In this document: one piece after another, positions 1 through 64,000 of the stretch | How positions within the stretch are numbered: the stretch's first letter is position 1 | How the letters are laid out: the number at the start of each line of letters is the position of its first letter | Assembly: GCF_021729155.1 (NCBI RefSeq) | Contig: NZ_JAJQYA010000002.1 | Coordinates: forward strand, 62,001-126,000 | Length of the DNA stretch: 64,000 nucleotides | Direction of reading: 5' to 3' | Source of the DNA: Membranihabitans marinus | GTDB taxonomy: Bacteria > Bacteroidota > Bacteroidia > Chitinophagales > Saprospiraceae | The notes under the pieces: model-generated | Databases searched by the model: none | The model's input: only the letters and a program-made list of their open reading frames with translations | Told to the model about the DNA's origin: nothing | Translations under genes and position numbers: made by a program

Positions 1-294
1 ATCGTCTTGTTTAATGGTTTTTCCAAATACAGTACGAGCTAATACGGCATTAAAGGGTAAACTAATGTCGGCTTGTGATTTGAGACTCTGAGAACTGTGT
101 TTGGCCTTGGTTTGCCATTCGATATTCTTATCCTTGCAAATCTGTAATTCTCGAGAAACCTTATTGTATTGTGATTTCCAATGTTCGACTTCCTGGTCGT
201 TGTTGCTGTTTTTGGATAATAGTTTACCTAACAAATAGCCAAGCCAAGCACAGATTAAGCCAACGATAAGTGGTATTAGGATGCACAGATTCAT
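1..294 (-). CDS. Membrane-anchored protein, N-terminal part (cut by window edge)
   Basis: The reading frame starts at an ATG at 294 and stays open through 98 codons to base 1, so the C-terminus lies outside the window. Residues 4-25 form one strong hydrophobic segment containing a GxxxG-like LGYLLGK. A charged, probably coiled-coil stretch follows (about residues 33-62), and the fragment ends in FGKTIKQDD. Only 21 bases separate this start from the stop of the OmpA-like gene upstream on the same strand, so they are probably co-transcribed. From memory, Bacteroidota proteins with this layout next to OmpA genes often continue into a helix-hairpin-helix region; that part is not visible here, so it is only a guess. 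The function is unknown. Confidence 0.7.
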   Translation of the reverse strand, partial: MNLCILIPLIVGLICAWLGYLLGKLLSKNSNNDQEVEHWKSQYNKVSRELQICKDKNIEWQTKAKHSSQSLKSQADISLPFNAVLARTVFGKTIKQDD

Positions 295-315
295 ATTGTT
301 ATTTTTTGTCGTTAT

Positions 316-1236
316 TTATTGAATAGTTATTTCGGTTCTTCGATTAAGAGATCTGCCAGCAGAACTGTCGTTGGAGGCTATGGGTCTAGTTTGACCTGCC
401 GATTCTACTTCTATGACTGAGGAGTCAATGCCGCGATTAATTAAATATGCTTTCAAAATTTCTGCACGTTTCTTACCCAATACCATATTGTAGTTGGGAT
501 TCCCCCTATTGTCGGTATGGCCAACCAGTTTTATTTTTGACCCCGGCACTTCTTTAAGATAATCTATGATATTATTTAAACTGTCGGTTTTGGCCTGAGA
601 GATTGCCAGTTTGTCCCTATTGTAATCAAAATAAATATTTAAAGGATGGGCTTTTAGTCCTGTAGTTAACCTAGCGTAATTTAAATCCAATAGCACATCA
701 CCAAATTCATCTTTACTGCCAATTTTCAAACTTGAAGACTTCATAACATTATTATTGCTGACATTCAATTGGTCAGTTAACTGAGAGGCGAGGTATATTT
801 TAGCAGGATTCAATCCTTTGGAAACTAAGTATTCTTTGATGGCTTCTGCTCTTTTAAGTCCCAAATTAGGCATGGATTCGGCTTCCGTCTCACCATAATA
901 CCCGGTAATCAATAAATCTCTTTCTGAATTATTTACAAGATGTTGCCTCAGTTTGTCAATACCTATGTCAACCGAATCGCTAATTGGCTCTACAATGATA
1001 GGTTGGCCTTGTTTAAAAATAAAATTATCTGTACAATGGTATTCATTATTTGATAAATTGTCTGACCAGTTAAATGGAAAGCCTTCTTCTTCGAGAAGAG
1101 GTCGATTAGATTGGGCCATTACCGATGAGCTTTTTTCCTCCTTCACACAACAACCACAGCAATAAACCCAATAACAGTAACTACCTATAATTATGGTCAA
1201 TAGAATGCCTATTAAAAACAGTGTTTTTTTTCCCAT
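316..1236 (-). CDS. OmpA-family protein with two OmpA-like domains
   Basis: This 306-residue envelope protein has an N-terminal hydrophobic anchor (residues 5-25), immediately followed by a cysteine cluster (CYWVYCCGCC, 21-30). The C-terminal OmpA domain (about 198-306) is well conserved: it begins NIYFDYN, contains GHTDNRG at 239-245 and ends with NRRTEI. OmpA domains of this type bind peptidoglycan non-covalently and tether the outer membrane or an anchored protein to the wall. Residues about 85-158 look like a second, degenerate OmpA-type fold (LLITGYYGETEAE, then LKRAEAIKEYL) that lacks the TDxxG loop. No standard lipobox is visible, so an inner-membrane anchor is more likely than a lipoprotein. 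The next gene downstream begins 21 bases after its stop. Confidence 0.85.
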   Translation of the reverse strand: MGKKTLFLIGILLTIIIGSYCYWVYCCGCCVKEEKSSSVMAQSNRPLLEEEGFPFNWSDNLSNNEYHCTDNFIFKQGQPIIVEPISDSVDIGIDKLRQHLVNNSERDLLITGYYGETEAESMPNLGLKRAEAIKEYLVSKGLNPAKIYLASQLTDQLNVSNNNVMKSSSLKIGSKDEFGDVLLDLNYARLTTGLKAHPLNIYFDYNRDKLAISQAKTDSLNNIIDYLKEVPGSKIKLVGHTDNRGNPNYNMVLGKKRAEILKAYLINRGIDSSVIEVESAGQTRPIASNDSSAGRSLNRRTEITIQ

Positions 1237-1410
1237 GAATTAATTTTTTGCAATTGGTAGTAAATAGAATATTATCTATAGCTCATTAGCCATGGATTAG
1301 CCTATTGATATTTAGACTATTACAAGCTAATATAATATATTACAATTAATTAATTCTTTTATTCTTTAATTTTTTATTTATTAAAATATTAATGAAGTAT
1401 TTTTCATCTA

Positions 1411-4400
1411 TTATCTTATCAAAAATATTGAACCAAATTTTTCTTTTCTTTCTCCAGTATTGGTTGAATATTCTACGAAATAGGTGTAATTGCCTGCTGG
1501 CATTGGTTCTTGGGAGGATTCTACAAGTCCCGACCAGCAATTGACATAATTGGACGAAGCGCGAGGGTTAAATTCTTTTCGTTCAAATACGATGGCACCA
1601 CTTCTTTCAAATACAATAAATTGGTGAATGGTTTCTATGTATTTATTGGTATAGATACAGGCGTGTCTATTGTCTTCGGAACTACTATTCAAATACAATG
1701 CATTGGGGATGTCGAGTAGATCGCCTTCTCGCACATTGATATGGAAGGTATCTCTTACGGTACAACCAAATTCATTGGAAGCCGAGGTGTATACATAACT
1801 GCTGTTTGTCAGTACGATATTGGCAGGTTCTTCACAGCCTTGATCACATGAATAGGTGGATCCATCAATGGTCCAGGTCTTTTCACTGATTTCTGATTCG
1901 AGTAAATTAGTTCTCACACTATATAGATGAGAGTTGAGGTCTATGGTGTCACCCTTGATCAGATCGTAATCACTCAAGCTTCTATCTCGTTCAATGAGAC
2001 CGACCAATTGCAAGGAGAAATTAGTAGATATGGTACATCCATATTCGTCTTTTACCGTCAATTGATAGGTTTGATTGGGTAATAATTGAGAATAATAACT
2101 GCCAAAGGCAAATTCTGTATTGTTGATTCGCGATTGAATTTGATTGATATTATTGGCCCCCACTACATCGAGTATTTCTACAGATCCTGTAGCGCCCAAG
2201 AAGCAAGCTGGGTCTGTGGTATTCAGAACGATAGACCGTAAGGAGCTGGAGGCTCTCACTACATCGTAATCTTCTGTGATGGTACAAAAATTACTGGTAT
2301 CGGTAACCAATAATCGGTATTGCCCTTCACCGGTAACCATTAAGTTGGGACTGGTTGCCAAAATAGAGCCATCGCTTACCGATGTCCATTGATATGTATA
2401 GTGATTGGATGGAGTCATCATTTGGGAAATGATATTTGCAGTATTTTTTTCACAGCGAAGAGAATCGTCTAACATAAGACTAACTCCCAATTGGCTAGAT
2501 GCATCTAAAATCTCAAAATCTACAACGGTGGAACATCCATTGATGGGATTGGTGACCGTTACATTGTGCATGCCTATGGCGAGGTTCTGTATTGAAATAT
2601 TATTACCGACCACGTTGTTGCTTCCACCACTTCGCCATTCAACACCAAAAAAAGGCTGTTCTAATACGGCGAGTGCTTCCCCTTCATTGTCCCTGCAGTT
2701 GGCTGGTTCTACTTCCAATTCTACTTCTGGATGAATGGTTTCTACTATATCGAAGGTGTCGATCATCGCACAGCCATTAGGGCCTTCTAAATATAAAATA
2801 TATTCACCAGCTGCTTGGATGGTCGTCACTTGACTAGGAAGAATAATGCCGTTGGGATCCTTCCAAAACTGGTTGACTATGGAATCAGAACTGTAATACC
2901 CCAAAGGAACAGTTTGTCCATTACATCCTAATGATAAATAACCTACCGAATCAATAGTGGGCGATTCCAGGTCGGCAAAGAGTTGGTATGTCGCTGTACC
3001 CACGCAACCGTTTTTGGCGGTATAGGTTAAATCATATGTGCCCGCTTCAGTAAATATGGGTTGGAAGACTGTGGAAGTAAATCCATTATCAGAGGTCCAC
3101 GATGCCGATCTCAAATTTTGCTTTTGGATTTCTATGGGCATTTTAATTTTTGAGTTCAAGCATGATATTGTATCTACAGGCAAACTTATGATGGGCTTAA
3201 CAGTATCCAAATTGACAAAGGTATATACACTGTCTCTACAGCCGTTATCGAAATAGGATTCCAGTAAATATTGGCCAGAATCAGTGGCCGTTAGATTATT
3301 GCTCGTAGATAGGAGATTGCCATTGAAATACCAATTGTGATTTACCGCTCGGCTGGGATTCCCTATTACGGTAGCCGTGAGCACTGGATTGGGCATTTCA
3401 CAATTTATGGTTGCAGCTGTTACAGAGGTATTCACTTTCTCCAAATCATTGAAAACTTCGATGGATGTAGATTGCGAACATCCATTAATATCTTCAATAT
3501 ATACAGAAACACGACCAGTATTGTACAGCGCGAAACTATCACTGGTCAAGATACGCCCTCCTTCGTCACTCCAAGTAACTGAGGCTATCTGATTATAACT
3601 GTCTAAATGAGCTATACTTGGATTGATATCACAGGTAATGGTATCAAATTCAATACTGGGGTTTAAAGTAAAACTTTGTTCTGTAACGAAAAATTCTTGA
3701 GTGTTTATACAGCCCTTATTGTCTTCAATATTCACCAAGTATTTGCCGGGAGTGGTTAGCGTTGGAAATTGTTCGGTGGACAGATATCCATTGGGACCTA
3801 ACCATGTTTGCTGGGTTATACTACTGGGACGAGTATAATTTATGGTGATAGAGGGATTGCTACAAGACAGTTCATATTCTGATAAAAGTGTAATCTGAGG
3901 AGGTTGTCGTCCATCTATAACCGTTATTTGACCTTGAACCATGCAATTTTCGTCGTTGATGGCAGAAAAAGAATAAACTCCAGCTTTGTCTACCTGTATG
4001 GTTTTGGTTTTTTGAGGCAAATTTCCTCCTTCGAAGGTCCAGTCAATGGTCGTCAAAGTGGGTTCTGTGATAATCAATGTCGCATAACCAGAACTACATT
4101 CTATTTCGGCCGTGGGCTGATATTGAGGTTGTGGAGGATTTTGAGTGTTTAGGATTTCTATAGGAATAAGATTGGCACAACTGTTTTGATCTTGTCTATA
4201 GGACAGAGTAAATACAGCAGCTTGATTGGTGTCTAATTTATTGCCAGGAAAAGATAATATGGGATTATTGCTTTCGTCGTATAGATATAAAGATGAATAA
4301 TCCACGGCATCGGAAATGGTAAATCCGCCTTGGGTATCTCCGCAACCGATATGATCGATAGTTATATTCGGAGGTGTGGCTGTAGTATCGGCAGATACAG

Positions 4401-6885
4401 TATAGCTGGCTTCCGTAACACAATTGATGTCGGTATTGGTTACTTGAAGTGTAAATTGGCCTGGTTCTCTAACTTCTATAGTTTGACTGGCATCATCCCA
4501 TGAAGCGTCTATGCCAGGAAGAACGCTTACACTACAATTGGCACATTGACTGATATTGGCTTGTATTTTCGGCCAATTATTGCCGGTTGCGATATTTTCA
4601 CATGTGATCGATGCTTGGCTGGGAGAGAAGTCTACAATGGGTTTGTCAGTATTGGCGGTGACGGAGACCGATTTATTCGTTCTGCATTTGGAGTCGGTAT
4701 GGGTTACGGTAACATTGTAGACTCCGGATTTGTCCACGTCTATGTAATTTTGACTACTGGTTAATCCATTTCCCGACCAAGATATACTGTAATTAGCTGC
4801 TGTAAATCCTGTGGCTGTAATTCTAGTTTGAGGAGAAGAACAATTCAAGGCCAATGAGGCTGGTACGGTGAAATCAATGGTAGATAGATTGGTAGAGACC
4901 ATTTTATTTTCCGTAAAATTACATCCAGAAGGAGTACTTATATCTACAGAATACATCCCGTCGCCTAAGATGAGGACGGAGTCATTGGTTATCTGTGAGC
5001 CGTCTGGTCTGGTCCAAACCGCAGAAAAATCAGAATCGATGTTTACATATAGATAATTGTCGTTTGATTGATTATTACAGTTGATTAAATCTGGTCCTTG
5101 GATGGTTATTTGACCCGCATCCAGAGATTTGAGCACAGTTACATTTCCCTGAAGACCACAACTGTTGTCATTGTATGCTTCGAATAAATAATCTCCAATA
5201 ATATCTGTACTATAGGTTTTACTGGTGCTGACTACATTGCCATTTAAAATCCATCGATAGTTGTCATACTCTTCACTTAAGTCGGGGATCAAGTTTGTCG
5301 TACTGCCTTCGCATAACAAAAGCCCTCCTTGAATAGTCACTGAGGCTAAACTGTTGTCTCTGGTTACCAGTATGGTTTTGTCGATGGAACAAGATCCCTT
5401 TTGCAGTCTTATCGTATAAGATCTAGGGGTAGTAAACCTAATGGTATTGCCGGTAATCACTACGCCATCAGAAGGGATGACAGTGGGCATGCCATCGTAA
5501 TTACTTCCTATATTGGCTTCTACGAAACTGTTGCCACAGATGGTATATTCATTGTCTAGGGTAAATAAAGGGACGTCGGCCATACTTTGCAGGGTGTAAG
5601 CTACCGTGTCTAGATAATCTTCGATTTCAAATACAACGAAGTATTCACCAGGAGAAACCACAGTGATTTTATTGGAAAATACATCTGATTGAGCATCGAT
5701 ATACCCCGTTTTTGTAAACCATCTATGCACGGGGAAATTTTCGGAATTACTCACCGACAATTCAATACTGGTATTGTTGCAGTCGTAGTTTTTATCTTGT
5801 GAAAAATTGGTTTGATAATTTAAAAATTGAATATCCAGGTGTACTGTACTATCGCATCCATCTGAGGTGAGTAAATCTCTAATCAATAATTGATCTGAGG
5901 TTATTCTTTGACCATCGATATCAATATAATTTCGCCCAAATACTTTTTGACTAGCTTGGATGGGAAAGGGGTCAGATAAAATCTCAATCGTATAATTTTG
6001 GTTAGAAATTGATCCACATATTTTAGAACTTTTTCCGACCAATAAATTATTTAAAATATTCCAATTGACTGCGGTTTGAATCAAGGGGTAATTTTCCGAT
6101 CGATATTGAACGGCATATATTCGATACTTGCCCTTGGGCAACGATGTGAAATCAAGGGATTGACCTTCAAGGACAATATTGTTGGACGGATCGAGGACGA
6201 CGTAAGTGATTTCGAGATCGGTAGTGGTATTGGCTGTGAGGATGGTAGGTCGAATAGAAGCAAGGCTAGGATCTCCTCCACAAAACGATCCCAGATCAGT
6301 GTTGTTTAACAGATCGGAAGAGGTTGTACAGGGGGCACAGTTGGTTGTTGGATTACAAAAAACTAAGGCGGCAGAAAGCAAGCTACCCAAGCCCCCTTCG
6401 GTACTGTCTGCAATATTGAGATTCCAAGTGCCCAGTAATTGACTGTTGTCAAATACACTGAGTCCGTTATTGTCCTCTGGGAGATAGGCTCCAGTATAGG
6501 ATTGGTTTTTGGACCAGGTGTTATTTCCCCATTCGGGCAATTTAAATTGATCAGGGGCTGTAGAAGCGAGATCGCGAACAAAGGTAATATCCCAGGTTGA
6601 ATTGTCGGTATTGGCCGATGAGGCTGAACTCTGAATCAATGTTAATCTTTGCCCATCGGGACTAATAAGTTCAACGAATAAATCGCCGATAAAATCGTGT
6701 TCAAAATTTAGTGTGACACCACAAAGAATATTAGAGCCAGCATTTCTGGTATCGGCTTCAATTTTTATATTTTGAATAGAACCATTATCGGGAATAGCTA
6801 TTTTATTGGTAAATTTACATTCTTGCGCAAAGGTAAATATATGTGCGCAAAGAACGAGCGTTATACTTGATATTAAGCGCAGCAT
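1411..6885 (-). CDS. Giant multidomain surface protein with P domain, Ig/PKD-like repeats and gliding-type C-terminus
   Basis: This 1824-residue exported protein has a signal peptide at about 1-20 (cleavage near FAQ-E). Residues 22-178 resemble a proprotein-convertase P domain, with GVTLNFEHDFIGDLFVEL and a terminal LGTWNLNIAD. From about residue 440 to 1600 it is an array of beta-sandwich modules of roughly 80-100 residues. Each module has a conserved cysteine near its start (for example DLINC, SLALNC, QASITC, YELSC, DTISC), a central Trp and a G-x-Y strand. The last 95 or so residues resemble the gliding-motility-associated (CHU_C, T9SS type B) domain: IPNALYL, a central IVFERSGAIVFER and a terminal FGSIFLIR. 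The usual FSPNGDGxND motif is missing, so this C-terminal domain is divergent. It is probably secreted by T9SS and surface attached, perhaps as an adhesin. The ligand is unknown. Confidence 0.85.
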   Translation of the reverse strand: MLRLISSITLVLCAHIFTFAQECKFTNKIAIPDNGSIQNIKIEADTRNAGSNILCGVTLNFEHDFIGDLFVELISPDGQRLTLIQSSASSANTDNSTWDITFVRDLASTAPDQFKLPEWGNNTWSKNQSYTGAYLPEDNNGLSVFDNSQLLGTWNLNIADSTEGGLGSLLSAALVFCNPTTNCAPCTTSSDLLNNTDLGSFCGGDPSLASIRPTILTANTTTDLEITYVVLDPSNNIVLEGQSLDFTSLPKGKYRIYAVQYRSENYPLIQTAVNWNILNNLLVGKSSKICGSISNQNYTIEILSDPFPIQASQKVFGRNYIDIDGQRITSDQLLIRDLLTSDGCDSTVHLDIQFLNYQTNFSQDKNYDCNNTSIELSVSNSENFPVHRWFTKTGYIDAQSDVFSNKITVVSPGEYFVVFEIEDYLDTVAYTLQSMADVPLFTLDNEYTICGNSFVEANIGSNYDGMPTVIPSDGVVITGNTIRFTTPRSYTIRLQKGSCSIDKTILVTRDNSLASVTIQGGLLLCEGSTTNLIPDLSEEYDNYRWILNGNVVSTSKTYSTDIIGDYLFEAYNDNSCGLQGNVTVLKSLDAGQITIQGPDLINCNNQSNDNYLYVNIDSDFSAVWTRPDGSQITNDSVLILGDGMYSVDISTPSGCNFTENKMVSTNLSTIDFTVPASLALNCSSPQTRITATGFTAANYSISWSGNGLTSSQNYIDVDKSGVYNVTVTHTDSKCRTNKSVSVTANTDKPIVDFSPSQASITCENIATGNNWPKIQANISQCANCSVSVLPGIDASWDDASQTIEVREPGQFTLQVTNTDINCVTEASYTVSADTTATPPNITIDHIGCGDTQGGFTISDAVDYSSLYLYDESNNPILSFPGNKLDTNQAAVFTLSYRQDQNSCANLIPIEILNTQNPPQPQYQPTAEIECSSGYATLIITEPTLTTIDWTFEGGNLPQKTKTIQVDKAGVYSFSAINDENCMVQGQITVIDGRQPPQITLLSEYELSCSNPSITINYTRPSSITQQTWLGPNGYLSTEQFPTLTTPGKYLVNIEDNKGCINTQEFFVTEQSFTLNPSIEFDTITCDINPSIAHLDSYNQIASVTWSDEGGRILTSDSFALYNTGRVSVYIEDINGCSQSTSIEVFNDLEKVNTSVTAATINCEMPNPVLTATVIGNPSRAVNHNWYFNGNLLSTSNNLTATDSGQYLLESYFDNGCRDSVYTFVNLDTVKPIISLPVDTISCLNSKIKMPIEIQKQNLRSASWTSDNGFTSTVFQPIFTEAGTYDLTYTAKNGCVGTATYQLFADLESPTIDSVGYLSLGCNGQTVPLGYYSSDSIVNQFWKDPNGIILPSQVTTIQAAGEYILYLEGPNGCAMIDTFDIVETIHPEVELEVEPANCRDNEGEALAVLEQPFFGVEWRSGGSNNVVGNNISIQNLAIGMHNVTVTNPINGCSTVVDFEILDASSQLGVSLMLDDSLRCEKNTANIISQMMTPSNHYTYQWTSVSDGSILATSPNLMVTGEGQYRLLVTDTSNFCTITEDYDVVRASSSLRSIVLNTTDPACFLGATGSVEILDVVGANNINQIQSRINNTEFAFGSYYSQLLPNQTYQLTVKDEYGCTISTNFSLQLVGLIERDRSLSDYDLIKGDTIDLNSHLYSVRTNLLESEISEKTWTIDGSTYSCDQGCEEPANIVLTNSSYVYTSASNEFGCTVRDTFHINVREGDLLDIPNALYLNSSSEDNRHACIYTNKYIETIHQFIVFERSGAIVFERKEFNPRASSNYVNCWSGLVESSQEPMPAGNYTYFVEYSTNTGERKEKFGSIFLIR

Positions 6886-7049
6886 TAGATTATAGATTTG
6901 TAGACAATGAATTTCATGAGAATCTTTTGGGCTTTTGAATACTTTTAGAACACAATATATTTAATTTTAGTTGTATTAATAAGAGGTCTATTTAATCATT
7001 TAGTATAGAAAGGTGAAATAACTGAGTTAAAAAATTAAAACATTAGAGA

Positions 7050-7634
7050 TTGCACGATATAGAACCATATTATAATTGGAGGAATTTATATACCGTTGAG
7101 GATGATCCTCAATCCTTACTTTATGGTAAAAATTACGATGAATTTTATTTTACCAACAGGGTTTATAATTATTATATCCATCCTCAGTGGGATGAATTTG
7201 GTTCGGATACCCTGTATCATAAAATAATATTTGCAGATTATGATATGGGCTTTGCCATCATAGAAATGATCGGTGAATGGAATGATTGTCTGCACAACGA
7301 CATTATGTTTTTTAAACAAAATGTTCTCAATCACTTAATGGATAATGGCATATTTAAGTTTGCTATTATCGGTGAAAATGTTCTTAATTTTCACGGTGGT
7401 GATGAAGATTATTACGAGGAATGGTATGAGTCGGTGATTGAAGAAGGGGGATGGATTTTGTATCTCAACTTGTATCAACATGTTTACGAAGAAATGATCA
7501 ATACTCATTTGCATCACTACGTAAATATATTGCCTCATTTAATGAATTTTGAATGGCGAAAGCATGATCCTCCCAATTTGTTTAATACCTTTGATGCTTT
7601 GATTCTAAAAAAGAATTTTATTGAAACTGAATAA
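7050..7634 (+). CDS. Conserved hypothetical protein upstream of era
   Basis: This 194-residue soluble acidic protein is rich in Tyr, Trp, Asp and Glu (EPYYNWRNLY, YNYYIHPQWD, EWNDCLHND, NFHGGDEDYYEEWYE). I recognise the sequence type as one found in Saprospiraceae and related Bacteroidota, but I know of no assigned function. The only start that keeps the conserved N-terminus is TTG at 7050; an in-frame stop lies just upstream at 7044-7046, and the first in-frame ATG is far inside the gene. Its 3' end overlaps the proposed start of era by 14 bases, which suggests translational coupling. It has no membrane segment or signal peptide, so it is probably cytoplasmic. A link to ribosome assembly is inferred only from its position next to era and der. 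Confidence 0.75.
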   Translation: MHDIEPYYNWRNLYTVEDDPQSLLYGKNYDEFYFTNRVYNYYIHPQWDEFGSDTLYHKIIFADYDMGFAIIEMIGEWNDCLHNDIMFFKQNVLNHLMDNGIFKFAIIGENVLNFHGGDEDYYEEWYESVIEEGGWILYLNLYQHVYEEMINTHLHHYVNILPHLMNFEWRKHDPPNLFNTFDALILKKNFIETE

Positions 7635-8514
7635 TGAAGAACATCGATCTGGCTATGTAAATATTATAGGATTGCCCAATGTAGGTAAATCTACCTTAAT
7701 GAATTTTCTGCTAGAAGACAAATTGAGCATTGTAACACATAAGCCACAGACCACAAGACATAGGATATTGGGGATACTTTCTGGTGATGATTATCAGATG
7801 ATACTGTCTGATGTGCCCGGCTACGTTGAAGATGAAAGTTATTCGATGCATAGAAAAATGAATGCCTATGTTTCTGAATCCTTTCAGGATGCCGATGTGT
7901 TAATGGTTATGATAGAACCCGGTGATAGGCAATTGTTGGAATCCGATTTGATCGATAAAATTACCGGCATAGAAATTCCCAAATTTTTAGTCGTCAACAA
8001 AATCGATAAATACAAGGAAGAAGACGTCGATAAAGTCATAAATGATTGGAAGGAAAAAGTTGATTTTAAGGCCGTATTCGCGATTTCTGCATTGCAGGGG
8101 AAGGGAGTAGAGGATTTGTTCCCAGATTTGTTGGAGGCATTACCTCCAGGACCAGCTTATTTTCCCAAAGATCAAATTTCAAATAAAGATGTGCGCTTCT
8201 TTGTCAGCGAAATGATTAGAGAGCAAATATTTTTGCAGTTTAGACAAGAAATTCCCTATTCCTGCCAAGTAGATATAGAGAGCTATAAAGAGCTAGAAGA
8301 TATTCATCACATAGAAGCCATGATTTATGTAAATCGCAAAACACAAAAGTCTATCCTCATAGGAAAGGGGGGAGAGTCTATAAAAAACCTCGGCATAGCA
8401 TCGAGAAAGCGAATTGAGGAATTCGTGGGTAAAAAAGTATTTTTAAAACTACACATAAAAGTCCGAGAAAAATGGAGGGATAATGATAATCTCCTCGAAA
8501 GGTTCGGATATTAA
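7621..8514 (+). CDS. era: GTPase Era
   Basis: Era is an essential GTPase that binds 16S rRNA and assists 30S subunit maturation. The N-terminal G domain has G1 GLPNVGKST (residues 17-25), switch I TTRHR (44-48), G3 DVPG (64-67) and G4 NKID. The C-terminal KH RNA-binding domain is marked by ILIGKGGESIKNLG. At 297 residues it has the normal family length. The only nearby in-frame starts are TTG at 7621 and a less likely ATT at 7615, because a stop codon lies at 7606-7608. The gene overlaps the preceding hypothetical by 14 bases and is followed 11 bases later by der, so two ribosome-assembly GTPases are in one operon. Confidence 0.96.
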   Translation: MKLNNEEHRSGYVNIIGLPNVGKSTLMNFLLEDKLSIVTHKPQTTRHRILGILSGDDYQMILSDVPGYVEDESYSMHRKMNAYVSESFQDADVLMVMIEPGDRQLLESDLIDKITGIEIPKFLVVNKIDKYKEEDVDKVINDWKEKVDFKAVFAISALQGKGVEDLFPDLLEALPPGPAYFPKDQISNKDVRFFVSEMIREQIFLQFRQEIPYSCQVDIESYKELEDIHHIEAMIYVNRKTQKSILIGKGGESIKNLGIASRKRIEEFVGKKVFLKLHIKVREKWRDNDNLLERFGY

Positions 8515-8525
8515 CAATATAAAGT

Positions 8526-9830
8526 ATGTCAAATTTAGTTGCGATAGTCGGACGTCCCAATGTTGGGAAATCCACCCTATTTAACCGATTGGTGGGTGAA
8601 AAAATGGCCATAATAGATGATGAAAGTGGAGTGACTCGAGATCGGATCTACGGTAAAAGTTTTTGGAATGGCAAGTCTTTTTCCGTGGTAGATACCGGTG
8701 GATTTGTGAAAAATACAGATGATGTATTTGAAATCGAAATAGGTAGTCAGGTTAAATTGGCTATCGATGAGGCCGATGTTATTCTCTTTATGGTCGATGT
8801 GTCTACAGGAATAACGGATTTGGACGAGGACGTTGCAAAAATGCTGCGCCCTATTAAAAAGCCCATTATATTGGTCGTGAATAAAGTCGATAATTTTAAT
8901 CGACAATTAGAGGCCAATGAATTTTGGAGCCTGGGATTTGAACGCACCTATTTTATGTCTTCTTTGTCTGGAAGTGGAAGTGGAGAGTTGTTGGATGAGA
9001 TTATAACCATATTGCCCGAAAAAGAGGAGGAAATGGAAAAAGATATTCCCAAGCTGGCCATCGTTGGTCAACCCAATGTGGGAAAATCGTCATTGACCAA
9101 TGCCCTACTCGACGAAGAGCGCAATATAGTTACCGATATCGCTGGGACGACACGAGACTCCATTCACTCTTATTACAATAAGTACGATCGGGAATTGTAT
9201 TTAGTGGATACTGCGGGGATCAGGAAGAAATCAAAGGTGCACGAAGATTTGGAATTCTATTCTGTGTTGAGAGCGGTTAGAGCCATCGATGAAGCCGATG
9301 TGTGTATACTGATGTTGGATGCTCAGATGGGAATAGAAACCCAGGATATGAAACTTTTCAGAATAATACAAAAAAGAAAGAAAGGCGTAGTAGTGGTGGT
9401 CAATAAATGGGATTTATTGGAAAAAGAAACCAATACGGCCCGGGACTACGAAAAGAAATTGCGGGACAAATTGAGACCATTTAATGATGTGCCTATCGTC
9501 TTTGCCAGTGCCATAGATCGCAAGAGAATCATGAAGGTATTGGACGAGAGTATTAAGGTGTATAATAATAGAAGTCAGAAGATTAAGACCTCTGTCCTCA
9601 ACGAGGTGATGTTGCCGATTTTGGAAAAAACGCCACCTCCAGCGTATAGAGGAGTATTTATTAAAGTTAAATATATCACTCAACTACCTTTGTCGTACCC
9701 GGCATTTGCATTTTATTGTAACTATCCGAGGGAGATTAAAACGCCTTATAAAAACTTTATTGAGAATCAACTTAGAAAAGAGTTCGATTTTACTGGAGTG
9801 CCAATTGGTGTTGTATTTAAACAAAAGTAA
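8526..9830 (+). CDS. der: Ribosome biogenesis GTPase Der (EngA)
   Basis: Der is a double GTPase needed for 50S subunit maturation. Domain 1 shows GRPNVGKST at the N-terminus, DTGG and NKVD. Domain 2 shows GQPNVGKSS, DTAG and NKWD. A C-terminal KH-like domain follows, ending GVPIGVVFKQK. The length of 434 residues and the order of parts are typical. It lies between era and rfbC, only two bases before rfbC, so all four genes from 7621 to 11256 could share transcripts. Nothing is unusual in the sequence. Confidence 0.97.
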   Translation: MSNLVAIVGRPNVGKSTLFNRLVGEKMAIIDDESGVTRDRIYGKSFWNGKSFSVVDTGGFVKNTDDVFEIEIGSQVKLAIDEADVILFMVDVSTGITDLDEDVAKMLRPIKKPIILVVNKVDNFNRQLEANEFWSLGFERTYFMSSLSGSGSGELLDEIITILPEKEEEMEKDIPKLAIVGQPNVGKSSLTNALLDEERNIVTDIAGTTRDSIHSYYNKYDRELYLVDTAGIRKKSKVHEDLEFYSVLRAVRAIDEADVCILMLDAQMGIETQDMKLFRIIQKRKKGVVVVVNKWDLLEKETNTARDYEKKLRDKLRPFNDVPIVFASAIDRKRIMKVLDESIKVYNNRSQKIKTSVLNEVMLPILEKTPPPAYRGVFIKVKYITQLPLSYPAFAFYCNYPREIKTPYKNFIENQLRKEFDFTGVPIGVVFKQK

Positions 9831-9832
9831 TT

Positions 9833-10384
9833 ATGAAAATAGAGCAAACACCTCTAGAGGGGCTTAGAATAATAAGACCTCGCGTGTTTAAAGATGATAG
9901 AGGCTACTTTTTTGAGAGTTATCGACAAGACCTACTTCATGACCATGGAATTGCGGTAAACTTTGTTCAAGAAAACCAATCAAAATCTTCCTATGGCGTG
10001 GTCCGAGGCCTTCATTACCAAAGGGGGAAGGATGCTCAAGGAAAATTGGTTCGAGCCGTACAGGGCAAGATCCTGGATGTAGTGGTGGATATTAGACCGG
10101 AATCGAAGACTTATGGGCAGTATTTTTCAATTGAATTAGACGATGTAGAAATGTTGCAATTATGGGTGCCAGCGGGTTTTGCCCATGGCTTTTCAGTTCT
10201 ATCTCCGAAGGCTATAATACAATATAAGTGCGATAATTATTACAATCCCAAAGCGGAAGGTGGTATTATCTGGAACGATGACGATTTGAATATCGATTGG
10301 AAACTGGGAGCTGCCTCAGTCAGTCTATCCGATAAAGACAAAAAACATCCCAAGTTTGCTCAACATACACCGATAGGCATATGA
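9833..10384 (+). CDS. rfbC: dTDP-4-dehydrorhamnose 3,5-epimerase
   Basis: RfbC (RmlC) converts dTDP-4-dehydro-6-deoxyglucose to dTDP-4-dehydrorhamnose in rhamnose-nucleotide synthesis for surface glycans. The cupin-fold signatures are present: GVVRGLHYQ, with the catalytic His environment, then VDIRPESKTYGQY and WVPAGFAHGFSVLS. The length (183 residues) is normal. Its stop overlaps the start of rfbD in an ATGA junction, so translation is coupled. The two earlier pathway genes, rfbA and rfbB, are not in this window. Confidence 0.96.
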   Translation: MKIEQTPLEGLRIIRPRVFKDDRGYFFESYRQDLLHDHGIAVNFVQENQSKSSYGVVRGLHYQRGKDAQGKLVRAVQGKILDVVVDIRPESKTYGQYFSIELDDVEMLQLWVPAGFAHGFSVLSPKAIIQYKCDNYYNPKAEGGIIWNDDDLNIDWKLGAASVSLSDKDKKHPKFAQHTPIGI

Positions 10385-11256
10385 TAAAGATAGGAGTACT
10401 CGGTTCGCAAGGACAGTTGGGTAAAGAATTATATGATTTGCACAATGATCATCCCGAAATAAAGTGGACTTTTTTCGACAGAAAAACTATAGATATCACC
10501 GATGAAGCATCAATAGGGCAGTTGTCTTCTTACGATTTGGACTACATCGTTAATGCTGCAGCCTATACCGCAGTTGATGCTGCTGAAGACGAAGAGGAAA
10601 AAGCTTTTGCTGTTAATGCAGAAGGGGTGAAATATTTGGCCCAGTATTGCAAAGAAGCTGGAATTACCTTGATTCACGTGTCGACCGATTATGTATATGG
10701 GGTATCGGATAAGCCAATAATAGAAGACGGTGTTATAAAACCCATCAATATTTACGGTAAGTCCAAGCAGAGGGGTGAGGATTATGTTCAAACCATTGAA
10801 CCTCATTATTTTATCGTGAGAACATCTTGGTTGTATTCTTCTTATGGGAAAAATTTTGTAAAGACCATGATGAGGTTGGCTCAGTCTCGCAACGAAATAT
10901 CTGTAGTCTCTGATCAGGTAGGATCACCTACTTTTGCCGGTGATTTGGCAAAGGCCATAGTTGCCCTCATTGAGACAGATAACCGGTTTCCAATGGATTC
11001 TGATATTTTTAATTACGCCAACCTGGGGAGTATTACTTGGTGGGAATTTGCCAAGGCAATATTGGCCGAGGATTATCCCCATTGTAAGGTATTGCCAATT
11101 ACTTCTGCCGAATATTCAACCAAAGCTCAAAGGTCGAGTTATTCTGTTCTGGATAGCAGCAAGATAACAGCAAAATGCCCTTCGGTACAAATACTGCCCT
11201 GGAAGGATTCACTATCTATTTGTTTGGATCAAATAAGACAGAGTAAAAGCAAATAA
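10381..11256 (+). CDS. rfbD: dTDP-4-dehydrorhamnose reductase
   Basis: RfbD (RmlD) catalyses the last step to dTDP-L-rhamnose using NAD(P)H. The Rossmann glycine motif GSQGQLGKEL is at the N-terminus. The substrate and catalytic motifs VSTDYVYG and IYGKSKQRGE (the Tyr-x3-Lys pair of an extended short-chain dehydrogenase) follow, as does VRTSWLYSSYGKNFV. At 291 residues it is full length. It overlaps rfbC by four bases. About 120 bases separate it from the next plus-strand gene. Confidence 0.96.
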   Translation: MIKIGVLGSQGQLGKELYDLHNDHPEIKWTFFDRKTIDITDEASIGQLSSYDLDYIVNAAAYTAVDAAEDEEEKAFAVNAEGVKYLAQYCKEAGITLIHVSTDYVYGVSDKPIIEDGVIKPINIYGKSKQRGEDYVQTIEPHYFIVRTSWLYSSYGKNFVKTMMRLAQSRNEISVVSDQVGSPTFAGDLAKAIVALIETDNRFPMDSDIFNYANLGSITWWEFAKAILAEDYPHCKVLPITSAEYSTKAQRSSYSVLDSSKITAKCPSVQILPWKDSLSICLDQIRQSKSK

Positions 11257-11380
11257 GACTATAGGTGTGGTCGTATTATCACCAAATAGGTCTTTCGTAT
11301 TTTCGATAGAATTTCTATATTTTTATAAAGGTTAACACTCTAATTTTATATAATTTCTCCGATTTTAATATCTTTAGTAG

Positions 11381-14077
11381 GTGGGAAAAAAATGGATAAT
11401 ATTAGGTTATGTTGTGATTTGCTATTTATTGGCAAATACTTCCCTCTATGCAACTCATAATAGAGCGGGAGAAATTACTTATGAACAGATAGGAGAACTC
11501 ACCATTAGAATAACCATTGTTACTTATACCAAGTCCAGTAGTCACGTAGATAGAGATAGTTTAATCGTATTTTGGGGAGATGGCAGTATTCAGACTATTG
11601 CCCGTACCAATGGCGATGGACAAATGCTGGAGAACGATATTCAGAAGAACTTTTACGTAGAAGAACACACCTATCCGGGAAGAGGTACCTATACTATAGG
11701 GATGACCGATCCCAATAGGATAGGAGGAATATTGAATGTAAACTATCCCAATTCTATTCGGATACGATTTCACATTACCACTTCCTTTTCTTTTCTAAGT
11801 CAGCAATTTCAAGGAGAGAATAGTTCTGCCATATTATTGCAACCGCCAATAGATATGGGCTGTGTAGGTAAACCTTTTATTCACAATCCCAATGCCTATG
11901 ATCCCGACGGCGATAGTTTGGCCTATGAGTTAATCGTTCCATTGCAAGATGTGGGAACGGAAGTACCCAATTATTTATATCCAGATCAAATATCCCCAGG
12001 AGATAATAATCAGCTCTCTCTAAATGAAAGGACGGGAGAATTAATATGGAATTCACCCCAGAGAGCCGGGCAGTACAATATCGCTATTCGGATAAAAGAA
12101 TATCGACAAGGCGTTCTCATCGGTACTATTGTTAGGGATATGCAGATTCAAATCTTGGACTGCGATAACAATCCGCCCAGTATCGATGTCGCAACTAATA
12201 TATGTGTGGAAGCGGGAAGTTTAATTGATCTCAAGGTCGGTGTGAACGATCCTGAATTTGAAACTCAGCAAGTAAGATTGACGGCTTTGGGAGGACCGTT
12301 GACTCTAGATGTTTCGCCAGCTGTATTCATTAGCGATCCCGGGTTTCAACCCGTGCCAAGAGAAAGTGATTTTATTTGGCAGACCGACTGCTCACACATT
12401 CAGAAAGAAGGCTATACCGTTGTTTTTAAGGCCGTCGATGATTTCTTTCAGGATACCGGCGGATTGGTAGATTTAAAAACATTGAATATTACCGTAGTAG
12501 GTCCTGCACCCGAGGGGTTGGCTATTGAGCGAACGGGAACCTTAAATATTTTAACTTGGAATGAAGAATACTCTTGTAATATGGCCAATAATTTTCAAGG
12601 GTATACGATATGGCGAAGGATAGGAAGTAGCAATGTGCCCGATGATGTGTGTTTGCCTTCTCTGGAAAATTATGGCTATGAAATTGCGGGTTTTGTGGAT
12701 GCTGACAGTCCCGAAATGTTTCAAGATGAGACGGTGCAGAATGGAGTGACCTATTGTTACCGTGTGACAGCAAGATTTGCTAAAACAAGTGCAGGTAATA
12801 ATCCTTACAATATCGTGGAAAGTAGGCCTAGTGAAGAAGTATGTATCATGATTCAAAGGGATTTGCCTTTATTGACAAGGGCAAATATCAGTCAGACCAG
12901 TACTACTGCCGGTATCGTTGATGTTGAATGGATAAAGCCAGAAATTAATGTTGATTCGGCCAATGTAGATGGACCTTATATAATGCAATTGTATCATTCT
13001 TATAGTCTTGATGGTGTGTATAGCCCCATCCCGGATGCATTGGTTACGGCCAGCAATATAGATTCTTTTGATCTCAAGTATTTCTATACACATACTGGGT
13101 TGAATACAGAGACTGAGCAATCTTTTTACAAGGTCATATTACAAGCACAGAGTAGAGATATTGGATTTTCCTCGATAGCATCGACGATTGTATTGACTTC
13201 CCAGGTAGCCAACAAGAGAGTAAACTTGACGTGGAACTCATTGACTCCATGGATGAATTACGAGTATACGATATTCAGAGAAGAGGGCGGCGAGTTTGTA
13301 GAAATTGGAAAATCCATCTTACCTAATTTTACAGATGACGATGTCGAAAATGGGGTTGAGTATTGTTATAAAGTCGAGGGTGCTGGTGTATTCGTCGGAA
13401 TATCATATCCAGATACTACCTATAATTTTTCACAAGAGTTATGCGTCATTCCCGATGATGTGATTCCTCCCTGTAAGCCTATATTGACGGTGGAGTCCAA
13501 TTGTATGGACAATCCCAATGCAACGATATTTTCCAATACTTTGAGTTTTGGTTTGTCCGATACCTGTAGTGACCAAATCAATGATTTGTTTACTTCCGTT
13601 TACTTTAGACCGTTTGGCAGCGATGAATTTGTCGATATTACAGATAGCAATCCGTTGTCCTTTATCAATAATGAAACGGCCAATCACAGCAGTACCGATG
13701 GTTTTGCAGGATGTTATACCGTTCGATTTACCGACGATTTTGGCAATCTAGGTCCGACCAGTGATACCATTTGTGTGGACGCATGTCCACTATATATATT
13801 GCCCAATGTCTTTACTCCCAATGGTGATGGTAACAACGATCTATATTTTCCATTGCGAAAAGCCTTTGTCGATAGGATTCAGTTTTCCGTTTTTAATCGA
13901 TGGGGCAATTTGGTCTATGAAACCGCCGATCCAGAAATCAATTGGAATGGATTTAATTTAGATGGAAAAGAAGCGGAAACTGGTACTTATACCTATAGAT
14001 GTGATATATTTGTGGGTACGCAAAGTGGTTCACAATTGATTAATTCATTGAGTGGAACCATCGATCTAATTCGTTAA
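11381..14077 (+). CDS. Gliding-associated surface protein with fibronectin III-like repeats (T9SS type B)
   Basis: This 898-residue exported protein starts at GTG 11381; an in-frame stop directly precedes it and no ATG is close. The signal peptide is about residues 1-24. Residues about 25-270 form a module beginning THNRAGEITYEQ, with GCVGKPFIHNPNAYDPDGD and later LIWNSPQRAGQYNIAIRIKEYR; the 749-residue protein at 32808 carries a related module. The middle (about 380-690) looks like several fibronectin type III-like domains, with repeated NGVTYCYRV or NGVEYCYKV strands. The C-terminal domain (about 805-898) is a good gliding-motility-associated CHU_C domain: LPNVFTPNGDGNNDLYFP, FNRWGNLVYE and GTYTYRCDIFV. 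This predicts secretion through T9SS and surface display. Binding target unknown. Confidence 0.88.
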   Translation: MGKKWIILGYVVICYLLANTSLYATHNRAGEITYEQIGELTIRITIVTYTKSSSHVDRDSLIVFWGDGSIQTIARTNGDGQMLENDIQKNFYVEEHTYPGRGTYTIGMTDPNRIGGILNVNYPNSIRIRFHITTSFSFLSQQFQGENSSAILLQPPIDMGCVGKPFIHNPNAYDPDGDSLAYELIVPLQDVGTEVPNYLYPDQISPGDNNQLSLNERTGELIWNSPQRAGQYNIAIRIKEYRQGVLIGTIVRDMQIQILDCDNNPPSIDVATNICVEAGSLIDLKVGVNDPEFETQQVRLTALGGPLTLDVSPAVFISDPGFQPVPRESDFIWQTDCSHIQKEGYTVVFKAVDDFFQDTGGLVDLKTLNITVVGPAPEGLAIERTGTLNILTWNEEYSCNMANNFQGYTIWRRIGSSNVPDDVCLPSLENYGYEIAGFVDADSPEMFQDETVQNGVTYCYRVTARFAKTSAGNNPYNIVESRPSEEVCIMIQRDLPLLTRANISQTSTTAGIVDVEWIKPEINVDSANVDGPYIMQLYHSYSLDGVYSPIPDALVTASNIDSFDLKYFYTHTGLNTETEQSFYKVILQAQSRDIGFSSIASTIVLTSQVANKRVNLTWNSLTPWMNYEYTIFREEGGEFVEIGKSILPNFTDDDVENGVEYCYKVEGAGVFVGISYPDTTYNFSQELCVIPDDVIPPCKPILTVESNCMDNPNATIFSNTLSFGLSDTCSDQINDLFTSVYFRPFGSDEFVDITDSNPLSFINNETANHSSTDGFAGCYTVRFTDDFGNLGPTSDTICVDACPLYILPNVFTPNGDGNNDLYFPLRKAFVDRIQFSVFNRWGNLVYETADPEINWNGFNLDGKEAETGTYTYRCDIFVGTQSGSQLINSLSGTIDLIR

Positions 14078-14088
14078 AAAATACCCTT

Positions 14089-14691
14089 ATGTTTACTGGA
14101 ATAGTAGAAAACCTCGGAGAGGTTGTGTCGGCTGAGCAAGAGCAGAATAACATTGTTTATTGGATTCAATCCACATTGACACCAGAATTTAAAATTGACC
14201 AAAGTGTGTCTCACGATGGAGTCTGTCTTACTGTAGAAGCCATAGATCTACAAAAGAATCAATACCGTGTAACGGCCATTGATCAAACCTTGAATAAGAC
14301 CAATCTCTTGGAGTGGAAAGTGGGGAAAAAGGTGAATCTGGAGCGTTCTGTTACTTTAGAACATCGCCTTGATGGACATATGGTTCAAGGACATGTGGAT
14401 GGAACCTTGAGATGTGTGTCTATTGAGGAAAAAGAAGGGAGTCGCCTGTATGGATTCACCATACCTCAGAAGGATCTTCCCCTTGTTGTGGCTCAAGGTT
14501 CGATTACCCTAGAGGGCATTAGTTTAACCATTGCTTCATTGGAAGAAGATCGATTAAAGGTCGCCATCATCCCCTATACTTATCAACATACTACTGTTCA
14601 ATTTTGGAAAGTTGGACAATTAATCAATGTAGAGTACGATCTTTTTGGGAAATATTTTATGAGGTATATGAAATTGTATCAGACTACATAA
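14089..14691 (+). CDS. ribE: Riboflavin synthase, alpha subunit
   Basis: The enzyme dismutates two 6,7-dimethyl-8-ribityllumazine molecules into riboflavin and a pyrimidine. It has the two homologous beta-barrel lumazine-binding domains: MFTGIVENLGEV with SHDGVCLTV in the first half, and GHMVQGHVDGT, then GSITLEGISLTIA in the second. The length (200 residues) is normal. It begins 11 bases after the preceding surface-protein gene on the same strand. No FMN riboswitch is evident upstream, since the upstream bases are coding sequence. Other rib genes are not in the window. Confidence 0.96.
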   Translation: MFTGIVENLGEVVSAEQEQNNIVYWIQSTLTPEFKIDQSVSHDGVCLTVEAIDLQKNQYRVTAIDQTLNKTNLLEWKVGKKVNLERSVTLEHRLDGHMVQGHVDGTLRCVSIEEKEGSRLYGFTIPQKDLPLVVAQGSITLEGISLTIASLEEDRLKVAIIPYTYQHTTVQFWKVGQLINVEYDLFGKYFMRYMKLYQTT

Positions 14692-14827
14692 GCATGTAAC
14701 TAAATGGCCAAAAGGTCAGCAGCTCAACAAAGGGTTGAATTCCGTGTTTTATGGAATTGAAAAAATGACCTATGATAGTAGATGGCAAGAAAATTTTGAT
14801 TAAGATTACATTCCAAATATAGATGAG

Positions 14828-16039
14828 ATGTTGTTTTTGTATCGTGTGTTAATGAAAATATTGGAAGTAGTCTTATTGAACTTAGGGAGGTTTAATAATA
14901 AGTTAAATCTTAGGAATCAAGGACTTAAGACTCAGTCTGTACAGGAGTTGGATCGGTGTATATGGATCCATGCAGCCTCGTTAGGTGAGTTTGAACAGGG
15001 CAAGCCCGTACTCGATCTTATCAAGGCAAAATACCCCAATATCCCCTTGGTTTTGACTTTTTTTTCCTCATCAGGCTATGAGAAGAGAAAAAACTATGAA
15101 TTGGCTGATGCGGTATATTATCTGCCCTATGATACTGGTAGGGCTATGACATCCTTTATTGAAAAAATACAACCATTGGCTGTTATTTTTATCAAATACG
15201 AATTTTGGTTCAATGCATTATCTATACTAAAACAAAAACAGATCGATTATTATTTTATATCTACTGTTTTTAGGCCAAATCAATATTTTTTTAAATCCTG
15301 GGGTAGGCCTTTTTTGTCCTTAGTTGCTGGGGCGGAAAAACTCTTTGTTCAGAATAGGTCTTCTGCATTATTACTTGCAGAAAAGGGTATTGAAAATGTA
15401 ATGGTGACCGGAGATACTAGGATAGATAGGGTATTGGAGTTGGTGGATCAAGCTTTTGATCATCGGGAAATCGCAGCATTTACCCGAGGCCATTTTACGG
15501 TTATAGCTGGAAGTACTTGGCCTGGCGACGAAGAGGTCTTATTAGAGGCCATAGATCACTTTCCCGATTGGAAATGGATTCTTGCCCCTCATGAAATTTC
15601 ACCGACAGCCATTCAAGTGTTGAGCAAGCGATTGGGTTCGAGGATGCAGTTGCTGTCCCAAATAGATGTTGAAGAAGAATTTCAGGTTCTGATAGTGGAT
15701 AGTGTGGGATTGCTTTCGAGAATATATAGATATGGTGATTTGGCTTATATTGGAGGTGGTTTTGGTGCTGGCATTCACAATACTTTAGAACCATTGGTCT
15801 ATCGGTTGCCGGTATTATTTGGACCTAAGTATTCCAAGTTTCCAGAAGCAATAGCGATAGTGGAAGGTGAAATGGGAAGAAGTATTACTTCTGCAGAAAC
15901 CTTAATAAATGGTCTTACACACTTTGCCCGAGAAGAGACTCTATTGGGAGTGAAGGCAAAAATTTCAGAATATATAGATGAAAATTCTGGAGCATCAAAG
16001 AAAATATTGGCGGAAATATCAAAAAAAATTATCAATTAA
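14828..16039 (+). CDS. waaA: 3-deoxy-D-manno-octulosonic acid (Kdo) transferase
   Basis: WaaA transfers Kdo from CMP-Kdo to lipid A precursor on the cytoplasmic face of the inner membrane, a core step in lipopolysaccharide synthesis. The GT-B family motifs are clear: HAASLGEFEQGKPVL near the N-terminus, TGDTRIDRV in the middle, ILAPHEISP, and the C-terminal GGGFGAGIHNTLEPLVY. An N-terminal hydrophobic helix (about residues 2-18) fits the usual membrane anchor. At 403 residues it is of normal length. The next gene, a heptose kinase also used for LPS core synthesis, starts 7 bases after its stop. Confidence 0.95.
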   Translation: MLFLYRVLMKILEVVLLNLGRFNNKLNLRNQGLKTQSVQELDRCIWIHAASLGEFEQGKPVLDLIKAKYPNIPLVLTFFSSSGYEKRKNYELADAVYYLPYDTGRAMTSFIEKIQPLAVIFIKYEFWFNALSILKQKQIDYYFISTVFRPNQYFFKSWGRPFLSLVAGAEKLFVQNRSSALLLAEKGIENVMVTGDTRIDRVLELVDQAFDHREIAAFTRGHFTVIAGSTWPGDEEVLLEAIDHFPDWKWILAPHEISPTAIQVLSKRLGSRMQLLSQIDVEEEFQVLIVDSVGLLSRIYRYGDLAYIGGGFGAGIHNTLEPLVYRLPVLFGPKYSKFPEAIAIVEGEMGRSITSAETLINGLTHFAREETLLGVKAKISEYIDENSGASKKILAEISKKIIN

Positions 16040-16046
16040 ATTGGGT

Positions 16047-17012
16047 ATGAAATCATTTGAGACTAGAAAAAAGGTATTGATTATCGGTGACATAATGTTG
16101 GACCGCTATCTTTTTGGGACGGTTACAAGAATTTCACCGGAAGCACCAGTTCCAGTTTTAGACTATAGAGAAACCGATCATCGATTGGGAGGGGCGGCCA
16201 ATGTGGCCCTGAATTTATTGGGATTTGACGCCGATGTATTTTTGATTTCTATAATGGGAAGGGATGAAGAAGGCGATATTTTAAGAAAAATACTTGAAGA
16301 TAACAATATTCCTACAACCTATCTAGTAGAATCTCATACCAGAAGAACCACTTTAAAAACCCGGGTAATGGCCTCCAATCATCAGTTGTTGAGAGTAGAT
16401 AGGGAGGATAAAGACCCTCTGTCTGTAGAAGACGAAGGACGTGTTAAATCAGTGATAGAAGAAAGTATTTCGATACTGCAGCCGGATGGAATTGTGTTAC
16501 AGGATTACAACAAAGGCATGTTAACTCCTGAGGTTATTAGGTATTCTATAGCCTTGGCTCAGGAGAATAATATCCCTGTCTTTGTAGATCCAAAGACGGC
16601 CAACACTGCCTGTTATAGTCATTGTACGGTATTTAAACCCAACCTCAAAGAAGCGGAAACTATTTTGGGTTATTCTATTCAATTGGATGAAGCGGGATTG
16701 TCCAAGGCTGCTGAAGATTTACAAAAAATAACAATCCACGAATTGACAATGATCACACTTTCTGACAGAGGTATGTATTTAAAAAGAAAAGAAGGTCAAG
16801 GAATCTATATCGATGCAATAAAGCAAAAAGTATCTGATGTTTGTGGAGCTGGGGATACGGTAATAAGTACCTTGACCATCGGCTATTTAAGCGGATATTC
16901 AGATCGGGAATTGGGATTGATCTCCAATCTAGCAGGTCACATTGTATGCCGGTTTCCCGGAGTGGTACCCATTGATGTAAATATGTTAAAATCTGAAATG
17001 ATTTTTATTTAA
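16047..17012 (+). CDS. D-glycero-beta-D-manno-heptose-7-phosphate kinase (HldE kinase domain / RfaE1-like)
   Basis: This PfkB/ribokinase-family protein belongs to the ADP-heptose pathway for LPS core sugar. Motifs include IIGDIMLDRYLFG at the N-terminus, GGAANVALNL for substrate binding, DYNKGMLT, FKPNLKEAE, and the ATP/anion-hole VCGAGDTVIS with the catalytic Asp. It contains only the kinase part; the adenylyltransferase domain found in bifunctional HldE is absent. I chose the ATG at 16047 (MKSFETRKK), 7 bases after waaA. An upstream start at 15978 would overlap waaA by 62 bases and add a basic tail not usual in the family. Its pairing with waaA supports an LPS role. Confidence 0.9.
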   Translation: MKSFETRKKVLIIGDIMLDRYLFGTVTRISPEAPVPVLDYRETDHRLGGAANVALNLLGFDADVFLISIMGRDEEGDILRKILEDNNIPTTYLVESHTRRTTLKTRVMASNHQLLRVDREDKDPLSVEDEGRVKSVIEESISILQPDGIVLQDYNKGMLTPEVIRYSIALAQENNIPVFVDPKTANTACYSHCTVFKPNLKEAETILGYSIQLDEAGLSKAAEDLQKITIHELTMITLSDRGMYLKRKEGQGIYIDAIKQKVSDVCGAGDTVISTLTIGYLSGYSDRELGLISNLAGHIVCRFPGVVPIDVNMLKSEMIFI

Positions 17013-17222
17013 AATATAAATACCAAAATACAATTGGTAACTTTATTTCATATAATGGTAATAAGTTTTATTTTCGCGTAGATTATATTAAATAGTTGAT
17101 AGATTTTGATAGGATGGATGTAATCTAGTCAATAGATTTTTCGTTCTGTATAGATTTCCAGTAATTTAAGCATTGAATCTAATGGTTATTGCTTTTATAA
17201 AAATGCATTAAAAGAAACAAGT

Positions 17223-19118
17223 ATGAAAAGATTTTACGGTTTTGCGGTTTTAGTTATGTTGCCTATATTATCTTGGGCGCAAACACCTCTATTAAATTTC
17301 GATTTTGATGGAGGCTTTCAGGGTTGGGTCCCAGTCAGTGTTGAGTGTAATGGAGTCACAAGTGATGAGGCCAAATGGAGTTGGGTAGCCGATGGAAGTA
17401 CTGACCAAGGCATATATTCCAGTGGTTTTGGTCAATTGGATAGTCGAACTCCAGACAATGGTATCGTCATATTGAATTCAGAGTTTCTGGATAATATGGG
17501 ATTGGACAATAATATTGGCAATGGACCATGTCCGTCTCCTCAAGTGGCGGAATTGATATCGCCATCTTTGGATTTTACTAATCAATCTGAGGTGTATATG
17601 TCTTTTAGCCAATTGTATTTGCGATTTCAAGGGTATACCGATGCTTTTGCCGAAACATCTACCTATGTAGCGGTAACTACAGATGGAACCACATGGACTG
17701 AGATTCCCATCAATGAAACAGTAGCTATCTTAAGAACGAATACCATTGAAGAAAATGAGGTAACTCTTGATTTGACCAGTTATTTGGCCGGTAAATCCAA
17801 TGTTCAGGTTAAATTCTTGTGGAGAGGAGATTATTATTTTTGGGGTGTAGATGATGTTAGATTTTTTGATAGCAAGGTCAATGACTTGGCTATATCTGCT
17901 TTTAAATACCCTGTAGGTAATTATGAAACTCCGGTGTCTATGATTACCTCCGATACCATGACTTTTATCGCCGATGTAACGAACAACGGTTCAGCTGTAG
18001 TGGATAGTGCTTATCTTAGAGTTTCGGTAAGATCAAATACCGCCAATTCAGTATTGTACTTTACCGATAGTGTTTTAGTAGAAAACTTAATGCCTGGAGA
18101 TACTATAGAGGTAAGTACACCGAATATATATGTGCCCAATGAGTTGACAGAAGGTACTTATTTATTTGTTTATAGTTTCCGAAATGTGGAGGACATTGAT
18201 GAAATTAATGAAACTAATAATTTGGCTGCAGACTTTTTTAGAGTATCTGAAGGAAATTATCGAAAGACGGATAGAGGAGATAATATCTTTTATACCAATC
18301 CCGATGAAGTACCATTTATTATTGGAAATTTTTATAAGACCAATCCTTTTTACACCGGCCGTCTTGTAGCCAAAAAGATTACTTTTTCCAATTTTACGCC
18401 TGACAATTCAACATTAGCAGGGAAGGAAGTTATATTGAAATTGTATAAGATCTCTGATGATGTCAAAGATGATTTATCTGATTTGGATATTACTTCAGAA
18501 AATAATGCAACCATTGAAACCATAGGAATTGGTACTTATACTTATACTAGTGCAGATGACGACGTAAGTACATTGGATCGTTTTTCTGCGGATTTATACA
18601 GTTTTACCAATCTGGATTCTGCCGTTGTTTTAGAACCAGGTAGTCGGTATATCGCAGCGATTCAATACGCCGGTAGTTCTGTAAAATTAGGTCAGCATTT
18701 AGGTAGAAGAATTACTTATTACAGAGGTTTGGGAAGTAGCCAAATAGCCACTGTAATATTTGACAACAATACATGGAGTATGAACAATCCATTTGGTAGT
18801 GCTGTAGCCATCATCGGATTGGATATAGAAGCCGATGTAATGACAGCCAATGAGTTGGAGTTGTCGGAAGCCGAAGTGACTATCTTCCCTAATCCAGCCA
18901 CTGATTTCATCAATGTAGATTTAACATTAAACAATCCTCAGACTATATCTACTTATTTGACCGATGTGACTGGTAAAATATTGGCTAGAAAATCCTATGA
19001 CAATTTTGTTCAAGGGACGGTCCGTTTTGAAGTAAGCCAATACCCTGCAGGTACTTATTTCGTTAGATTAGATTCTGACCAAGGTGTCAAAGTAAAGAAA
19101 ATAGTGGTAGGTCACTAG
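17223..19118 (+). CDS. Secreted protein with T9SS type A sorting domain
   Basis: This 631-residue protein has a signal peptide (residues 1-20, MKRFYGF...SWAQ). Residues about 22-215 resemble a MAM or concanavalin-like jelly roll (LLNFDFDGGFQGW, AELISPSLDF, WGVDDVRFF). Residues about 220-350 resemble a CARDB-type cell-adhesion module (NDLAISAFKYP, VTNNGSAVVDSAYLRV, INETNNLA). The C-terminus is a typical type A sorting signal: VTIFPNPATDFINV, then LTDVTGKILARKSY and YPAGTYFVRLDSDQGVKVKKIVV. It should be exported by Sec, passed through T9SS and released or anchored at the surface. No catalytic motif is visible. A strong terminator follows within 30 bases. Confidence 0.88.
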   Translation: MKRFYGFAVLVMLPILSWAQTPLLNFDFDGGFQGWVPVSVECNGVTSDEAKWSWVADGSTDQGIYSSGFGQLDSRTPDNGIVILNSEFLDNMGLDNNIGNGPCPSPQVAELISPSLDFTNQSEVYMSFSQLYLRFQGYTDAFAETSTYVAVTTDGTTWTEIPINETVAILRTNTIEENEVTLDLTSYLAGKSNVQVKFLWRGDYYFWGVDDVRFFDSKVNDLAISAFKYPVGNYETPVSMITSDTMTFIADVTNNGSAVVDSAYLRVSVRSNTANSVLYFTDSVLVENLMPGDTIEVSTPNIYVPNELTEGTYLFVYSFRNVEDIDEINETNNLAADFFRVSEGNYRKTDRGDNIFYTNPDEVPFIIGNFYKTNPFYTGRLVAKKITFSNFTPDNSTLAGKEVILKLYKISDDVKDDLSDLDITSENNATIETIGIGTYTYTSADDDVSTLDRFSADLYSFTNLDSAVVLEPGSRYIAAIQYAGSSVKLGQHLGRRITYYRGLGSSQIATVIFDNNTWSMNNPFGSAVAIIGLDIEADVMTANELELSEAEVTIFPNPATDFINVDLTLNNPQTISTYLTDVTGKILARKSYDNFVQGTVRFEVSQYPAGTYFVRLDSDQGVKVKKIVVGH

Positions 19119-19143
19119 ATCTATCTCTTCTATAGAGTCAATA

Positions 19144-19181
19144 AAAAAATCCCTTAGAACTGATGTTTTAAGGGATTTTTT
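19144..19181. terminator. Bidirectional Rho-independent terminator
   Basis: A perfect 13-bp stem (19144-19156 with 19169-19181) encloses a 12-base loop, with AAAAAATCCC on one arm and GGGATTTTTT on the other. It lies between the plus-strand T9SS gene and the minus-strand Anbu protease gene, which converge, so it can end transcripts from both sides. Confidence 0.9.
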
Positions 19182-19209
19182 AATCTTAGGATAGCTATTT
19201 AAATTGTAG

Positions 19210-19950
19210 TTATTGATCAACAGGAATTTTGTCCAATTCAATTAAGTTACTTATCCAGTCTTGAGGTATTTTATCAATGACTTTTTTCAATTCTGCCGCC
19301 CATCTCGATGTGATATTAGAAATGTCTTGTTCGTATAAGCGCTTTTCAATTAATTCCCCATTGTGTTGTTGAAAAATCACAATGTCGATAGGAAAACCCA
19401 CGTCGTTGGCACTAACCCTGGTTGAATCAAATGATAGTAGTCCTGTTTTTAGAGCCACATTTAAGGGGGATTCAAAATTGATAACCCGGTTTAATATAGG
19501 TTTGCCATAACCGGAATTCCCGATAATGGTAAATGGCGTGGCCTGACCAATCTCTATCCAATTGCCTTCGGGATAGAGTAAAAACAATTTATGTTCCTTG
19601 TCATCTTCGAGCTGGCCTCCGACGATAGAAAACAGATTGAATACCAGGCCACTCGTCATTAAAGCCTCCTGGTCTTCGTGTTTGACCCGCCTCAGCTGCT
19701 CGCCAAATGCATTGACGGCTTGATACATTTTAGTGAAGGGGAGAGTGGGGCCATCCAGTATCTCCTCAAAATAAGTGACGGCTTTATCCCTAATCGACCT
19801 CAAACCAGAGGTCATTAAAAATAATTTGTTGTTGCCCGATTGTAAGACTGATATCTTCTTGGCATTTGTGGTTTCTGTACCAGAAGTAATCCGAGTATCT
19901 GCAATGGCCAATAGGCCTTCCTTAACTTTAATTCCTAGACAATAGGTCAT
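19210..19950 (-). CDS. Anbu-type proteasome-like protease (ancestral beta subunit)
   Basis: This is an Ntn-hydrolase of the proteasome beta/HslV superfamily, Anbu subgroup. The N-terminus MTYCLGIKVKEGLLAIADTR is diagnostic: after Met removal Thr becomes residue 1, the catalytic nucleophile. Asp18 (in ADTR) and a Lys of the AKKIS motif (31 or 32) match the usual Asp and Lys partners. The TSGLRSIRDKAV loop and a conserved GYGKPILNR strand follow. The length of 246 residues fits Anbu. It is the last gene of a minus-strand operon after the ATP-grasp and alpha-E genes, the family's recognised neighbours. No ATPase unfoldase gene is nearby. The substrate is unknown; peptide processing linked to the ATP-grasp ligase is inferred from context. 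Confidence 0.9.
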   Translation of the reverse strand: MTYCLGIKVKEGLLAIADTRITSGTETTNAKKISVLQSGNNKLFLMTSGLRSIRDKAVTYFEEILDGPTLPFTKMYQAVNAFGEQLRRVKHEDQEALMTSGLVFNLFSIVGGQLEDDKEHKLFLLYPEGNWIEIGQATPFTIIGNSGYGKPILNRVINFESPLNVALKTGLLSFDSTRVSANDVGFPIDIVIFQQHNGELIEKRLYEQDISNITSRWAAELKKVIDKIPQDWISNLIELDKIPVDQ

Positions 19951-20053
19951 AATAGGTATTTATGGGTAATCTATTTCAAAACTGATTTTTCGAAATTTTC
20001 TTTTTATCGATAAAAATCCCCCAAAGATATGAAATATCTTGAAAGCTATTTTT

Positions 20054-20986
20054 TTATTCAAAAAACTCTTCGGTGACTAATTCATTTAGATTATTTAAAT
20101 CGATTAATAATTCCTCGCAAAAAACTTTGAGATCCCCTACTTCCACAGATGTGGTATATTTTACCTTATTGTATAGTTTTCCCGTAAAGAAGATTAATTT
20201 TTCGTGGCCAGACTCCCAATTGGGTATGCGATCGGCAAGAGAATAAATTTTCCTTAAATTATATAAAATAGACCATGGAAATGTGCGGTGAAAGAGAATA
20301 AAATCAGATGATGTCTCCGCGGCGTTTTGATTTTTGTAATAGCGCTTATAGATGTCAAAAGCATTGAGAATTTTTAGGGTTGTCGTCCATTGGTATTCCT
20401 GTAAAACTCCATTCTGACTGGTTTGACTGAGGATCTCAATGTCGGTGAGTTTACTCCTAATCGTTCTGAGGATTTGTATGATCCTTTCAATGTAAATTCC
20501 CAGATTGATAATGGCCCACACAAATTCGTGAATGAGGGTTTGATTGATACAGGATTTAATGCTGTAACAATGTCTGTTGACTTCTTGGGTGAACTCATAT
20601 AATCCCCGGGTTTTGAAATATGTGTCGGGGAAGGACTGTACAAATCTGTAATAGGTGTTTACCATTTCCCATAGTTCTTCACTCAACATATTCTTTGAGC
20701 TTCTGGCATTTTCTCTCGTATTGAAAACACTGGTATATATAGAAGCCGAACTGGCTGGGTCTAATCCCACCTTTAATATAATGTCCTGCTCGTCGAGATG
20801 ATCTGTCTGGGTATCGTATTCTATCCCAGTCATATGTATAATGGATCTTAGGGTGAAGTTTTTGTTTTGTAAGTTGGGCGCATCGTACATTGAAAAATAT
20901 TGTACTTTGGTATACCTAGCCAAGTGTTCTGACCTCTCCAGATATCGTCCCATCCAATATAAGTTGTTCGCTACTCTAGATAACAT
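20054..20986 (-). CDS. Alpha-E domain protein
   Basis: This 310-residue, all-helical protein belongs to the alpha-E family. It begins with the signature LSRVANNLYWMGRYLERSEHLARY and later contains VFNTRENARSSKNMLSEELWEMVN, the second conserved motif of the family. There is no signal peptide or membrane segment, so it should be cytoplasmic. It starts one base after the stop of the ATP-grasp gene and precedes the Anbu gene, so the three form an operon. The family has no proven activity that I know of; it is thought to act with the ATP-grasp protein and is sometimes fused to it in other bacteria. A structural or adaptor role is inference. Confidence 0.92.
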   Translation of the reverse strand: MLSRVANNLYWMGRYLERSEHLARYTKVQYFSMYDAPNLQNKNFTLRSIIHMTGIEYDTQTDHLDEQDIILKVGLDPASSASIYTSVFNTRENARSSKNMLSEELWEMVNTYYRFVQSFPDTYFKTRGLYEFTQEVNRHCYSIKSCINQTLIHEFVWAIINLGIYIERIIQILRTIRSKLTDIEILSQTSQNGVLQEYQWTTTLKILNAFDIYKRYYKNQNAAETSSDFILFHRTFPWSILYNLRKIYSLADRIPNWESGHEKLIFFTGKLYNKVKYTTSVEVGDLKVFCEELLIDLNNLNELVTEEFFE

Positions 20987-20987
20987 A

Positions 20988-22448
20988 TCAGCTGTTTTTT
21001 AAAACCCAGGTGTCTTTTGATCCTCCACCTTGAGATGAGTTAACAATTAGACTATTTTCTTTTAAGGCCACTCTGGTCAATCCTCCCGGCAAAACGTAAG
21101 TGTCTTCACCACTCATAAGGGCAAAGGTTCGAAGATCGATATGACGAGCTGCAAACTTCTTTTCCTCTTCTATATATGTCATATGAGTAGATAGATACAT
21201 CTTGGGTTGTGCTATATATTGTCTGGGATTTTCCATCACATTTGCTCTAACTACGCCCAATTCTTCTTCGCTGAGTTGATCGCAGATCATTACCCCGTAT
21301 CCACCGGCCATGTCTACTGGTTTAATCACTAGTTTGGCAAGATTTTCCAATACATATTGCAGGTCTTTGGGGTCCCTGCAGATATAGGTTGGGACATTGT
21401 CAATGATGGGATCTTCTCCTAAGTAATACTTAATGATTTTGGGCACGTAGGCACAAATGGCTTTGTCGTCAGCAAAACCGTTGCCCGGGGCATTAATTAT
21501 ATTTACATTGCCTTTGAAATAACAATTCATCAACCCAGAGACTCCCAACAGTGATTCTTTGTTAAATATTTCAGGATCCAAAAAATGATCGTCGATACGT
21601 CGATAGATGACATCTACTCGAATTGGACCAGCTGTGGTCTTCATATAAACAAAGTCATTGTCTACAAATAAATCATCACCTTGAACCAATTCAATACCCA
21701 TTTCCTGTGCTAAAAATGAATGTTCGTAATAGGCAGAATTGAATTGACCAGGAGTGAGGAGAACGCAATTGGGATTCTCGACTTTTGTCACTGCTACACT
21801 GTGCATCATCTTTAAAAGTTCATCGGAATAGTCAGATACGGGAAGAATTTCCTTGCTTTTGTATATCGATGTAAAGCTTCGATGCATGATTTTGCGATTC
21901 ATCATAACATAACTCACTCCTGAAGGATTTCTTAAATTGTCTTCTAATACATAAAATTTTCCATCGCTATGTCGAATGAGGTCGGTGCCACTAATATGGG
22001 TATGAATACCTTGGATCGGTGTAAATCCTCGCATTTGGGGTATGAAGTTTTTGGAGCTTTCTATTAAATCCAAAGGGACAATTTTGTCCTTAATAATGGA
22101 TTGTTTATTATATACATCGTTAATAAACAAGTTGATGGCATTATTTCTTTGAATTACACCTTTTTCTATAATTTCCCATTCCTTGAGAGAGATGATTCTA
22201 GGGATTAAGTCAAATGGGAATATTTTTTCTACACCTACATTGTCTTCACCATATACTGCGTAGGTGATTCCGAGGTTGAGAAAGGATAATTTTATGGAAT
22301 CGTTGAGTCGCTGGAAGTCCAAAGGGCCGAGGGATTCAAAGGTGTTGAGTATATCTTTATACAAAGATTTTACTCCTTCTTTTGGACACATGACCTCGTC
22401 AATAAAATTTGGTCTAAAATTGTAATTATCAAAGATTATTTGCTCCAT
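20988..22448 (-). CDS. Circularly permuted type 2 ATP-grasp protein
   Basis: This 486-residue protein belongs to the circularly permuted ATP-grasp family 2, predicted to form amide or peptide bonds using ATP. Conserved pieces include TPIQGIHTHISGTDLIRHSDG, VLEDNLRNPSGVSYV, VDVIYRRIDDHFLDPE, INAPGNGFADDKA and, near the C-terminus, VIKPVDMAGGYGVMI (a glycine-rich nucleotide loop). It ends with LPGGLTRVALKENSLIVNSSQGGGSKDTW, also typical. It is the first gene of the minus-strand operon. A 170-base region separates it from the divergent transglutaminase-DUF2126 gene, so both may be controlled from that region. The acceptor and donor substrates are unknown. Confidence 0.93.
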   Translation of the reverse strand: MEQIIFDNYNFRPNFIDEVMCPKEGVKSLYKDILNTFESLGPLDFQRLNDSIKLSFLNLGITYAVYGEDNVGVEKIFPFDLIPRIISLKEWEIIEKGVIQRNNAINLFINDVYNKQSIIKDKIVPLDLIESSKNFIPQMRGFTPIQGIHTHISGTDLIRHSDGKFYVLEDNLRNPSGVSYVMMNRKIMHRSFTSIYKSKEILPVSDYSDELLKMMHSVAVTKVENPNCVLLTPGQFNSAYYEHSFLAQEMGIELVQGDDLFVDNDFVYMKTTAGPIRVDVIYRRIDDHFLDPEIFNKESLLGVSGLMNCYFKGNVNIINAPGNGFADDKAICAYVPKIIKYYLGEDPIIDNVPTYICRDPKDLQYVLENLAKLVIKPVDMAGGYGVMICDQLSEEELGVVRANVMENPRQYIAQPKMYLSTHMTYIEEEKKFAARHIDLRTFALMSGEDTYVLPGGLTRVALKENSLIVNSSQGGGSKDTWVLKNS

Positions 22449-22544
22449 GCCTTGTATTTTTTAAAAATGAAGAATAATAATTCCTTTATATGAGAGGAAT
22501 AATTACATGAAAATTGAAAAAGAATACTTGAAAATAACAAAACC

Positions 22545-22552
22545 TAATTTTG
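22545..22552 (+). promoter_or_regulatory. Possible -7 box for the transglutaminase-DUF2126 gene
   Basis: TAATTTTG matches the Bacteroidota -7 consensus TAnnTTTG and lies 66 bases before the start at 22619, in the divergent region between the two arms of the Anbu cluster. A TTG lies 14 bases upstream, closer than the usual -33 spacing, so support is weak. Confidence 0.3.
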
Positions 22553-22618
22553 TGGACTATTCATAATCTGTAATAATTGTTATTTTCAACTTATATTCAT
22601 CAACAGCACAAGTAGATT

Positions 22619-25600
22619 ATGAGCATAAAAATTGCCATTCAACACAATACTTACTATCGATATGATAGCCCTGTTCAAATGTGGCCACAAACCATTCGTT
22701 TGAAGCCAGCTCCTCATACTAGAACTGAAATCTTGAGCTATAGTTTAAAGATATCTCCTTCAAATCACTTTATCAACTGGCTTCAAGATCCATTTGGGAA
22801 TTATATGGCTAGGGTTGTTTTTCCCGAAAAAGTGGATCATTTTTTCGTCGAAGTTGAAGTTATAGCCGATTTAATTCATATAAATCCCTTTGATTTCTTT
22901 TTGGAAGATTACGCTGATAAATTTCCCTTTGAGTACGAAGAAGGTCTTAAAAAGGAATTGGCTCCGTATTTTGAAGTTGAAGAAAATGGGGAACTTTTTA
23001 ATACTTTAAAACAAGAATCCAAGTTGTCGGAAGCCCAGTCGACCATCGACTATTTGGTAGATCTCAATCAGCGTGTGTACAAATCCATAGATTACACCAT
23101 TCGATTGGAGCCGGGGATTCAAACCTGTGAGGAAACCATGAAATTGGGCAGTGGGAGTTGTCGCGATACCGCTTGGCTATTGGTGCAGCTTTTGCGAAGT
23201 CATGGTCTGGCAGCTAGATTTGCCTCTGGATATTTGGTCCAGTTAACACCGGATCAAAAATCCAATAACGGAGCCGATGGGCCATCTGAGGATTTTACCG
23301 ATTTACACGCCTGGGCCGAAGTATATATTCCAGGTGCGGGTTGGATTGGTTTAGATACTACTTCTGGCCTGTTTACCAGTGAAGGTCATATCCCCTTGTC
23401 CTGTACTCCTTCGCCCTCAAGTGCTGCAGCTATTTCGGGATTTGTAGGGCCAACTAAAGTGGATTTTCAATTTACCAACATGGTAAAACGACTGAATGAA
23501 GGACCTCGAGTGACCAAGCCATATCAAGTCCAACAATGGGAAGACATATTGGCATATGGCAAACGGCTAGATGAGAGAGTGGAACAAGAGAGAATACGGT
23601 TGGTCATGGGGGGTGAGCCTACCTTCGTGTCTGTTGAAAATATGGATGCAGAAGAGTGGAATCAATCCGCTGATGGAGAAGAAAAAAGGGAAAAAGGCTA
23701 TAATCTAGCCTTAAAGATGAAAGCTGCAATGGCTCCTAAAGGCATGATTCATCAAGGACAGGGCAAGTGGTACCCAGGCGAACCCATCCCTCGATGGCAA
23801 TATGTAATATATTGGCGCAAAGATCAATATCCACTTTGGAAAAACGATAAATGGTTGGCCAATCCCAATCGAGAATTGGATACGTCAATGGAAGAAGGTC
23901 GCAAGTTTTTAAATACACTGTCGCATCATTTGGGATTGACTGAGTCTATTGTCCAACCGGTGTATGAAGATATCTATTATTTCTTATGGGAACAAAGTAA
24001 GCTCCCCTTGGGCACAGATCCTTTTTCTATGCCGAAAGAGGGTAGTTTGGAACAGCAAAAGTTGGCCGAACTCTTGAATCACGGCTTGGAAAATGAAGTG
24101 GGCTTTATCTTACCTCTAAGATTTGACCCGTTTACCAAACAATGGGTAAGTTGTAAATGGAATACCGGTAGGGATCGATTATATCTTATTCCCGGGAATT
24201 CTTCATTGGGGTATCGACTTCCGCTTTCCTCACTTGCAGAGACCGATTCAGACGAAGAACAAAAGGTATTGTATGCCCCGAGTCCAATGGAGGAATTGCC
24301 TCCATTGTCGAAAGATAATTCATCCTATGATTCATTGAAGGATAATATTCAAGGAGATAATTCTATTAAGACGGCCTTAAGTGTTGAAATAAGAAATGGA
24401 ATACTCTATGTATTTCTACCGCCATTGGAGGATTTGGATTTCTTTATTGATTTGATAGGTCAAATAGAGAAAACCTGTGAAGCCACGGGAATTCCCATTA
24501 TTATCGAGGGCTACCAACCTCCCTCTGATAATCGATTGGAACAGATGTCGGTTACTCCAGATCCAGGGGTGATTGAAGTAAATATGAAACCGGCAGGCAG
24601 TTGGTCGGAAATTGTTCGCAATTATAAATATTTATTCGAATCGGCTAAAGAAGTCAATTTAGGTGCAGAGAAATTTATGCTTGATGGCAATCACACCGGT
24701 ACTGGGGGTGGAAATCATATCACCCTTGGAGGGCATATGCCCTATGATAGTCCACTGTTGAGAAGACCAGATTTGTTGCGCAGCATGGTTTCCTTTTGGC
24801 AAAACCATCCCGGCTTGTCGTATTTGTTTTCTTCTGCCTTTGTCGGTCCGACGAGTCAGGCACCGAGGGTAGATGAGGGTAGAAAAAATATCTTATTAGA
24901 ATTGCAGATCGCTTTTAAAGAACTAGATAAATATCCCAATCCAAGTCCTTGGTTAGTGGATCGGATATTTCGAAACCTTCTCGTCGATATAACGGGAAAT
25001 ACTCATCGTGCTGAATTTTGTATCGATAAATTGTACAATCCCAATTCTAAATCGGGTAGAATGGGAATTCTCGAATTGAGAGGGTTTGATATGCCACCCA
25101 ATGTAGAAATGTGTTTGGTACAAATCTTATTGATTCGTGCCCTAGTGGTTAGCTTTTGGGAATGTCCTTATCGATTCCCCCTCATTGACTGGGGAACTGA
25201 CCTCCACGATAAATATCTGTTGCATTATTATGTAAAGCAAGATATGGAAGAAGTCGTTCGCTATCTCAATCAAGGCAGGGATAGATTTGAATTGGAGTGG
25301 TTAGATTGTTTTTTCGAATTTAGATTTCCAGTCTTAGGTCGAACCGTTGTTCAGGGAATAGAGATCGTGATTAGAAAAGGAATCGAACCTTGGAATGTAT
25401 TGGGAGAAGAAATGTCAAATTCAGGTACGGCTCGCTTTGTCGATAGTTCTGTAGAAAAAATTGAGATATTGGTCAAAGGGATTCAGAAAGAGCGCTATCA
25501 ATTGTTGTGCAATAGAGTAGTGCTACCTCTTCAACCAACCCAGAAGCCAGATACCTACGTCGTGGGTGTCAAGTACAAGGCTTGGAATCCACCATCGGCA

Positions 25601-25948
25601 TTACATCCTACTATTGGCGTCAACTCTCCACTGACCTTCGATATCTATGATACTTGGAATAAATGCTCTATCGGGGGATGTGTGTACCACGTAGTCCACC
25701 CAGGGGGTAGGAGTTATGAAACCTTCCCTATCAATACCATGGAAGCTGAAGGAAGAAGGATAACTCGATTCTTTAAAAATACCCACAGTGCTATTCCAAA
25801 CGATATCATTCAAGATAGCATGAATCAGGGTGACAGCATAAAGAGGTTCGTAGTAGATCAATCTCAGTCCGATCATATTCTCGAACCAATTTCTCGTCCA
25901 GATCTCGTGGAAAGCAAACATACCGTTGATTTAAGACAACTCGTATGA
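22619..25948 (+). CDS. Transglutaminase-like / DUF2126 fusion protein of the Anbu cluster
   Basis: This 1109-residue cytoplasmic protein has two parts. The N-terminal part contains a bacterial transglutaminase N-region (from HNTYYRYDSPVQ) and a transglutaminase-like cysteine peptidase core with a complete triad: Cys181 in GSGSCRDTAW, His230 in DLHAWAEVY and Asp246 in IGLDTT. From about residue 300 onward is DUF2126, starting near RLVMGGEPTFVSVE. It contains NHTGTGGGNHITLGG (His692 region) and GILELRGFDMPP. To my recollection DUF2126 is grouped with glutamine-synthetase-like COOH-NH2 ligases, so one chain may both join and cleave amide bonds. The family length is normal. It is divergent from the ATP-grasp/alpha-E/Anbu operon, a conserved genomic association. 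The substrate is unknown. Confidence 0.93.
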   Translation: MSIKIAIQHNTYYRYDSPVQMWPQTIRLKPAPHTRTEILSYSLKISPSNHFINWLQDPFGNYMARVVFPEKVDHFFVEVEVIADLIHINPFDFFLEDYADKFPFEYEEGLKKELAPYFEVEENGELFNTLKQESKLSEAQSTIDYLVDLNQRVYKSIDYTIRLEPGIQTCEETMKLGSGSCRDTAWLLVQLLRSHGLAARFASGYLVQLTPDQKSNNGADGPSEDFTDLHAWAEVYIPGAGWIGLDTTSGLFTSEGHIPLSCTPSPSSAAAISGFVGPTKVDFQFTNMVKRLNEGPRVTKPYQVQQWEDILAYGKRLDERVEQERIRLVMGGEPTFVSVENMDAEEWNQSADGEEKREKGYNLALKMKAAMAPKGMIHQGQGKWYPGEPIPRWQYVIYWRKDQYPLWKNDKWLANPNRELDTSMEEGRKFLNTLSHHLGLTESIVQPVYEDIYYFLWEQSKLPLGTDPFSMPKEGSLEQQKLAELLNHGLENEVGFILPLRFDPFTKQWVSCKWNTGRDRLYLIPGNSSLGYRLPLSSLAETDSDEEQKVLYAPSPMEELPPLSKDNSSYDSLKDNIQGDNSIKTALSVEIRNGILYVFLPPLEDLDFFIDLIGQIEKTCEATGIPIIIEGYQPPSDNRLEQMSVTPDPGVIEVNMKPAGSWSEIVRNYKYLFESAKEVNLGAEKFMLDGNHTGTGGGNHITLGGHMPYDSPLLRRPDLLRSMVSFWQNHPGLSYLFSSAFVGPTSQAPRVDEGRKNILLELQIAFKELDKYPNPSPWLVDRIFRNLLVDITGNTHRAEFCIDKLYNPNSKSGRMGILELRGFDMPPNVEMCLVQILLIRALVVSFWECPYRFPLIDWGTDLHDKYLLHYYVKQDMEEVVRYLNQGRDRFELEWLDCFFEFRFPVLGRTVVQGIEIVIRKGIEPWNVLGEEMSNSGTARFVDSSVEKIEILVKGIQKERYQLLCNRVVLPLQPTQKPDTYVVGVKYKAWNPPSALHPTIGVNSPLTFDIYDTWNKCSIGGCVYHVVHPGGRSYETFPINTMEAEGRRITRFFKNTHSAIPNDIIQDSMNQGDSIKRFVVDQSQSDHILEPISRPDLVESKHTVDLRQLV

Positions 25949-26012
25949 GATTAATATCAAGATGGATTTATTGAAAAATATAAACAAGTGTTTGTGAAAT
26001 ATTGAAAGTAAA

Positions 26013-27272
26013 TTACTTAAAGACTGCCAAATTCAAGGATTGAATTTGGCGATAAAATTCCTTCCATTGGGCAAGTGAATCTTCGGTTTTTAAGTCCATT
26101 CGCGTATTGTGGAGCAGTATGCTGATGACGCAATCCTCACGGTGATCGTGAAGAAAGGATATGATTTTGTTCTGCATTTCCTTCTCCGAAAAATCGAGGT
26201 AGTCGGTAAAGCTAGCATCCATAAGGTGGAGGGGGACTTCTATAAAGGAGTAGGGTTTATTTCGTTTTAAATCAAAGGGGTGGAATGGTCGGCCATAAGA
26301 GTTTCTAAAACCGTATTGTTCTGCAAAGCCGAGGGATGAATCCATAGATAGACCTGACTTTTGGATATTTTCATAGTGATGGGGGAGGTGGAATTGTAGA
26401 AAATGATTGCGGTTGGAAGTAATTGGACGGCGAATTTTAGCTATTTCAGTCTGGTAATCATAGGGGAAACTGCTCTTGTGCAATCCAATTTGGGAACCGG
26501 AATCTAAAATCTGGTCAATTTTCTTTTGGATACCGGCATGGCTAATTGAATAATCGGCATGAGAGATCTTGTCGATGCGATCACTTTGAAATTTGCCTTC
26601 TTCGGTTAAAAAGAAGAAGGTAGATATCAAGCCATGGGTTTTTTCGATGGCCAAAATATCTTCAATATTGTCCCATTTTGATTTTTTGTCAAGGGTTTTA
26701 AGCAGGCCCTGCCAAAGTAATTTTATTTTTTTCAACCTCCAGCCCAGCAATAGATCGACCTTCCAATCGCTGTAGAGAAAGTCGATGTCGTGAGACCAAA
26801 AAACTTCCGATGTCCTAGTCCGATGTGATTTGCCAAATACTTTGGAATAGATTTGATTGAAAATTTTCTGACAGTAATTGACATGGATGATATCTGCCTT
26901 ATATTGAATAGAGGCTTTAAACGGATATCTGTCGAATCGATCTCTTTGCGATGGAGGGAGCAAGTGTTCGTGCAGACTATTGATGAGGTAAAAGCAACAG
27001 GCCAAAGGCTCTGTTCTAGCAAAATCATCTAGTCCCTCTGGTAAATTGTATTGCTGGCAGACCGATGCGATTTTGCCATTTAACAATAGATCGAAACTAT
27101 CGGAAATGGCAAATAAACCTTTACGATCAATAATTAACTCAAATCCATTATGGTCAATGGACTCGTAATCAATGTTTTGGCTGTCTGCAAACAAGGACCA
27201 CATATACCTGCCTACTGGCTGCAAATCTGGAGCTAGGTCTATGGTAATCCATGTTGGCAGGCCTGATTTCAT
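26013..27272 (-). CDS. Polysaccharide-deacetylase-like protein
   Basis: This 419-residue protein has an N-terminal domain that I do not recognise with confidence (possibly the DUF7033 type). A NodB-like deacetylase region begins near WSHDIDF, where the two Asp residues correspond to the first metal/catalytic motif. Later pieces include SQIGLHKSSF, which resembles the H-x3-S/T-F metal-binding motif, and RNHFLQFHLPHHYE. There is no signal peptide, so it is probably cytoplasmic or acts on an intermediate. It starts one base after the stop of the DegT aminotransferase gene, so the two are almost certainly co-expressed. Together they suggest modification of an amino sugar or glycan precursor, though no sugar substrate can be read from the sequence. 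Confidence 0.75.
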   Translation of the reverse strand: MKSGLPTWITIDLAPDLQPVGRYMWSLFADSQNIDYESIDHNGFELIIDRKGLFAISDSFDLLLNGKIASVCQQYNLPEGLDDFARTEPLACCFYLINSLHEHLLPPSQRDRFDRYPFKASIQYKADIIHVNYCQKIFNQIYSKVFGKSHRTRTSEVFWSHDIDFLYSDWKVDLLLGWRLKKIKLLWQGLLKTLDKKSKWDNIEDILAIEKTHGLISTFFFLTEEGKFQSDRIDKISHADYSISHAGIQKKIDQILDSGSQIGLHKSSFPYDYQTEIAKIRRPITSNRNHFLQFHLPHHYENIQKSGLSMDSSLGFAEQYGFRNSYGRPFHPFDLKRNKPYSFIEVPLHLMDASFTDYLDFSEKEMQNKIISFLHDHREDCVISILLHNTRMDLKTEDSLAQWKEFYRQIQSLNLAVFK

Positions 27273-27273
27273 T

Positions 27274-28398
27274 TTATTTAAAATATTCTACAATAATATC
27301 GCAAATGAATTTTTGAGTTTCTTCATCGAGTTCACTGTGCATGGGCAGGGACAATACCTCATTGGACAATTGAATGGTATTGGTACAATCACCTACTTTA
27401 GAAGGATGCTTAAGAAAAGCTTTTTGTTGATGTAGGGGAACGGGGTAGTACACTCCATTGGGAACTTTGTGTTGGTCAAGTGCTGCTTTGACTCCATCTC
27501 TGTGATTGTCTTTTATCTTAAGGGTAAATTGATGATAGACATGATTGGAGTAGGATTCTTCTGTAGGCAATACGATTTGAGGGATATCCTCTAGAGCTGA
27601 CTTGTACCGTTGAGCGGCAGTATATCGGGCCGAGTTGTATTCATCCAAATGACGGAGTTTTACATTTAAAATACTGGCTTGGATGCTATCCAGTCTTGAA
27701 TTGACCCCTATTTCGTCGTGATAGTACCTTGTTTCCATGCCGTGATTGGCGATGATTCTTATCTTATGAGCCAGATCGTCGCTGTTGGTAAACAGGGCAC
27801 CACCGTCTCCGTATGCCCCTAGGTTTTTGGATGGAAAAAATGAAGTGCAACCAATATCACCCAGACCTCCCAATTTAACGGCTTTGTGGTCTGAGGAATA
27901 CGAGGCGCCAATGGCTTGCGCATTGTCTTCAATAACCAATAATTGATGTCTTTGGGCGATGTCTAATATTTCTGTCATCGGTGCGCTTTGTCCAAATAGG
28001 TGGACGGGGATAATGGCCTTGGTTTTGTCGGTGATCAAGGATTCGATCTGTTGGGGAAGAATATTGAAATTGTGGTAATCGACATCGGCAAATACGGGAA
28101 CCATACCCAATAGGGAAATGACTTCTGCCGTGGCTATAAAGGTAAAATCGGGGACAATAATCTCTGAACCCAAGGGCAATTCTGCAGCCATAATGGCTAT
28201 TTGTAATGCGTCGGTACCATTGGCGCAGGCGATTACGTGTTTGACGCCAAGATAGCTGGCAAGATTATTTTCAAAGGATTTGACCGGTTGGCCATGTATA
28301 AATTGAGTGGATTCTAAACAGTCCATAATGGCAGTATCGACCTCAGATTTTATCTTGAGATATTGACTTTTGAGATCAACCATTTGAATATTTTTCAT
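27274..28398 (-). CDS. DegT/DnrJ/EryC1/StrS family PLP-dependent sugar aminotransferase
   Basis: Members of this family transfer an amino group to a keto-sugar nucleotide, making amino sugars for surface glycans. The N-terminus reads MKNIQMVDLKSQYLKIKSEV. ANGTDALQIA, VIEDNAQAIGA and the Schiff-base lysine motif FFPSKNLGAYGDGGAL are all present, followed by GVNSRLDSIQASIL. I placed the start at the ATG at 28398; a longer frame reaches 28437 but adds 13 residues not typical of the family. It is followed one base later by the deacetylase-like gene. It is divergent from the ferredoxin gene. Confidence 0.92.
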   Translation of the reverse strand: MKNIQMVDLKSQYLKIKSEVDTAIMDCLESTQFIHGQPVKSFENNLASYLGVKHVIACANGTDALQIAIMAAELPLGSEIIVPDFTFIATAEVISLLGMVPVFADVDYHNFNILPQQIESLITDKTKAIIPVHLFGQSAPMTEILDIAQRHQLLVIEDNAQAIGASYSSDHKAVKLGGLGDIGCTSFFPSKNLGAYGDGGALFTNSDDLAHKIRIIANHGMETRYYHDEIGVNSRLDSIQASILNVKLRHLDEYNSARYTAAQRYKSALEDIPQIVLPTEESYSNHVYHQFTLKIKDNHRDGVKAALDQHKVPNGVYYPVPLHQQKAFLKHPSKVGDCTNTIQLSNEVLSLPMHSELDEETQKFICDIIVEYFK

Positions 28399-28439
28399 AA
28401 CTATTATTTTGTTTCGTTTCTGAAAATCAATCAGCATTG

Positions 28440-28447
28440 TATATTTG
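28440..28447 (+). promoter_or_regulatory. Likely -7 promoter box for the ferredoxin gene
   Basis: TATATTTG matches the Bacteroidota -7 consensus TAnnTTTG and lies 18 bases before the ferredoxin ATG at 28466. A TTTCTG at 28417-28422 sits 17 bases upstream and could be a weak -33 element. The 67-base region also separates the divergent DegT gene. Confidence 0.45.
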
Positions 28448-28465
28448 CAGTCGAAATTAATTGAA

Positions 28466-28783
28466 ATGATAGAGATTACGGTAATAGATCGCGAAAATAA
28501 TAATCATAATATTGAAGTGCCTACCGATATGGGGTTGAACCTCATGGAAGTATGCAAGGCCTCAGATTTGCCAGTTAAAGGGACATGTGGAGGTATGGCA
28601 TTGTGTTCGACATGTCATGTATATGTGATGAGCAATACTGAACTTCCCGAATTACAGGATGCGGAAGAAGATATGTTGGATCAAGCCTTTTTTGTGGAGG
28701 AAAACAGTCGTCTTGGCTGCCAGTTACAGATAACTGACAGTATGGATGGCTTGATCGTTCAATTGGCACCAGAGGCAGAATAA
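28466..28783 (+). CDS. 2Fe-2S ferredoxin (adrenodoxin-like)
   Basis: This small electron carrier has the [2Fe-2S] ligand pattern C-x5-C-x2-C in GTCGGMALCSTCHVYV, with the fourth Cys in SRLGCQLQI. The rest (MEVCKASDLPVKGTC, ELPELQDAEEDMLD) matches adrenodoxin/ISC-type ferredoxins. I chose the ATG at 28466 (MIEITVIDRENN) over a TTG at 28445, because family members begin about there. It is a single-gene unit: divergent from DegT, and its stop abuts the stop of the convergent START-like gene with no spacer. The redox partner is not evident from context. Confidence 0.93.
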   Translation: MIEITVIDRENNNHNIEVPTDMGLNLMEVCKASDLPVKGTCGGMALCSTCHVYVMSNTELPELQDAEEDMLDQAFFVEENSRLGCQLQITDSMDGLIVQLAPEAE

Positions 28784-29158
28784 TTAACCTCCGGTTTCTC
28801 TTTTTAGTTTAGTGATTTGAGAATTCCACAATTCTTTTTGTTCATCTTGTTCGTCGCTATCACAATAATCGGTGATGGTCAAGATGGTTTCATTGGTCAC
28901 GGGAGAAATGTCAATTTTAAATTCAAAGAATTCATCGGGATATTCTTCCCATTGAAATCGAATGCGTTCTTCTTCAAAATCGTCAATCATAAAAGCAGTT
29001 TCTTCGAAACCACTCCATTCGAAGGTGTATGTGTCGCCCGTAATATCTACAGCATCACAGAACCATCGTACAAGACAAGAAGGTGTTGTTAGAAATTTAT
29101 ATAGTATTGTAGGTGAAGCTTTAAATAAAAATTCAAGATCAAATGAAACTCTTTTCAT
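28784..29158 (-). CDS. START-like / SRPBCC-fold protein
   Basis: This 124-residue protein has a START/SRPBCC (Bet v1-like) helix-grip fold: MKRVSFDLEFLFKASPTILYKFLTTPSCLVRWF at the N-terminus (given here in overview), followed by acidic beta strands (TFEWSGFEE, IRFQWEEYPDEFFEFKI) and a C-terminal helix (QKELWNSQITKLKRE). This form is common in Bacteroidota, related to AHSA1-like proteins, and its ligand is unknown. It is converging directly on the ferredoxin gene: the two stop codons are adjacent. It is divergent from the sigma factor gene, with about 196 bases between starts. Confidence 0.8.
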   Translation of the reverse strand: MKRVSFDLEFLFKASPTILYKFLTTPSCLVRWFCDAVDITGDTYTFEWSGFEETAFMIDDFEEERIRFQWEEYPDEFFEFKIDISPVTNETILTITDYCDSDEQDEQKELWNSQITKLKRETGG

Positions 29159-29309
29159 GGGTTGTTGTTTTAAATTGAGGCAAAAGAAAATTTAATTTAT
29201 TGGAAAAACCAAATTATTTTATCCTTTTTTAGTTTTTGGAACTAAATTTGTATTTAAAACATTTCCAATTTATAGTAGACAACTACTAGGTTATAAAGTA
29301 GCAAATGGT

Positions 29310-29317
29310 TAACTTTG
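29310..29317 (+). promoter_or_regulatory. Likely -7 promoter box for the primary sigma factor gene
   Basis: TAACTTTG, followed by CGCAC, fits the Bacteroidota -7 consensus TAnnTTTG and is 37 bases before the sigma-factor ATG. A second match, TAAATTTG, lies at 29243-29250. Neither has a clear TTG at the expected -33 distance. Confidence 0.45.
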
Positions 29318-29354
29318 CGCACATTTTATTCATTGTTGATAAGAAAAATAATAC

Positions 29355-30224
29355 ATGAGGCAACTGAAGATCACGAAGTCGATTACCAATCGAGAGAGTC
29401 AATCACTAGAAAAATATTTACAAGAGATAGGTAAAGTTGATCTGTTAACTCCAGAAGAGGAGGTAGATTTGGCAAAAAGGATCAAACAAGGTGATCAAGA
29501 AGCATTAGAGAAATTGACAAAGGCCAACCTTAGATTTGTGGTCTCTGTAGCTAAGCAATATCAAAATCAAGGATTATCCTTAAGTGATTTGATTAATGAA
29601 GGAAATTTGGGTTTGATCAAAGCGGCTAAAAGATTTGATGAAACCAGAGGTTTCAAATTTATTTCATACGCTGTTTGGTGGATTAGACAATCTATCTTGC
29701 AAGCACTGGCTGAACAATCGAGAATTGTGAGATTGCCTTTGAATAAAGTAGGTTCATTAAATAAAATTAATAGAGCCTTTTCCGAGTTGGAGCAAGAATT
29801 TGAAAGAGAGCCCTCTTCTGAAGAATTGGCCGAGCAATTGGAAATAGCCCCAGATGAAGTTGAAAAAACTTTAGGTGTTGCAGCTAGACACGTATCTATG
29901 GATGCACCCTTCGTAGATGGGGAAGACAATTCATTGTTGGACGTATTGGAAAACGATAATATCAATTCTACCGATAAGTCTTTGGAATACAATGAATCGT
30001 TGAAAACTGAAATAGAGAGATCCCTCAACACCTTGACAGAAAGACAATGTGATGTTGTGAAATTGTATTTTGGTATTGGTGTAGAGCACCCAATGTCTTT
30101 GGAAGATATCGGCGACAAATTTGGATTGACCAGAGAGAGAGTAAGACAAATCAAGGACAAAGCCATCAATAAATTGAGATCGGCTTCTAGAAGTAAATTG
30201 TTGAAACATTACTTAGGGAGCTAG
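29355..30224 (+). CDS. rpoD: Primary RNA polymerase sigma factor (RpoD/SigA type)
   Basis: This 289-residue sigma-70 is the short Bacteroidota primary sigma factor, lacking region 1.1 and the long non-conserved region. Region 1.2 begins [20 protein letters not shown]. Region 2 has [39 protein letters not shown] and SRIVRLPLN. Region 3 follows, and region 4.2 reads [20 protein letters not shown] with the helix-turn-helix that contacts the -33 element. Bacteroidota sigma of this type recognises TTG/TAnnTTTG promoters. It appears to be a single-gene unit, with possible -7 boxes upstream and a strong hairpin immediately downstream. Confidence 0.96.
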
Positions 30225-30246
30225 TTTCCTAAGGGTATAAATATTT

Positions 30247-30282
30247 TAAACGGCTAACTTTGTGATCGAAGTTAGCCGTTTA
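30247..30282 (+). terminator. Rho-independent terminator of the sigma factor gene
   Basis: A 14-bp perfect stem (30247-30260 with 30269-30282, core AAACGGCTAAC and its complement) with an 8-base loop lies 22 bases after the sigma stop. It is followed by a short, imperfect T-rich stretch (ATATTTTAT). Confidence 0.85.
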
Positions 30283-30613
30283 TATTTTATAGTTATGGGA
30301 TTCATTATTTGGTGATGATGAATCTTAGCCTAGGGCCTTATTATCGTTACGCTTTTGATCTATCTAGAGTCATTACTATGGTCGTAAATCACCTTTATGT
30401 ACGGATGCCTCACCGAGACTGTGATGATGGCTACCATCTTCTAAGTATTGGTGAGAGGAGAAGAAGTTGTGAGAAAGAAAAGATGTTTTGTGGACTTCTA
30501 TGGTATTTGAGAAAATTGGAATGTATTCTCTATAATTTGAAAGAGAGAGGTTTTAGAAGTTCTGTGATCTTCTAGGTCAATAGGAGGGGGAATAATGCTA
30601 TATTGTAAGTGAT
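30283..30613. other. Gene-free stretch between the sigma factor terminator and the Lrp gene
   Basis: I see no convincing gene here. One 88-codon open frame on the plus strand (30309-30575, TTG start) has an odd composition rich in Arg and Cys, no recognisable domain and no promoter box. It starts right after the terminator, so I treat it as chance. No clear structured RNA or long repeat was found by eye. Confidence 0.5.
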
Positions 30614-31084
30614 TTAATCCTTGGTCAAAGTAATGGGGCGATTGATACTTTCTTCTAATGCAATCAGTGTTTCTGTCCGTTGTATGCCTTCAATGGCTTG
30701 GATTCTTTCACTTAATAGTTCTCTTAAATGCATGGTATCCTTACAACATACTTTAGCGAAAATACTGTAATTTCCTGTTGTATAGTAGGCACTTACCACT
30801 TCTGGTATAAGTTTGACCTCTTCAATGACTTTGTGGTATAAATTACTTCTTTCCAAGAAAATACCAATAAATGAGGTAATATCATAGCCTAGTTTGGTGG
30901 CATCTACTTCCAATCTAGATCCTTTGACTACACCTAAATCTTCTAATTTTTTCATGCGAACATGAACCGTTCCGCCAGAAACAAAAAGCTGTTTGGCAAT
31001 ATCGGTATAGGGTATTTTGGCGTCTTTCATGAGTATAGATAAGATTTCCTTATCCAATTTGTCTAAATCCTGTATTTTTGTCAT
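30614..31084 (-). CDS. Lrp/AsnC family transcriptional regulator
   Basis: This 156-residue regulator has an N-terminal winged helix-turn-helix (LDKEILSILMKDAKIPYTDIAKQL, then VHVRMKKLEDLGVV) and a C-terminal RAM ligand-binding domain (IPEVVSAYYTTGNYSIFAKV, GIQRTETLIALEES). Lrp/AsnC proteins bind DNA as dimers to octamers and respond to amino acids. The protein is a diverged paralogue of the regulator at 40705. It is transcribed alone on the minus strand, divergent from the membrane protein gene at 31168 across an 83-base AT-rich spacer that could hold its operator. The effector is unknown. Confidence 0.93.
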   Translation of the reverse strand: MTKIQDLDKLDKEILSILMKDAKIPYTDIAKQLFVSGGTVHVRMKKLEDLGVVKGSRLEVDATKLGYDITSFIGIFLERSNLYHKVIEEVKLIPEVVSAYYTTGNYSIFAKVCCKDTMHLRELLSERIQAIEGIQRTETLIALEESINRPITLTKD

Positions 31085-31167
31085 TGGTAGTAATGGGTTT
31101 TTTTAAAAAAATCCTTGATAAATTTAAAGTAATTAAAATATTTATAAGAATATTTATCATTTTTTAA

Positions 31168-32160
31168 ATGTATAAAATATACAATTTGAAATTTAAGAAC
31201 ACTGTTTTTTTACTTTTCTTCATTTTGGGATTGGCGGCCATTCTTGTCGGGTATTTTTATAGTCGAAATGAGATTTCTTCAGAAGATTATTTTGATATTG
31301 AACGCCAAATGCTGGTTCAAACTTCATTCGATCCCTCACTTCCACTGAAAGAGGAATGGTTGGTCAACGGTATTCAAGTATCTCGATATTTTGATAGCCA
31401 AGGAGATAATTATAAGTATAAAGGAGGATTGAAAACCAATCTTGTCATCGATGAAACCTATAGTTCAACAGATGTAAAAAACCAACTGGAAGATATCGAG
31501 GAGGAGGAAGTCAATGTTGAAGGCTATCTATCTTATGAGTGGTTGGCCAACAATGTCTATGTTTTGGTAGATAAAATTGACGTTGAAGGGGTGTCGAATT
31601 TTCTTAAAGCATTGGATGAATATCGGGATAGTCATTTTGAGAATATGGTGATCGATTTAAGATTTATTCGCGAAGTAGACATTCCTTTAACCATTCGCAT
31701 GCTGAACCAATGGTGTGCCTTGGAAAATTTTACCTTGGACAGTATTCAGTCAACGGTTGGAGATCGGGAAATCATTTCGAGTGGTAAGCCTTTTTTTCAA
31801 GCTGATGAATATTATTTTTTGGTTTCTTCTCACAGTCCTTTACCCTTGTTGCATTTATTGAAAAGATTGACCAGTCACTCTGATTACCATATGGTCGGTC
31901 AAATTCCGAATATTCCTTCACGACTATGCGTTGAAAAGACTTATTCCATCGAAGATCGAAGATACAGTATTTGCGACTTTGTATTGACAGACAACAGTCA
32001 AGTCGAAGAATACCAGGCCAAGTCCATTTCTAATGATGCAATGATAGAAAATTATAAATCAATGTCTGAATTGTTGTTTTCTATTTCTACGGAAAACAAG
32101 GAAGAACAGTTAAAAACAACAATGAAAGATTTTCTGGAATTACTCTCTCAAAAAAATTAA
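31168..32160 (+). CDS. Membrane-anchored protein with a degenerate S41 protease-like fold
   Basis: This 330-residue protein is anchored by one N-terminal helix (residues 12-31), with the rest probably periplasmic. I do not know a named family for it. The order of strands resembles a C-terminal-processing (S41) peptidase: VYVLVDKIDVEGVSNFLKAL (130-149), NMVIDLR (159-165), EYYFLVSSHSPLPLLHLLKR (214-233), HMVGQ (241-245), then YSICDFVLTDN and a final ISND like the GIxPD motif. The segments expected to hold the catalytic Ser (SASAS) and Lys (FGKG) do not contain them, so peptidase activity is unlikely. Its last 21 bases overlap the convergent threonylcarbamoyl-AMP synthase gene. The S41 assignment is inference from pattern only. 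Confidence 0.6.
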   Translation: MYKIYNLKFKNTVFLLFFILGLAAILVGYFYSRNEISSEDYFDIERQMLVQTSFDPSLPLKEEWLVNGIQVSRYFDSQGDNYKYKGGLKTNLVIDETYSSTDVKNQLEDIEEEEVNVEGYLSYEWLANNVYVLVDKIDVEGVSNFLKALDEYRDSHFENMVIDLRFIREVDIPLTIRMLNQWCALENFTLDSIQSTVGDREIISSGKPFFQADEYYFLVSSHSPLPLLHLLKRLTSHSDYHMVGQIPNIPSRLCVEKTYSIEDRRYSICDFVLTDNSQVEEYQAKSISNDAMIENYKSMSELLFSISTENKEEQLKTTMKDFLELLSQKN

Positions 32161-32709
32161 TTCCTTTTGACTAATTGAAAATTTGGCAATAGAAGAGGGT
32201 AGGATATCTCCGTTATTTTCGGGTTTGTAATCGACGATGTAGTCCACACTTTGTAAAATTTCCGGGGAAATGTCTTCAAATTTTTGAGGGAAAGGCTGTT
32301 GACTAATATTGGCCGAAGTACTCACTATGGGTTTGCCAAATGTCTTAATTACATCTTTGCAAAAATTATCTTGGACAATGCGTATGGCAATGGAACCATT
32401 CTCAGCCGTTATACCATTCGCATAATTTATTTCCGGATGGTCAAAAATAATAGTTAATGGTCTTGTGTTATAAAATAAGATATTTTCGAGTTTTGGATGT
32501 ATATTAGGGACAATGGTTTTGAGCATAGCTATGTCATCCACCAATATTATTAAAGGCTGATTGTGCTTGCGTTTTTTAATGGCGAAAATTTTGTCAACTG
32601 CGTTTTGATCACTAGGGTCACAACCTAAGCCCCATATAGTATCGGTGGGGTAAAGAATAACCCGACCAGAATTTAGCTGTTCGACAACATTGAGTACTTC
32701 TCTATTCAT
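32140..32709 (-). CDS. tsaC: L-threonylcarbamoyladenylate synthase (TsaC/YrdC family)
   Basis: The enzyme makes threonylcarbamoyl-AMP from threonine, bicarbonate and ATP, the first step of the t6A37 modification of ANN-reading tRNAs. The YrdC fold signature is clear: VILYPTDTIWGLGCDPSDQ near the N-terminus, FAIKKRKHNQPLIILV, then SIAIRIV and PIVSTSANIS. At 189 residues it is the short form without the Sua5 C-terminal domain. Its 3' end overlaps that of the convergent S41-like gene by 21 bases. It starts about 100 bases from the divergent surface-protein gene at 32808. Confidence 0.94.
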   Translation of the reverse strand: MNREVLNVVEQLNSGRVILYPTDTIWGLGCDPSDQNAVDKIFAIKKRKHNQPLIILVDDIAMLKTIVPNIHPKLENILFYNTRPLTIIFDHPEINYANGITAENGSIAIRIVQDNFCKDVIKTFGKPIVSTSANISQQPFPQKFEDISPEILQSVDYIVDYKPENNGDILPSSIAKFSISQKELIFLRE

Positions 32710-32807
32710 AAAATTATATTAATTCAGATCCCAAAACGCAAATTAAAGACAATTAAGTACTATTTTAAATTTTATTTTTAAAAAATAGCCTCAATCTAAA
32801 TGACTTC

Positions 32808-35057
32808 ATGGTTTCATTAAGACAAATATTTTTCCTTCTATTAACTCTAGTCACGACCTCATTGTCGGCGCGACATATTATAGGAGGAGATGTGACCTAT
32901 AAATGTCTAGGTGGAGGCAGGTATTTGGTTACCATGTATGTGTATAGGGACTGTAGGCCTCAAGAAAATGCCGCCGCATTGGACTCCGATGCCTCTATAG
33001 CCATATATCGAGGGGATTCTCGCTATAGTTTAGTGGGATCCTTTATGACTCCTTTGCGAAGTAGAGATTATATAAATCCTCCCGACTACCCCTGTGTAGA
33101 ATTGCCCCCGGGATTATGTGTTGAACGCGGAAAATACGAATTTGAAATTAATATACCTGCCTGGCCATCGACTCAAACTTATACCATAGTTTATCAGCGA
33201 TGTTGTAGAAATAATACCATTTCCAATATCGTAGATCCAGGATCTATTGGGGCGACCTTTTATACCCAGATTTCACCTGAATCACAGGCGGAATGCAATA
33301 ATAGTCCGGTTTTTAAAAATTTTCCACCCACAGTTGTTTGTGTGGGGCAGGCCTTTGTATTTGACCACTCTGTAACCGATACAGAAGCAGATTCTATCAG
33401 TTATAAATTTGGAACTCCATTGGAAGGAGGAGGGATGGAAGGAAGCTCTCAGAACAATCCCGGTAATGCAGCTGGATGTAATGGGGTAAAACCAACTCCA
33501 CCTTGTCCACCCCCATTTAGGCAGGCTACTTTTAAGTCGCCATTGTATTCTACTAACAATCCGATGGGGGGAGACCCCATCGTTAGCATCGATCCTCAAA
33601 CCGGTGTAATCACCGGAACACCAACGGTACAAGGACAATTTGTAATATCTGTTATCGCAGAGGAATTTAGGGCTGGAGTGAAAATTGGAGAAATCATTCG
33701 AGATTTTCAGTTTAATGTGGCCAAATGCGATCCTACGGTAGTGGCTCAGGTCAAATCGGCCATTACCATCGATGAGTCCAGTGTATTTCTAAGATCTTGT
33801 GGAGAGTTTACCATCCCTTTTAGGGATTCTAGTTATGAAGAAAGATTTATTAAAACCTGGGCCTGGAAATTTGATATCAATGGCAATGAAGAAGTGTATA
33901 ACAGTAAGGATGTCGATGTAACCTTTCCAGCTTTGGGAAATTATACGGGGCAACTCATCGTCAATGAAGGAACGGAATGTAGTGATAGTACCGATATTGT
34001 GATTTCTGTCCTACCCAATATAGAAGCGAGTTTTGATTTTTTCTATGATACCTGTGTGGCTGGTGATGTGACCTTTAACAATTTTAGTTTTTCCGACGCC
34101 GATGGAGGGATAACGTCCTACCAGTGGGATTTTGGTGATGGCTCACAATCCACCCTCAAAGATGTCAAGCATTTGTTTCAAAGTCCAGGATTAAAAGAGG
34201 TCTCTTTATTGGTGACCGATAAAAACCAATGTATGGCCACCATGGTTCAGACATTATCATATTATCCTATACCTCCATTGGATGCCTTCCCTATGAATAC
34301 AGAGATAGCCTGTTTGCCGGCTGGAGTAGTTTTTGATAATCTTCCACCACCCATCAATGGGGAGTACGATATCTCATGGGATTTTGGAGATGGTGAAATG
34401 GGAACGGGGTATCAACCCTATCACATATACGAGGGACAAGGAGTATATGACGTGGGAGTGGACATAATATCTCCTATCGGTTGTAGTACATCTGTATTTT
34501 TCCCTAGAATGGTAGTGACTCAGCCCAGTCCAATAGCTGATTTCGACTACAGTCCGTTAAAACCCACTAATTTGGACAAGGAAGTGACCTTTGTGAATCA
34601 ATCTACAGATGCGGTTTCATATGTGTGGGATATACCCAATGTAGGTAGTTATACCGATGAAAATATTGTTATAAATTTTCCTGATTCAGGTATTTACTTA
34701 GTGGCATTGACCGCCATCCATGAAAATGGATGTATGGATACCGCATTCAGGCCAGTAGATATCGAACCCATAGTGATCTATACCGTGCCCAATGCATTTT
34801 CACCTAATAACGACTTGACAAATGATGAATTTAAAGGTTTGGGTGTATTTGTAGGCATGAAGGATTTTCGAATTAGAATCTATGATAGATGGGGTAGCCA
34901 AGTTTTTACCAGCAATGATCCACAGGAAGGATGGGATGGCAGTATGGGGAGTCAAAATCGTGCCGCATTGCCAGGAACATATGTGTATGTGGTTGAATAT
35001 TTGGACGCTAGAAACCGACCAAAGACATTTTTTGGTGAAGTTTTTCTGATAAACTAA
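32808..35057 (+). CDS. Gliding-associated surface protein with PKD domains (T9SS type B)
   Basis: This 749-residue exported protein has a signal peptide (about residues 1-21). Its N-terminal module, RHIIGGDVTYKCLGGGRY to about residue 310, contains VCVGQAFVFDHSVTDTEAD and a GVITGTPTVQGQFVISVIAEE strand. It corresponds to the module in the 898-residue protein at 11381. The middle part has PKD domains with clear WDFGDG motifs (SYQWDFGDGS and ISWDFGDGEM). The C-terminus is a gliding-motility-associated CHU_C domain: YTVPNAFSPNNDLTNDEFKG, IYDRWGSQVFTSND, PGTYVYVVEY and FFGEVFLIN. It is predicted to be sent out by T9SS and displayed at the surface. Its binding function is unknown. Confidence 0.88.
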   Translation: MVSLRQIFFLLLTLVTTSLSARHIIGGDVTYKCLGGGRYLVTMYVYRDCRPQENAAALDSDASIAIYRGDSRYSLVGSFMTPLRSRDYINPPDYPCVELPPGLCVERGKYEFEINIPAWPSTQTYTIVYQRCCRNNTISNIVDPGSIGATFYTQISPESQAECNNSPVFKNFPPTVVCVGQAFVFDHSVTDTEADSISYKFGTPLEGGGMEGSSQNNPGNAAGCNGVKPTPPCPPPFRQATFKSPLYSTNNPMGGDPIVSIDPQTGVITGTPTVQGQFVISVIAEEFRAGVKIGEIIRDFQFNVAKCDPTVVAQVKSAITIDESSVFLRSCGEFTIPFRDSSYEERFIKTWAWKFDINGNEEVYNSKDVDVTFPALGNYTGQLIVNEGTECSDSTDIVISVLPNIEASFDFFYDTCVAGDVTFNNFSFSDADGGITSYQWDFGDGSQSTLKDVKHLFQSPGLKEVSLLVTDKNQCMATMVQTLSYYPIPPLDAFPMNTEIACLPAGVVFDNLPPPINGEYDISWDFGDGEMGTGYQPYHIYEGQGVYDVGVDIISPIGCSTSVFFPRMVVTQPSPIADFDYSPLKPTNLDKEVTFVNQSTDAVSYVWDIPNVGSYTDENIVINFPDSGIYLVALTAIHENGCMDTAFRPVDIEPIVIYTVPNAFSPNNDLTNDEFKGLGVFVGMKDFRIRIYDRWGSQVFTSNDPQEGWDGSMGSQNRAALPGTYVYVVEYLDARNRPKTFFGEVFLIN

Positions 35058-35088
35058 GCTATGGATTCTTTTTTTAATATAATTAGAT

Positions 35089-35096
35089 TATCTTTG
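35089..35096 (+). promoter_or_regulatory. Likely -7 promoter box for rplS
   Basis: TATCTTTG, followed by CAGC, is a good match to the Bacteroidota -7 consensus, 37 bases before the rplS start. A T-rich tract (35066-35075) lies about 14-22 bases upstream, without an exact TTG at the usual distance. Confidence 0.55.
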
Positions 35097-35133
35097 CAGC
35101 CGCTATTAAGTCACCAAGTAATCTAATAGAGCA

Positions 35134-35487
35134 ATGGATGCAGTAAAATTTGTACAAGAGCAGAATATAACAAAGAAAGATTTTCCTGAGTTTCAAGCAG
35201 GAGATAATGTAGAGATCGTCTATAATATCGTGGAAGGAGGAAAAGAAAGACCTCAGGCCTTTAGAGGGGATGTTATAAAATGGAGTGGCGAAGGCGCTAC
35301 CAAAACATTTACCGTTAGAAAAATTTCTCACGGTGTAGGTGTTGAGCGTATCTTCCCTATTAATACTCCTAATATTATTGAGATTAAAGTATTGAAGCGA
35401 GGTAAAGTACGTCGTTCTAAACTTTATTATCTACGTGCATTAGTAGGTAAACGTGCTAAAATTAAAGAGAAAAGAACATATAAATAG
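35134..35487 (+). CDS. rplS: 50S ribosomal protein L19
   Basis: L19 lies at the subunit interface of the 50S ribosome. The protein (117 residues) has the expected core: FQAGDNVEIVYNIVEGGKERPQAFRGDVI, SHGVGVERIFPINTPNI, and the basic C-terminus RGKVRRSKLYYLRALVGKRAKIKEK. It is transcribed alone here, between a promoter-like box and a strong terminator, and not with rpsP, rimM and trmD as in many other bacteria. Confidence 0.97.
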   Translation: MDAVKFVQEQNITKKDFPEFQAGDNVEIVYNIVEGGKERPQAFRGDVIKWSGEGATKTFTVRKISHGVGVERIFPINTPNIIEIKVLKRGKVRRSKLYYLRALVGKRAKIKEKRTYK

Positions 35488-35521
35488 AACTTTAGTTATA
35501 TTATAATGTTTAAGAATAATT

Positions 35522-35553
35522 GCTGTGTTTCTATTTGAGACACAGCTTTTTTT
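35522..35553 (+). terminator. Rho-independent terminator of rplS
   Basis: A 10-bp stem (35522-35531 with 35537-35546, one G-U pair) with a five-base loop is followed by seven Ts. It lies 34 bases after the rplS stop. Confidence 0.92.
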
Positions 35554-35565
35554 ATTTATAAGATT

Positions 35566-36783
35566 ATGAAAGTAATGATGTTGTTTATTATTGTTTTGGT
35601 TTTGTTGGATGCTTATGTATATAAGGCTTTAAATGGATATACCGGATTTAATTCAAAGTCTCCAATTTTTTGGGGTTTAAATTTATTGGTTTATTTGTAT
35701 TTTATGGCCGTCCTGTTAGGCAGTGCTAAATCCTTACCCGATGGGGCATCGATCTATATTCGCGCTTTCATATTTATATATCTTTTATCAAAATTATTCC
35801 TGTTAATCCCCCTTTTGTTGGAGGATGTAGGGCGTGGTATACGATACCTATCTATGAGAATGCGACCTCAACACGACAGTGTGGATGGGATATCTAGGTC
35901 AAAGTTTATTCGCAATTTTTCTATTCTGATGGGGTCTATTCCCCTATTGGTCTTGGGATTTGGAGTGGTGAGAAATATATACCGATACAAAATTAGAAAA
36001 GTAAAACTCCCCGTAGCTGATTTGCCCGAGGAATTGGAAGGATTTAGAATAGTTCAGATTTCTGATATACATGCGGGTACATTTCCTCAAAAGAAACCCA
36101 TATTAAAGGGCATTGAAATGATCAATGATTTAAAGCCGGATTTATTTGTATTTACAGGGGATTTGGTCAATTCCGTTGCCGATGAAATCGATCCATATAT
36201 CGATTATTTTTCCCAAATAAAATCAACTTATGGCAACTATAGTATCTACGGCAATCACGACTATGGAGACTATCACGAGTGGGATTCGGAAGTAGATAAA
36301 TTGCAAAATGATATTGATTTCAAAGACAAGCACAAGCAACTCAATTGGCAGTTGTTGAGCAATGAATCTAAAATAATAGAGGTGAATAATGCTAAAATAG
36401 CTGTTATTGGCGTTGAGAATTATAGCACCATAGCTCGTTTTCCCAGAAAGGGGAAATTGGACGAAGCGATAAAGAATACAGATATGGCAGATTTTAAGGT
36501 TTTGTTATCTCATGATCCTACGCATTGGAATGCGGAAGTGACGACGAAATACAAAGATATTAATCTCACCCTATCTGGACATACCCATGGTTTTCAATTT
36601 GGTATTGAAATTCCAAAATGGTTTAGATGGAGTCCCAGTCAATATATTTATAAACAATGGGCGGGATTATATCGAGAAAATGAACAATATATTTATGTCA
36701 ACAGAGGTTTTGGTGTATTGGGGTATCCCGGAAGAGTAGGGATATTGCCAGAAATTACATTCATTGAATTAAAAAAAGCATGA
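35566..36783 (+). CDS. Membrane-bound metallophosphoesterase (YkuE-like)
   Basis: This 405-residue calcineurin-like phosphoesterase has about four hydrophobic helices in its first 150 residues. The catalytic domain follows, with the metal ligands intact: QISDIHAG, FTGDLVNS, YGNHDYGDYH, LLSHDP and LSGHTHGFQ. Related proteins act on membrane-bound phosphoesters such as UDP-diacylglucosamine-like lipids, but the substrate cannot be read here. It starts 12 bases after the rplS terminator and overlaps the following lipoprotein gene by four bases (ATGA), so it heads a three-gene operon. Confidence 0.9.
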   Translation: MKVMMLFIIVLVLLDAYVYKALNGYTGFNSKSPIFWGLNLLVYLYFMAVLLGSAKSLPDGASIYIRAFIFIYLLSKLFLLIPLLLEDVGRGIRYLSMRMRPQHDSVDGISRSKFIRNFSILMGSIPLLVLGFGVVRNIYRYKIRKVKLPVADLPEELEGFRIVQISDIHAGTFPQKKPILKGIEMINDLKPDLFVFTGDLVNSVADEIDPYIDYFSQIKSTYGNYSIYGNHDYGDYHEWDSEVDKLQNDIDFKDKHKQLNWQLLSNESKIIEVNNAKIAVIGVENYSTIARFPRKGKLDEAIKNTDMADFKVLLSHDPTHWNAEVTTKYKDINLTLSGHTHGFQFGIEIPKWFRWSPSQYIYKQWAGLYRENEQYIYVNRGFGVLGYPGRVGILPEITFIELKKA

Positions 36784-37151
36784 CAGATATTAAGTTGGGT
36801 TTTTTGTTTTTGCTGTTGACCATAGTATTATCTTCCTGTGATCGTCGACCACCTTATGAAGAATTGGTACAGGGACAATGGGTCATCGATGCAGCCCTCA
36901 GGAAAGGAAAACCGACGAATACCCTTAATGGATTGTATTTTACCTTTAAGAACGATTCCGTATTTTCGAATATGGAATCAATTCCCAATAATATTTATGT
37001 GATTCAGTCGGATACTATATCTATTTCAGCAGACAACCCACTTACTTTTCACATAGAATCAATTGACTCCAACCATATGCATCTCAATGGCTGGATTCAA
37101 AACACTCATTTTATACTGAAATTTACGAAAACTAAACATCATGGTGATTAA
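36780..37151 (+). CDS. Small predicted lipoprotein
   Basis: This 123-residue protein has a lipoprotein signal sequence with a lipobox-like IVLSSC (the lipid-carrying Cys at residue 20). The mature part is a small beta-rich domain: LVQGQWVIDAAL, NGLYFTFKNDSVFSN, LTFHIESIDSNHMHLNG. It resembles lipocalin-like small lipoproteins of Bacteroidota, but I do not recognise a specific family. It overlaps the phosphoesterase gene upstream by four bases and the next gene by 11 bases, so it is translationally coupled to both. Confidence 0.75.
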   Translation: MTDIKLGFLFLLLTIVLSSCDRRPPYEELVQGQWVIDAALRKGKPTNTLNGLYFTFKNDSVFSNMESIPNNIYVIQSDTISISADNPLTFHIESIDSNHMHLNGWIQNTHFILKFTKTKHHGD

Positions 37152-37626
37152 ATGGATGGCTTTTTGGTCTTGCCTTTTAATGCATAGTATGGTGGTTTAT
37201 GGGCAAGTAGATTCCATGACCCTGGAAGAGAAAATACAACTTGAATATCAAAAACGTATAGTCAAGTCTCATATTAATGGTGTGTTTATCCCCCCAGATT
37301 ACTCCTCTGCACTGGAATTGTTAGATGAGATTATAGAACCCAAAGGAAAAATGAAATACAGCGAACAGCCGGAAGACTACGCTGTCAATAATGTTTTTTT
37401 TAGTTTTGGCAGATGGTTGCTTATTAATTGGGGGATAGAAGAAGGCAGCCGTTTAACGGTTTCTCTAAATAAACTCGGACTTACCTTCCCAGATGATATG
37501 GTGAGGGCTATAATGGTGGGCTACCATCGCAAACTTAACCGCAGACCAGTGGATATTGAAAAAATAGTAGAGGAAGTTGTGGAATACAGATTGCAAAAGA
37601 CATCAGAGTCTTCAGAATCTCAGTGA
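37141..37626 (+). CDS. Exported DUF6794-like protein
   Basis: This 161-residue protein has a signal peptide (about residues 1-21, cleavage near VYGQ). The rest resembles DUF6794: IPPDYSSALELLDEII, then FSFGRWLLINWGIEEGSRLTVSLNKLGLTFPDDM and GYHRKLNRRPVDI. The family has no known activity that I am aware of. It is the last gene of the operon with the phosphoesterase and lipoprotein, overlapping the latter by 11 bases. The family assignment is from memory of motif order and is moderately sure. Confidence 0.7.
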   Translation: MVIKWMAFWSCLLMHSMVVYGQVDSMTLEEKIQLEYQKRIVKSHINGVFIPPDYSSALELLDEIIEPKGKMKYSEQPEDYAVNNVFFSFGRWLLINWGIEEGSRLTVSLNKLGLTFPDDMVRAIMVGYHRKLNRRPVDIEKIVEEVVEYRLQKTSESSESQ

Positions 37627-38190
37627 TTTATCTCCAATCAATGAGGAAGGTATAGTTTTTTCCTATTTGTCAGTTCAGCTGCCAATCCTATGTTCAAATC
37701 AATTTTAATTCCCTATTTTTTGAGGCCTTATCTTCTGTTGAGGCTCGCACTTGCAGAGCTCTTGTGTTAAAAGTAAAAATGATAATACTTACTATTTTTG
37801 AGAATTTGTTTCCCCTTATTTTAAATGATGAAATTCAAGGTATAGGCTGAGAAATTTTAATTTTATTCTAGATATTATATTAATGTATTCTCGCAATTTA
37901 TATCTTTGACCAAATTTGGTTTCTTTAATGCACCCTAATGTGGGGCTATGGATACAGTTATTGGGAATAGTGGATCTATTGTTTTTACGTGATGTAATTT
38001 GCTGTAGAACTGAAGATTATCGATTGCTTATTACAGTTGTATTCATAGGGAAATGCCTTTAAAACCAACCACTATTTTTTACATTAAGAGGGTATTGAGT
38101 ATCTGGTATTGTAATCTAAGACTAGGAGTGTGGGTTTAAAGAAGAGACTGTTTAATAAAATATTTTATAACAAATTATTTTTAGCACTGT
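37627..38190. other. 564-base gene-free stretch upstream of topA
   Basis: No open frame here looks like a gene. It holds a TATCTTTG promoter-like box at 37901-37908, a palindrome CCAAATTTGG at 37910-37919 directly after it, and then about 270 bases up to the topA start. That could be a long leader, a small RNA, or nothing functional. Confidence 0.5.
37901..37908 (+). promoter_or_regulatory. Possible -7 promoter box in the topA upstream region
   Basis: TATCTTTG matches TAnnTTTG. It lies 282 bases before topA, so it would give a long leader or a separate small transcript. No TTG is visible at the usual -33 spacing. Confidence 0.3.
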
Positions 38191-40698
38191 ATGTCTAAAA
38201 AATTAGTAATAGTAGAGTCCCCGGCAAAAGCAAAGACCATTGAAAAATTTTTAGGTAAAAACTATACGGTTAAATCCAGTTATGGTCATGTCCGAGATTT
38301 GGACAAGGGCAATGGAGCAGTCGATGTAGAAAATGGTTTTAAACCTAAATATATTGTGTCTCCCGACAAGAAGAAGGTGGTGAAGGAGTTGAAGGACAAT
38401 ATGAAAAAAGTAGACGAAGTGATACTCGCGACGGATGAAGACCGCGAAGGAGAAGCCATATCATGGCATTTATGTGAGGTCTTGGGACTGGATCCCCAGA
38501 AGACTGAGCGGATTGTATTTAGAGAAATTACCCAACCCGCCATCCTCAAAGCAGTGCAAAGTCCTCGAACCGTGGACAAAAATCTTGTGGATGCTCAGCA
38601 AGCGAGAAGGATCTTAGATCGCCTGGTAGGTTTTGAGCTGTCCGAGGTGTTGTGGAAAAAAATTAAGGGGAAGTTGAGTGCTGGTCGAGTCCAGTCGGTA
38701 TCGGTTAAATTGGTAGTAGAGCGGGAGAGAGAGATTAATAATTTTGTTGTAGAAAACTTTTTTAAGGTCACTGCCTTTTTCCAAATTCGCAATGAAAGTG
38801 GAAAAATGGTTGAATTAAAGGCCGTCCATCCAGGCAGGTTTGATGAAGAAACCAATGCTATGGATTTTTTAAAGGATTGTGTTGATGCCGAATACAAGAT
38901 TCACAATATTGAAGTAAAACCACTAAAGCGAAGACCTTCTCCACCTTTTATTACTTCTACCTTGCAACAAGAGGCCAGTAGGAAATTGAATTTTGCGGTA
39001 AAGCGAACCATGATAGCAGCGCAAAAACTATACGAAGGTGGTCATATTTCATATATGAGAACAGATTCCACTTACTTGAGTGAGACTGCTATTCAAAATA
39101 TATCTAAAACTATAATTGCAGATTACGGACAAAAATATTTGCAAACGAGAAATTATAAGAGTAAGTCGGCTGGTGCACAAGAAGCTCACGAAGCCATTAG
39201 ACCTACTTATTTTGAGAATCGCTCTATGGGCACTGACTCCGATCAAAAGCGATTGTATGAACTGATATGGAAGCGAGCGGTAGCTAGCCAAATGGCCGAT
39301 GCAGTATTGGAAAAAACCAATGTTGATATTTCTATTTCTACTCGTCCCAGCGATTTGTTGAGAGCAGAAGGGGAGGTGCTCAAATTTGACGGTTTCCTCA
39401 AACTCTATATTCAATCCAACGACGAGGATGAAGAGGAAGAAGCTAAGGGAATGTTGCCACCTCTTAAAGTGGGACAAGAGCTACTGCTAAAGGAGATGTT
39501 GGCCAAAGAGAGTTTTACTCGACCGCCAGCGCGATATACGGAAGCATCCCTGGTTAAAAAACTGGAAGAACAAGGTATCGGGAGACCATCGACCTATGCT
39601 CCGACCATCAGTAAGATTATGGAAGAAGGGCGGGGATACGTCACCAAGGAAAGTAGAGATGGGGAAATGCGAGAATATCGTGTACTCTCACTAAAGGCCG
39701 GTACCATCAAAACCAAAGATGAAACCGAGAATACGGGAAAAACCAGTAACCGTCTGTATCCTTCAGATATGGGGATGGTGGTCACTGATTTTCTCGAAAA
39801 TCACTTTGATAAGGTAATGGATTACAATTTCACTGCCAGTATCGAGAAACAATTTGATACAATAGCCGATGGGCAATTGCAATGGCAGTCGATGCTAAAG
39901 GATTTTTACGAACCTTTTCACAAAGATGTCAATACTACATTGGAAGAGGCAGATCGTTTTAAAGGAGAACGCGTCTTGGGGAAGGATCCCGAAACTGGAT
40001 ACGACATTATTGCTCGAATATCTAGGTTTGGAAAACCGCTGATCCAAAAAGGGAATTTTGAAGAATTGGGAGAAGATGTTAAGCCTGCTTATGCCAATCT
40101 TAAGTTTGATCAAAGCATCGAAACCATTACTCTGGAAGAAGCTCTGCAATTGTTTGATTTGCCTCGACAGTTCGATGAATTCGAAGGCAAGGAGGTGTCG
40201 GTTAATGTCGGTAGATTTGGGCCATATATCAAATGGGGTGATTCTTTTATATCACTGCCCAAGGGCGAGGATCCCTATACTGTAGATGAGGAGAGAGCGA
40301 TAGAATTGATTAAAATTAAGAAAAAGGAAGACGAACCAGTGGCCACCTACAAGGGAGAACCCATTACCCAAGGGAAGGGGAGGTTTGGTCCTTTTCTTAA
40401 ATACAAATCTCTATTTGTCAATATTCCCAAGAAATACGATCCCAATAATTTAAGTCAAGATGAAATTTTTGACCTTGTAGAAAAGAAGATTGAAAAGGAA
40501 GCCAATCGATATATCAAAAGATGGGAAGATAAAAAGTTGGCTTTGGAAAATGGCCGTTGGGGACCATTTATTCGATTCAATAAAAAGAGTATCTCACTGC
40601 CTAAGAAGGAAGATGGCACGAAGTACACCCAAGAAGATTTACAAGATTGGACGATTGACGACGTTATGAAAATAGTAAATAACAGTCCGAAAAAATAG
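38191..40698 (+). CDS. topA: DNA topoisomerase I (type IA)
   Basis: TopA relaxes negative supercoils by cutting one strand through a 5'-phosphotyrosine. The toprim domain starts the protein (KLVIVESPAKAKTIEKFLG, ATDEDREGEAISWHL). The active-site Tyr is in SYMRTDSTYLS, and TEASLVKKLEEQGIGRPSTYAP follows. The C-terminus has three topoisomerase repeats without zinc-binding cysteines (GRFGPYIKWG, GRFGPFLKYK, GRWGPFIRFN). At 835 residues it is a normal Bacteroidota length. It is followed six bases later by an Lrp-family gene, so both may be co-transcribed. Confidence 0.97.
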   Translation: MSKKLVIVESPAKAKTIEKFLGKNYTVKSSYGHVRDLDKGNGAVDVENGFKPKYIVSPDKKKVVKELKDNMKKVDEVILATDEDREGEAISWHLCEVLGLDPQKTERIVFREITQPAILKAVQSPRTVDKNLVDAQQARRILDRLVGFELSEVLWKKIKGKLSAGRVQSVSVKLVVEREREINNFVVENFFKVTAFFQIRNESGKMVELKAVHPGRFDEETNAMDFLKDCVDAEYKIHNIEVKPLKRRPSPPFITSTLQQEASRKLNFAVKRTMIAAQKLYEGGHISYMRTDSTYLSETAIQNISKTIIADYGQKYLQTRNYKSKSAGAQEAHEAIRPTYFENRSMGTDSDQKRLYELIWKRAVASQMADAVLEKTNVDISISTRPSDLLRAEGEVLKFDGFLKLYIQSNDEDEEEEAKGMLPPLKVGQELLLKEMLAKESFTRPPARYTEASLVKKLEEQGIGRPSTYAPTISKIMEEGRGYVTKESRDGEMREYRVLSLKAGTIKTKDETENTGKTSNRLYPSDMGMVVTDFLENHFDKVMDYNFTASIEKQFDTIADGQLQWQSMLKDFYEPFHKDVNTTLEEADRFKGERVLGKDPETGYDIIARISRFGKPLIQKGNFEELGEDVKPAYANLKFDQSIETITLEEALQLFDLPRQFDEFEGKEVSVNVGRFGPYIKWGDSFISLPKGEDPYTVDEERAIELIKIKKKEDEPVATYKGEPITQGKGRFGPFLKYKSLFVNIPKKYDPNNLSQDEIFDLVEKKIEKEANRYIKRWEDKKLALENGRWGPFIRFNKKSISLPKKEDGTKYTQEDLQDWTIDDVMKIVNNSPKK

Positions 40699-40704
40699 TG
40701 AGTC

Positions 40705-41190
40705 ATGGCAACAAAGATGGACGAAATAGATATCAAAATATTGAGTCAATTGATATTGGATGCAAAAAAAGCCTATACCCAAATTGCCAAGGATTTGGGC
40801 ATCTCCAATACTTTGGTTCACCAACGTATATCGAAGATGAAGGATGCTGGGGTGATCGATAAAATGGAAGTTAAATTAAATCCTAAGGTGTTGGGCTTTG
40901 AGACCTTTGCCTATATGGGTATAATATTGAAAGACACCAGTAAGTCCAAAGAAATCATAGAAGTATTAAAAGAGATTCCAGAAATCATAGAATGCAGCTA
41001 TGTGACAGGGAATTATTCCTTCCTGTTGAAAGTCATTGTCCGTAATAATGAGCATTTGAGAGATGTATTTGAGCGATTGGATAATTTAAAGGAGATTCAA
41101 CAAACGGAAACCATGATAAGCTTTGGCTTTGAGTTTGAAAAAAACTTTCCCATACATTTGTTGGATCAGGAGCAGACCTCAAATGATTGA
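40705..41190 (+). CDS. Lrp/AsnC family transcriptional regulator
   Basis: This 161-residue regulator has a winged helix-turn-helix (MDEIDIKILSQLILDAKKAY, LGISNTLVHQRISKMKDAGV) and a RAM effector domain (IPEIIECSYVTGNYSFLLKV, IQQTETMISF). It is a diverged paralogue of the regulator at 30614; the two differ in much of the HTH recognition helix but share the RAM core. It lies six bases after topA, an unexpected partner. The stop codon overlaps the first copy of a small 12-base direct repeat. The effector and targets are unknown. Confidence 0.93.
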   Translation: MATKMDEIDIKILSQLILDAKKAYTQIAKDLGISNTLVHQRISKMKDAGVIDKMEVKLNPKVLGFETFAYMGIILKDTSKSKEIIEVLKEIPEIIECSYVTGNYSFLLKVIVRNNEHLRDVFERLDNLKEIQQTETMISFGFEFEKNFPIHLLDQEQTSND

Positions 41191-41215
41191 TGGTCTATCC
41201 CACTGATGGTCTATC
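41188..41215. repeat. Short direct repeat after the Lrp gene
   Basis: TGATGGTCTATC occurs twice, at 41188-41199 and 41204-41215, with a 16-base period. The first copy includes the Lrp stop codon. It may be chance or a small duplication. Confidence 0.6.
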
Positions 41216-41484
41216 AGAAGGAGAACGTACTGTGTTTTTGGGGAAAAGATCTATTTCGCCAAAGATAAACTAGGTAGTCATTCCCTGATTTTAATCTAGC
41301 TATCAAACCATTTAGATATATACGAAATATATTTATAAAACCGGATCAAAATCTTGGTCACTATATCACTATCTCTTTCAGTTTGGGATTATTTATTATA
41401 CTACTTATACCACAACCTGATCACTTCTAATTTGGGAATAGAAGAGTAGCCTAGAAAATAAAGATTTTTCATATGGTATTATAG

Positions 41485-42825
41485 CTAACAAGGAATAGCT
41501 GGTCCTAGGATTTTGCCTTTTTTAGATGTGATGACTACATTGTCTTCTAGGCGAATACCTCCGAAGGAAGACCATTTTTTCAATTCTGAATACGATATAT
41601 GCTCAGGGAACTTATTTTGTGATTGCCAGCTATCTATCAATGCAGGAATAAAGTATATCCCCGGTTCTACCGTGATGACATTGCCTTTTTGTAGATTTCT
41701 ACCTAAGCGAAGGTGGTTAATGCCAAACTGATCTGATTTTTCGATTATTTTATTATAACCTACATATTTTTCTCCTAAGCCTTCCATATCATGGACGTCC
41801 ATACCCATCATGTGACCCAGTCCATGGGGGAAGAACAAAGCGTGAGCTCCTTTAGCTACTATTTCGTCTGCATCACCTTTGAGTAGTCCTATGTCTACTA
41901 AACCTTGAGCGAGGATCACAGAGGCTAAAGTATGTACTTCTTTGTAGGCGATGCCTGGTCGCAATCTCTCAATAGATTCATCTTTGGCTTTCAGTACCAA
42001 ATCGTAGACTTCTTTTTGGCGGCCTGTAAAGATTCGATTGACAGGAATGGTTCGAGTAATATCACTGGCGTAATGCATTTGGTTTTCTACGCCGAGGTCA
42101 CAAAGCAATAGCTGTCCCTCTGACAGTATGTTTTCATATCTATTAGAGTGTAAGATTTCTCCGTGGACGGTGATGATGGCTGGATATGCCAATCTGCAAT
42201 TGGCATCTATAACTACTTCCATGGCTTTGCTTAGAATACTTTGTTCTGTCATGCCGGCGTTGGCATTTTCTCTTATCACTTTATGTGCTTTGGCTGTGAC
42301 CGAAAGGGCTTGTTCGATTTCGTGTATTTCTCTATCTTCTTTTATGCTTCGCTGCGCTACTATGGCTTTAATTAAATCCACACTATGGCGATGATTACTC
42401 CGGATATATTGATGAATTAAAATATCGTGATAGGCGTGATAAGTCGGTAGGGTGTGGATGATTCTATTTTTTCGAAGGGCATTGGATAAGTATTCTTCCA
42501 ATTGACTCAGTGGCAATACTTCAGATATCCCCGACTGCTCTGCATACCAAGCTAAGGATGGACGTTGTCCCACCCATACGGTTTGTTCAACAGATAAATC
42601 TTCCCCGAATAGTATTTCTCTGTCTTTATCGATGTCTATGATAATATGAATATCAGGTAAGTCTAGTCCTGAATAGTATAAAATATTGGAATCTTGGCGA
42701 AACGGGAAGGCATTGTGGCGATAATTCATACCAATTTCTCGATTTCCCTGCAACCAAATAACCCCGGTATCAATATGGTTTTTCAATTGTCCTCTTCTAT
42801 TCCTGTATACTGCATCAACAAACAT
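41485..42825 (-). CDS. Aminopeptidase P family metallopeptidase (M24, Xaa-Pro)
   Basis: It removes N-terminal residues that precede proline. The M24 pita-bread domain has all five metal ligands in their usual order: the two Asp in LCDLGVENQMHYASDITRT, His in HGLGHMMGMDVHD, Glu in ITVEPGIYF and Glu in GGIRLEDNVV. The N-terminal domain (NYRHNAFPFRQDSNILYYSG) is also typical of Bacteroidota members. I chose the ATG at 42825 (MFVDAVYRNRRGQLK) because family members begin there; longer starts at 42846 (ATG) and 42858 (TTG) are possible. It is transcribed alone. Confidence 0.93.
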   Translation of the reverse strand: MFVDAVYRNRRGQLKNHIDTGVIWLQGNREIGMNYRHNAFPFRQDSNILYYSGLDLPDIHIIIDIDKDREILFGEDLSVEQTVWVGQRPSLAWYAEQSGISEVLPLSQLEEYLSNALRKNRIIHTLPTYHAYHDILIHQYIRSNHRHSVDLIKAIVAQRSIKEDREIHEIEQALSVTAKAHKVIRENANAGMTEQSILSKAMEVVIDANCRLAYPAIITVHGEILHSNRYENILSEGQLLLCDLGVENQMHYASDITRTIPVNRIFTGRQKEVYDLVLKAKDESIERLRPGIAYKEVHTLASVILAQGLVDIGLLKGDADEIVAKGAHALFFPHGLGHMMGMDVHDMEGLGEKYVGYNKIIEKSDQFGINHLRLGRNLQKGNVITVEPGIYFIPALIDSWQSQNKFPEHISYSELKKWSSFGGIRLEDNVVITSKKGKILGPAIPC

Positions 42826-43097
42826 ATTCTTTCTGTATTTAATCATCAATGTTGCCAATTTAAATCAATAATATGAATTAATGTAAATATTGTGTCTTAA
42901 GATTTTTGAAATTAGTGATTCTTTGGATTTTGTGGCGATTTGTAAATTATAATTGAATATATGTTGCATTTCTTGTAATAATACATGGGGTAACTGGGCT
43001 ATGTTTATATAATTATAAGTTTAATAATATCTTATAGATTAAGTGAATCCATATTGCCTAAAATTTAGTATTTTCAGCGCAATAATAAGTTTTGACT

Positions 43098-43676
43098 ATG
43101 CAAGAGTTTTTAGTGTTTTTTCGATTGGGGTTAGATCATATTACCGATGTCAATGGATATGATCATTTGTTATTTATTCTTACCCTCTGTGCCTTCTACA
43201 ATCTCAGTCAGTGGCGTAATCTATTGATTTTGGTTACTGCCTTTACCATAGGTCATTCTCTTACTTTGGCATTGTCTGTAATGAATATTTTGGTGGCTCC
43301 TGCAGAGATAATTGAATTTCTAATTCCGGTAACCATCTTTTTGACAGCTATTTACAATATTGTGGCTCGATCAAAGGGGGATAAAAAAATTTATCTCAAT
43401 TATTTTCTTGCATTGGTCTTTGGCTTAATTCACGGTATGGGATTTTCAAATTACTTGCGGGCATTAACCGATGATGCCGGTGAGTTGTTAGGTCAATTAT
43501 TTGCTTTTAACGTGGGCTTGGAAGTGGGCCAATTGATTATAGTGGTTATCTTTTTCGCCTTTTATGCCTTACTCTCTGTTTTTACAAAAATACTGCATCG
43601 CGAATGGAAGTTGTTTTTTTCTGGGGCTGGTGCTGGAATCTCTTTAATTTTGATTTTAGAGCAGCTTATAGGTTAA
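43098..43676 (+). CDS. HupE/UreJ-family membrane protein
   Basis: This polytopic inner-membrane protein has about six helices. Conserved histidine motifs of the HupE/UreJ group are present: LGLDHITDVNGYDHLLFIL at the N-terminus, IGHSLTLALS and GLIHGMGFSNYL. Such proteins are thought to transport nickel or cobalt for hydrogenase or urease, but in Bacteroidota many occur without those enzymes, and none is seen here. I took the ATG at 43098; a TTG two codons upstream is the alternative. It ends 17 bases before the convergent rlmB. Confidence 0.85.
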   Translation: MQEFLVFFRLGLDHITDVNGYDHLLFILTLCAFYNLSQWRNLLILVTAFTIGHSLTLALSVMNILVAPAEIIEFLIPVTIFLTAIYNIVARSKGDKKIYLNYFLALVFGLIHGMGFSNYLRALTDDAGELLGQLFAFNVGLEVGQLIIVVIFFAFYALLSVFTKILHREWKLFFSGAGAGISLILILEQLIG

Positions 43677-43693
43677 TAACCTAAAATAGCGGA

Positions 43694-44452
43694 TTAGAGT
43701 GATGGTAGATCGGCGTATTTTCTTTGCCTTTGTACTTCATACATACTAATACCTGCTGCCACAGCAGCATTTAATGATTCTGTCTGACCCAGCTGGGGTA
43801 TGATGTATAGTTGATCTGATTGGGATATAAATACAGGTGATACTCCATTGTCTTCCGATCCTATTACAATACAAATCGGAGATTTGAGATCGATGTTGGA
43901 TAGAGGTTGTTTGGCTTCCAATGAAGAGCTGATGATTTGGATGCCATTGTTCTGGAGGGTGTTAATTGCCTCTTGCACCGTCGCTACTCTACTTATGGAT
44001 ATATGGTGTAGAGCTCCACAAGAAATCTTGGCTACTTGATCATTAATGGGTGCCATTTTTTTTGTAGGTAAGATTAAACCATGGACTCCAAGAGTTTCTG
44101 CCGACCGAACTATAGAACCCAAATTGCCTACATCTTGTACTCGATCCAAATATATAAAAAACGGTACTTCACCTAACTCATACACTTGGGCAATGACCAT
44201 ATCCAGGGATTGGAATCGCACAGGAGAGGTATAGGCGATAATGCCTTGATGATTGGCTTGTGATTTCTTGTTTAAAACGGTTTTGTGAACCCTCTTAATG
44301 GGAATGGCTCTTTCTTGAGCTGCATTCCTGATCTCGATTTCTACCCCTCCTTTTAGTCCTGTATCTATCCAAATACTGGCTATGGGTAAATCAGCAGCCA
44401 TAGCATCCAAGATTGGCTTTCGCCCAACAATTAAGTCTGTTTTTTCTTTCAT
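43694..44452 (-). CDS. rlmB: 23S rRNA (guanosine-2'-O-)-methyltransferase RlmB / TrmH family
   Basis: This SPOUT-class methyltransferase likely methylates G2251 of 23S rRNA. Motif 1 is NLGSIVRSAETLGVHGLILP, motif 2 is CIVIGSEDNGVS and motif 3 is ESLNAAVAAGISMYE, all typical of the knotted SAM-binding domain. The N-terminal substrate-binding region (VGRKPILDAM) is also characteristic. At 252 residues it is normal. It is the last gene of a minus-strand operon: asd, the 439-residue coiled-coil gene (9 bases before), then rlmB. Other TrmH enzymes are so similar that the exact target is an inference. Confidence 0.92.
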   Translation of the reverse strand: MKEKTDLIVGRKPILDAMAADLPIASIWIDTGLKGGVEIEIRNAAQERAIPIKRVHKTVLNKKSQANHQGIIAYTSPVRFQSLDMVIAQVYELGEVPFFIYLDRVQDVGNLGSIVRSAETLGVHGLILPTKKMAPINDQVAKISCGALHHISISRVATVQEAINTLQNNGIQIISSSLEAKQPLSNIDLKSPICIVIGSEDNGVSPVFISQSDQLYIIPQLGQTESLNAAVAAGISMYEVQRQRKYADLPSL

Positions 44453-44461
44453 GACGCAGTT

Positions 44462-45781
44462 TTATTCTGCGGCTTTGACAAGACTAGCGATGACCATAGC
44501 TGTACTATCACTCCCGTTTTGCTTAGAATCGTCTTCGGATTTTGATTTTCCTGATTCAACTTCAGATTTCACTTCGCTATTATCGGATTCATTGTCTGTC
44601 AATAATTCTGCTGCTTTGATAACAGTAGGATCTGATGCGGTGATGGCCTGAGAAACTTTGATTTCTTCAGCTATTCTAGCTTTAACCGCCTTTTCTGCTT
44701 CTTTTCGCTCCGCTTCTTTCTTGTTGTTTTCCTCTTGTTTCTGCAGGGTTTGAATCCTTTTATTTAATTGCTTTTGAGTCTTCAACATATCCTCTAATTT
44801 CAACTCTTTAGACCGGATGCGCTCTTCAATAAGCGATAACTTGGCTTGTCTCAATTGAGCTTCGAGCTGTCCACCAGCATTTTGGATTTTATTTTGTTCG
44901 AAATTAAGGTTTGATTTATCTCTACCAATCGAACTTTCCATTTTTTCTATGGCAGACTTCAATCCTTCTAACCGACGAGTTGTCTTTTCAAGAGGAGAAT
45001 TGGATGAACCTCCAGCACTACCATATTTTTTCTCTTTAATTTCTTTAAATAGACCGTCCAATTGGTTCCAAATAGTATTTTGATCTTCTCGAGTAAATTT
45101 TACTTTCTTAAGATCTCTTTGAAGATTTTTTAGTTCTTCAAAGAGTGGACGCAAAGATTTTCCACTTTCCATCTTGGCTTTGATGCCGTCTAATTTATCT
45201 TGAAACTTCTTCTTGTTGGCCTGTGAATCTTGATTGAATGAATCTTCTGCCTTGGCTCTCAAATTCTTGAGATTGTTAAAGAGCTCATTGGTCTTTTTGC
45301 GAATTTCATTGCCGTGACGACGAGCCAAGTTGTTTTCTCTGATTTGACTCTGTACTTTATTCCAGAAATTTTTCATTTCCGACCAAACATCTTGACTGAA
45401 TTCTTCTATTGATTCAATGCGCTCTTCTAATTCATTTAATTCATGTTGATAGGTGGATTTCAATCTTTTGGAGAGGACTAAGAAATTCCATTCTGCTTGT
45501 GCCATCTTGATGAGATCTTCTCTTTCTACTTCATATTCTATAGGAAGTAGGGGATGGGTAAGTGACAGCTCTTTGACAAATGTCTCCTCAATTTCAGGAA
45601 ACACGACTTCCTCCGCCCCATTTCGCCATTGATTGCGAACTAAATTGTCAAAATCTTCGGTAACTAAATCTCCTCGTATCACAGAAACTTCGTAAGTGCC
45701 TTCATCTTCATTTAGGTCGATGGTTATAAGCACTTTTTCTCCTTCTTTTTTCTTTCCCCAAAATACCAATCTATCTTTCAT
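44462..45781 (-). CDS. Coiled-coil protein, possibly DUF349-like
   Basis: This 439-residue cytoplasmic protein has no signal peptide. It begins with a small domain (LVFWGKKKEGEKVLITIDL) and continues with long charged helices. Two stretches (WNKVQSQIRENNLARRHGNE and LKNLQRDLKKVKFTREDQNT to LFKEIKEKKYG) resemble DUF349 helical units. A low-complexity Glu/Lys coiled coil and an acidic Ser-rich tail (SDNSEVKSEVESGKSKSEDD) end it. I do not recognise a function. It sits between asd and rlmB in a compact operon, 46 bases after asd and 9 before rlmB. A helix-rich scaffold is the only safe description. Confidence 0.7.
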   Translation of the reverse strand: MKDRLVFWGKKKEGEKVLITIDLNEDEGTYEVSVIRGDLVTEDFDNLVRNQWRNGAEEVVFPEIEETFVKELSLTHPLLPIEYEVEREDLIKMAQAEWNFLVLSKRLKSTYQHELNELEERIESIEEFSQDVWSEMKNFWNKVQSQIRENNLARRHGNEIRKKTNELFNNLKNLRAKAEDSFNQDSQANKKKFQDKLDGIKAKMESGKSLRPLFEELKNLQRDLKKVKFTREDQNTIWNQLDGLFKEIKEKKYGSAGGSSNSPLEKTTRRLEGLKSAIEKMESSIGRDKSNLNFEQNKIQNAGGQLEAQLRQAKLSLIEERIRSKELKLEDMLKTQKQLNKRIQTLQKQEENNKKEAERKEAEKAVKARIAEEIKVSQAITASDPTVIKAAELLTDNESDNSEVKSEVESGKSKSEDDSKQNGSDSTAMVIASLVKAAE

Positions 45782-45827
45782 AAACTCACTGTATTTTAAT
45801 ATATGACTTACTAATTAAGTCAAATGA

Positions 45828-46826
45828 TTATACTGTAACGTAACTATTTTTATATATATAATTTGCAATTTGAACTGCATTTGTGGCTGCACCCTTTCTT
45901 AAGTTATCGGCTACGATCCACATATTCAATCCATTTTCTATCGAATCATCTCTTCGGATTCGACCTACATAAACACTGTTTTTACCTTTGGCGTATAAGG
46001 CCATGGGATATTCTTGATTTGCGTGATCATTTTGAACTTCTACACCTTCGGTTTGAGCTAGAATATCAATGACTTCATCGATTTCAAATCCCTGATTGAA
46101 TTCTACATTTACCGATTCGGAATGTCCTCCGTGTACTGGAACCCTGATAGCGGTTGCCGTTATTTTGATATTATTGTCTCCTAATATTTTTTGAGTTTCA
46201 TTGACCAATTTCATTTCTTCCTTGGTGTAGTGATTGTCCAAGAATACATCACAATGGGGAATGCAATTGTCAAATATTGGATGTGGATAGGCTGGATCAG
46301 CTACCTTTTCTCCTTTTTTTTCTGCCTCGTATTGTCTAACGGCTTTAACTCCTGTTCCCGTAATGGATTGATAGGTTGAGATAACCAATCTTTTAATCCC
46401 GAATCTCTTGTGAAGATTAGACAAAGCTAGAACCATTTGGATGGTTGAGCAATTGGGGTTGGCTATTATTTTGTCTTCTGCAGTTATGGTGTCTGCATTG
46501 ATTTCTGGTACGACTAATTTCTTAGTTGGATCCATTCTCCAAGCCGATGAATTGTCGATAACTATAGTGCCCACTTCTGCAAATTTGGGCGCCCAATCTA
46601 AAGAGGTTTGACCTCCAGCTGAAAAAATCGCAATATCCGGCTTCAAAGATACAGCTTCTTCCAACCCAATGATGGAATGAGACTTTCCTTTTACCTCCAC
46701 TTGTTTTCCAATCGATTTCTCAGAGGCTACTGGTAAAAGTTCACTGTATGGGAAGTCATATTCTTCCAGTACTTTACAGATCTCTGTACCAACCATGCCT
46801 GTAATTCCAACTACTGCTAATTTCAT
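45828..46826 (-). CDS. asd: Aspartate-semialdehyde dehydrogenase
   Basis: Asd reduces aspartyl phosphate to aspartate semialdehyde with NADPH, a branch point to lysine/diaminopimelate, threonine and methionine. The N-terminal Rossmann motif VGITGMVGTEICKVLEE, the SAGGQTS loop, the catalytic Cys in NPNCSTIQMV and VPVHGGHSESVNV are all present. At 332 residues it is normal. It is the first gene of the minus-strand operon with the coiled-coil gene and rlmB. Confidence 0.97.
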   Translation of the reverse strand: MKLAVVGITGMVGTEICKVLEEYDFPYSELLPVASEKSIGKQVEVKGKSHSIIGLEEAVSLKPDIAIFSAGGQTSLDWAPKFAEVGTIVIDNSSAWRMDPTKKLVVPEINADTITAEDKIIANPNCSTIQMVLALSNLHKRFGIKRLVISTYQSITGTGVKAVRQYEAEKKGEKVADPAYPHPIFDNCIPHCDVFLDNHYTKEEMKLVNETQKILGDNNIKITATAIRVPVHGGHSESVNVEFNQGFEIDEVIDILAQTEGVEVQNDHANQEYPMALYAKGKNSVYVGRIRRDDSIENGLNMWIVADNLRKGAATNAVQIANYIYKNSYVTV

Positions 46827-46903
46827 TTTATTATTTCGGTTTATTACGTTATATTTAAAAGAACGGTAAAGATAAGGTATTTATTAATTAAGGCTGCATT
46901 CTT

Positions 46904-49141
46904 ATGTACATTTCTTTGATTCATTCCCGTCAGCAGCGTCCAAATCTCAAATTATTATTAGTTGATTTGAAGATCTTACTATGTGTTATTATTTGCATAT
47001 TGGGGATTTCCCATTCGATATTTGGGACTGTTCCCTGTTCTGGCGTAAATCTATTGGAAGATAAAGAATCATGGCATGGTGACCTTCAACATTTTGATAG
47101 ACAGGGTCATCAGTGGATCTTAGCGGATAAAAACGCTCAAGAAAGCCGAATGGATATTAATTGGCCCATAGATAGGAAGGGACTATCTTTAAATTTTACT
47201 ATGGATTTTCCACCTTCAGATAACAATTATTTTGAGTTTGGGTGGATGTATAACGACATTAGCGATACCAGCTCGATTACATTTAGAATTGGTAGATCAG
47301 GACGAGGAGACGGAATTATGATTATCAATGAGGAAGAAAATATGGATAATGTCGATGAAATATTCCAAGGTCAATTTCAAGATGGAGGTGTAAATGTTTA
47401 TTTGGATTTGTCATTTGTCGGTTCCAATATACTGATGACTTTAAATGGACATGATCAGACTTCCCTAGCCCTACCTTGGACGAATGAGGTCGAGTTAACC
47501 TTCTTTTTTCGGATAGTTTACACTACGTCTAGAGCCGACAAATGGGTTCTTCATAAATTGACTCAGTACAGTTTAGGTATTAATCATTTATCCTCCGAGG
47601 TGGATCGAGGTGAATTAATAGTCACAGAATGGATGTTAGATGGAGATTTGCCAGCCTTTATTGAATTGTTGAATTACAGCGATAAAATTCTTTGCCTACA
47701 TGCCGTGGATCTCATCTTAGGGGGAATATGGATAAAAATGCCCAACTTAGTCCTTGCCCCCTATGAATACGCGGTATTGTCTGACGATAGTTCTAGTTAC
47801 TGGTCATCTAGAGATATTCAACCATTGTTTATTGGTGAATTGCCTAGGGTGGAATCCATAGAGTCCAATGGATGGCTGAAAAATTACAATGGGAGTATCC
47901 AATATTTACCCTTATTATCCTATCCTCATCCTCGGAGCAGTGTCGAAATGAAATCTATATTTCAATCCTGTCTCGTCGTCGGAAATTGGGCGTTGTCAGC
48001 AGATGAATTGGGAAGTCCAGGTCAGGATAATACTATATTTGAAACCACGGTACCTGTCCATCAGCCCACTGTGGTATTTCTGACGTCTAATCAGGCATCG
48101 ATTCAGTGGCCATATTGGATATCGGATCTCACATTAATGGCATCCTGGATTCAATCCCAATTGCCATTTAATGTAGAAGAAAACTCGGATAGTGGCAATA
48201 TGATGACTTTAAATATCGACGATGACAAAGGCTGGAGCCATGGTGATTCATTGGGTTTTGGGGGTACTTATGTGAACTGTAATGGAGATGTAGTGGTATG
48301 GGACACTGTAGTATATTATGTCAAAGGTCGACTACCCCATCGGGGCGAATTATTGGTATCGGAAATCATGTATAATCCCCATCCTGGTTGTCCGGAATAT
48401 ATAGAATTGTACAATACGACAAAAGATTATCTAGATCTTGAAGAAGTGGTATTGCAACTGGGAAATCAAAATCAGAAATTGTCACTGACCAATGATATGC
48501 CACCCTATGGGGTGTGGATTTTGACCCGTCATCCTGAAGAATTGTTAGATTGCTACCACAGTGCCCAATCCGAGGCCGTATTTGAGTATTCCTTGTATAC
48601 ATTGAATAATCTGGGATTGACTATGTCCTTGACCAACAGCGAGAACGAAGTGTTGGACGATGCTAGCTATGGAGTTGATGACATTCACCCATTTTGGCTA
48701 GATAGTCATGGAATATCATTGGAGAGGAGATTGTTTGGAACGGCAGATAGGGTGTGGAAATCCGGTTATAGGCAATACGGTTTCAATAGTGCATCATTTA
48801 TTCCGGAGGAAAATAAGAGGGCGGATCAACCGGAATTGTATTTGTCTACTCAGGTGATAACACCCGATGGAGACGGTCAACATGATAGGTTGATAATTTA
48901 TATCGGAGGGAGAGGCAATTACGGCAGTCTCACGATTAATATTTTTGATTTGAATGGGAAAAAAATAAATACCTTAGCAAATAATCTCCCCATACAAGAG
49001 GGTGATTTTATTATTTGGGATGGAAGAGATAGTCGATATAATCCAGCTCCGTCGGGATTATACTTAATCTGGGCTTACCATTTTGATGAATTAGGTTATG
49101 AAAAAACACATAAATTAACATGCGCATTGTCTCGACAGTAG
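46904..49141 (+). CDS. Exported protein with two lamin-tail domains and a gliding-type C-terminus
   Basis: This 745-residue protein has a signal sequence after a basic N-terminal extension (hydrophobic stretch about residues 20-41). Residues about 70-220 look like a laminin-G/concanavalin-like jelly roll. Two lamin-tail (LTD) domains follow: one beginning GELIVTEWMLDG with IELLNYSDKILCL, and a better conserved one beginning GELLVSEIMYNPHPG with YIELYNTTKDYLDLE. The C-terminus (YLSTQVITPDGDGQHDRLII, SLTINIFDLNGKKINTL, PSGLYLIWAY) combines gliding CHU_C and FlgD-like features, suggesting T9SS export. LTD domains in bacteria are often linked with membrane nucleases or hydrolases. Here the 3' end overlaps an EEP-fold gene by 22 bases. 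Confidence 0.85.
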   Translation: MYISLIHSRQQRPNLKLLLVDLKILLCVIICILGISHSIFGTVPCSGVNLLEDKESWHGDLQHFDRQGHQWILADKNAQESRMDINWPIDRKGLSLNFTMDFPPSDNNYFEFGWMYNDISDTSSITFRIGRSGRGDGIMIINEEENMDNVDEIFQGQFQDGGVNVYLDLSFVGSNILMTLNGHDQTSLALPWTNEVELTFFFRIVYTTSRADKWVLHKLTQYSLGINHLSSEVDRGELIVTEWMLDGDLPAFIELLNYSDKILCLHAVDLILGGIWIKMPNLVLAPYEYAVLSDDSSSYWSSRDIQPLFIGELPRVESIESNGWLKNYNGSIQYLPLLSYPHPRSSVEMKSIFQSCLVVGNWALSADELGSPGQDNTIFETTVPVHQPTVVFLTSNQASIQWPYWISDLTLMASWIQSQLPFNVEENSDSGNMMTLNIDDDKGWSHGDSLGFGGTYVNCNGDVVVWDTVVYYVKGRLPHRGELLVSEIMYNPHPGCPEYIELYNTTKDYLDLEEVVLQLGNQNQKLSLTNDMPPYGVWILTRHPEELLDCYHSAQSEAVFEYSLYTLNNLGLTMSLTNSENEVLDDASYGVDDIHPFWLDSHGISLERRLFGTADRVWKSGYRQYGFNSASFIPEENKRADQPELYLSTQVITPDGDGQHDRLIIYIGGRGNYGSLTINIFDLNGKKINTLANNLPIQEGDFIIWDGRDSRYNPAPSGLYLIWAYHFDELGYEKTHKLTCALSRQ

Positions 49142-50139
49142 GAGAATTTTACCTGTTTTTGGTAAAATTGGTACATATAAAATGGATTCAATGGCTAATG
49201 GTATCAGGTATTATCTGTCTTACTGCAGTTTGTATCCTACAGCCAGATATGGAGTATTTCAGATGGATATCTACTCAGACCGTACAGATTTTGCTTGCTT
49301 GTCTTTTTTTAGGAGTTTGTTTTTTGCTATTAAAAAGTAGATTATTGTCCTTTGTGGCGTTTGGAGCATGTACTTTCTTGTGTTTGTTTTTAAAAAATGC
49401 ATCGAATCTCTCCTTAAAAGTTATTCCTCAAAATGGAAATGATGGATTGATCTCACTTTTGCATTGCACCATGTCTGAAATTCAAGGAGAATCCACTTTT
49501 GATTTTTCAAGTCTTCTCAAGTTGGACAATGATATTATCGTGTTTCAAGAGTATACTCCGCAGTGGAAACAAATTATATTGCCTGAATTTGACTCTGTAT
49601 ACCAGTATAAATACGAGTTTTTGAGATTGGATAATTACGGTCAGTTAATAGTTAGCAAATATCCCATTGTCATGAGGGATACTATGGAGTTTAACGGGGT
49701 TCCAATTGCCAATATTACCGTTGCTTTATCCGAGGAGAAAAATATCAATATAATAGGACATTACAACCTTCCACCTTTGACAGAAGATTATCGATCGACT
49801 TCTAAAAAGGTTTTTTCCGAGTTGTCCAATTATATAAGACAACAGAAGATTCCTACCTTATATGTGGGAACGATCAATTATGCTCCCTGGGACAATGAAA
49901 TGGTGAAATTTAGATATTCTGGATTTCTAAACGACAGTAGAAAGGGTTTTTTCCCCACCTTATACGGAGCGGGAACTTCCTTTTTTGATTATCCCGTTGA
50001 TCATATTTTTTATAACGAATATTTGGAGTGCTTGGCTTTTAAAAAGGTGGAAAATGCTAATAATCAACGCATTGCCATTAGAGGTCAGTATCAATTAAAA
50101 AGTCGCGAATCTCTTGTTGATCTCAGTCAAGATGATTAG
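49120..50139 (+). CDS. Membrane protein with endonuclease/exonuclease/phosphatase (EEP) fold, probably degenerate
   Basis: This 339-residue protein has about three transmembrane helices in its first 95 residues, then an EEP-like domain. Recognisable pieces are the Glu in VFQEYTPQW (Glu144), IIGHYNLPPL, VGTINYAPWDNE (250-260) in the position of the GDFN motif, and YPVDHIFYN (Asp294, His295). The Asp of GDFN is Thr251, and the final SDHxP motif is replaced by AIRGQYQL, so hydrolysis by the usual mechanism is doubtful. The start overlaps the lamin-tail gene by 22 bases, indicating translational coupling. A shorter start (ATG at 49198) is possible. An active site built differently, or a binding role, remains open. 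Confidence 0.75.
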   Translation: MRIVSTVGEFYLFLVKLVHIKWIQWLMVSGIICLTAVCILQPDMEYFRWISTQTVQILLACLFLGVCFLLLKSRLLSFVAFGACTFLCLFLKNASNLSLKVIPQNGNDGLISLLHCTMSEIQGESTFDFSSLLKLDNDIIVFQEYTPQWKQIILPEFDSVYQYKYEFLRLDNYGQLIVSKYPIVMRDTMEFNGVPIANITVALSEEKNINIIGHYNLPPLTEDYRSTSKKVFSELSNYIRQQKIPTLYVGTINYAPWDNEMVKFRYSGFLNDSRKGFFPTLYGAGTSFFDYPVDHIFYNEYLECLAFKKVENANNQRIAIRGQYQLKSRESLVDLSQDD

Positions 50140-50187
50140 TAGAGTAATGATTTTTGGTTTTTGTACATATTATTGAGAATCCTAAAC

Positions 50188-50643
50188 GTGAAATTAAATA
50201 AACAATTATTGGCTTTTGATTCTATACCCATTTCCTTGTGGTATGCCATAAGTCAATTGCGTGAGCAGGTTTTTGTGGTCGAGCAATCATGTGCATATTT
50301 GGATGCAGATGGTCGAGATCAGTTGGCTCATCATTTAATTTGGCAAGATGATGGCGGGATTTTGGCTTATTGTCGGATATTAAATCCCGGCCTTACAAAA
50401 ATATCTGAAAGTCCCTATGTTTCTATAGGCAGAGTAGTGGTAGATTCCCGATTTCGCGGAATTGGCTTAGGAGAAGAATTGATGAAGTCAGCTATTGAAC
50501 ACTGTCGTACATTATATGGTCACAATCCTATTTATATATCTGCTCAGCTACATTTGCAAGGATTTTATGAAAAACTGGGATTTAAAGCCGTGGGAGAAAG
50601 TTATCTGGAGGATGGTATCCCTCATATCTCTATGTTACTGTAA
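50188..50643 (+). CDS. GNAT-family acetyltransferase (ElaA-like)
   Basis: This GNAT-fold N-acetyltransferase of the ElaA type has LWYAISQLREQVFVVEQ near the N-terminus and the acetyl-CoA loop VDSRFRGIGLGEELM, where the R-x-x-G-x-G/A pattern is visible. QLHLQGFYEKLGFKAVGESYLEDGIPH closes it. The physiological acceptor is unknown. I placed the start at GTG 50188; a TTG at 50161 gives nine more residues and is the alternative. It lies 48 bases after the EEP gene and before a 274-base gap, so it could be the last gene of that operon. Confidence 0.88.
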   Translation: MKLNKQLLAFDSIPISLWYAISQLREQVFVVEQSCAYLDADGRDQLAHHLIWQDDGGILAYCRILNPGLTKISESPYVSIGRVVVDSRFRGIGLGEELMKSAIEHCRTLYGHNPIYISAQLHLQGFYEKLGFKAVGESYLEDGIPHISMLL

Positions 50644-50917
50644 TTCTTGTCGTGAAAAACTGCCATTCAATAGATCAATAAAAGGGATTGATCAAATTAT
50701 TGTATATGGGTTCAATCTAATGACGATTTAACATAGCCTTATAGATAAATATTTATTAAATTTGATCCTTGTAATCAATGCCAGTATTTAATTTTATTTT
50801 TTGAAATAAAAACCTAGGTATTGAAAACAATATGTTGATCTATTTATTACTCATCCTTAGATATTGAAATTCGATTTATTGTCAAATTCAACCGTTTAAG
50901 TAAAGAAAATTATTTTT

Positions 50918-52255
50918 ATGAAATATAGATTACTCCTCTGCTTATACATTAGTTTTATGGGGATTGTAACGGCTCAAAATTCATTTAACCTTTCAGAGGC
51001 GATGGATTATGCCCTGCAGCACCAAATCGAGATTCAAAAGGCGCGATTGAACATTGAAGATGCCGATTATCAGATTAAAGAAATATTGGCCTTAGCCATT
51101 CCAACCCTAAAAGGAAATGTGGATTACCAAAGGTATTTGCAATTGCCTACCCAAATTATCCCGCAGGGAGCCTTTTTTGCCGGAGACCAAAATAATCCCC
51201 CCAATCCAGCGGAAGATATCGGAGTGCAATTTGGTGTCAATAATTCACTAACGGCTGGTTTGTCTTTCAATGCATTGCTGTTTGACGGAAGTGTTTTTGT
51301 GGGAATCCAAGCATCGAGGTTGGCACGCTCCTTGGCCAATTCACAGATTGATGTAGTGGAAAGGGATATAAGAGAGAATGTTATTAAATCGTATTTGGCA
51401 ATACTAATCGCCGATCACATGAGTGAGATTATTGATTTGAACATTAAGAATCTAGAGCAGACCTACTTTGAGACCAATGAAATGTATAAAAGTGGATTTT
51501 TGGAAAAACTGGACGTAGATAGGCTGAAATATTCAATATCTAATCTGGAAATGGAAGCGGAGAACAATGAAAATATGATTTATGCTGCCAAAAATATACT
51601 TAAACTACAGATGGGATACCCCATGGATGAAGAGATAGAAGTTAGTGAAAAATTGGAAGATTATATTCAAGTTGATGAAGCCGTCAACCTTCTTTCAGAA
51701 ACCTATAGTTTTCAAAATAGACCAGAATATGAGACATTGTCGATAACAGAGGATTTGAGAGAGATGGATGTCAAACAACTTCGCTTTGGATATTTGCCAA
51801 CCTTGTCGTTTTTTGCCAATTACAATCAACAATTACAAGCGAATAAATTGAAGGATGGTTTATGGTTTCCCTACTCCATAGTCGGCGGTTCTTTGGCCAT
51901 ACCCATATTTGATGGAAGAGACAGAGCTATGAAAATTGAGCGCGCCAACGTGAGATTAAAGTTGCATCAATTGGATATGGAAAATATCGAGCGATCTATG
52001 CAGGTAGAAGTGGACAATGCCAAAAGGGATCTCAGTTCGGCATTGAATAGAATAGATGATAGTAAGAACAATATGACCCTAGCCGATGATATATACAAAG
52101 TGACCCAAATTAAATACAAGGAAGGGGTTGGTTCCAGCGTGGAATTGAGTCAAGCAGAATCGGCATTGTATCAAGCACAGTCAAAATACATCAATGCTTT
52201 GTATGACTTTTCAGTAGCCAAAGCTAATTTGGAAAAAGCATTAGGAAAATTATAA
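50918..52255 (+). CDS. TolC-family outer-membrane efflux protein
   Basis: This 445-residue protein forms the outer-membrane channel of a tripartite efflux pump. It has a signal peptide (residues 1-19, cleavage near VTAQ). Two repeated halves of long helices alternate with beta strands: FNLSEAMDYALQHQIEIQKA, and later PIFDGRDRAMKIERANVRLK with QIKYKEGVGSSVELSQAES, the classic repeat of the family. It is the first gene of the efflux operon; the adaptor begins 12 bases after its stop. Confidence 0.93.
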   Translation: MKYRLLLCLYISFMGIVTAQNSFNLSEAMDYALQHQIEIQKARLNIEDADYQIKEILALAIPTLKGNVDYQRYLQLPTQIIPQGAFFAGDQNNPPNPAEDIGVQFGVNNSLTAGLSFNALLFDGSVFVGIQASRLARSLANSQIDVVERDIRENVIKSYLAILIADHMSEIIDLNIKNLEQTYFETNEMYKSGFLEKLDVDRLKYSISNLEMEAENNENMIYAAKNILKLQMGYPMDEEIEVSEKLEDYIQVDEAVNLLSETYSFQNRPEYETLSITEDLREMDVKQLRFGYLPTLSFFANYNQQLQANKLKDGLWFPYSIVGGSLAIPIFDGRDRAMKIERANVRLKLHQLDMENIERSMQVEVDNAKRDLSSALNRIDDSKNNMTLADDIYKVTQIKYKEGVGSSVELSQAESALYQAQSKYINALYDFSVAKANLEKALGKL

Positions 52256-52267
52256 AACAATATAACA

Positions 52268-53470
52268 ATGAAATACGCATATTTAATACTAATACTTAGT
52301 CTTCTGTATTCATGTGGTAGCACTACTTCAGAGGTGAGTGAAATCAATGTCAATGACATGGCGCTTTCAGAATTGAAGTCTTATCTAAAAACTAAAAAAG
52401 ATGAGGTTAAAAATCTTCAATCTACGATTGCCAATATAGAGGATAGAATGGCAGAACTCGATCCTACTTCGGTTCAAAAAGTGGCCAAAAGGGTAACGAC
52501 TTTGCCCATTGTTAAATCAGAATTTAAACATTTTATTTCGGTACAAGGCCTATTGGAAGCCAATGATGTAATCGCCATCAATGCTGAGACTGGGGGAAGA
52601 ATGCTGCAGTTAAAGATCGACGAAGGAGATTATGTAAAAAAAGGCGATTTGGTAGCAGTATTAGATACAGAAAATTTTGACAAACAGCGAGATGAAATTC
52701 TTAAGGCTTTGGAATTGGCTAAAGAAGTATACGAAAGAAGAAAGAGACTTTGGGATCAAAAAATAGGTTCTGAGATCGAATATTTACAATCTAAGAATGA
52801 TGTAGAGCGAATGGAAAAAAGTCTGGAGACTTTAGACTTCCAACAAACAAAAGGTCAAGTATATGCCCCTGTATCTGGTGTAGTGGATGTAATCAATATT
52901 CACCCCGGAGAAATGGTTTCTCCAGGCATGCCTATAGCCAATATATTAGATGTGAGTCGACTTATTGCCACGGCTGATGTTCCCGAGAATTATTTGGGTA
53001 GTGTGAAGGTAGGCGATAGAGTCCTGCTTAATTTTCCTTCTATAGATTATTCAGTGGAAGGTAGGATCAATTTAATTGGAAATACCATTGATGCGGCCAA
53101 TAGGACATTTAAAATAGAAGTGAGGGTAGCGAGAACTACTAAAAATTTAAAGCCTAATCTCTTGACAGAAATTAAGATTAACGATAAAACCATTGCCGAT
53201 GTGATAAGTATTCCAGTAAACAGTGTACTGCAAGAAGTAAGTGGGAAAGAATATGTAATGGTGGTCAATCAGTCTGGAAGTACAGCAGTTGCTGAGAAAA
53301 AATATGTTACCAGAGGTCCATTTAACAATGAGGAAGTGGTGATTACATCGGGTTTGGAAGAAGGACAAGTCTTGGTCAATATAGGAGCTCAAAACTTGGT
53401 AGATAAAGATGCTTTGGAAGTCATAAGTACTAAGGAATTGGATGAAGCGAAAAAAATAATAAATGAGTAA
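52268..53470 (+). CDS. RND efflux periplasmic adaptor (membrane fusion protein)
   Basis: This 400-residue lipoprotein has a lipobox LLYSC (the lipid-carrying Cys at residue 16). A coiled-coil stretch is followed by a lipoyl-type domain (GGRMLQLKIDEGDYVKKGDL), an alpha-hairpin (ALELAKEVYERRKRLWDQ), the second lipoyl half (GQVYAPVSGVVDVINIHPGE) and beta-barrel domains (ADVPENYLGSVKVGDRV, NVQ-like ending GAQNLVDKDALEV). It couples the RND pump to TolC. Its end overlaps the pump gene by eight bases. Confidence 0.94.
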   Translation: MKYAYLILILSLLYSCGSTTSEVSEINVNDMALSELKSYLKTKKDEVKNLQSTIANIEDRMAELDPTSVQKVAKRVTTLPIVKSEFKHFISVQGLLEANDVIAINAETGGRMLQLKIDEGDYVKKGDLVAVLDTENFDKQRDEILKALELAKEVYERRKRLWDQKIGSEIEYLQSKNDVERMEKSLETLDFQQTKGQVYAPVSGVVDVINIHPGEMVSPGMPIANILDVSRLIATADVPENYLGSVKVGDRVLLNFPSIDYSVEGRINLIGNTIDAANRTFKIEVRVARTTKNLKPNLLTEIKINDKTIADVISIPVNSVLQEVSGKEYVMVVNQSGSTAVAEKKYVTRGPFNNEEVVITSGLEEGQVLVNIGAQNLVDKDALEVISTKELDEAKKIINE

Positions 53471-56400
53471 GATAGTTGACAAGATAAAAGACAATTTAAG
53501 AGAGTTTAAATTGTCGTCCTTTGCTGTGGATAATGCCACGAGTATCTTCCTGATGACGGTTATGATATTTATCTTTGGTCTTGACTCATACAACAGTATG
53601 CCAAAAGAGCAATATCCAGAAGTATCTTTTCCTACCGTATATGTCAATACCCCATATTTTGGGAATACTGCAGCTGATATAGAAAATTTGGTTACCAGGC
53701 CTATCGAGCAAGAATTGCAATCTATTGTCGGTGTAGATAATATCACTTCTTCTTCTGTACAGGATTTTTCTGTAATCATTGTAGAGTTTGATGCCGATAG
53801 AGATATTGATGAGGCTGTGCGCAAAGTAAAGGATGCTATTGATTTGGCTAAGAGTGAATTGCCTACAGACTTGACGACTGATCCTCAGGTTTTGGAGATC
53901 GACTTGTCTCAGATTCCCATAATGACGGTCAATGTATCTGGTGATTATACCATAGATCAGTTAAAAACCTACGCTGAATATTTGGAAGAGGAATTTGAAA
54001 ATCTCTCTGAAGTATCAGAAGCTGATATTAAAGGTGCACTCGACAGAGAAGTGAAGATAGATGTAGATTTGCCGAAGATGGAATCTTTAAAGGTTTCTTT
54101 TACCGATATAGAAAACGCGGTTAAAGCAGAAAACCTTACGATGTCTGGAGGAGAAATCGTCAGTGATAACTTTAGACGCGGTGTGCGTATTATTGGAGAG
54201 TTTACCAATATGGATCAGATTCGCAATATGATCGTTAAGAGTGAGTCTCAACGGCCCATTTATCTTAAGGATATAGCTACAGTGACCTATGGTTATGAAG
54301 AGCTCAAAAGTATTGCTCGATCGGATGGGTTCTCTGTTGTCTCGATTGATATCATTAAACGATCTGGAGAAAACCTTATAGCAGCAGCGGATAAGGTCAA
54401 AGCCATTGTTGAAGAAGCGGAGAATAATGTCCTTCCCGCTGATTTGAAGGTCAGTATCTTTAATGATCAATCCGAAAATACCAAGAGAGAGGTTTCAAAC
54501 CTTGAAAATTCTATAATATCAGGTATGATATTGGTGATCTTGGTCTTACTCTTTTTTATGGGCTTGCGAAATGCAACCTTTGTTGGTGTGGCCATACCCT
54601 TATCGATGTTGACTGGGATAATGTGGCTGTATTTGACAGGAGTGACCATGAATATGATGGTGTTGTTCGCCCTTATTTTGGCATTGGGGATGTTGGTAGA
54701 TAATGCCATTGTGGTGGTAGAGAATATATATCGTTATTTTCAAGAGGGATATTCGGCCAAAGATGCTGCCAAGTTTGGTGCAGGAGAGGTCGCAGTTCCC
54801 ATTATCGCCAGTACGGCTACGACATTAGCAGCCTTTTTGCCCTTGGCTTTTTGGCCTGGTATTGTCGGTGAATTTATGAAATATCTTCCGATAACCCTGA
54901 TCTTGGTCTTGTCTTCGTCTCTTATTGTTGCCCTGGTTATTAATCCAGTGTTTACCGCCTATTTTATGAAGGTGGATGAAAAAGCTGATTCTGCTGAGGA
55001 GCGCAAGAAAAAAACCAGAAACATCGGGATATTTATATTAGGAGCCATAGTTTTTGGATTTGTCTTTCATTCTATTGGATTGGATTGGGCTAGAAATTTA
55101 TTGGGTATAACTGCTGTGATTTCCACCATAAACTTCTTTGCATTGCGACCGGCTAGTTTTTATTTTCAGAACAAGGTGATGCCGGCATTAGAGCGAGGAT
55201 ATGATTGGTTTGTAGGAAAGGCATTGTACAAAAAAATGCCAATTGTGGTATTTGTAGGCACATTTGTCTTAATGATATGTTCTATTATGTTGTTGGCGGT
55301 AAAATCACCGAAAGTTGTTTTCTTTCCCGATACCCAGCCCATTTATATCAATGTGTTTTTAGAATTGCCCATAGGCAGAGACATTGAAGCGACGGATAAA
55401 GCTGTGAGGATTGTAGAATCTCAGATAACTACAGTATTGGAACCCTATCAAGACGTAGTGGAATCGGTATTGACCCAAATTGGGGAAAATACCTCTGATC
55501 CCAATAGTACTCCAGAGCCTGGAGCTTCGCCCAATAAGGCTAGAATTACTGTGACCTTTGTGCCTGCCGATGAGCGAAATGGGGTGAAGACCTCAAAGAT
55601 TATGGAGGATATAAGGGCCAATCTAAAGAATATGCCTGGAGTTCAGATTGTGGTGGATCAAAATGCTGCTGGACCTCCGACAGGTAAACCTGTGAATATA
55701 GAGATACAAGGTGAAAATATTGATGAATTGGCTCAATTGTCTGAAGATCTCATCGCCTATGTGAATAAACAAAATATTCCGGGTATAGAGGAATTGAAGG
55801 CCGATGTAAAAATCGGTAAGCCCGAGTTGCTGATTCACATAGATAGAGAGGCTGCTCGAAGATATGAATTGTCGACTTATGCTATTGCCGATGCCTTGAG
55901 AACATCAGTCTACGGTAAAGAGGTATCCACCTATAAGGACGGGGAAGACGATTATCCCATTCAATTGAGATTGGATCCCAAGTACCGCAATAATGTGGGA
56001 GCATTGATGAATCAAAAAATCACTTTTAGAAATCCGGCTAATGGACAGTTAACTCAAGTGCCGATTTCAGCAGTAGCTACCGTGGAATATTCTTCTACTT
56101 ATAGTTCGATCAATCGAAAGGATTTGGAGCGTGCAATTACGATTTATTCCAATGTATTGGATGGTTACAATGCCAATGAAATTGTAGAAGAGGTGAAGGC
56201 GGTTTTTGCCGATTACAAAATGCCTAATGGCATATCCTATGCTTTCACAGGAGAGCAGGAGCAGCAAGCTGAGGATATGCAGTTCTTAAGTGGGGCCTTT
56301 ATATTATCTATATTTTTGATATTTATAATTTTGGTGAGTCAATTCAATTCGATAATATCGCCCTTTATAATTTTGATGTCAGTGTTTTTCAGTACCATTG

Positions 56401-56900
56401 GAGTATTCCTCGGTTACGTAGTGACGGGGTCAGACATCGCAGTTATCCTCACCGGTGTGGGTATTATATCGCTGGCTGGTATTGTGGTAAACAACGCCAT
56501 TGTATTGGTGGATTATATTAACCTATTGGTGACCAGACGCCGAAAAGAATTGGGTTTTGAAAACATGTGGATGTTGGACAAGTCCGATGTGAAATCAATG
56601 ATTATCAAAGGGGGAAGTACTAGGTTGAGACCGGTATTGCTAACGGCAATTACTACTATTTTGGGATTGATTCCATTGGCTATTGGGTTGAATATCAATT
56701 TCTTTACTATAATTTCAGACCTAGATGCTCAGTTTTTTATCGGTGGTGATAATAAAGATTTCTGGGGCCCAATGGCTTGGACGGTAATCTACGGTTTGAC
56801 CTTTTCTACCTTCCTTACCTTGGTTGTGATTCCGGCCATGTACTGGTTGGCCTATAGATTTATGTATATAATTAAAAATAGAAAATCTAAGAAAGCATAA
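53463..56900 (+). CDS. RND-family efflux permease
   Basis: This 1145-residue inner-membrane pump has the usual two halves, each with a large periplasmic domain (PN/PC: YPEVSFPTVYVNTPYFGNTA, and later RDIEATDKAVRIVESQ). Twelve or more transmembrane helices are expected. The TM4 motif is GMLVDNAIVVVENIYR, where AcrB has two Asp residues and this protein has Asp-Asn. The TM10 motif GIVVNNAIVLVDYINL lacks the AcrB Lys940 equivalent. Both variants are common in this Bacteroidota branch. An insert of about 90 residues with two extra hydrophobic segments (around FMKVDEKADSAEERKKKTRN) explains the extra length. The substrate is not predictable. Confidence 0.93.
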   Translation: MSKIVDKIKDNLREFKLSSFAVDNATSIFLMTVMIFIFGLDSYNSMPKEQYPEVSFPTVYVNTPYFGNTAADIENLVTRPIEQELQSIVGVDNITSSSVQDFSVIIVEFDADRDIDEAVRKVKDAIDLAKSELPTDLTTDPQVLEIDLSQIPIMTVNVSGDYTIDQLKTYAEYLEEEFENLSEVSEADIKGALDREVKIDVDLPKMESLKVSFTDIENAVKAENLTMSGGEIVSDNFRRGVRIIGEFTNMDQIRNMIVKSESQRPIYLKDIATVTYGYEELKSIARSDGFSVVSIDIIKRSGENLIAAADKVKAIVEEAENNVLPADLKVSIFNDQSENTKREVSNLENSIISGMILVILVLLFFMGLRNATFVGVAIPLSMLTGIMWLYLTGVTMNMMVLFALILALGMLVDNAIVVVENIYRYFQEGYSAKDAAKFGAGEVAVPIIASTATTLAAFLPLAFWPGIVGEFMKYLPITLILVLSSSLIVALVINPVFTAYFMKVDEKADSAEERKKKTRNIGIFILGAIVFGFVFHSIGLDWARNLLGITAVISTINFFALRPASFYFQNKVMPALERGYDWFVGKALYKKMPIVVFVGTFVLMICSIMLLAVKSPKVVFFPDTQPIYINVFLELPIGRDIEATDKAVRIVESQITTVLEPYQDVVESVLTQIGENTSDPNSTPEPGASPNKARITVTFVPADERNGVKTSKIMEDIRANLKNMPGVQIVVDQNAAGPPTGKPVNIEIQGENIDELAQLSEDLIAYVNKQNIPGIEELKADVKIGKPELLIHIDREAARRYELSTYAIADALRTSVYGKEVSTYKDGEDDYPIQLRLDPKYRNNVGALMNQKITFRNPANGQLTQVPISAVATVEYSSTYSSINRKDLERAITIYSNVLDGYNANEIVEEVKAVFADYKMPNGISYAFTGEQEQQAEDMQFLSGAFILSIFLIFIILVSQFNSIISPFIILMSVFFSTIGVFLGYVVTGSDIAVILTGVGIISLAGIVVNNAIVLVDYINLLVTRRRKELGFENMWMLDKSDVKSMIIKGGSTRLRPVLLTAITTILGLIPLAIGLNINFFTIISDLDAQFFIGGDNKDFWGPMAWTVIYGLTFSTFLTLVVIPAMYWLAYRFMYIIKNRKSKKA

Positions 56901-56906
56901 AAGGCA

Positions 56907-57542
56907 ATGAATAGGTTAGATAAAATACGAAGAGAATACGATCATCCTCCTCTGTTGGAGGAATCGATGAATGAAGATCCTTATGTGCAATTTAAAGTTT
57001 GGTTTGACGATGCTTTCCAAGTTTATGAATTGGACGCCAACGCTATGTTTTTGTCCACCGTCAACGCTTCTGGTCAACCGTCGAGTAGGACGGTATTGCT
57101 GAAGGGAGTAAGTGAAGAAGGATTTATGTTTTATACCAATTACGAAAGCAAAAAGGGGATGGAGATTCTATCTCATCCCCAAGTTGCGCTTTTGTTTTTT
57201 TGGCCCGGCCTTGACCGGCAAATTCGCATAGAAGGTATAGCCCAGAAGGTTTCGAGTGAAGCTTCCGATGAATATTTTTACAGTCGGCCAAGAGGGAGCC
57301 AAATCAGTGCTATCGTTTCTCCACAGAGTCGGGAAGTGTCCGGCTATAATGAATTGGAATCGGCATGGGAGAAAATGCAATCAGAGGAGGAATTGTCAAG
57401 ACCTGATCAATGGGGTGGTTTTGTTGTAAAACCCGAGTATTTTGAGTTTTGGCAGGGAAGAAAGAATAGATTGCACGATAGACTCATATACCAAAAGAAT
57501 GTAGATAGAGGTGGATTTCATTTAAAAAGATTAGCGCCATAG
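56907..57542 (+). CDS. pdxH: Pyridoxamine 5'-phosphate oxidase
   Basis: PdxH oxidises pyridoxamine or pyridoxine phosphate to pyridoxal phosphate using FMN. Family motifs: AMFLSTVNASGQPSSRTVLLKG, EGFMFYTNYESKKG, VALLFFWPGLDRQIRIEG, EYFYSRPRGSQISAI, EYFEFWQGRKNRLHDR. At 211 residues it is normal. It starts six bases after the RND permease, so it is likely read through with the efflux operon, an unrelated function. Confidence 0.96.
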   Translation: MNRLDKIRREYDHPPLLEESMNEDPYVQFKVWFDDAFQVYELDANAMFLSTVNASGQPSSRTVLLKGVSEEGFMFYTNYESKKGMEILSHPQVALLFFWPGLDRQIRIEGIAQKVSSEASDEYFYSRPRGSQISAIVSPQSREVSGYNELESAWEKMQSEEELSRPDQWGGFVVKPEYFEFWQGRKNRLHDRLIYQKNVDRGGFHLKRLAP

Positions 57543-57740
57543 GGCATTATTTTGTAGATAGATTGTTTGTCTCTGTCGAAGAATTTCAGGGTTTAAATTT
57601 TTCTTAAGAAACACTTGTGAGATTAATGCATTATATTTATAACATTGTTCAAATGATTTTATCAATATCTTGAGCACAAAAGAAAATATGATTAAAAAAT
57701 TTTACACGTATTTTAATTTCAAACAGAAAAATAATTAACA

Positions 57741-59258
57741 ATGAAAAAGAATTTAATCATACCAGCCTTGGTCGCCCTCGTCGTTACCGCATTGACATTG
57801 GGTATATATGACCAGTTTAAGGCGAAAGAAAGTATTCCTACATTTAACACAGAATTGGAGACTCCTGTCAACAATGTTCTGTTTACCATGGATAGTAAAG
57901 GAAATGCCGTACCCCTAGATTTTACAACTACTTCAAAGAAGGTAATGCCAGCCGTGGTGTTAATCAATGTAGAAATCGGTAGTTCTTCAAGAGGAGGAAG
58001 AGTTCAGGAACAATATCAAGATCCTTTTCAGGACTTTTTTCAGGACTTTTTCCCACGAGGTCAACAACGTCAAAGCCCACAGAGCAATCAAGTTCGAAGA
58101 GGGAAGGGATCAGGTGTAATTATTAATGGCAATGGTTATATCGTTACCAATAACCATGTGGTAGAAGATGCCACTAAGATCGACGTTGTCATGAATAACA
58201 ATCGTTCATACTCCGCAGAGGTTATAGGTACAGATCCTTCTACTGATCTTGCCTTGATAAAGATCGATGCTGAGGATTTACCTTTTGTCAATATGGTCAA
58301 TTCCGATGATGTGGAAGTAGGAGAATGGGTGTTGGCCATCGGAAATCCTTTGAGTTTTAGCAGTACTGTCACTGCGGGAATTGTCAGTGCAGTAGGTCGA
58401 AATATCGATATTTTAGACAAAGAAGAAACTCCTTACGCCATCGAAAGTTTTATTCAAACCGATGCCGCTATCAACAAGGGGAATAGTGGAGGTGCATTGG
58501 TCAATTTGAATGGAGATTTAATAGGAATTAACTCCGCTATTGCCAGCCCTACTGGGTATTATGCCGGTTATGGATTTGCGATTCCTTCCAATTTGGTCAA
58601 CAAAGTAGTGGATGATTTATTGAAATACGGAGAAGTAAAAAGAGCGGTTCTCGGTGTGCAAATAAGCCATGTTGATCCTGAATTTGCTAAAGAAAAAGAC
58701 CTTAAGACCCAAGATGGAGTATATATCCAATCTGTTATCGAGGGATCTTCTGCAGCTGATGCCGACTTAAAGGCCGGAGATGTGATCACACAAATAGACG
58801 GTAAAGATGTATTTGAAGTTCCTATTTTACAGGAAAGAATAGCTAGAACTCGTCCTGGAGAAACGGTGTCATTGACTATTAATAGAGATGGTGAAATCCT
58901 TCATAAAGATGTTGTTCTCAAAGGTTTGGAAAATACAACAGGTGCAGTAGCTGCCATGGATTCTGATATGGAAAGGTTACTCGGTGCCAAGTTGGTAGAA
59001 TTGACATCTGAAGAAAAAGAAAAGCTAGATCTAGACTACGGGGTTAAGATCGAAGATATGACCCAGAGTGGAATCCTTTATAAAAATACAAAGCTTGAGC
59101 CGGGATTTGTGATTTTGAAAGCCAATGACAAAGAGATCAAAAGTGTAGACCAATTGGAGTCTATTCTTCGAGAAAGAAAAAATTCTGGTGTAATGTTAGA
59201 GGGTATTTATCCCGATAATCCAAAACAAAGAATTTACGAAGCATTTGGATTGAATTAA
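57741..59258 (+). CDS. htrA: HtrA/Deg-family periplasmic serine protease
   Basis: This protease/chaperone of the cell envelope has an N-terminal hydrophobic segment (residues 4-22). The trypsin-like domain has an intact triad: His in GYIVTNNHVVED, Asp in DPSTDLALIKID and Ser in NKGNSGGALVN. A flexible Gln-rich loop with repeats (QDPFQDFFQDFFPRGQQRQS) precedes the domain. Two PDZ-type domains follow (GVYIQSVIEGSSAADADLKA, then a second divergent one). At 505 residues it is of normal length for Bacteroidota Do-like proteins. A hairpin terminator follows 25 bases after the stop. Confidence 0.95.
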   Translation: MKKNLIIPALVALVVTALTLGIYDQFKAKESIPTFNTELETPVNNVLFTMDSKGNAVPLDFTTTSKKVMPAVVLINVEIGSSSRGGRVQEQYQDPFQDFFQDFFPRGQQRQSPQSNQVRRGKGSGVIINGNGYIVTNNHVVEDATKIDVVMNNNRSYSAEVIGTDPSTDLALIKIDAEDLPFVNMVNSDDVEVGEWVLAIGNPLSFSSTVTAGIVSAVGRNIDILDKEETPYAIESFIQTDAAINKGNSGGALVNLNGDLIGINSAIASPTGYYAGYGFAIPSNLVNKVVDDLLKYGEVKRAVLGVQISHVDPEFAKEKDLKTQDGVYIQSVIEGSSAADADLKAGDVITQIDGKDVFEVPILQERIARTRPGETVSLTINRDGEILHKDVVLKGLENTTGAVAAMDSDMERLLGAKLVELTSEEKEKLDLDYGVKIEDMTQSGILYKNTKLEPGFVILKANDKEIKSVDQLESILRERKNSGVMLEGIYPDNPKQRIYEAFGLN

Positions 59259-59283
59259 TCCTATCCCAAAATAAGAATTTGAT

Positions 59284-59311
59284 ATAGGCCGGCTTTTGTC
59301 GGCCTATTTTG
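59284..59311 (+). terminator. Rho-independent terminator after htrA
   Basis: An 8-bp stem (59284-59291 with 59300-59307, ATAGGCCG and its complement) with an 8-base loop is followed by a short T tract. It lies 25 bases after the htrA stop. Confidence 0.85.
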
Positions 59312-59396
59312 TATGTGTCCATATTATACGAAATCTTTTCCGTCTTTGTAAAATGTATTTCGTATTGAGAAATTTAATGCTATATAAGCCCTAATC

Positions 59397-60035
59397 ATGA
59401 TAAAGAACTTAATTAAAGCCAAATTTAAGAACGAATTCGAAGATGGATTACTCGATGTAATGGTGGAAGAGGGTAGGTTTGTCGAATTGAATAAGGGAGA
59501 CAATTTGATCAATGCCGGTGAATTTATTCGAAATTTTCCATTAATCTTGACTGGTGTTATTAAAATTATGAGGGAAGACGAAGAGGGTAAGGAAATTTTA
59601 CTGTACTACCTCTATCCTGGAGAAACCTGTGCTCTAAGTCTAAGTTGTTGTATGGCATCTAAGGTGAGCTCGATTAAAGCAGTAGTGGAGGATGATGCTG
59701 AAGTCATTCTTATCCCCATTCAGAAAATGGATGAATGGGTACAATCTTTCCCGACTTGGAAAAGTTTTGTAATGCAAACTTATCAAGACCGTTTTGAAGA
59801 ATTGTTGGAGACCATTGATGAATTGGCTTTTAACAAAATGGATGAGAGACTGTGGTCTTACCTCGTGAATCGAACTACAGTATTGCAAGCTAGTCAATTA
59901 GATATTACCCATTCTGAGATTGCCAAAGAATTGGGAACCAGTAGAGAGGTCATTTCTCGATTGTTAAAGAAACTAGAAGGTCAAAATAAAATCGCTATGT
60001 CTAGAAACAGTATTGAGGTATTCAATGTTGTGTGA
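59397..60035 (+). CDS. Crp/Fnr-family transcriptional regulator
   Basis: This 212-residue regulator has an N-terminal cyclic-nucleotide-like sensor domain (ELNKGDNLINAGEFIRNFPL, KEILLYYLYPGETCALSLSC) and a C-terminal winged helix (ITHSEIAKELGTSREVISRLLKKLEGQ). Three cysteines sit in the CALSLSCC stretch, in the region where cyclic-nucleotide-binding proteins normally have the phosphate cassette, so it probably does not bind cAMP and may respond to redox or sulfur. The split YeeE/YedE transporter follows 80 bases downstream on the same strand, a common Bacteroidota pairing, so these genes are likely its target. The effector is inferred from context only. Confidence 0.9.
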   Translation: MIKNLIKAKFKNEFEDGLLDVMVEEGRFVELNKGDNLINAGEFIRNFPLILTGVIKIMREDEEGKEILLYYLYPGETCALSLSCCMASKVSSIKAVVEDDAEVILIPIQKMDEWVQSFPTWKSFVMQTYQDRFEELLETIDELAFNKMDERLWSYLVNRTTVLQASQLDITHSEIAKELGTSREVISRLLKKLEGQNKIAMSRNSIEVFNVV

Positions 60036-60114
60036 CAATTGATACACAGAATATGGAGAGTATAGTAGTTCTTTGTGCCGTGTATTGAATATTTTTTTCA
60101 AGTAATAATGTTTT

Positions 60115-60666
60115 ATGAATGATTTTTTAATGAATCCCTGGCCGTGGTATGTGGTGGGACCATTGATTACCATAGTCATGGTAATCTTTCTGTATTTGGG
60201 ACAAGTGTTTGGAATATCATCTAGCTTACAACATATCTGTAGTATGGCTGGAGCTGGCAAGTTCTCTGACTATTTTAGATATGATTGGAAGAAAAAGGCC
60301 CCGGTTCTATTTTTTACTGTAGGATTGATTGTAGGCGGAATATTGACGGTGAAATTTCTGGACGGTGATCATTATGTAGCTATTGCTGAAGAAACCAAGA
60401 TGGCGTTGATAGACATAGGAGTGAGGGATTTTGACCACTATGCACCTATTGGAATATTTGGAGAGGATGGCTTTTGGTCTCACCTGCCACTGTACATCAT
60501 CGGAGGATTGCTGATAGGTTTTGGGACCCGTTATGCCAATGGTTGTACATCTGGTCATGCCATTATGGGACTGTCTAATTTACAATGGCCATCTCTAATT
60601 GCTGTAGTCGGATTTTTTATTGGCGGTCTGATTGGTACTTATTTTCTATTGCCTTGGTTAATTTAA
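60115..60666 (+). CDS. YeeE/YedE-family transporter, first half
   Basis: This 183-residue membrane protein with four or so hydrophobic helices carries the conserved Cys motif TRYANGCTSGHAIMGLS near its end. YeeE/YedE (TsuA-like) proteins take up thiosulfate through a cysteine relay. Here the protein is split in two genes, this one and the next at 60669. Its stop is directly followed by the start of the partner (2 bases). It lies downstream of the Crp/Fnr-type regulator. Confidence 0.9.
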   Translation: MNDFLMNPWPWYVVGPLITIVMVIFLYLGQVFGISSSLQHICSMAGAGKFSDYFRYDWKKKAPVLFFTVGLIVGGILTVKFLDGDHYVAIAEETKMALIDIGVRDFDHYAPIGIFGEDGFWSHLPLYIIGGLLIGFGTRYANGCTSGHAIMGLSNLQWPSLIAVVGFFIGGLIGTYFLLPWLI

Positions 60667-60668
60667 AT

Positions 60669-61091
60669 ATGACAATGATGAAAAATTTTCCTTTTTTAAT
60701 TCTGGGCATAGTCTTTGGCGTCATCTTGGCCAAGGGAGAAGTAATTTCCTGGTTTCGAATTCAAGAGATGTTTCGGTTTGATGATTTTCATATGTATGGA
60801 GTTATTGGTTCTGCCGTAGTATTAGGGGTGATTAGTTTACAAATAATTAAAAAACTGGATCTTAAAGATGCCTATGGACAAAGTTTAATCCCCGCTCCGA
60901 AACCCATCGCCTTTAAACAGTATATATTCGGTGGAGTGATTTTTGGTATGGGTTGGGCCATTACAGGAGCCTGTCCTGGACCTATCTATATATTGGTCGG
61001 ATACGGATACTCATCTTATGTTATTGTCTTATTAGCTGCCTTAGCAGGTGCATTTTTGTATGGAATCCTAGCGAAATATCTACCCCATTGA
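60669..61091 (+). CDS. YeeE/YedE-family transporter, second half (DUF6691 type)
   Basis: This 140-residue membrane protein complements the preceding gene. It has the second conserved cysteine motif of the family (GMGWAITGACPGPIYILVGYG). The ATG at 60669 fits best, two bases after the stop of the first half; ATGs at 60675 and 60678 are close alternatives. A longer open frame from 60585 overlaps the first half and is not plausible. The two halves should form one transporter for a sulfur compound. Confidence 0.9.
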   Translation: MTMMKNFPFLILGIVFGVILAKGEVISWFRIQEMFRFDDFHMYGVIGSAVVLGVISLQIIKKLDLKDAYGQSLIPAPKPIAFKQYIFGGVIFGMGWAITGACPGPIYILVGYGYSSYVIVLLAALAGAFLYGILAKYLPH

Positions 61092-61156
61092 TTTGGTATA
61101 AATAGTTATATAGGTTGGTGTAAGTAGTTAAATGGGTTGGTATTATATGTTAATTG
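61090..61156. repeat. Three imperfect tandem copies of a 22-23 bp repeat
   Basis: Three consecutive units, 61090-61112, 61113-61134 and 61135-61156, share a GGTTGGT-like start, a TAAnTA-type middle and a GTTAnnT end. They begin at the last two bases of the YeeE/YedE second-half gene and fill much of the spacer before the TrpB2-like gene. Confidence 0.6.
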
Positions 61157-61238
61157 TTGGGTAAAGCCGGAGAAGGTTTTTATTACGAATGATATATTTT
61201 AAATATATTAGGGAGTTATTTTAATTTAAACCAAAGCT

Positions 61239-62600
61239 ATGACAACAAAAAAGTTTTTATTAGAGGAGAAGGATATTCCTGAAAGATGGTATAATATTGT
61301 AGCCGACATGGAGAATAAGCCTATGCCCCCTTTGCATCCGGGTACTAGAGAAGTAATCACAGGTGAGGCGTTGGCTCCATTATTCCCAGAAGAGTTGATA
61401 CGACAGGAAGTGAGTCAGGAAAAATGGATCGACATTCCAGAAGAGGTACGCGATATGTATAAGATTTGGAGACCAACACCGGTTTTTCGCGCATTGGGAT
61501 TGGAGAAGGCTTTAGATACGCCAGCTAAAATATATTATAAATACGAAGGCCAGAGCCCATCGGGGTCTCATAAACCGAATACTGCCATTCCTCAGGCTTA
61601 TTACAATAAACAAGCAGGGATACGAAAAATAACTACCGAGACTGGTGCAGGACAGTGGGGAAGTGCTTTGAGTTTTGCTTGCAATCAATTTGGAATTGAG
61701 TGCGAAGTGTATATGGTGAAAATTTCTTTTCATCACAAACCCTACCGCAAGACGATGATGAATACATGGGGGGCGAATGTGATTCCTTCACCTTCAAATT
61801 TAACAGAGGCTGGACGTTCGATTTTAGCTAAGGATCCAGATTCACCGGGTTCCTTGGGTATTGCGATTTCTGAAGCCGTAGAAATGGCTGCCCAAAATGA
61901 CGATGTCAACTACGCCTTGGGTTCTGTACTCAACCACGTTTTGACCCACCAAACCATTATAGGACTAGAAGCGGTAAAACAAATGGAAAAGGTAGGCGAT
62001 ATGCCTGATATAGTGGTAGCACCCTTTGGTGGTGGGTCCAACTTTGCGGGATTGACTTTCCCGTTCTTGAGAATGAATCTGGAAGAAGGCAAACAAATAA
62101 GATGTATAGCCAGTGAACCTGCCTCTTGTCCCAAATTGACGAGAGGGCAATTTAGATATGATTTTGGTGATGCCGTGGGGATGACGCCGTTAATACCTAT
62201 GTACACATTGGGGCATAATTTTGTTCCTGCCCCTATTCATGCAGGTGGGTTGAGATATCATGGTGCCGGTGCCATTGTCAGCCAATTGTTGCACGACAAT
62301 TTGATTGAGGCCAGAGCTCATATGAACAAAGAGGTGTTCGAAGCAGGTGTGCTTTTTGCGAGAACGGAAGGTATTATACCTGCTCCTGAAGCCAATCACG
62401 GAATAGCCACTGTAATTGCTGAAGCCAATCGATGTAAGGAAGAAGGACGTTCAGAGACTATCTTATTTAACCTCTGTGGACATGGCAATTTGGATATGAA
62501 GGCCTATGAAGATTATTTTGCTGGTAAAATAGTAGATCACGAATTGACTTCGGCGGAAATTGATGCCTCTTTGGCTATGTTGGATACACCAACATTATAA
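61239..62600 (+). CDS. TrpB2-type tryptophan synthase beta-like PLP enzyme
   Basis: This 453-residue fold-type II PLP enzyme matches TrpB2. It joins indole and serine in TrpB-type chemistry, or acts as a related beta-eliminating or serine-using enzyme. The PLP lysine is in GSHKPNTAIPQAYY, the catalytic Glu in TTETGAGQWGSALSFA and the phosphate-binding loop in VAPFGGGSNFAGL. TrpB2 proteins are longer than TrpB1 and work without the TrpA subunit; no trpA lies nearby. Its place after the sulfur genes and a tandem repeat gives no clear pathway. Confidence 0.92.
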   Translation: MTTKKFLLEEKDIPERWYNIVADMENKPMPPLHPGTREVITGEALAPLFPEELIRQEVSQEKWIDIPEEVRDMYKIWRPTPVFRALGLEKALDTPAKIYYKYEGQSPSGSHKPNTAIPQAYYNKQAGIRKITTETGAGQWGSALSFACNQFGIECEVYMVKISFHHKPYRKTMMNTWGANVIPSPSNLTEAGRSILAKDPDSPGSLGIAISEAVEMAAQNDDVNYALGSVLNHVLTHQTIIGLEAVKQMEKVGDMPDIVVAPFGGGSNFAGLTFPFLRMNLEEGKQIRCIASEPASCPKLTRGQFRYDFGDAVGMTPLIPMYTLGHNFVPAPIHAGGLRYHGAGAIVSQLLHDNLIEARAHMNKEVFEAGVLFARTEGIIPAPEANHGIATVIAEANRCKEEGRSETILFNLCGHGNLDMKAYEDYFAGKIVDHELTSAEIDASLAMLDTPTL

Positions 62601-62712
62601 AATGAATTTGGTATCATTTAACCGATAACTGAATATTCTATTGTTCCTAGACTGAAGGCATCTTTAAATGTTTGACTTCCATTATAGTAGAAAATAGATT
62701 GTAGAAAAAAAG

Positions 62713-62748
62713 AAAACACCTATCTTTCTCAGGAAAGATAGGTGTTTT
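62713..62748. terminator. Bidirectional Rho-independent terminator
   Basis: A perfect 16-bp stem (62713-62728 with 62733-62748) with a four-base loop has an A-rich arm on the left and a run of Ts on the right. It lies between the converging TrpB2 and GMC genes and touches the GMC stop at 62750. Confidence 0.93.
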
Positions 62749-62749
62749 T

Positions 62750-64000
62750 TTATAGTTTGCCTTCTTTGAGTTGTTTTACTGCATAATCACATGCTCTAGC
62801 TGTAAGGGCCATATAAGTGAGAGAAGGGCTCATATGTCCTGATGATGGCATACATGCACCGTCGGTTAGGAATAGATTGGGTACTTCATGGCATTGATTG
62901 TGAGCATTGAATATAGAGGTCTCAGGGTCTGAGCCCATTCGAGCGGTTCCCATTTCATGGACGGCATCACCATGGATGGCAGAACCTTCATGGGTTCTAA
63001 TATTTTTTAATCCCGCAACTTCCAATATCTCTTGTATTGCCGCCTTCATATCTTTGCGCATTGTCATTTCATTTTCCTTAAACGAAGCAGTGATTTTAAG
63101 AAGTGGCAAATCCCATTGATCCCTATTTTCATTATCTAGTTCTACTTTGTTTTCATAATAGGGTAAACAGGCACCATAAGCAGAAAGACTAAAACGCCAT
63201 GAACCTTGCTGAACGATGTTTTTTTTGAGGTCGCTACCTATACCTGCTTGGTTGAAATTGAGGCCAGCTCGAGAGGCTGAGCCCCATAGACCATAACCGC
63301 GAAGAAAGTCGGCATCTTGACCATTTATATTCCTAAATCTAGCTATGGCCAAGGATCCAGGTCGAAAACCTTTATAGGATTGGTCTTCAAACCCTTCAAA
63401 TTCACCAGAACCACTGACATTTTTGTGATGATCCATTAGGTAATGTCCTAGAACTCCACTGGAATTGCCCAGTCCATTGGGGAATCTATTTGAAGTCGAT
63501 CTCATGAGAATAGCGGTAGAAGGAAGAGTTGAGGCACAGAGAAATATTATTTTAGCCTTGAATTCTTCTACTTTATGGGTTTCCGCATCGATGATCCTAA
63601 CCCCAGATAATCGCTGGTGGATATCGTCATAGATTAGGGATTCTACGATGGAATGTGAACGCAAGGTAAGATTGCCCGTGGCATAAGCCGCTGGTAGGGT
63701 TGAACTATTGCTGCTAAAGTAAGCTCCAAATGGACAGCCCCTATGACAGAGGTTTCTATTCTGGCATTGGGAGCGCCCCTTAAATTGCCCAGGTTCCACT
63801 TGGGTTAAATGGGCAATGCGGTTGGGAATTAATTTCCTATCGGGATAGTGTTTTTCAATTCGCTTCTTTACTTCTAACTCCACACAATTCATCTCCACAG
63901 GGGGTAAGAAATGTCCATCGGGAAATTGAGGTATGCCTTCTTTAGATCCACTTACTCCAATAAATTTTTCTACGTAGTCGTACCAAGGTGCGATATCTTT
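62750..64000 (-). CDS. GMC-family oxidoreductase (5' end outside the window)
   Basis: This FAD-dependent oxidoreductase acts on alcohols, sugars or related compounds. The frame remains open to the right edge (34 codons beyond a possible internal GTG start at 63898), and those codons read DIAPWYDYVEKFIGVSG, typical of the GMC interior. The protein is therefore truncated at the N-terminus, with the FAD-binding GAGxxG region outside. The visible part has a Cys-rich RSQCQNRNLCHRGCPFGAY and the C-terminal HEMGTARMGSDPET, ending near SSGHMSPSLTYMALTARACDYA. Many Bacteroidota members act with a small gluconate-2-dehydrogenase-like subunit, which is not visible here. Confidence 0.92.
   Translation of the reverse strand, partial: KDIAPWYDYVEKFIGVSGSKEGIPQFPDGHFLPPVEMNCVELEVKKRIEKHYPDRKLIPNRIAHLTQVEPGQFKGRSQCQNRNLCHRGCPFGAYFSSNSSTLPAAYATGNLTLRSHSIVESLIYDDIHQRLSGVRIIDAETHKVEEFKAKIIFLCASTLPSTAILMRSTSNRFPNGLGNSSGVLGHYLMDHHKNVSGSGEFEGFEDQSYKGFRPGSLAIARFRNINGQDADFLRGYGLWGSASRAGLNFNQAGIGSDLKKNIVQQGSWRFSLSAYGACLPYYENKVELDNENRDQWDLPLLKITASFKENEMTMRKDMKAAIQEILEVAGLKNIRTHEGSAIHGDAVHEMGTARMGSDPETSIFNAHNQCHEVPNLFLTDGACMPSSGHMSPSLTYMALTARACDYAVKQLKEGKL

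Follow-up and report, generated by a model that had tools for sequence, protein, structure and literature searches.

Judging from its residues, the membrane-anchored EEP-fold protein encoded in the window (the whole stretch of 64,000 nucleotides of Membranihabitans marinus DNA analysed here) represents a lineage-wide group of pseudoenzymes and not a single broken gene. We posit that this pseudo-EEP binds, without cutting it, a phosphorylated ligand of the cell envelope, and that it does so within a cluster which in the sister species runs LTD-EEP-dgkA-GNAT beside asd; this is our preferred reading, held tentatively and at somewhat under an even chance. Positions given below are those of the window, on its plus strand unless stated otherwise.

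The LTD (lamin-tail domain) gene (46904..49141, an open reading frame of 745 amino acids) and the pseudo-EEP gene (49120..50139, 339 amino acids) overlap by 22 bases (49120..49141), as an earlier note on this DNA had claimed and as the coordinates of the reading frames bear out. The identical overlap is found in both sister species, with an EEP start of MRIV or MRFV, and it suggests that the two genes may be translationally coupled. A GNAT gene (50161..50643; its top-scoring NCBIfam model, PRK10314, stays short of the cut-off) begins 21 bases past the EEP, and asd, encoding aspartate-semialdehyde dehydrogenase (45828..46826, minus strand), is the recurrent divergent neighbour of LTD.

The window EEP belongs to the EEP superfamily by its match to PF03372 (34.1 bits against a cut-off of 24.5, E 3.1e-8). 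Its AlphaFold2 model (mean pLDDT 88.7) and fold searches with it predict an EEP-fold domain at residues 108-327 (49441..50100), for which Foldseek gives a match to TDP2 (E 1.2e-12) and the VIA matches include an EEP protein (Z 22.9, rmsd 2.8, 222 residues aligned), human neutral sphingomyelinase (Z 22.8) and APE1 (Z 20.5); the fold libraries searched hold the PDB only, and families missing there are uninformative. A common EEP fold is, in itself, no proof of function. A profile search against PDB sequences returned weak EEP matches only (best E 0.01), and no NCBIfam model matches the window EEP, nor the EEP and DgkA of M. maritimus. Ahead of this domain, hydropathy, charges and the model predict three membrane helices within residues 20-94 (49177..49401), modelled at 21-40, 54-70 and 74-94. 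Residues 72 and 74, in the stretch joining helices 2 and 3, are positively charged, which makes it probable that the C-terminal domain faces the periplasm.

It is in the catalytic centre that the protein departs from its fold relatives. We scored eight positions, which we take, in APE1 numbering, to be N68, E96, Y171 or His, D210, N212, D283, D308 and H309, and at these the window EEP reads T-E-Y-T-N-D-Q-R, short of the full set of active EEP hydrolases. Thr117 occupies the N68 position; Glu144 is kept at a metal-ligand position (49549..49551); GTIN replaces GDFN at residues 250-253 (49867..49878), with Thr251 for the Asp and the Asn, Asn253, kept; Asp294-His295 is kept (49999..50004); and the lost Ser-Asp-His lies at Asn315-Gln316-Arg317 (50062..50070), where the SDHxP site reads N315-Q316-R317-I318-A319. 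The alignment thus shows just what the earlier note had described, namely the retention of E144, D294 and H295, a GTIN in place of GDFN and a missing SDHxP.

These losses extend well beyond the window. A profile built from 22 relatives matched 229 of the 298 genomes of the window's family (f1 in our genome set) and 96 of its 112 genera, weak matches to other EEP proteins included. From the fetched loci, mostly one per genus, we defined a close clade of 73, admitting matches of at least 225 bits or those with an LTD within 1.5 kb (L173 and L174 entered by the LTD alone); L053, a fragment, was left out of the residue groups, as were two low-scoring matches (19 and 37 bits). The full eight-position set occurs in none of the 73 clade members, as against all 15 distant EEP proteins. 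The SDH Asp (D308) is retained in a single member, in a row lacking D210, D283 and H309, and falls in a gap in one more; the GDFN Asp (D210) is gone in 41 of 73 and the SDH His (H309) in 34, with 26 members missing the two together and 49 at least one of them, and 14 of the 73 miss the SDH Asp only. Other parts of the pocket persist: the Glu144-type (E96-type) Glu in 66 of 73, including 44 of the 49 without the GDFN Asp or SDH His, the Asp294-type Asp in 57 and the Asn253-type Asn in 58. Among nine intermediates, the set is complete in two, L055 and the f6 member L052, and four from family f14 show SNH for SDH and Thr for His/Tyr with D210 kept. Cys304 and Phe307 are typical of the clade and are also present in the full-set L052, and so do not demonstrate a new function.

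How the losses accrued can be sketched from quick trees. On a first, unrooted one, 51 of the 94 inner branches are unsettled; it places L131, L054 and L067 uncertainly and asks for three changes for the clade, whose single origin is likely. On a quick tree with the eight positions masked, the changes required are four for D308 (shuffled mean 17.6), 20 for D210 (31.9) and 17 for H309 (about 29), of which well-supported branches force at least two, at least five and at least five, respectively. These counts suggest that the SDH Asp probably went early and that the other catalytic residues were lost repeatedly. Local decay of one broken gene was considered as an explanation and rejected, given the clade-wide losses and the 133 of 150 EEPs, among the matches listed, with no internal stop within the matched stretch.

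What do such losses mean for activity? In a figure legend of PMC3143120, APE1 D210N is catalytically inactive, and the NIR activity of D308A is strongly reduced. By comparison with these mutants, as far as that legend goes, the window EEP should be inactive, and is very probably catalytically dead, and a minority of its relatives may not be: the 14 that miss only the SDH Asp may still be active. The probable loss of catalysis lends weight to the earlier suggestion that the EEP could act as a binding protein. The earlier note had also asked whether homologous LTD-EEP pairs lose the same residues, and named a full-set homologue in the same position as grounds for abandoning the idea; among the 54 relatives with a nearby LTD there is no such homologue, and 18 of these have kept their GDFN Asp as well as their SDH His.

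One could argue that the EEP is still an enzyme of altered chemistry, slowly hydrolysing phosphodiesters or phosphomonoesters with its remaining Glu, Asn and Asp. The wide retention of these three residues, the relatives missing the SDH Asp alone and the APE1 D308A mutant, in which NIR activity is highly reduced but not absent according to the same legend (PMC3143120), all fit this idea. However, the window EEP carries replacements at the N68 position, at the Asp of GDFN and at both the Asp and the His of SDH, the legend's D210N mutant is catalytically inactive, and the catalytic losses recur across the tree; we regard continued catalysis as rather improbable.

If the protein does not cut, its neighbours may hint at what it binds. 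The commonest neighbour in the 27 loci without a close LTD is dgkA (17 of them, mostly right after the EEP), identified by its PF01219 match (E 1.9e-36). DgkA is the prokaryotic diacylglycerol kinase, which in E. coli recycles diacylglycerol; its Gram-positive homologue is an undecaprenol kinase, acting on undecaprenol. Our literature search for DgkA or undecaprenol kinase in Bacteroidetes yielded nothing useful. dgkA stands directly after the EEP in 36 of the 73 clade loci, five of the nine intermediates (the four from f14 among them) and none of 17 distant EEP loci, the last number including the two matches of 19 and 37 bits. Counted by genome, among the matches listed, 75 have both places, and in 68 of these dgkA comes directly after the EEP and on its strand (the exceptions are G012, G005, G225, G004, G296, G181 and G077). 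Fetched loci gave the order in 11 further genomes, a subset of 23 dgkA-bearing genomes outside the matches listed, and dgkA directly follows the EEP in five of these, making 73 of the 86 genomes with both places known (75 among the matches listed plus 11). The lower adjacency in the extra 11 slightly weakens the link. dgkA-bearing genomes carry a single copy, with one exception among 214.

Closest to the window, M. maritimus has an overlapping chain of reading frames, LTD-EEP-dgkA-GNAT, and the other sister species has the same order. In the window's own genome dgkA was not detected, both sister species having it between EEP and GNAT: the gene has been lost. The same holds more widely, as 52 of the 150 EEP-bearing genomes among the matches listed have no detectable dgkA (98 have it), and thus the EEP can do without DgkA. 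Whether dgkA is adjacent makes no difference to how many of the eight catalytic residues are kept (means of 5.08 and 5.00). Among 32 fetched dgkA loci outside f1, four from family f14 have an EEP directly before dgkA, and the rest (24 of L257-L283 plus L219, L220, L221 and L223) have no EEP within roughly 1.5 kb of it. In L191, L192 and L194, from genomes with no clear member of the EEP clade, dgkA comes directly after LTD, and in L052, the nearest full-set relative near dgkA, two genes lie between EEP and dgkA and there is no LTD. This gene order suggests a shared pathway and not a strict complex. It is nevertheless interesting to consider a more specific scheme, in which the pseudo-EEP would serve the kinase DgkA as a dedicated accessory subunit, presenting or sensing a lipid (diacylglycerol, undecaprenol or a ceramide product) on the periplasmic face, an enzyme turned receptor that was later freed in lineages, the window's among them, where dgkA was lost and LTD kept. 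We consider this scheme unlikely; if true, it would make a former enzyme the receptor that regulates a bacterial lipid kinase.

Alternatively, the EEP domain could have no ligand role at all, being a scaffold or a product of drift, with its gene order inherited by hitchhiking. This would sit well with the 69 of 298 family genomes that have no match to the EEP profile, with the low identity of the relatives (23-49%) and their long end branches on the tree, and with the persistence of the EEP where dgkA is missing. It sits poorly, however, with the scarcity of internal stops noted above, with the Glu144, Pro218, Arg274 and Gly319-type Gly positions, which are among those 90-99% conserved in the 73 clade members, and with the retention of Glu144 in most of the members missing either the GDFN Asp or the SDH His. 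A domain idling in this way seems to us about as improbable as one with altered chemistry.

The LTD gene is the other partner to consider. In 54 of the 73 clade loci it shares the strand of the EEP and lies no more than 1.5 kb upstream, overlapping the EEP in 11 of them, at 0-100 bases in 31 and farther off in 12; the ORF caller's first start codon was used, and overlaps besides the 22 bases of the genus are rough. In one of these loci (L042) a GNAT gene lies between LTD and EEP, and in another (L104) the LTD match is weak, at 54 bits. No LTD lies that close to the remaining 19 EEPs, some of which sit by the end of a contig; asd is found on the opposite strand in 47 of the 73, and here too the contig stops close by in some of the other loci. 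The LTD protein has relatives in all 45 genomes searched, matching weakly in some. LTD is also found beside asd with no adjoining EEP, both in L192, L194, L195 and L199 (genomes G022, G003, G033 and G117, which have no EEP-clade match among the matches listed) and likewise in L202, L204 and L205 of family f14, and for this reason asd-LTD looks like the older arrangement. As a specific partner of the EEP, LTD is less well supported: the linkage holds in 54 of 73 loci, but LTD also accompanies asd with no EEP, and dgkA is a second partner, found across families and lost in the window's genome.

As for the LTD protein itself, it has a hydrophobic start within residues 13-46, by hydropathy. Its model is moderate (mean pLDDT 76.1, pTM 0.48) and predicts a concanavalin-A/galectin-like beta sandwich at residues 43-227 (47030..47584), which in VIA resembles carbohydrate-recognition domains of the Emp46/ERGIC-53 type (Emp46p: Z 16.6, rmsd 3.0, 176 residues aligned) and galectins (Z about 14). 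A lamin-tail domain at residues 480-590 (48341..48673) is confirmed by PF00932 (43.1 bits against the Pfam cut-off of 34.3, E 5.9e-11). The earlier note had counted two such domains; the C-terminal copy stands, and the first, plausible as it is, reached only 13.8 bits against the same cut-off of 34.3 (E 0.076) when its region was scanned alone. At residues 649-722 (48848..49069) lies a CHU_C type-IX sorting-like domain (23.3 bits, cut-off 27), matched at E<=0.01 by 14 of 15 aligned members of the LTD protein family; TIGR04131 gives 17.1 bits in the window protein (cut-off 35) and is matched in four of the 15. With this CHU_C/FlgD-like C-terminus the LTD protein is a candidate type IX secretion cargo, and, taking the lectin-like model match together with the prevalence of that C-terminus, it looks like a secreted and possibly glycan-binding protein of the cell surface.

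The earlier note had pointed out that bacterial lamin-tail domains often accompany membrane hydrolases, which is indeed in the literature (PMC6085458), and had drawn from the gene pair a surface system for nucleic acid or phospho-substrates; we find no sign pointing towards nucleic-acid binding or processing. That LTD and EEP form such a system, as a split version of an ExeM-like LTD+EEP nuclease, is the most doubtful of the explanations weighed here, the close same-strand linkage in 54 of 73 loci (11 overlapping) being outweighed by the LTD genes beside asd without an EEP, the 19 EEPs without a near LTD, the lectin-like N-terminus modelled for LTD, the failure of a Pfam scan reaching to E 1 to show any OB-type domain, and the DNA degradation that, according to PMC6085458, ExeM still performed without its LTD, if slowly in vitro.

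We return, then, to the pseudo-EEP as a membrane-anchored binding protein. Three membrane helices would hold the EEP-fold domain, probably facing the periplasm, where its hydrolytic centre would have been dismantled whilst Glu144, Asn253 and Asp294, which form part of the pocket, persist along with the fold. Candidate ligands would be polyprenyl phosphates and the head groups of phospholipids; the linkage to dgkA favours a lipid or polyprenyl phosphate, to the extent that gene order can be taken to speak for a ligand. In the window's species, where dgkA is gone, the EEP would act without DgkA, perhaps with the LTD protein. A hydrolase fold that is kept throughout a large family as its catalytic residues are lost, stepwise and repeatedly, would offer a natural series for the passage from enzyme to binding protein. 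The recurrent junction with a lipid kinase is a concrete and testable hint at function. Neighbourhoods have also been reshuffled, so that the EEP occurs beside LTD, beside dgkA, beside the two together or beside neither, and this allows the two partnerships to be separated.

EEP, LTD and DgkA are known families, and our searches of the open-licence PMC literature found no account of an EEP that is degenerate across a whole family and linked to both dgkA and asd-LTD. ExeM of Shewanella oneidensis, a nuclease acting outside the cell, is built from an LTD, an OB-type region and an EEP part (PMC6085458). The window pair may likewise combine LTD and EEP domains outside the cytoplasm, but ExeM is one chain whose EEP part is reported to be needed for activity, whereas here the two domains are on separate genes and proteins, the OB-type match is missing, and the EEP is degenerate and membrane-anchored. 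Proteins joining PF00932 to CHU_C/FlgD_ig share with the window LTD the lamin-tail domain and a sorting-like C-terminus; the window protein differs in its lectin-like N-terminus, as modelled, and in its recurrent place beside asd. DgkA bears no sequence relation to the EEP; its gene, which comes right after the EEP in 73 of the 86 genomes counted above, is absent from the window's genome. Finally, TDP2, APE1 and neutral sphingomyelinase share with the window EEP the fold, the motif order and the positions of Glu144, Asn253 and Asp294, but the window protein has other residues at the N68 position, for the Asp of GDFN and for both the Asp and the His of SDH, and three predicted N-terminal membrane helices set it apart.

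The lipid-kinase gene dgkA (PF01219) lies directly 3' of the gene for the membrane-anchored EEP-fold protein in both sister species of the genus, unlike in the genome of the window, where a search of the whole genome returned no match to PF01219. At three other loci (L191, L192 and L194, in genomes G016, G022 and G003), dgkA instead stands immediately after the gene for the lamin-tail (LTD) surface protein, as if the intervening EEP gene had been lost, and these three genomes are without a clear member of the EEP clade.

Within the EEP domain itself, 96% of the clade's 73 members retain a cysteine corresponding to Cys304 (window 50029-50031). It is also present in a relative from family f6 (L052) whose catalytic set is complete; the fragment L053 is a further locus noted for this cysteine. 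In genus g67, four of the five fetched members (L166, L169, L170 and L171) carry Asn at three catalytic positions alike (His/Tyr, the Asp of GDFN and the Asp of DH), which is an unusually uniform replacement.

Towards its N-terminus (window 47030-47584), the LTD protein is modelled as a lectin/galectin-like sandwich, which Pfam and NCBIfam scans of the protein did not reveal. Finally, the region following the LTD-EEP locus (window 50918-56900) contains ORFs that, by eye from their translations, resemble TolC, membrane-fusion and RND efflux genes.
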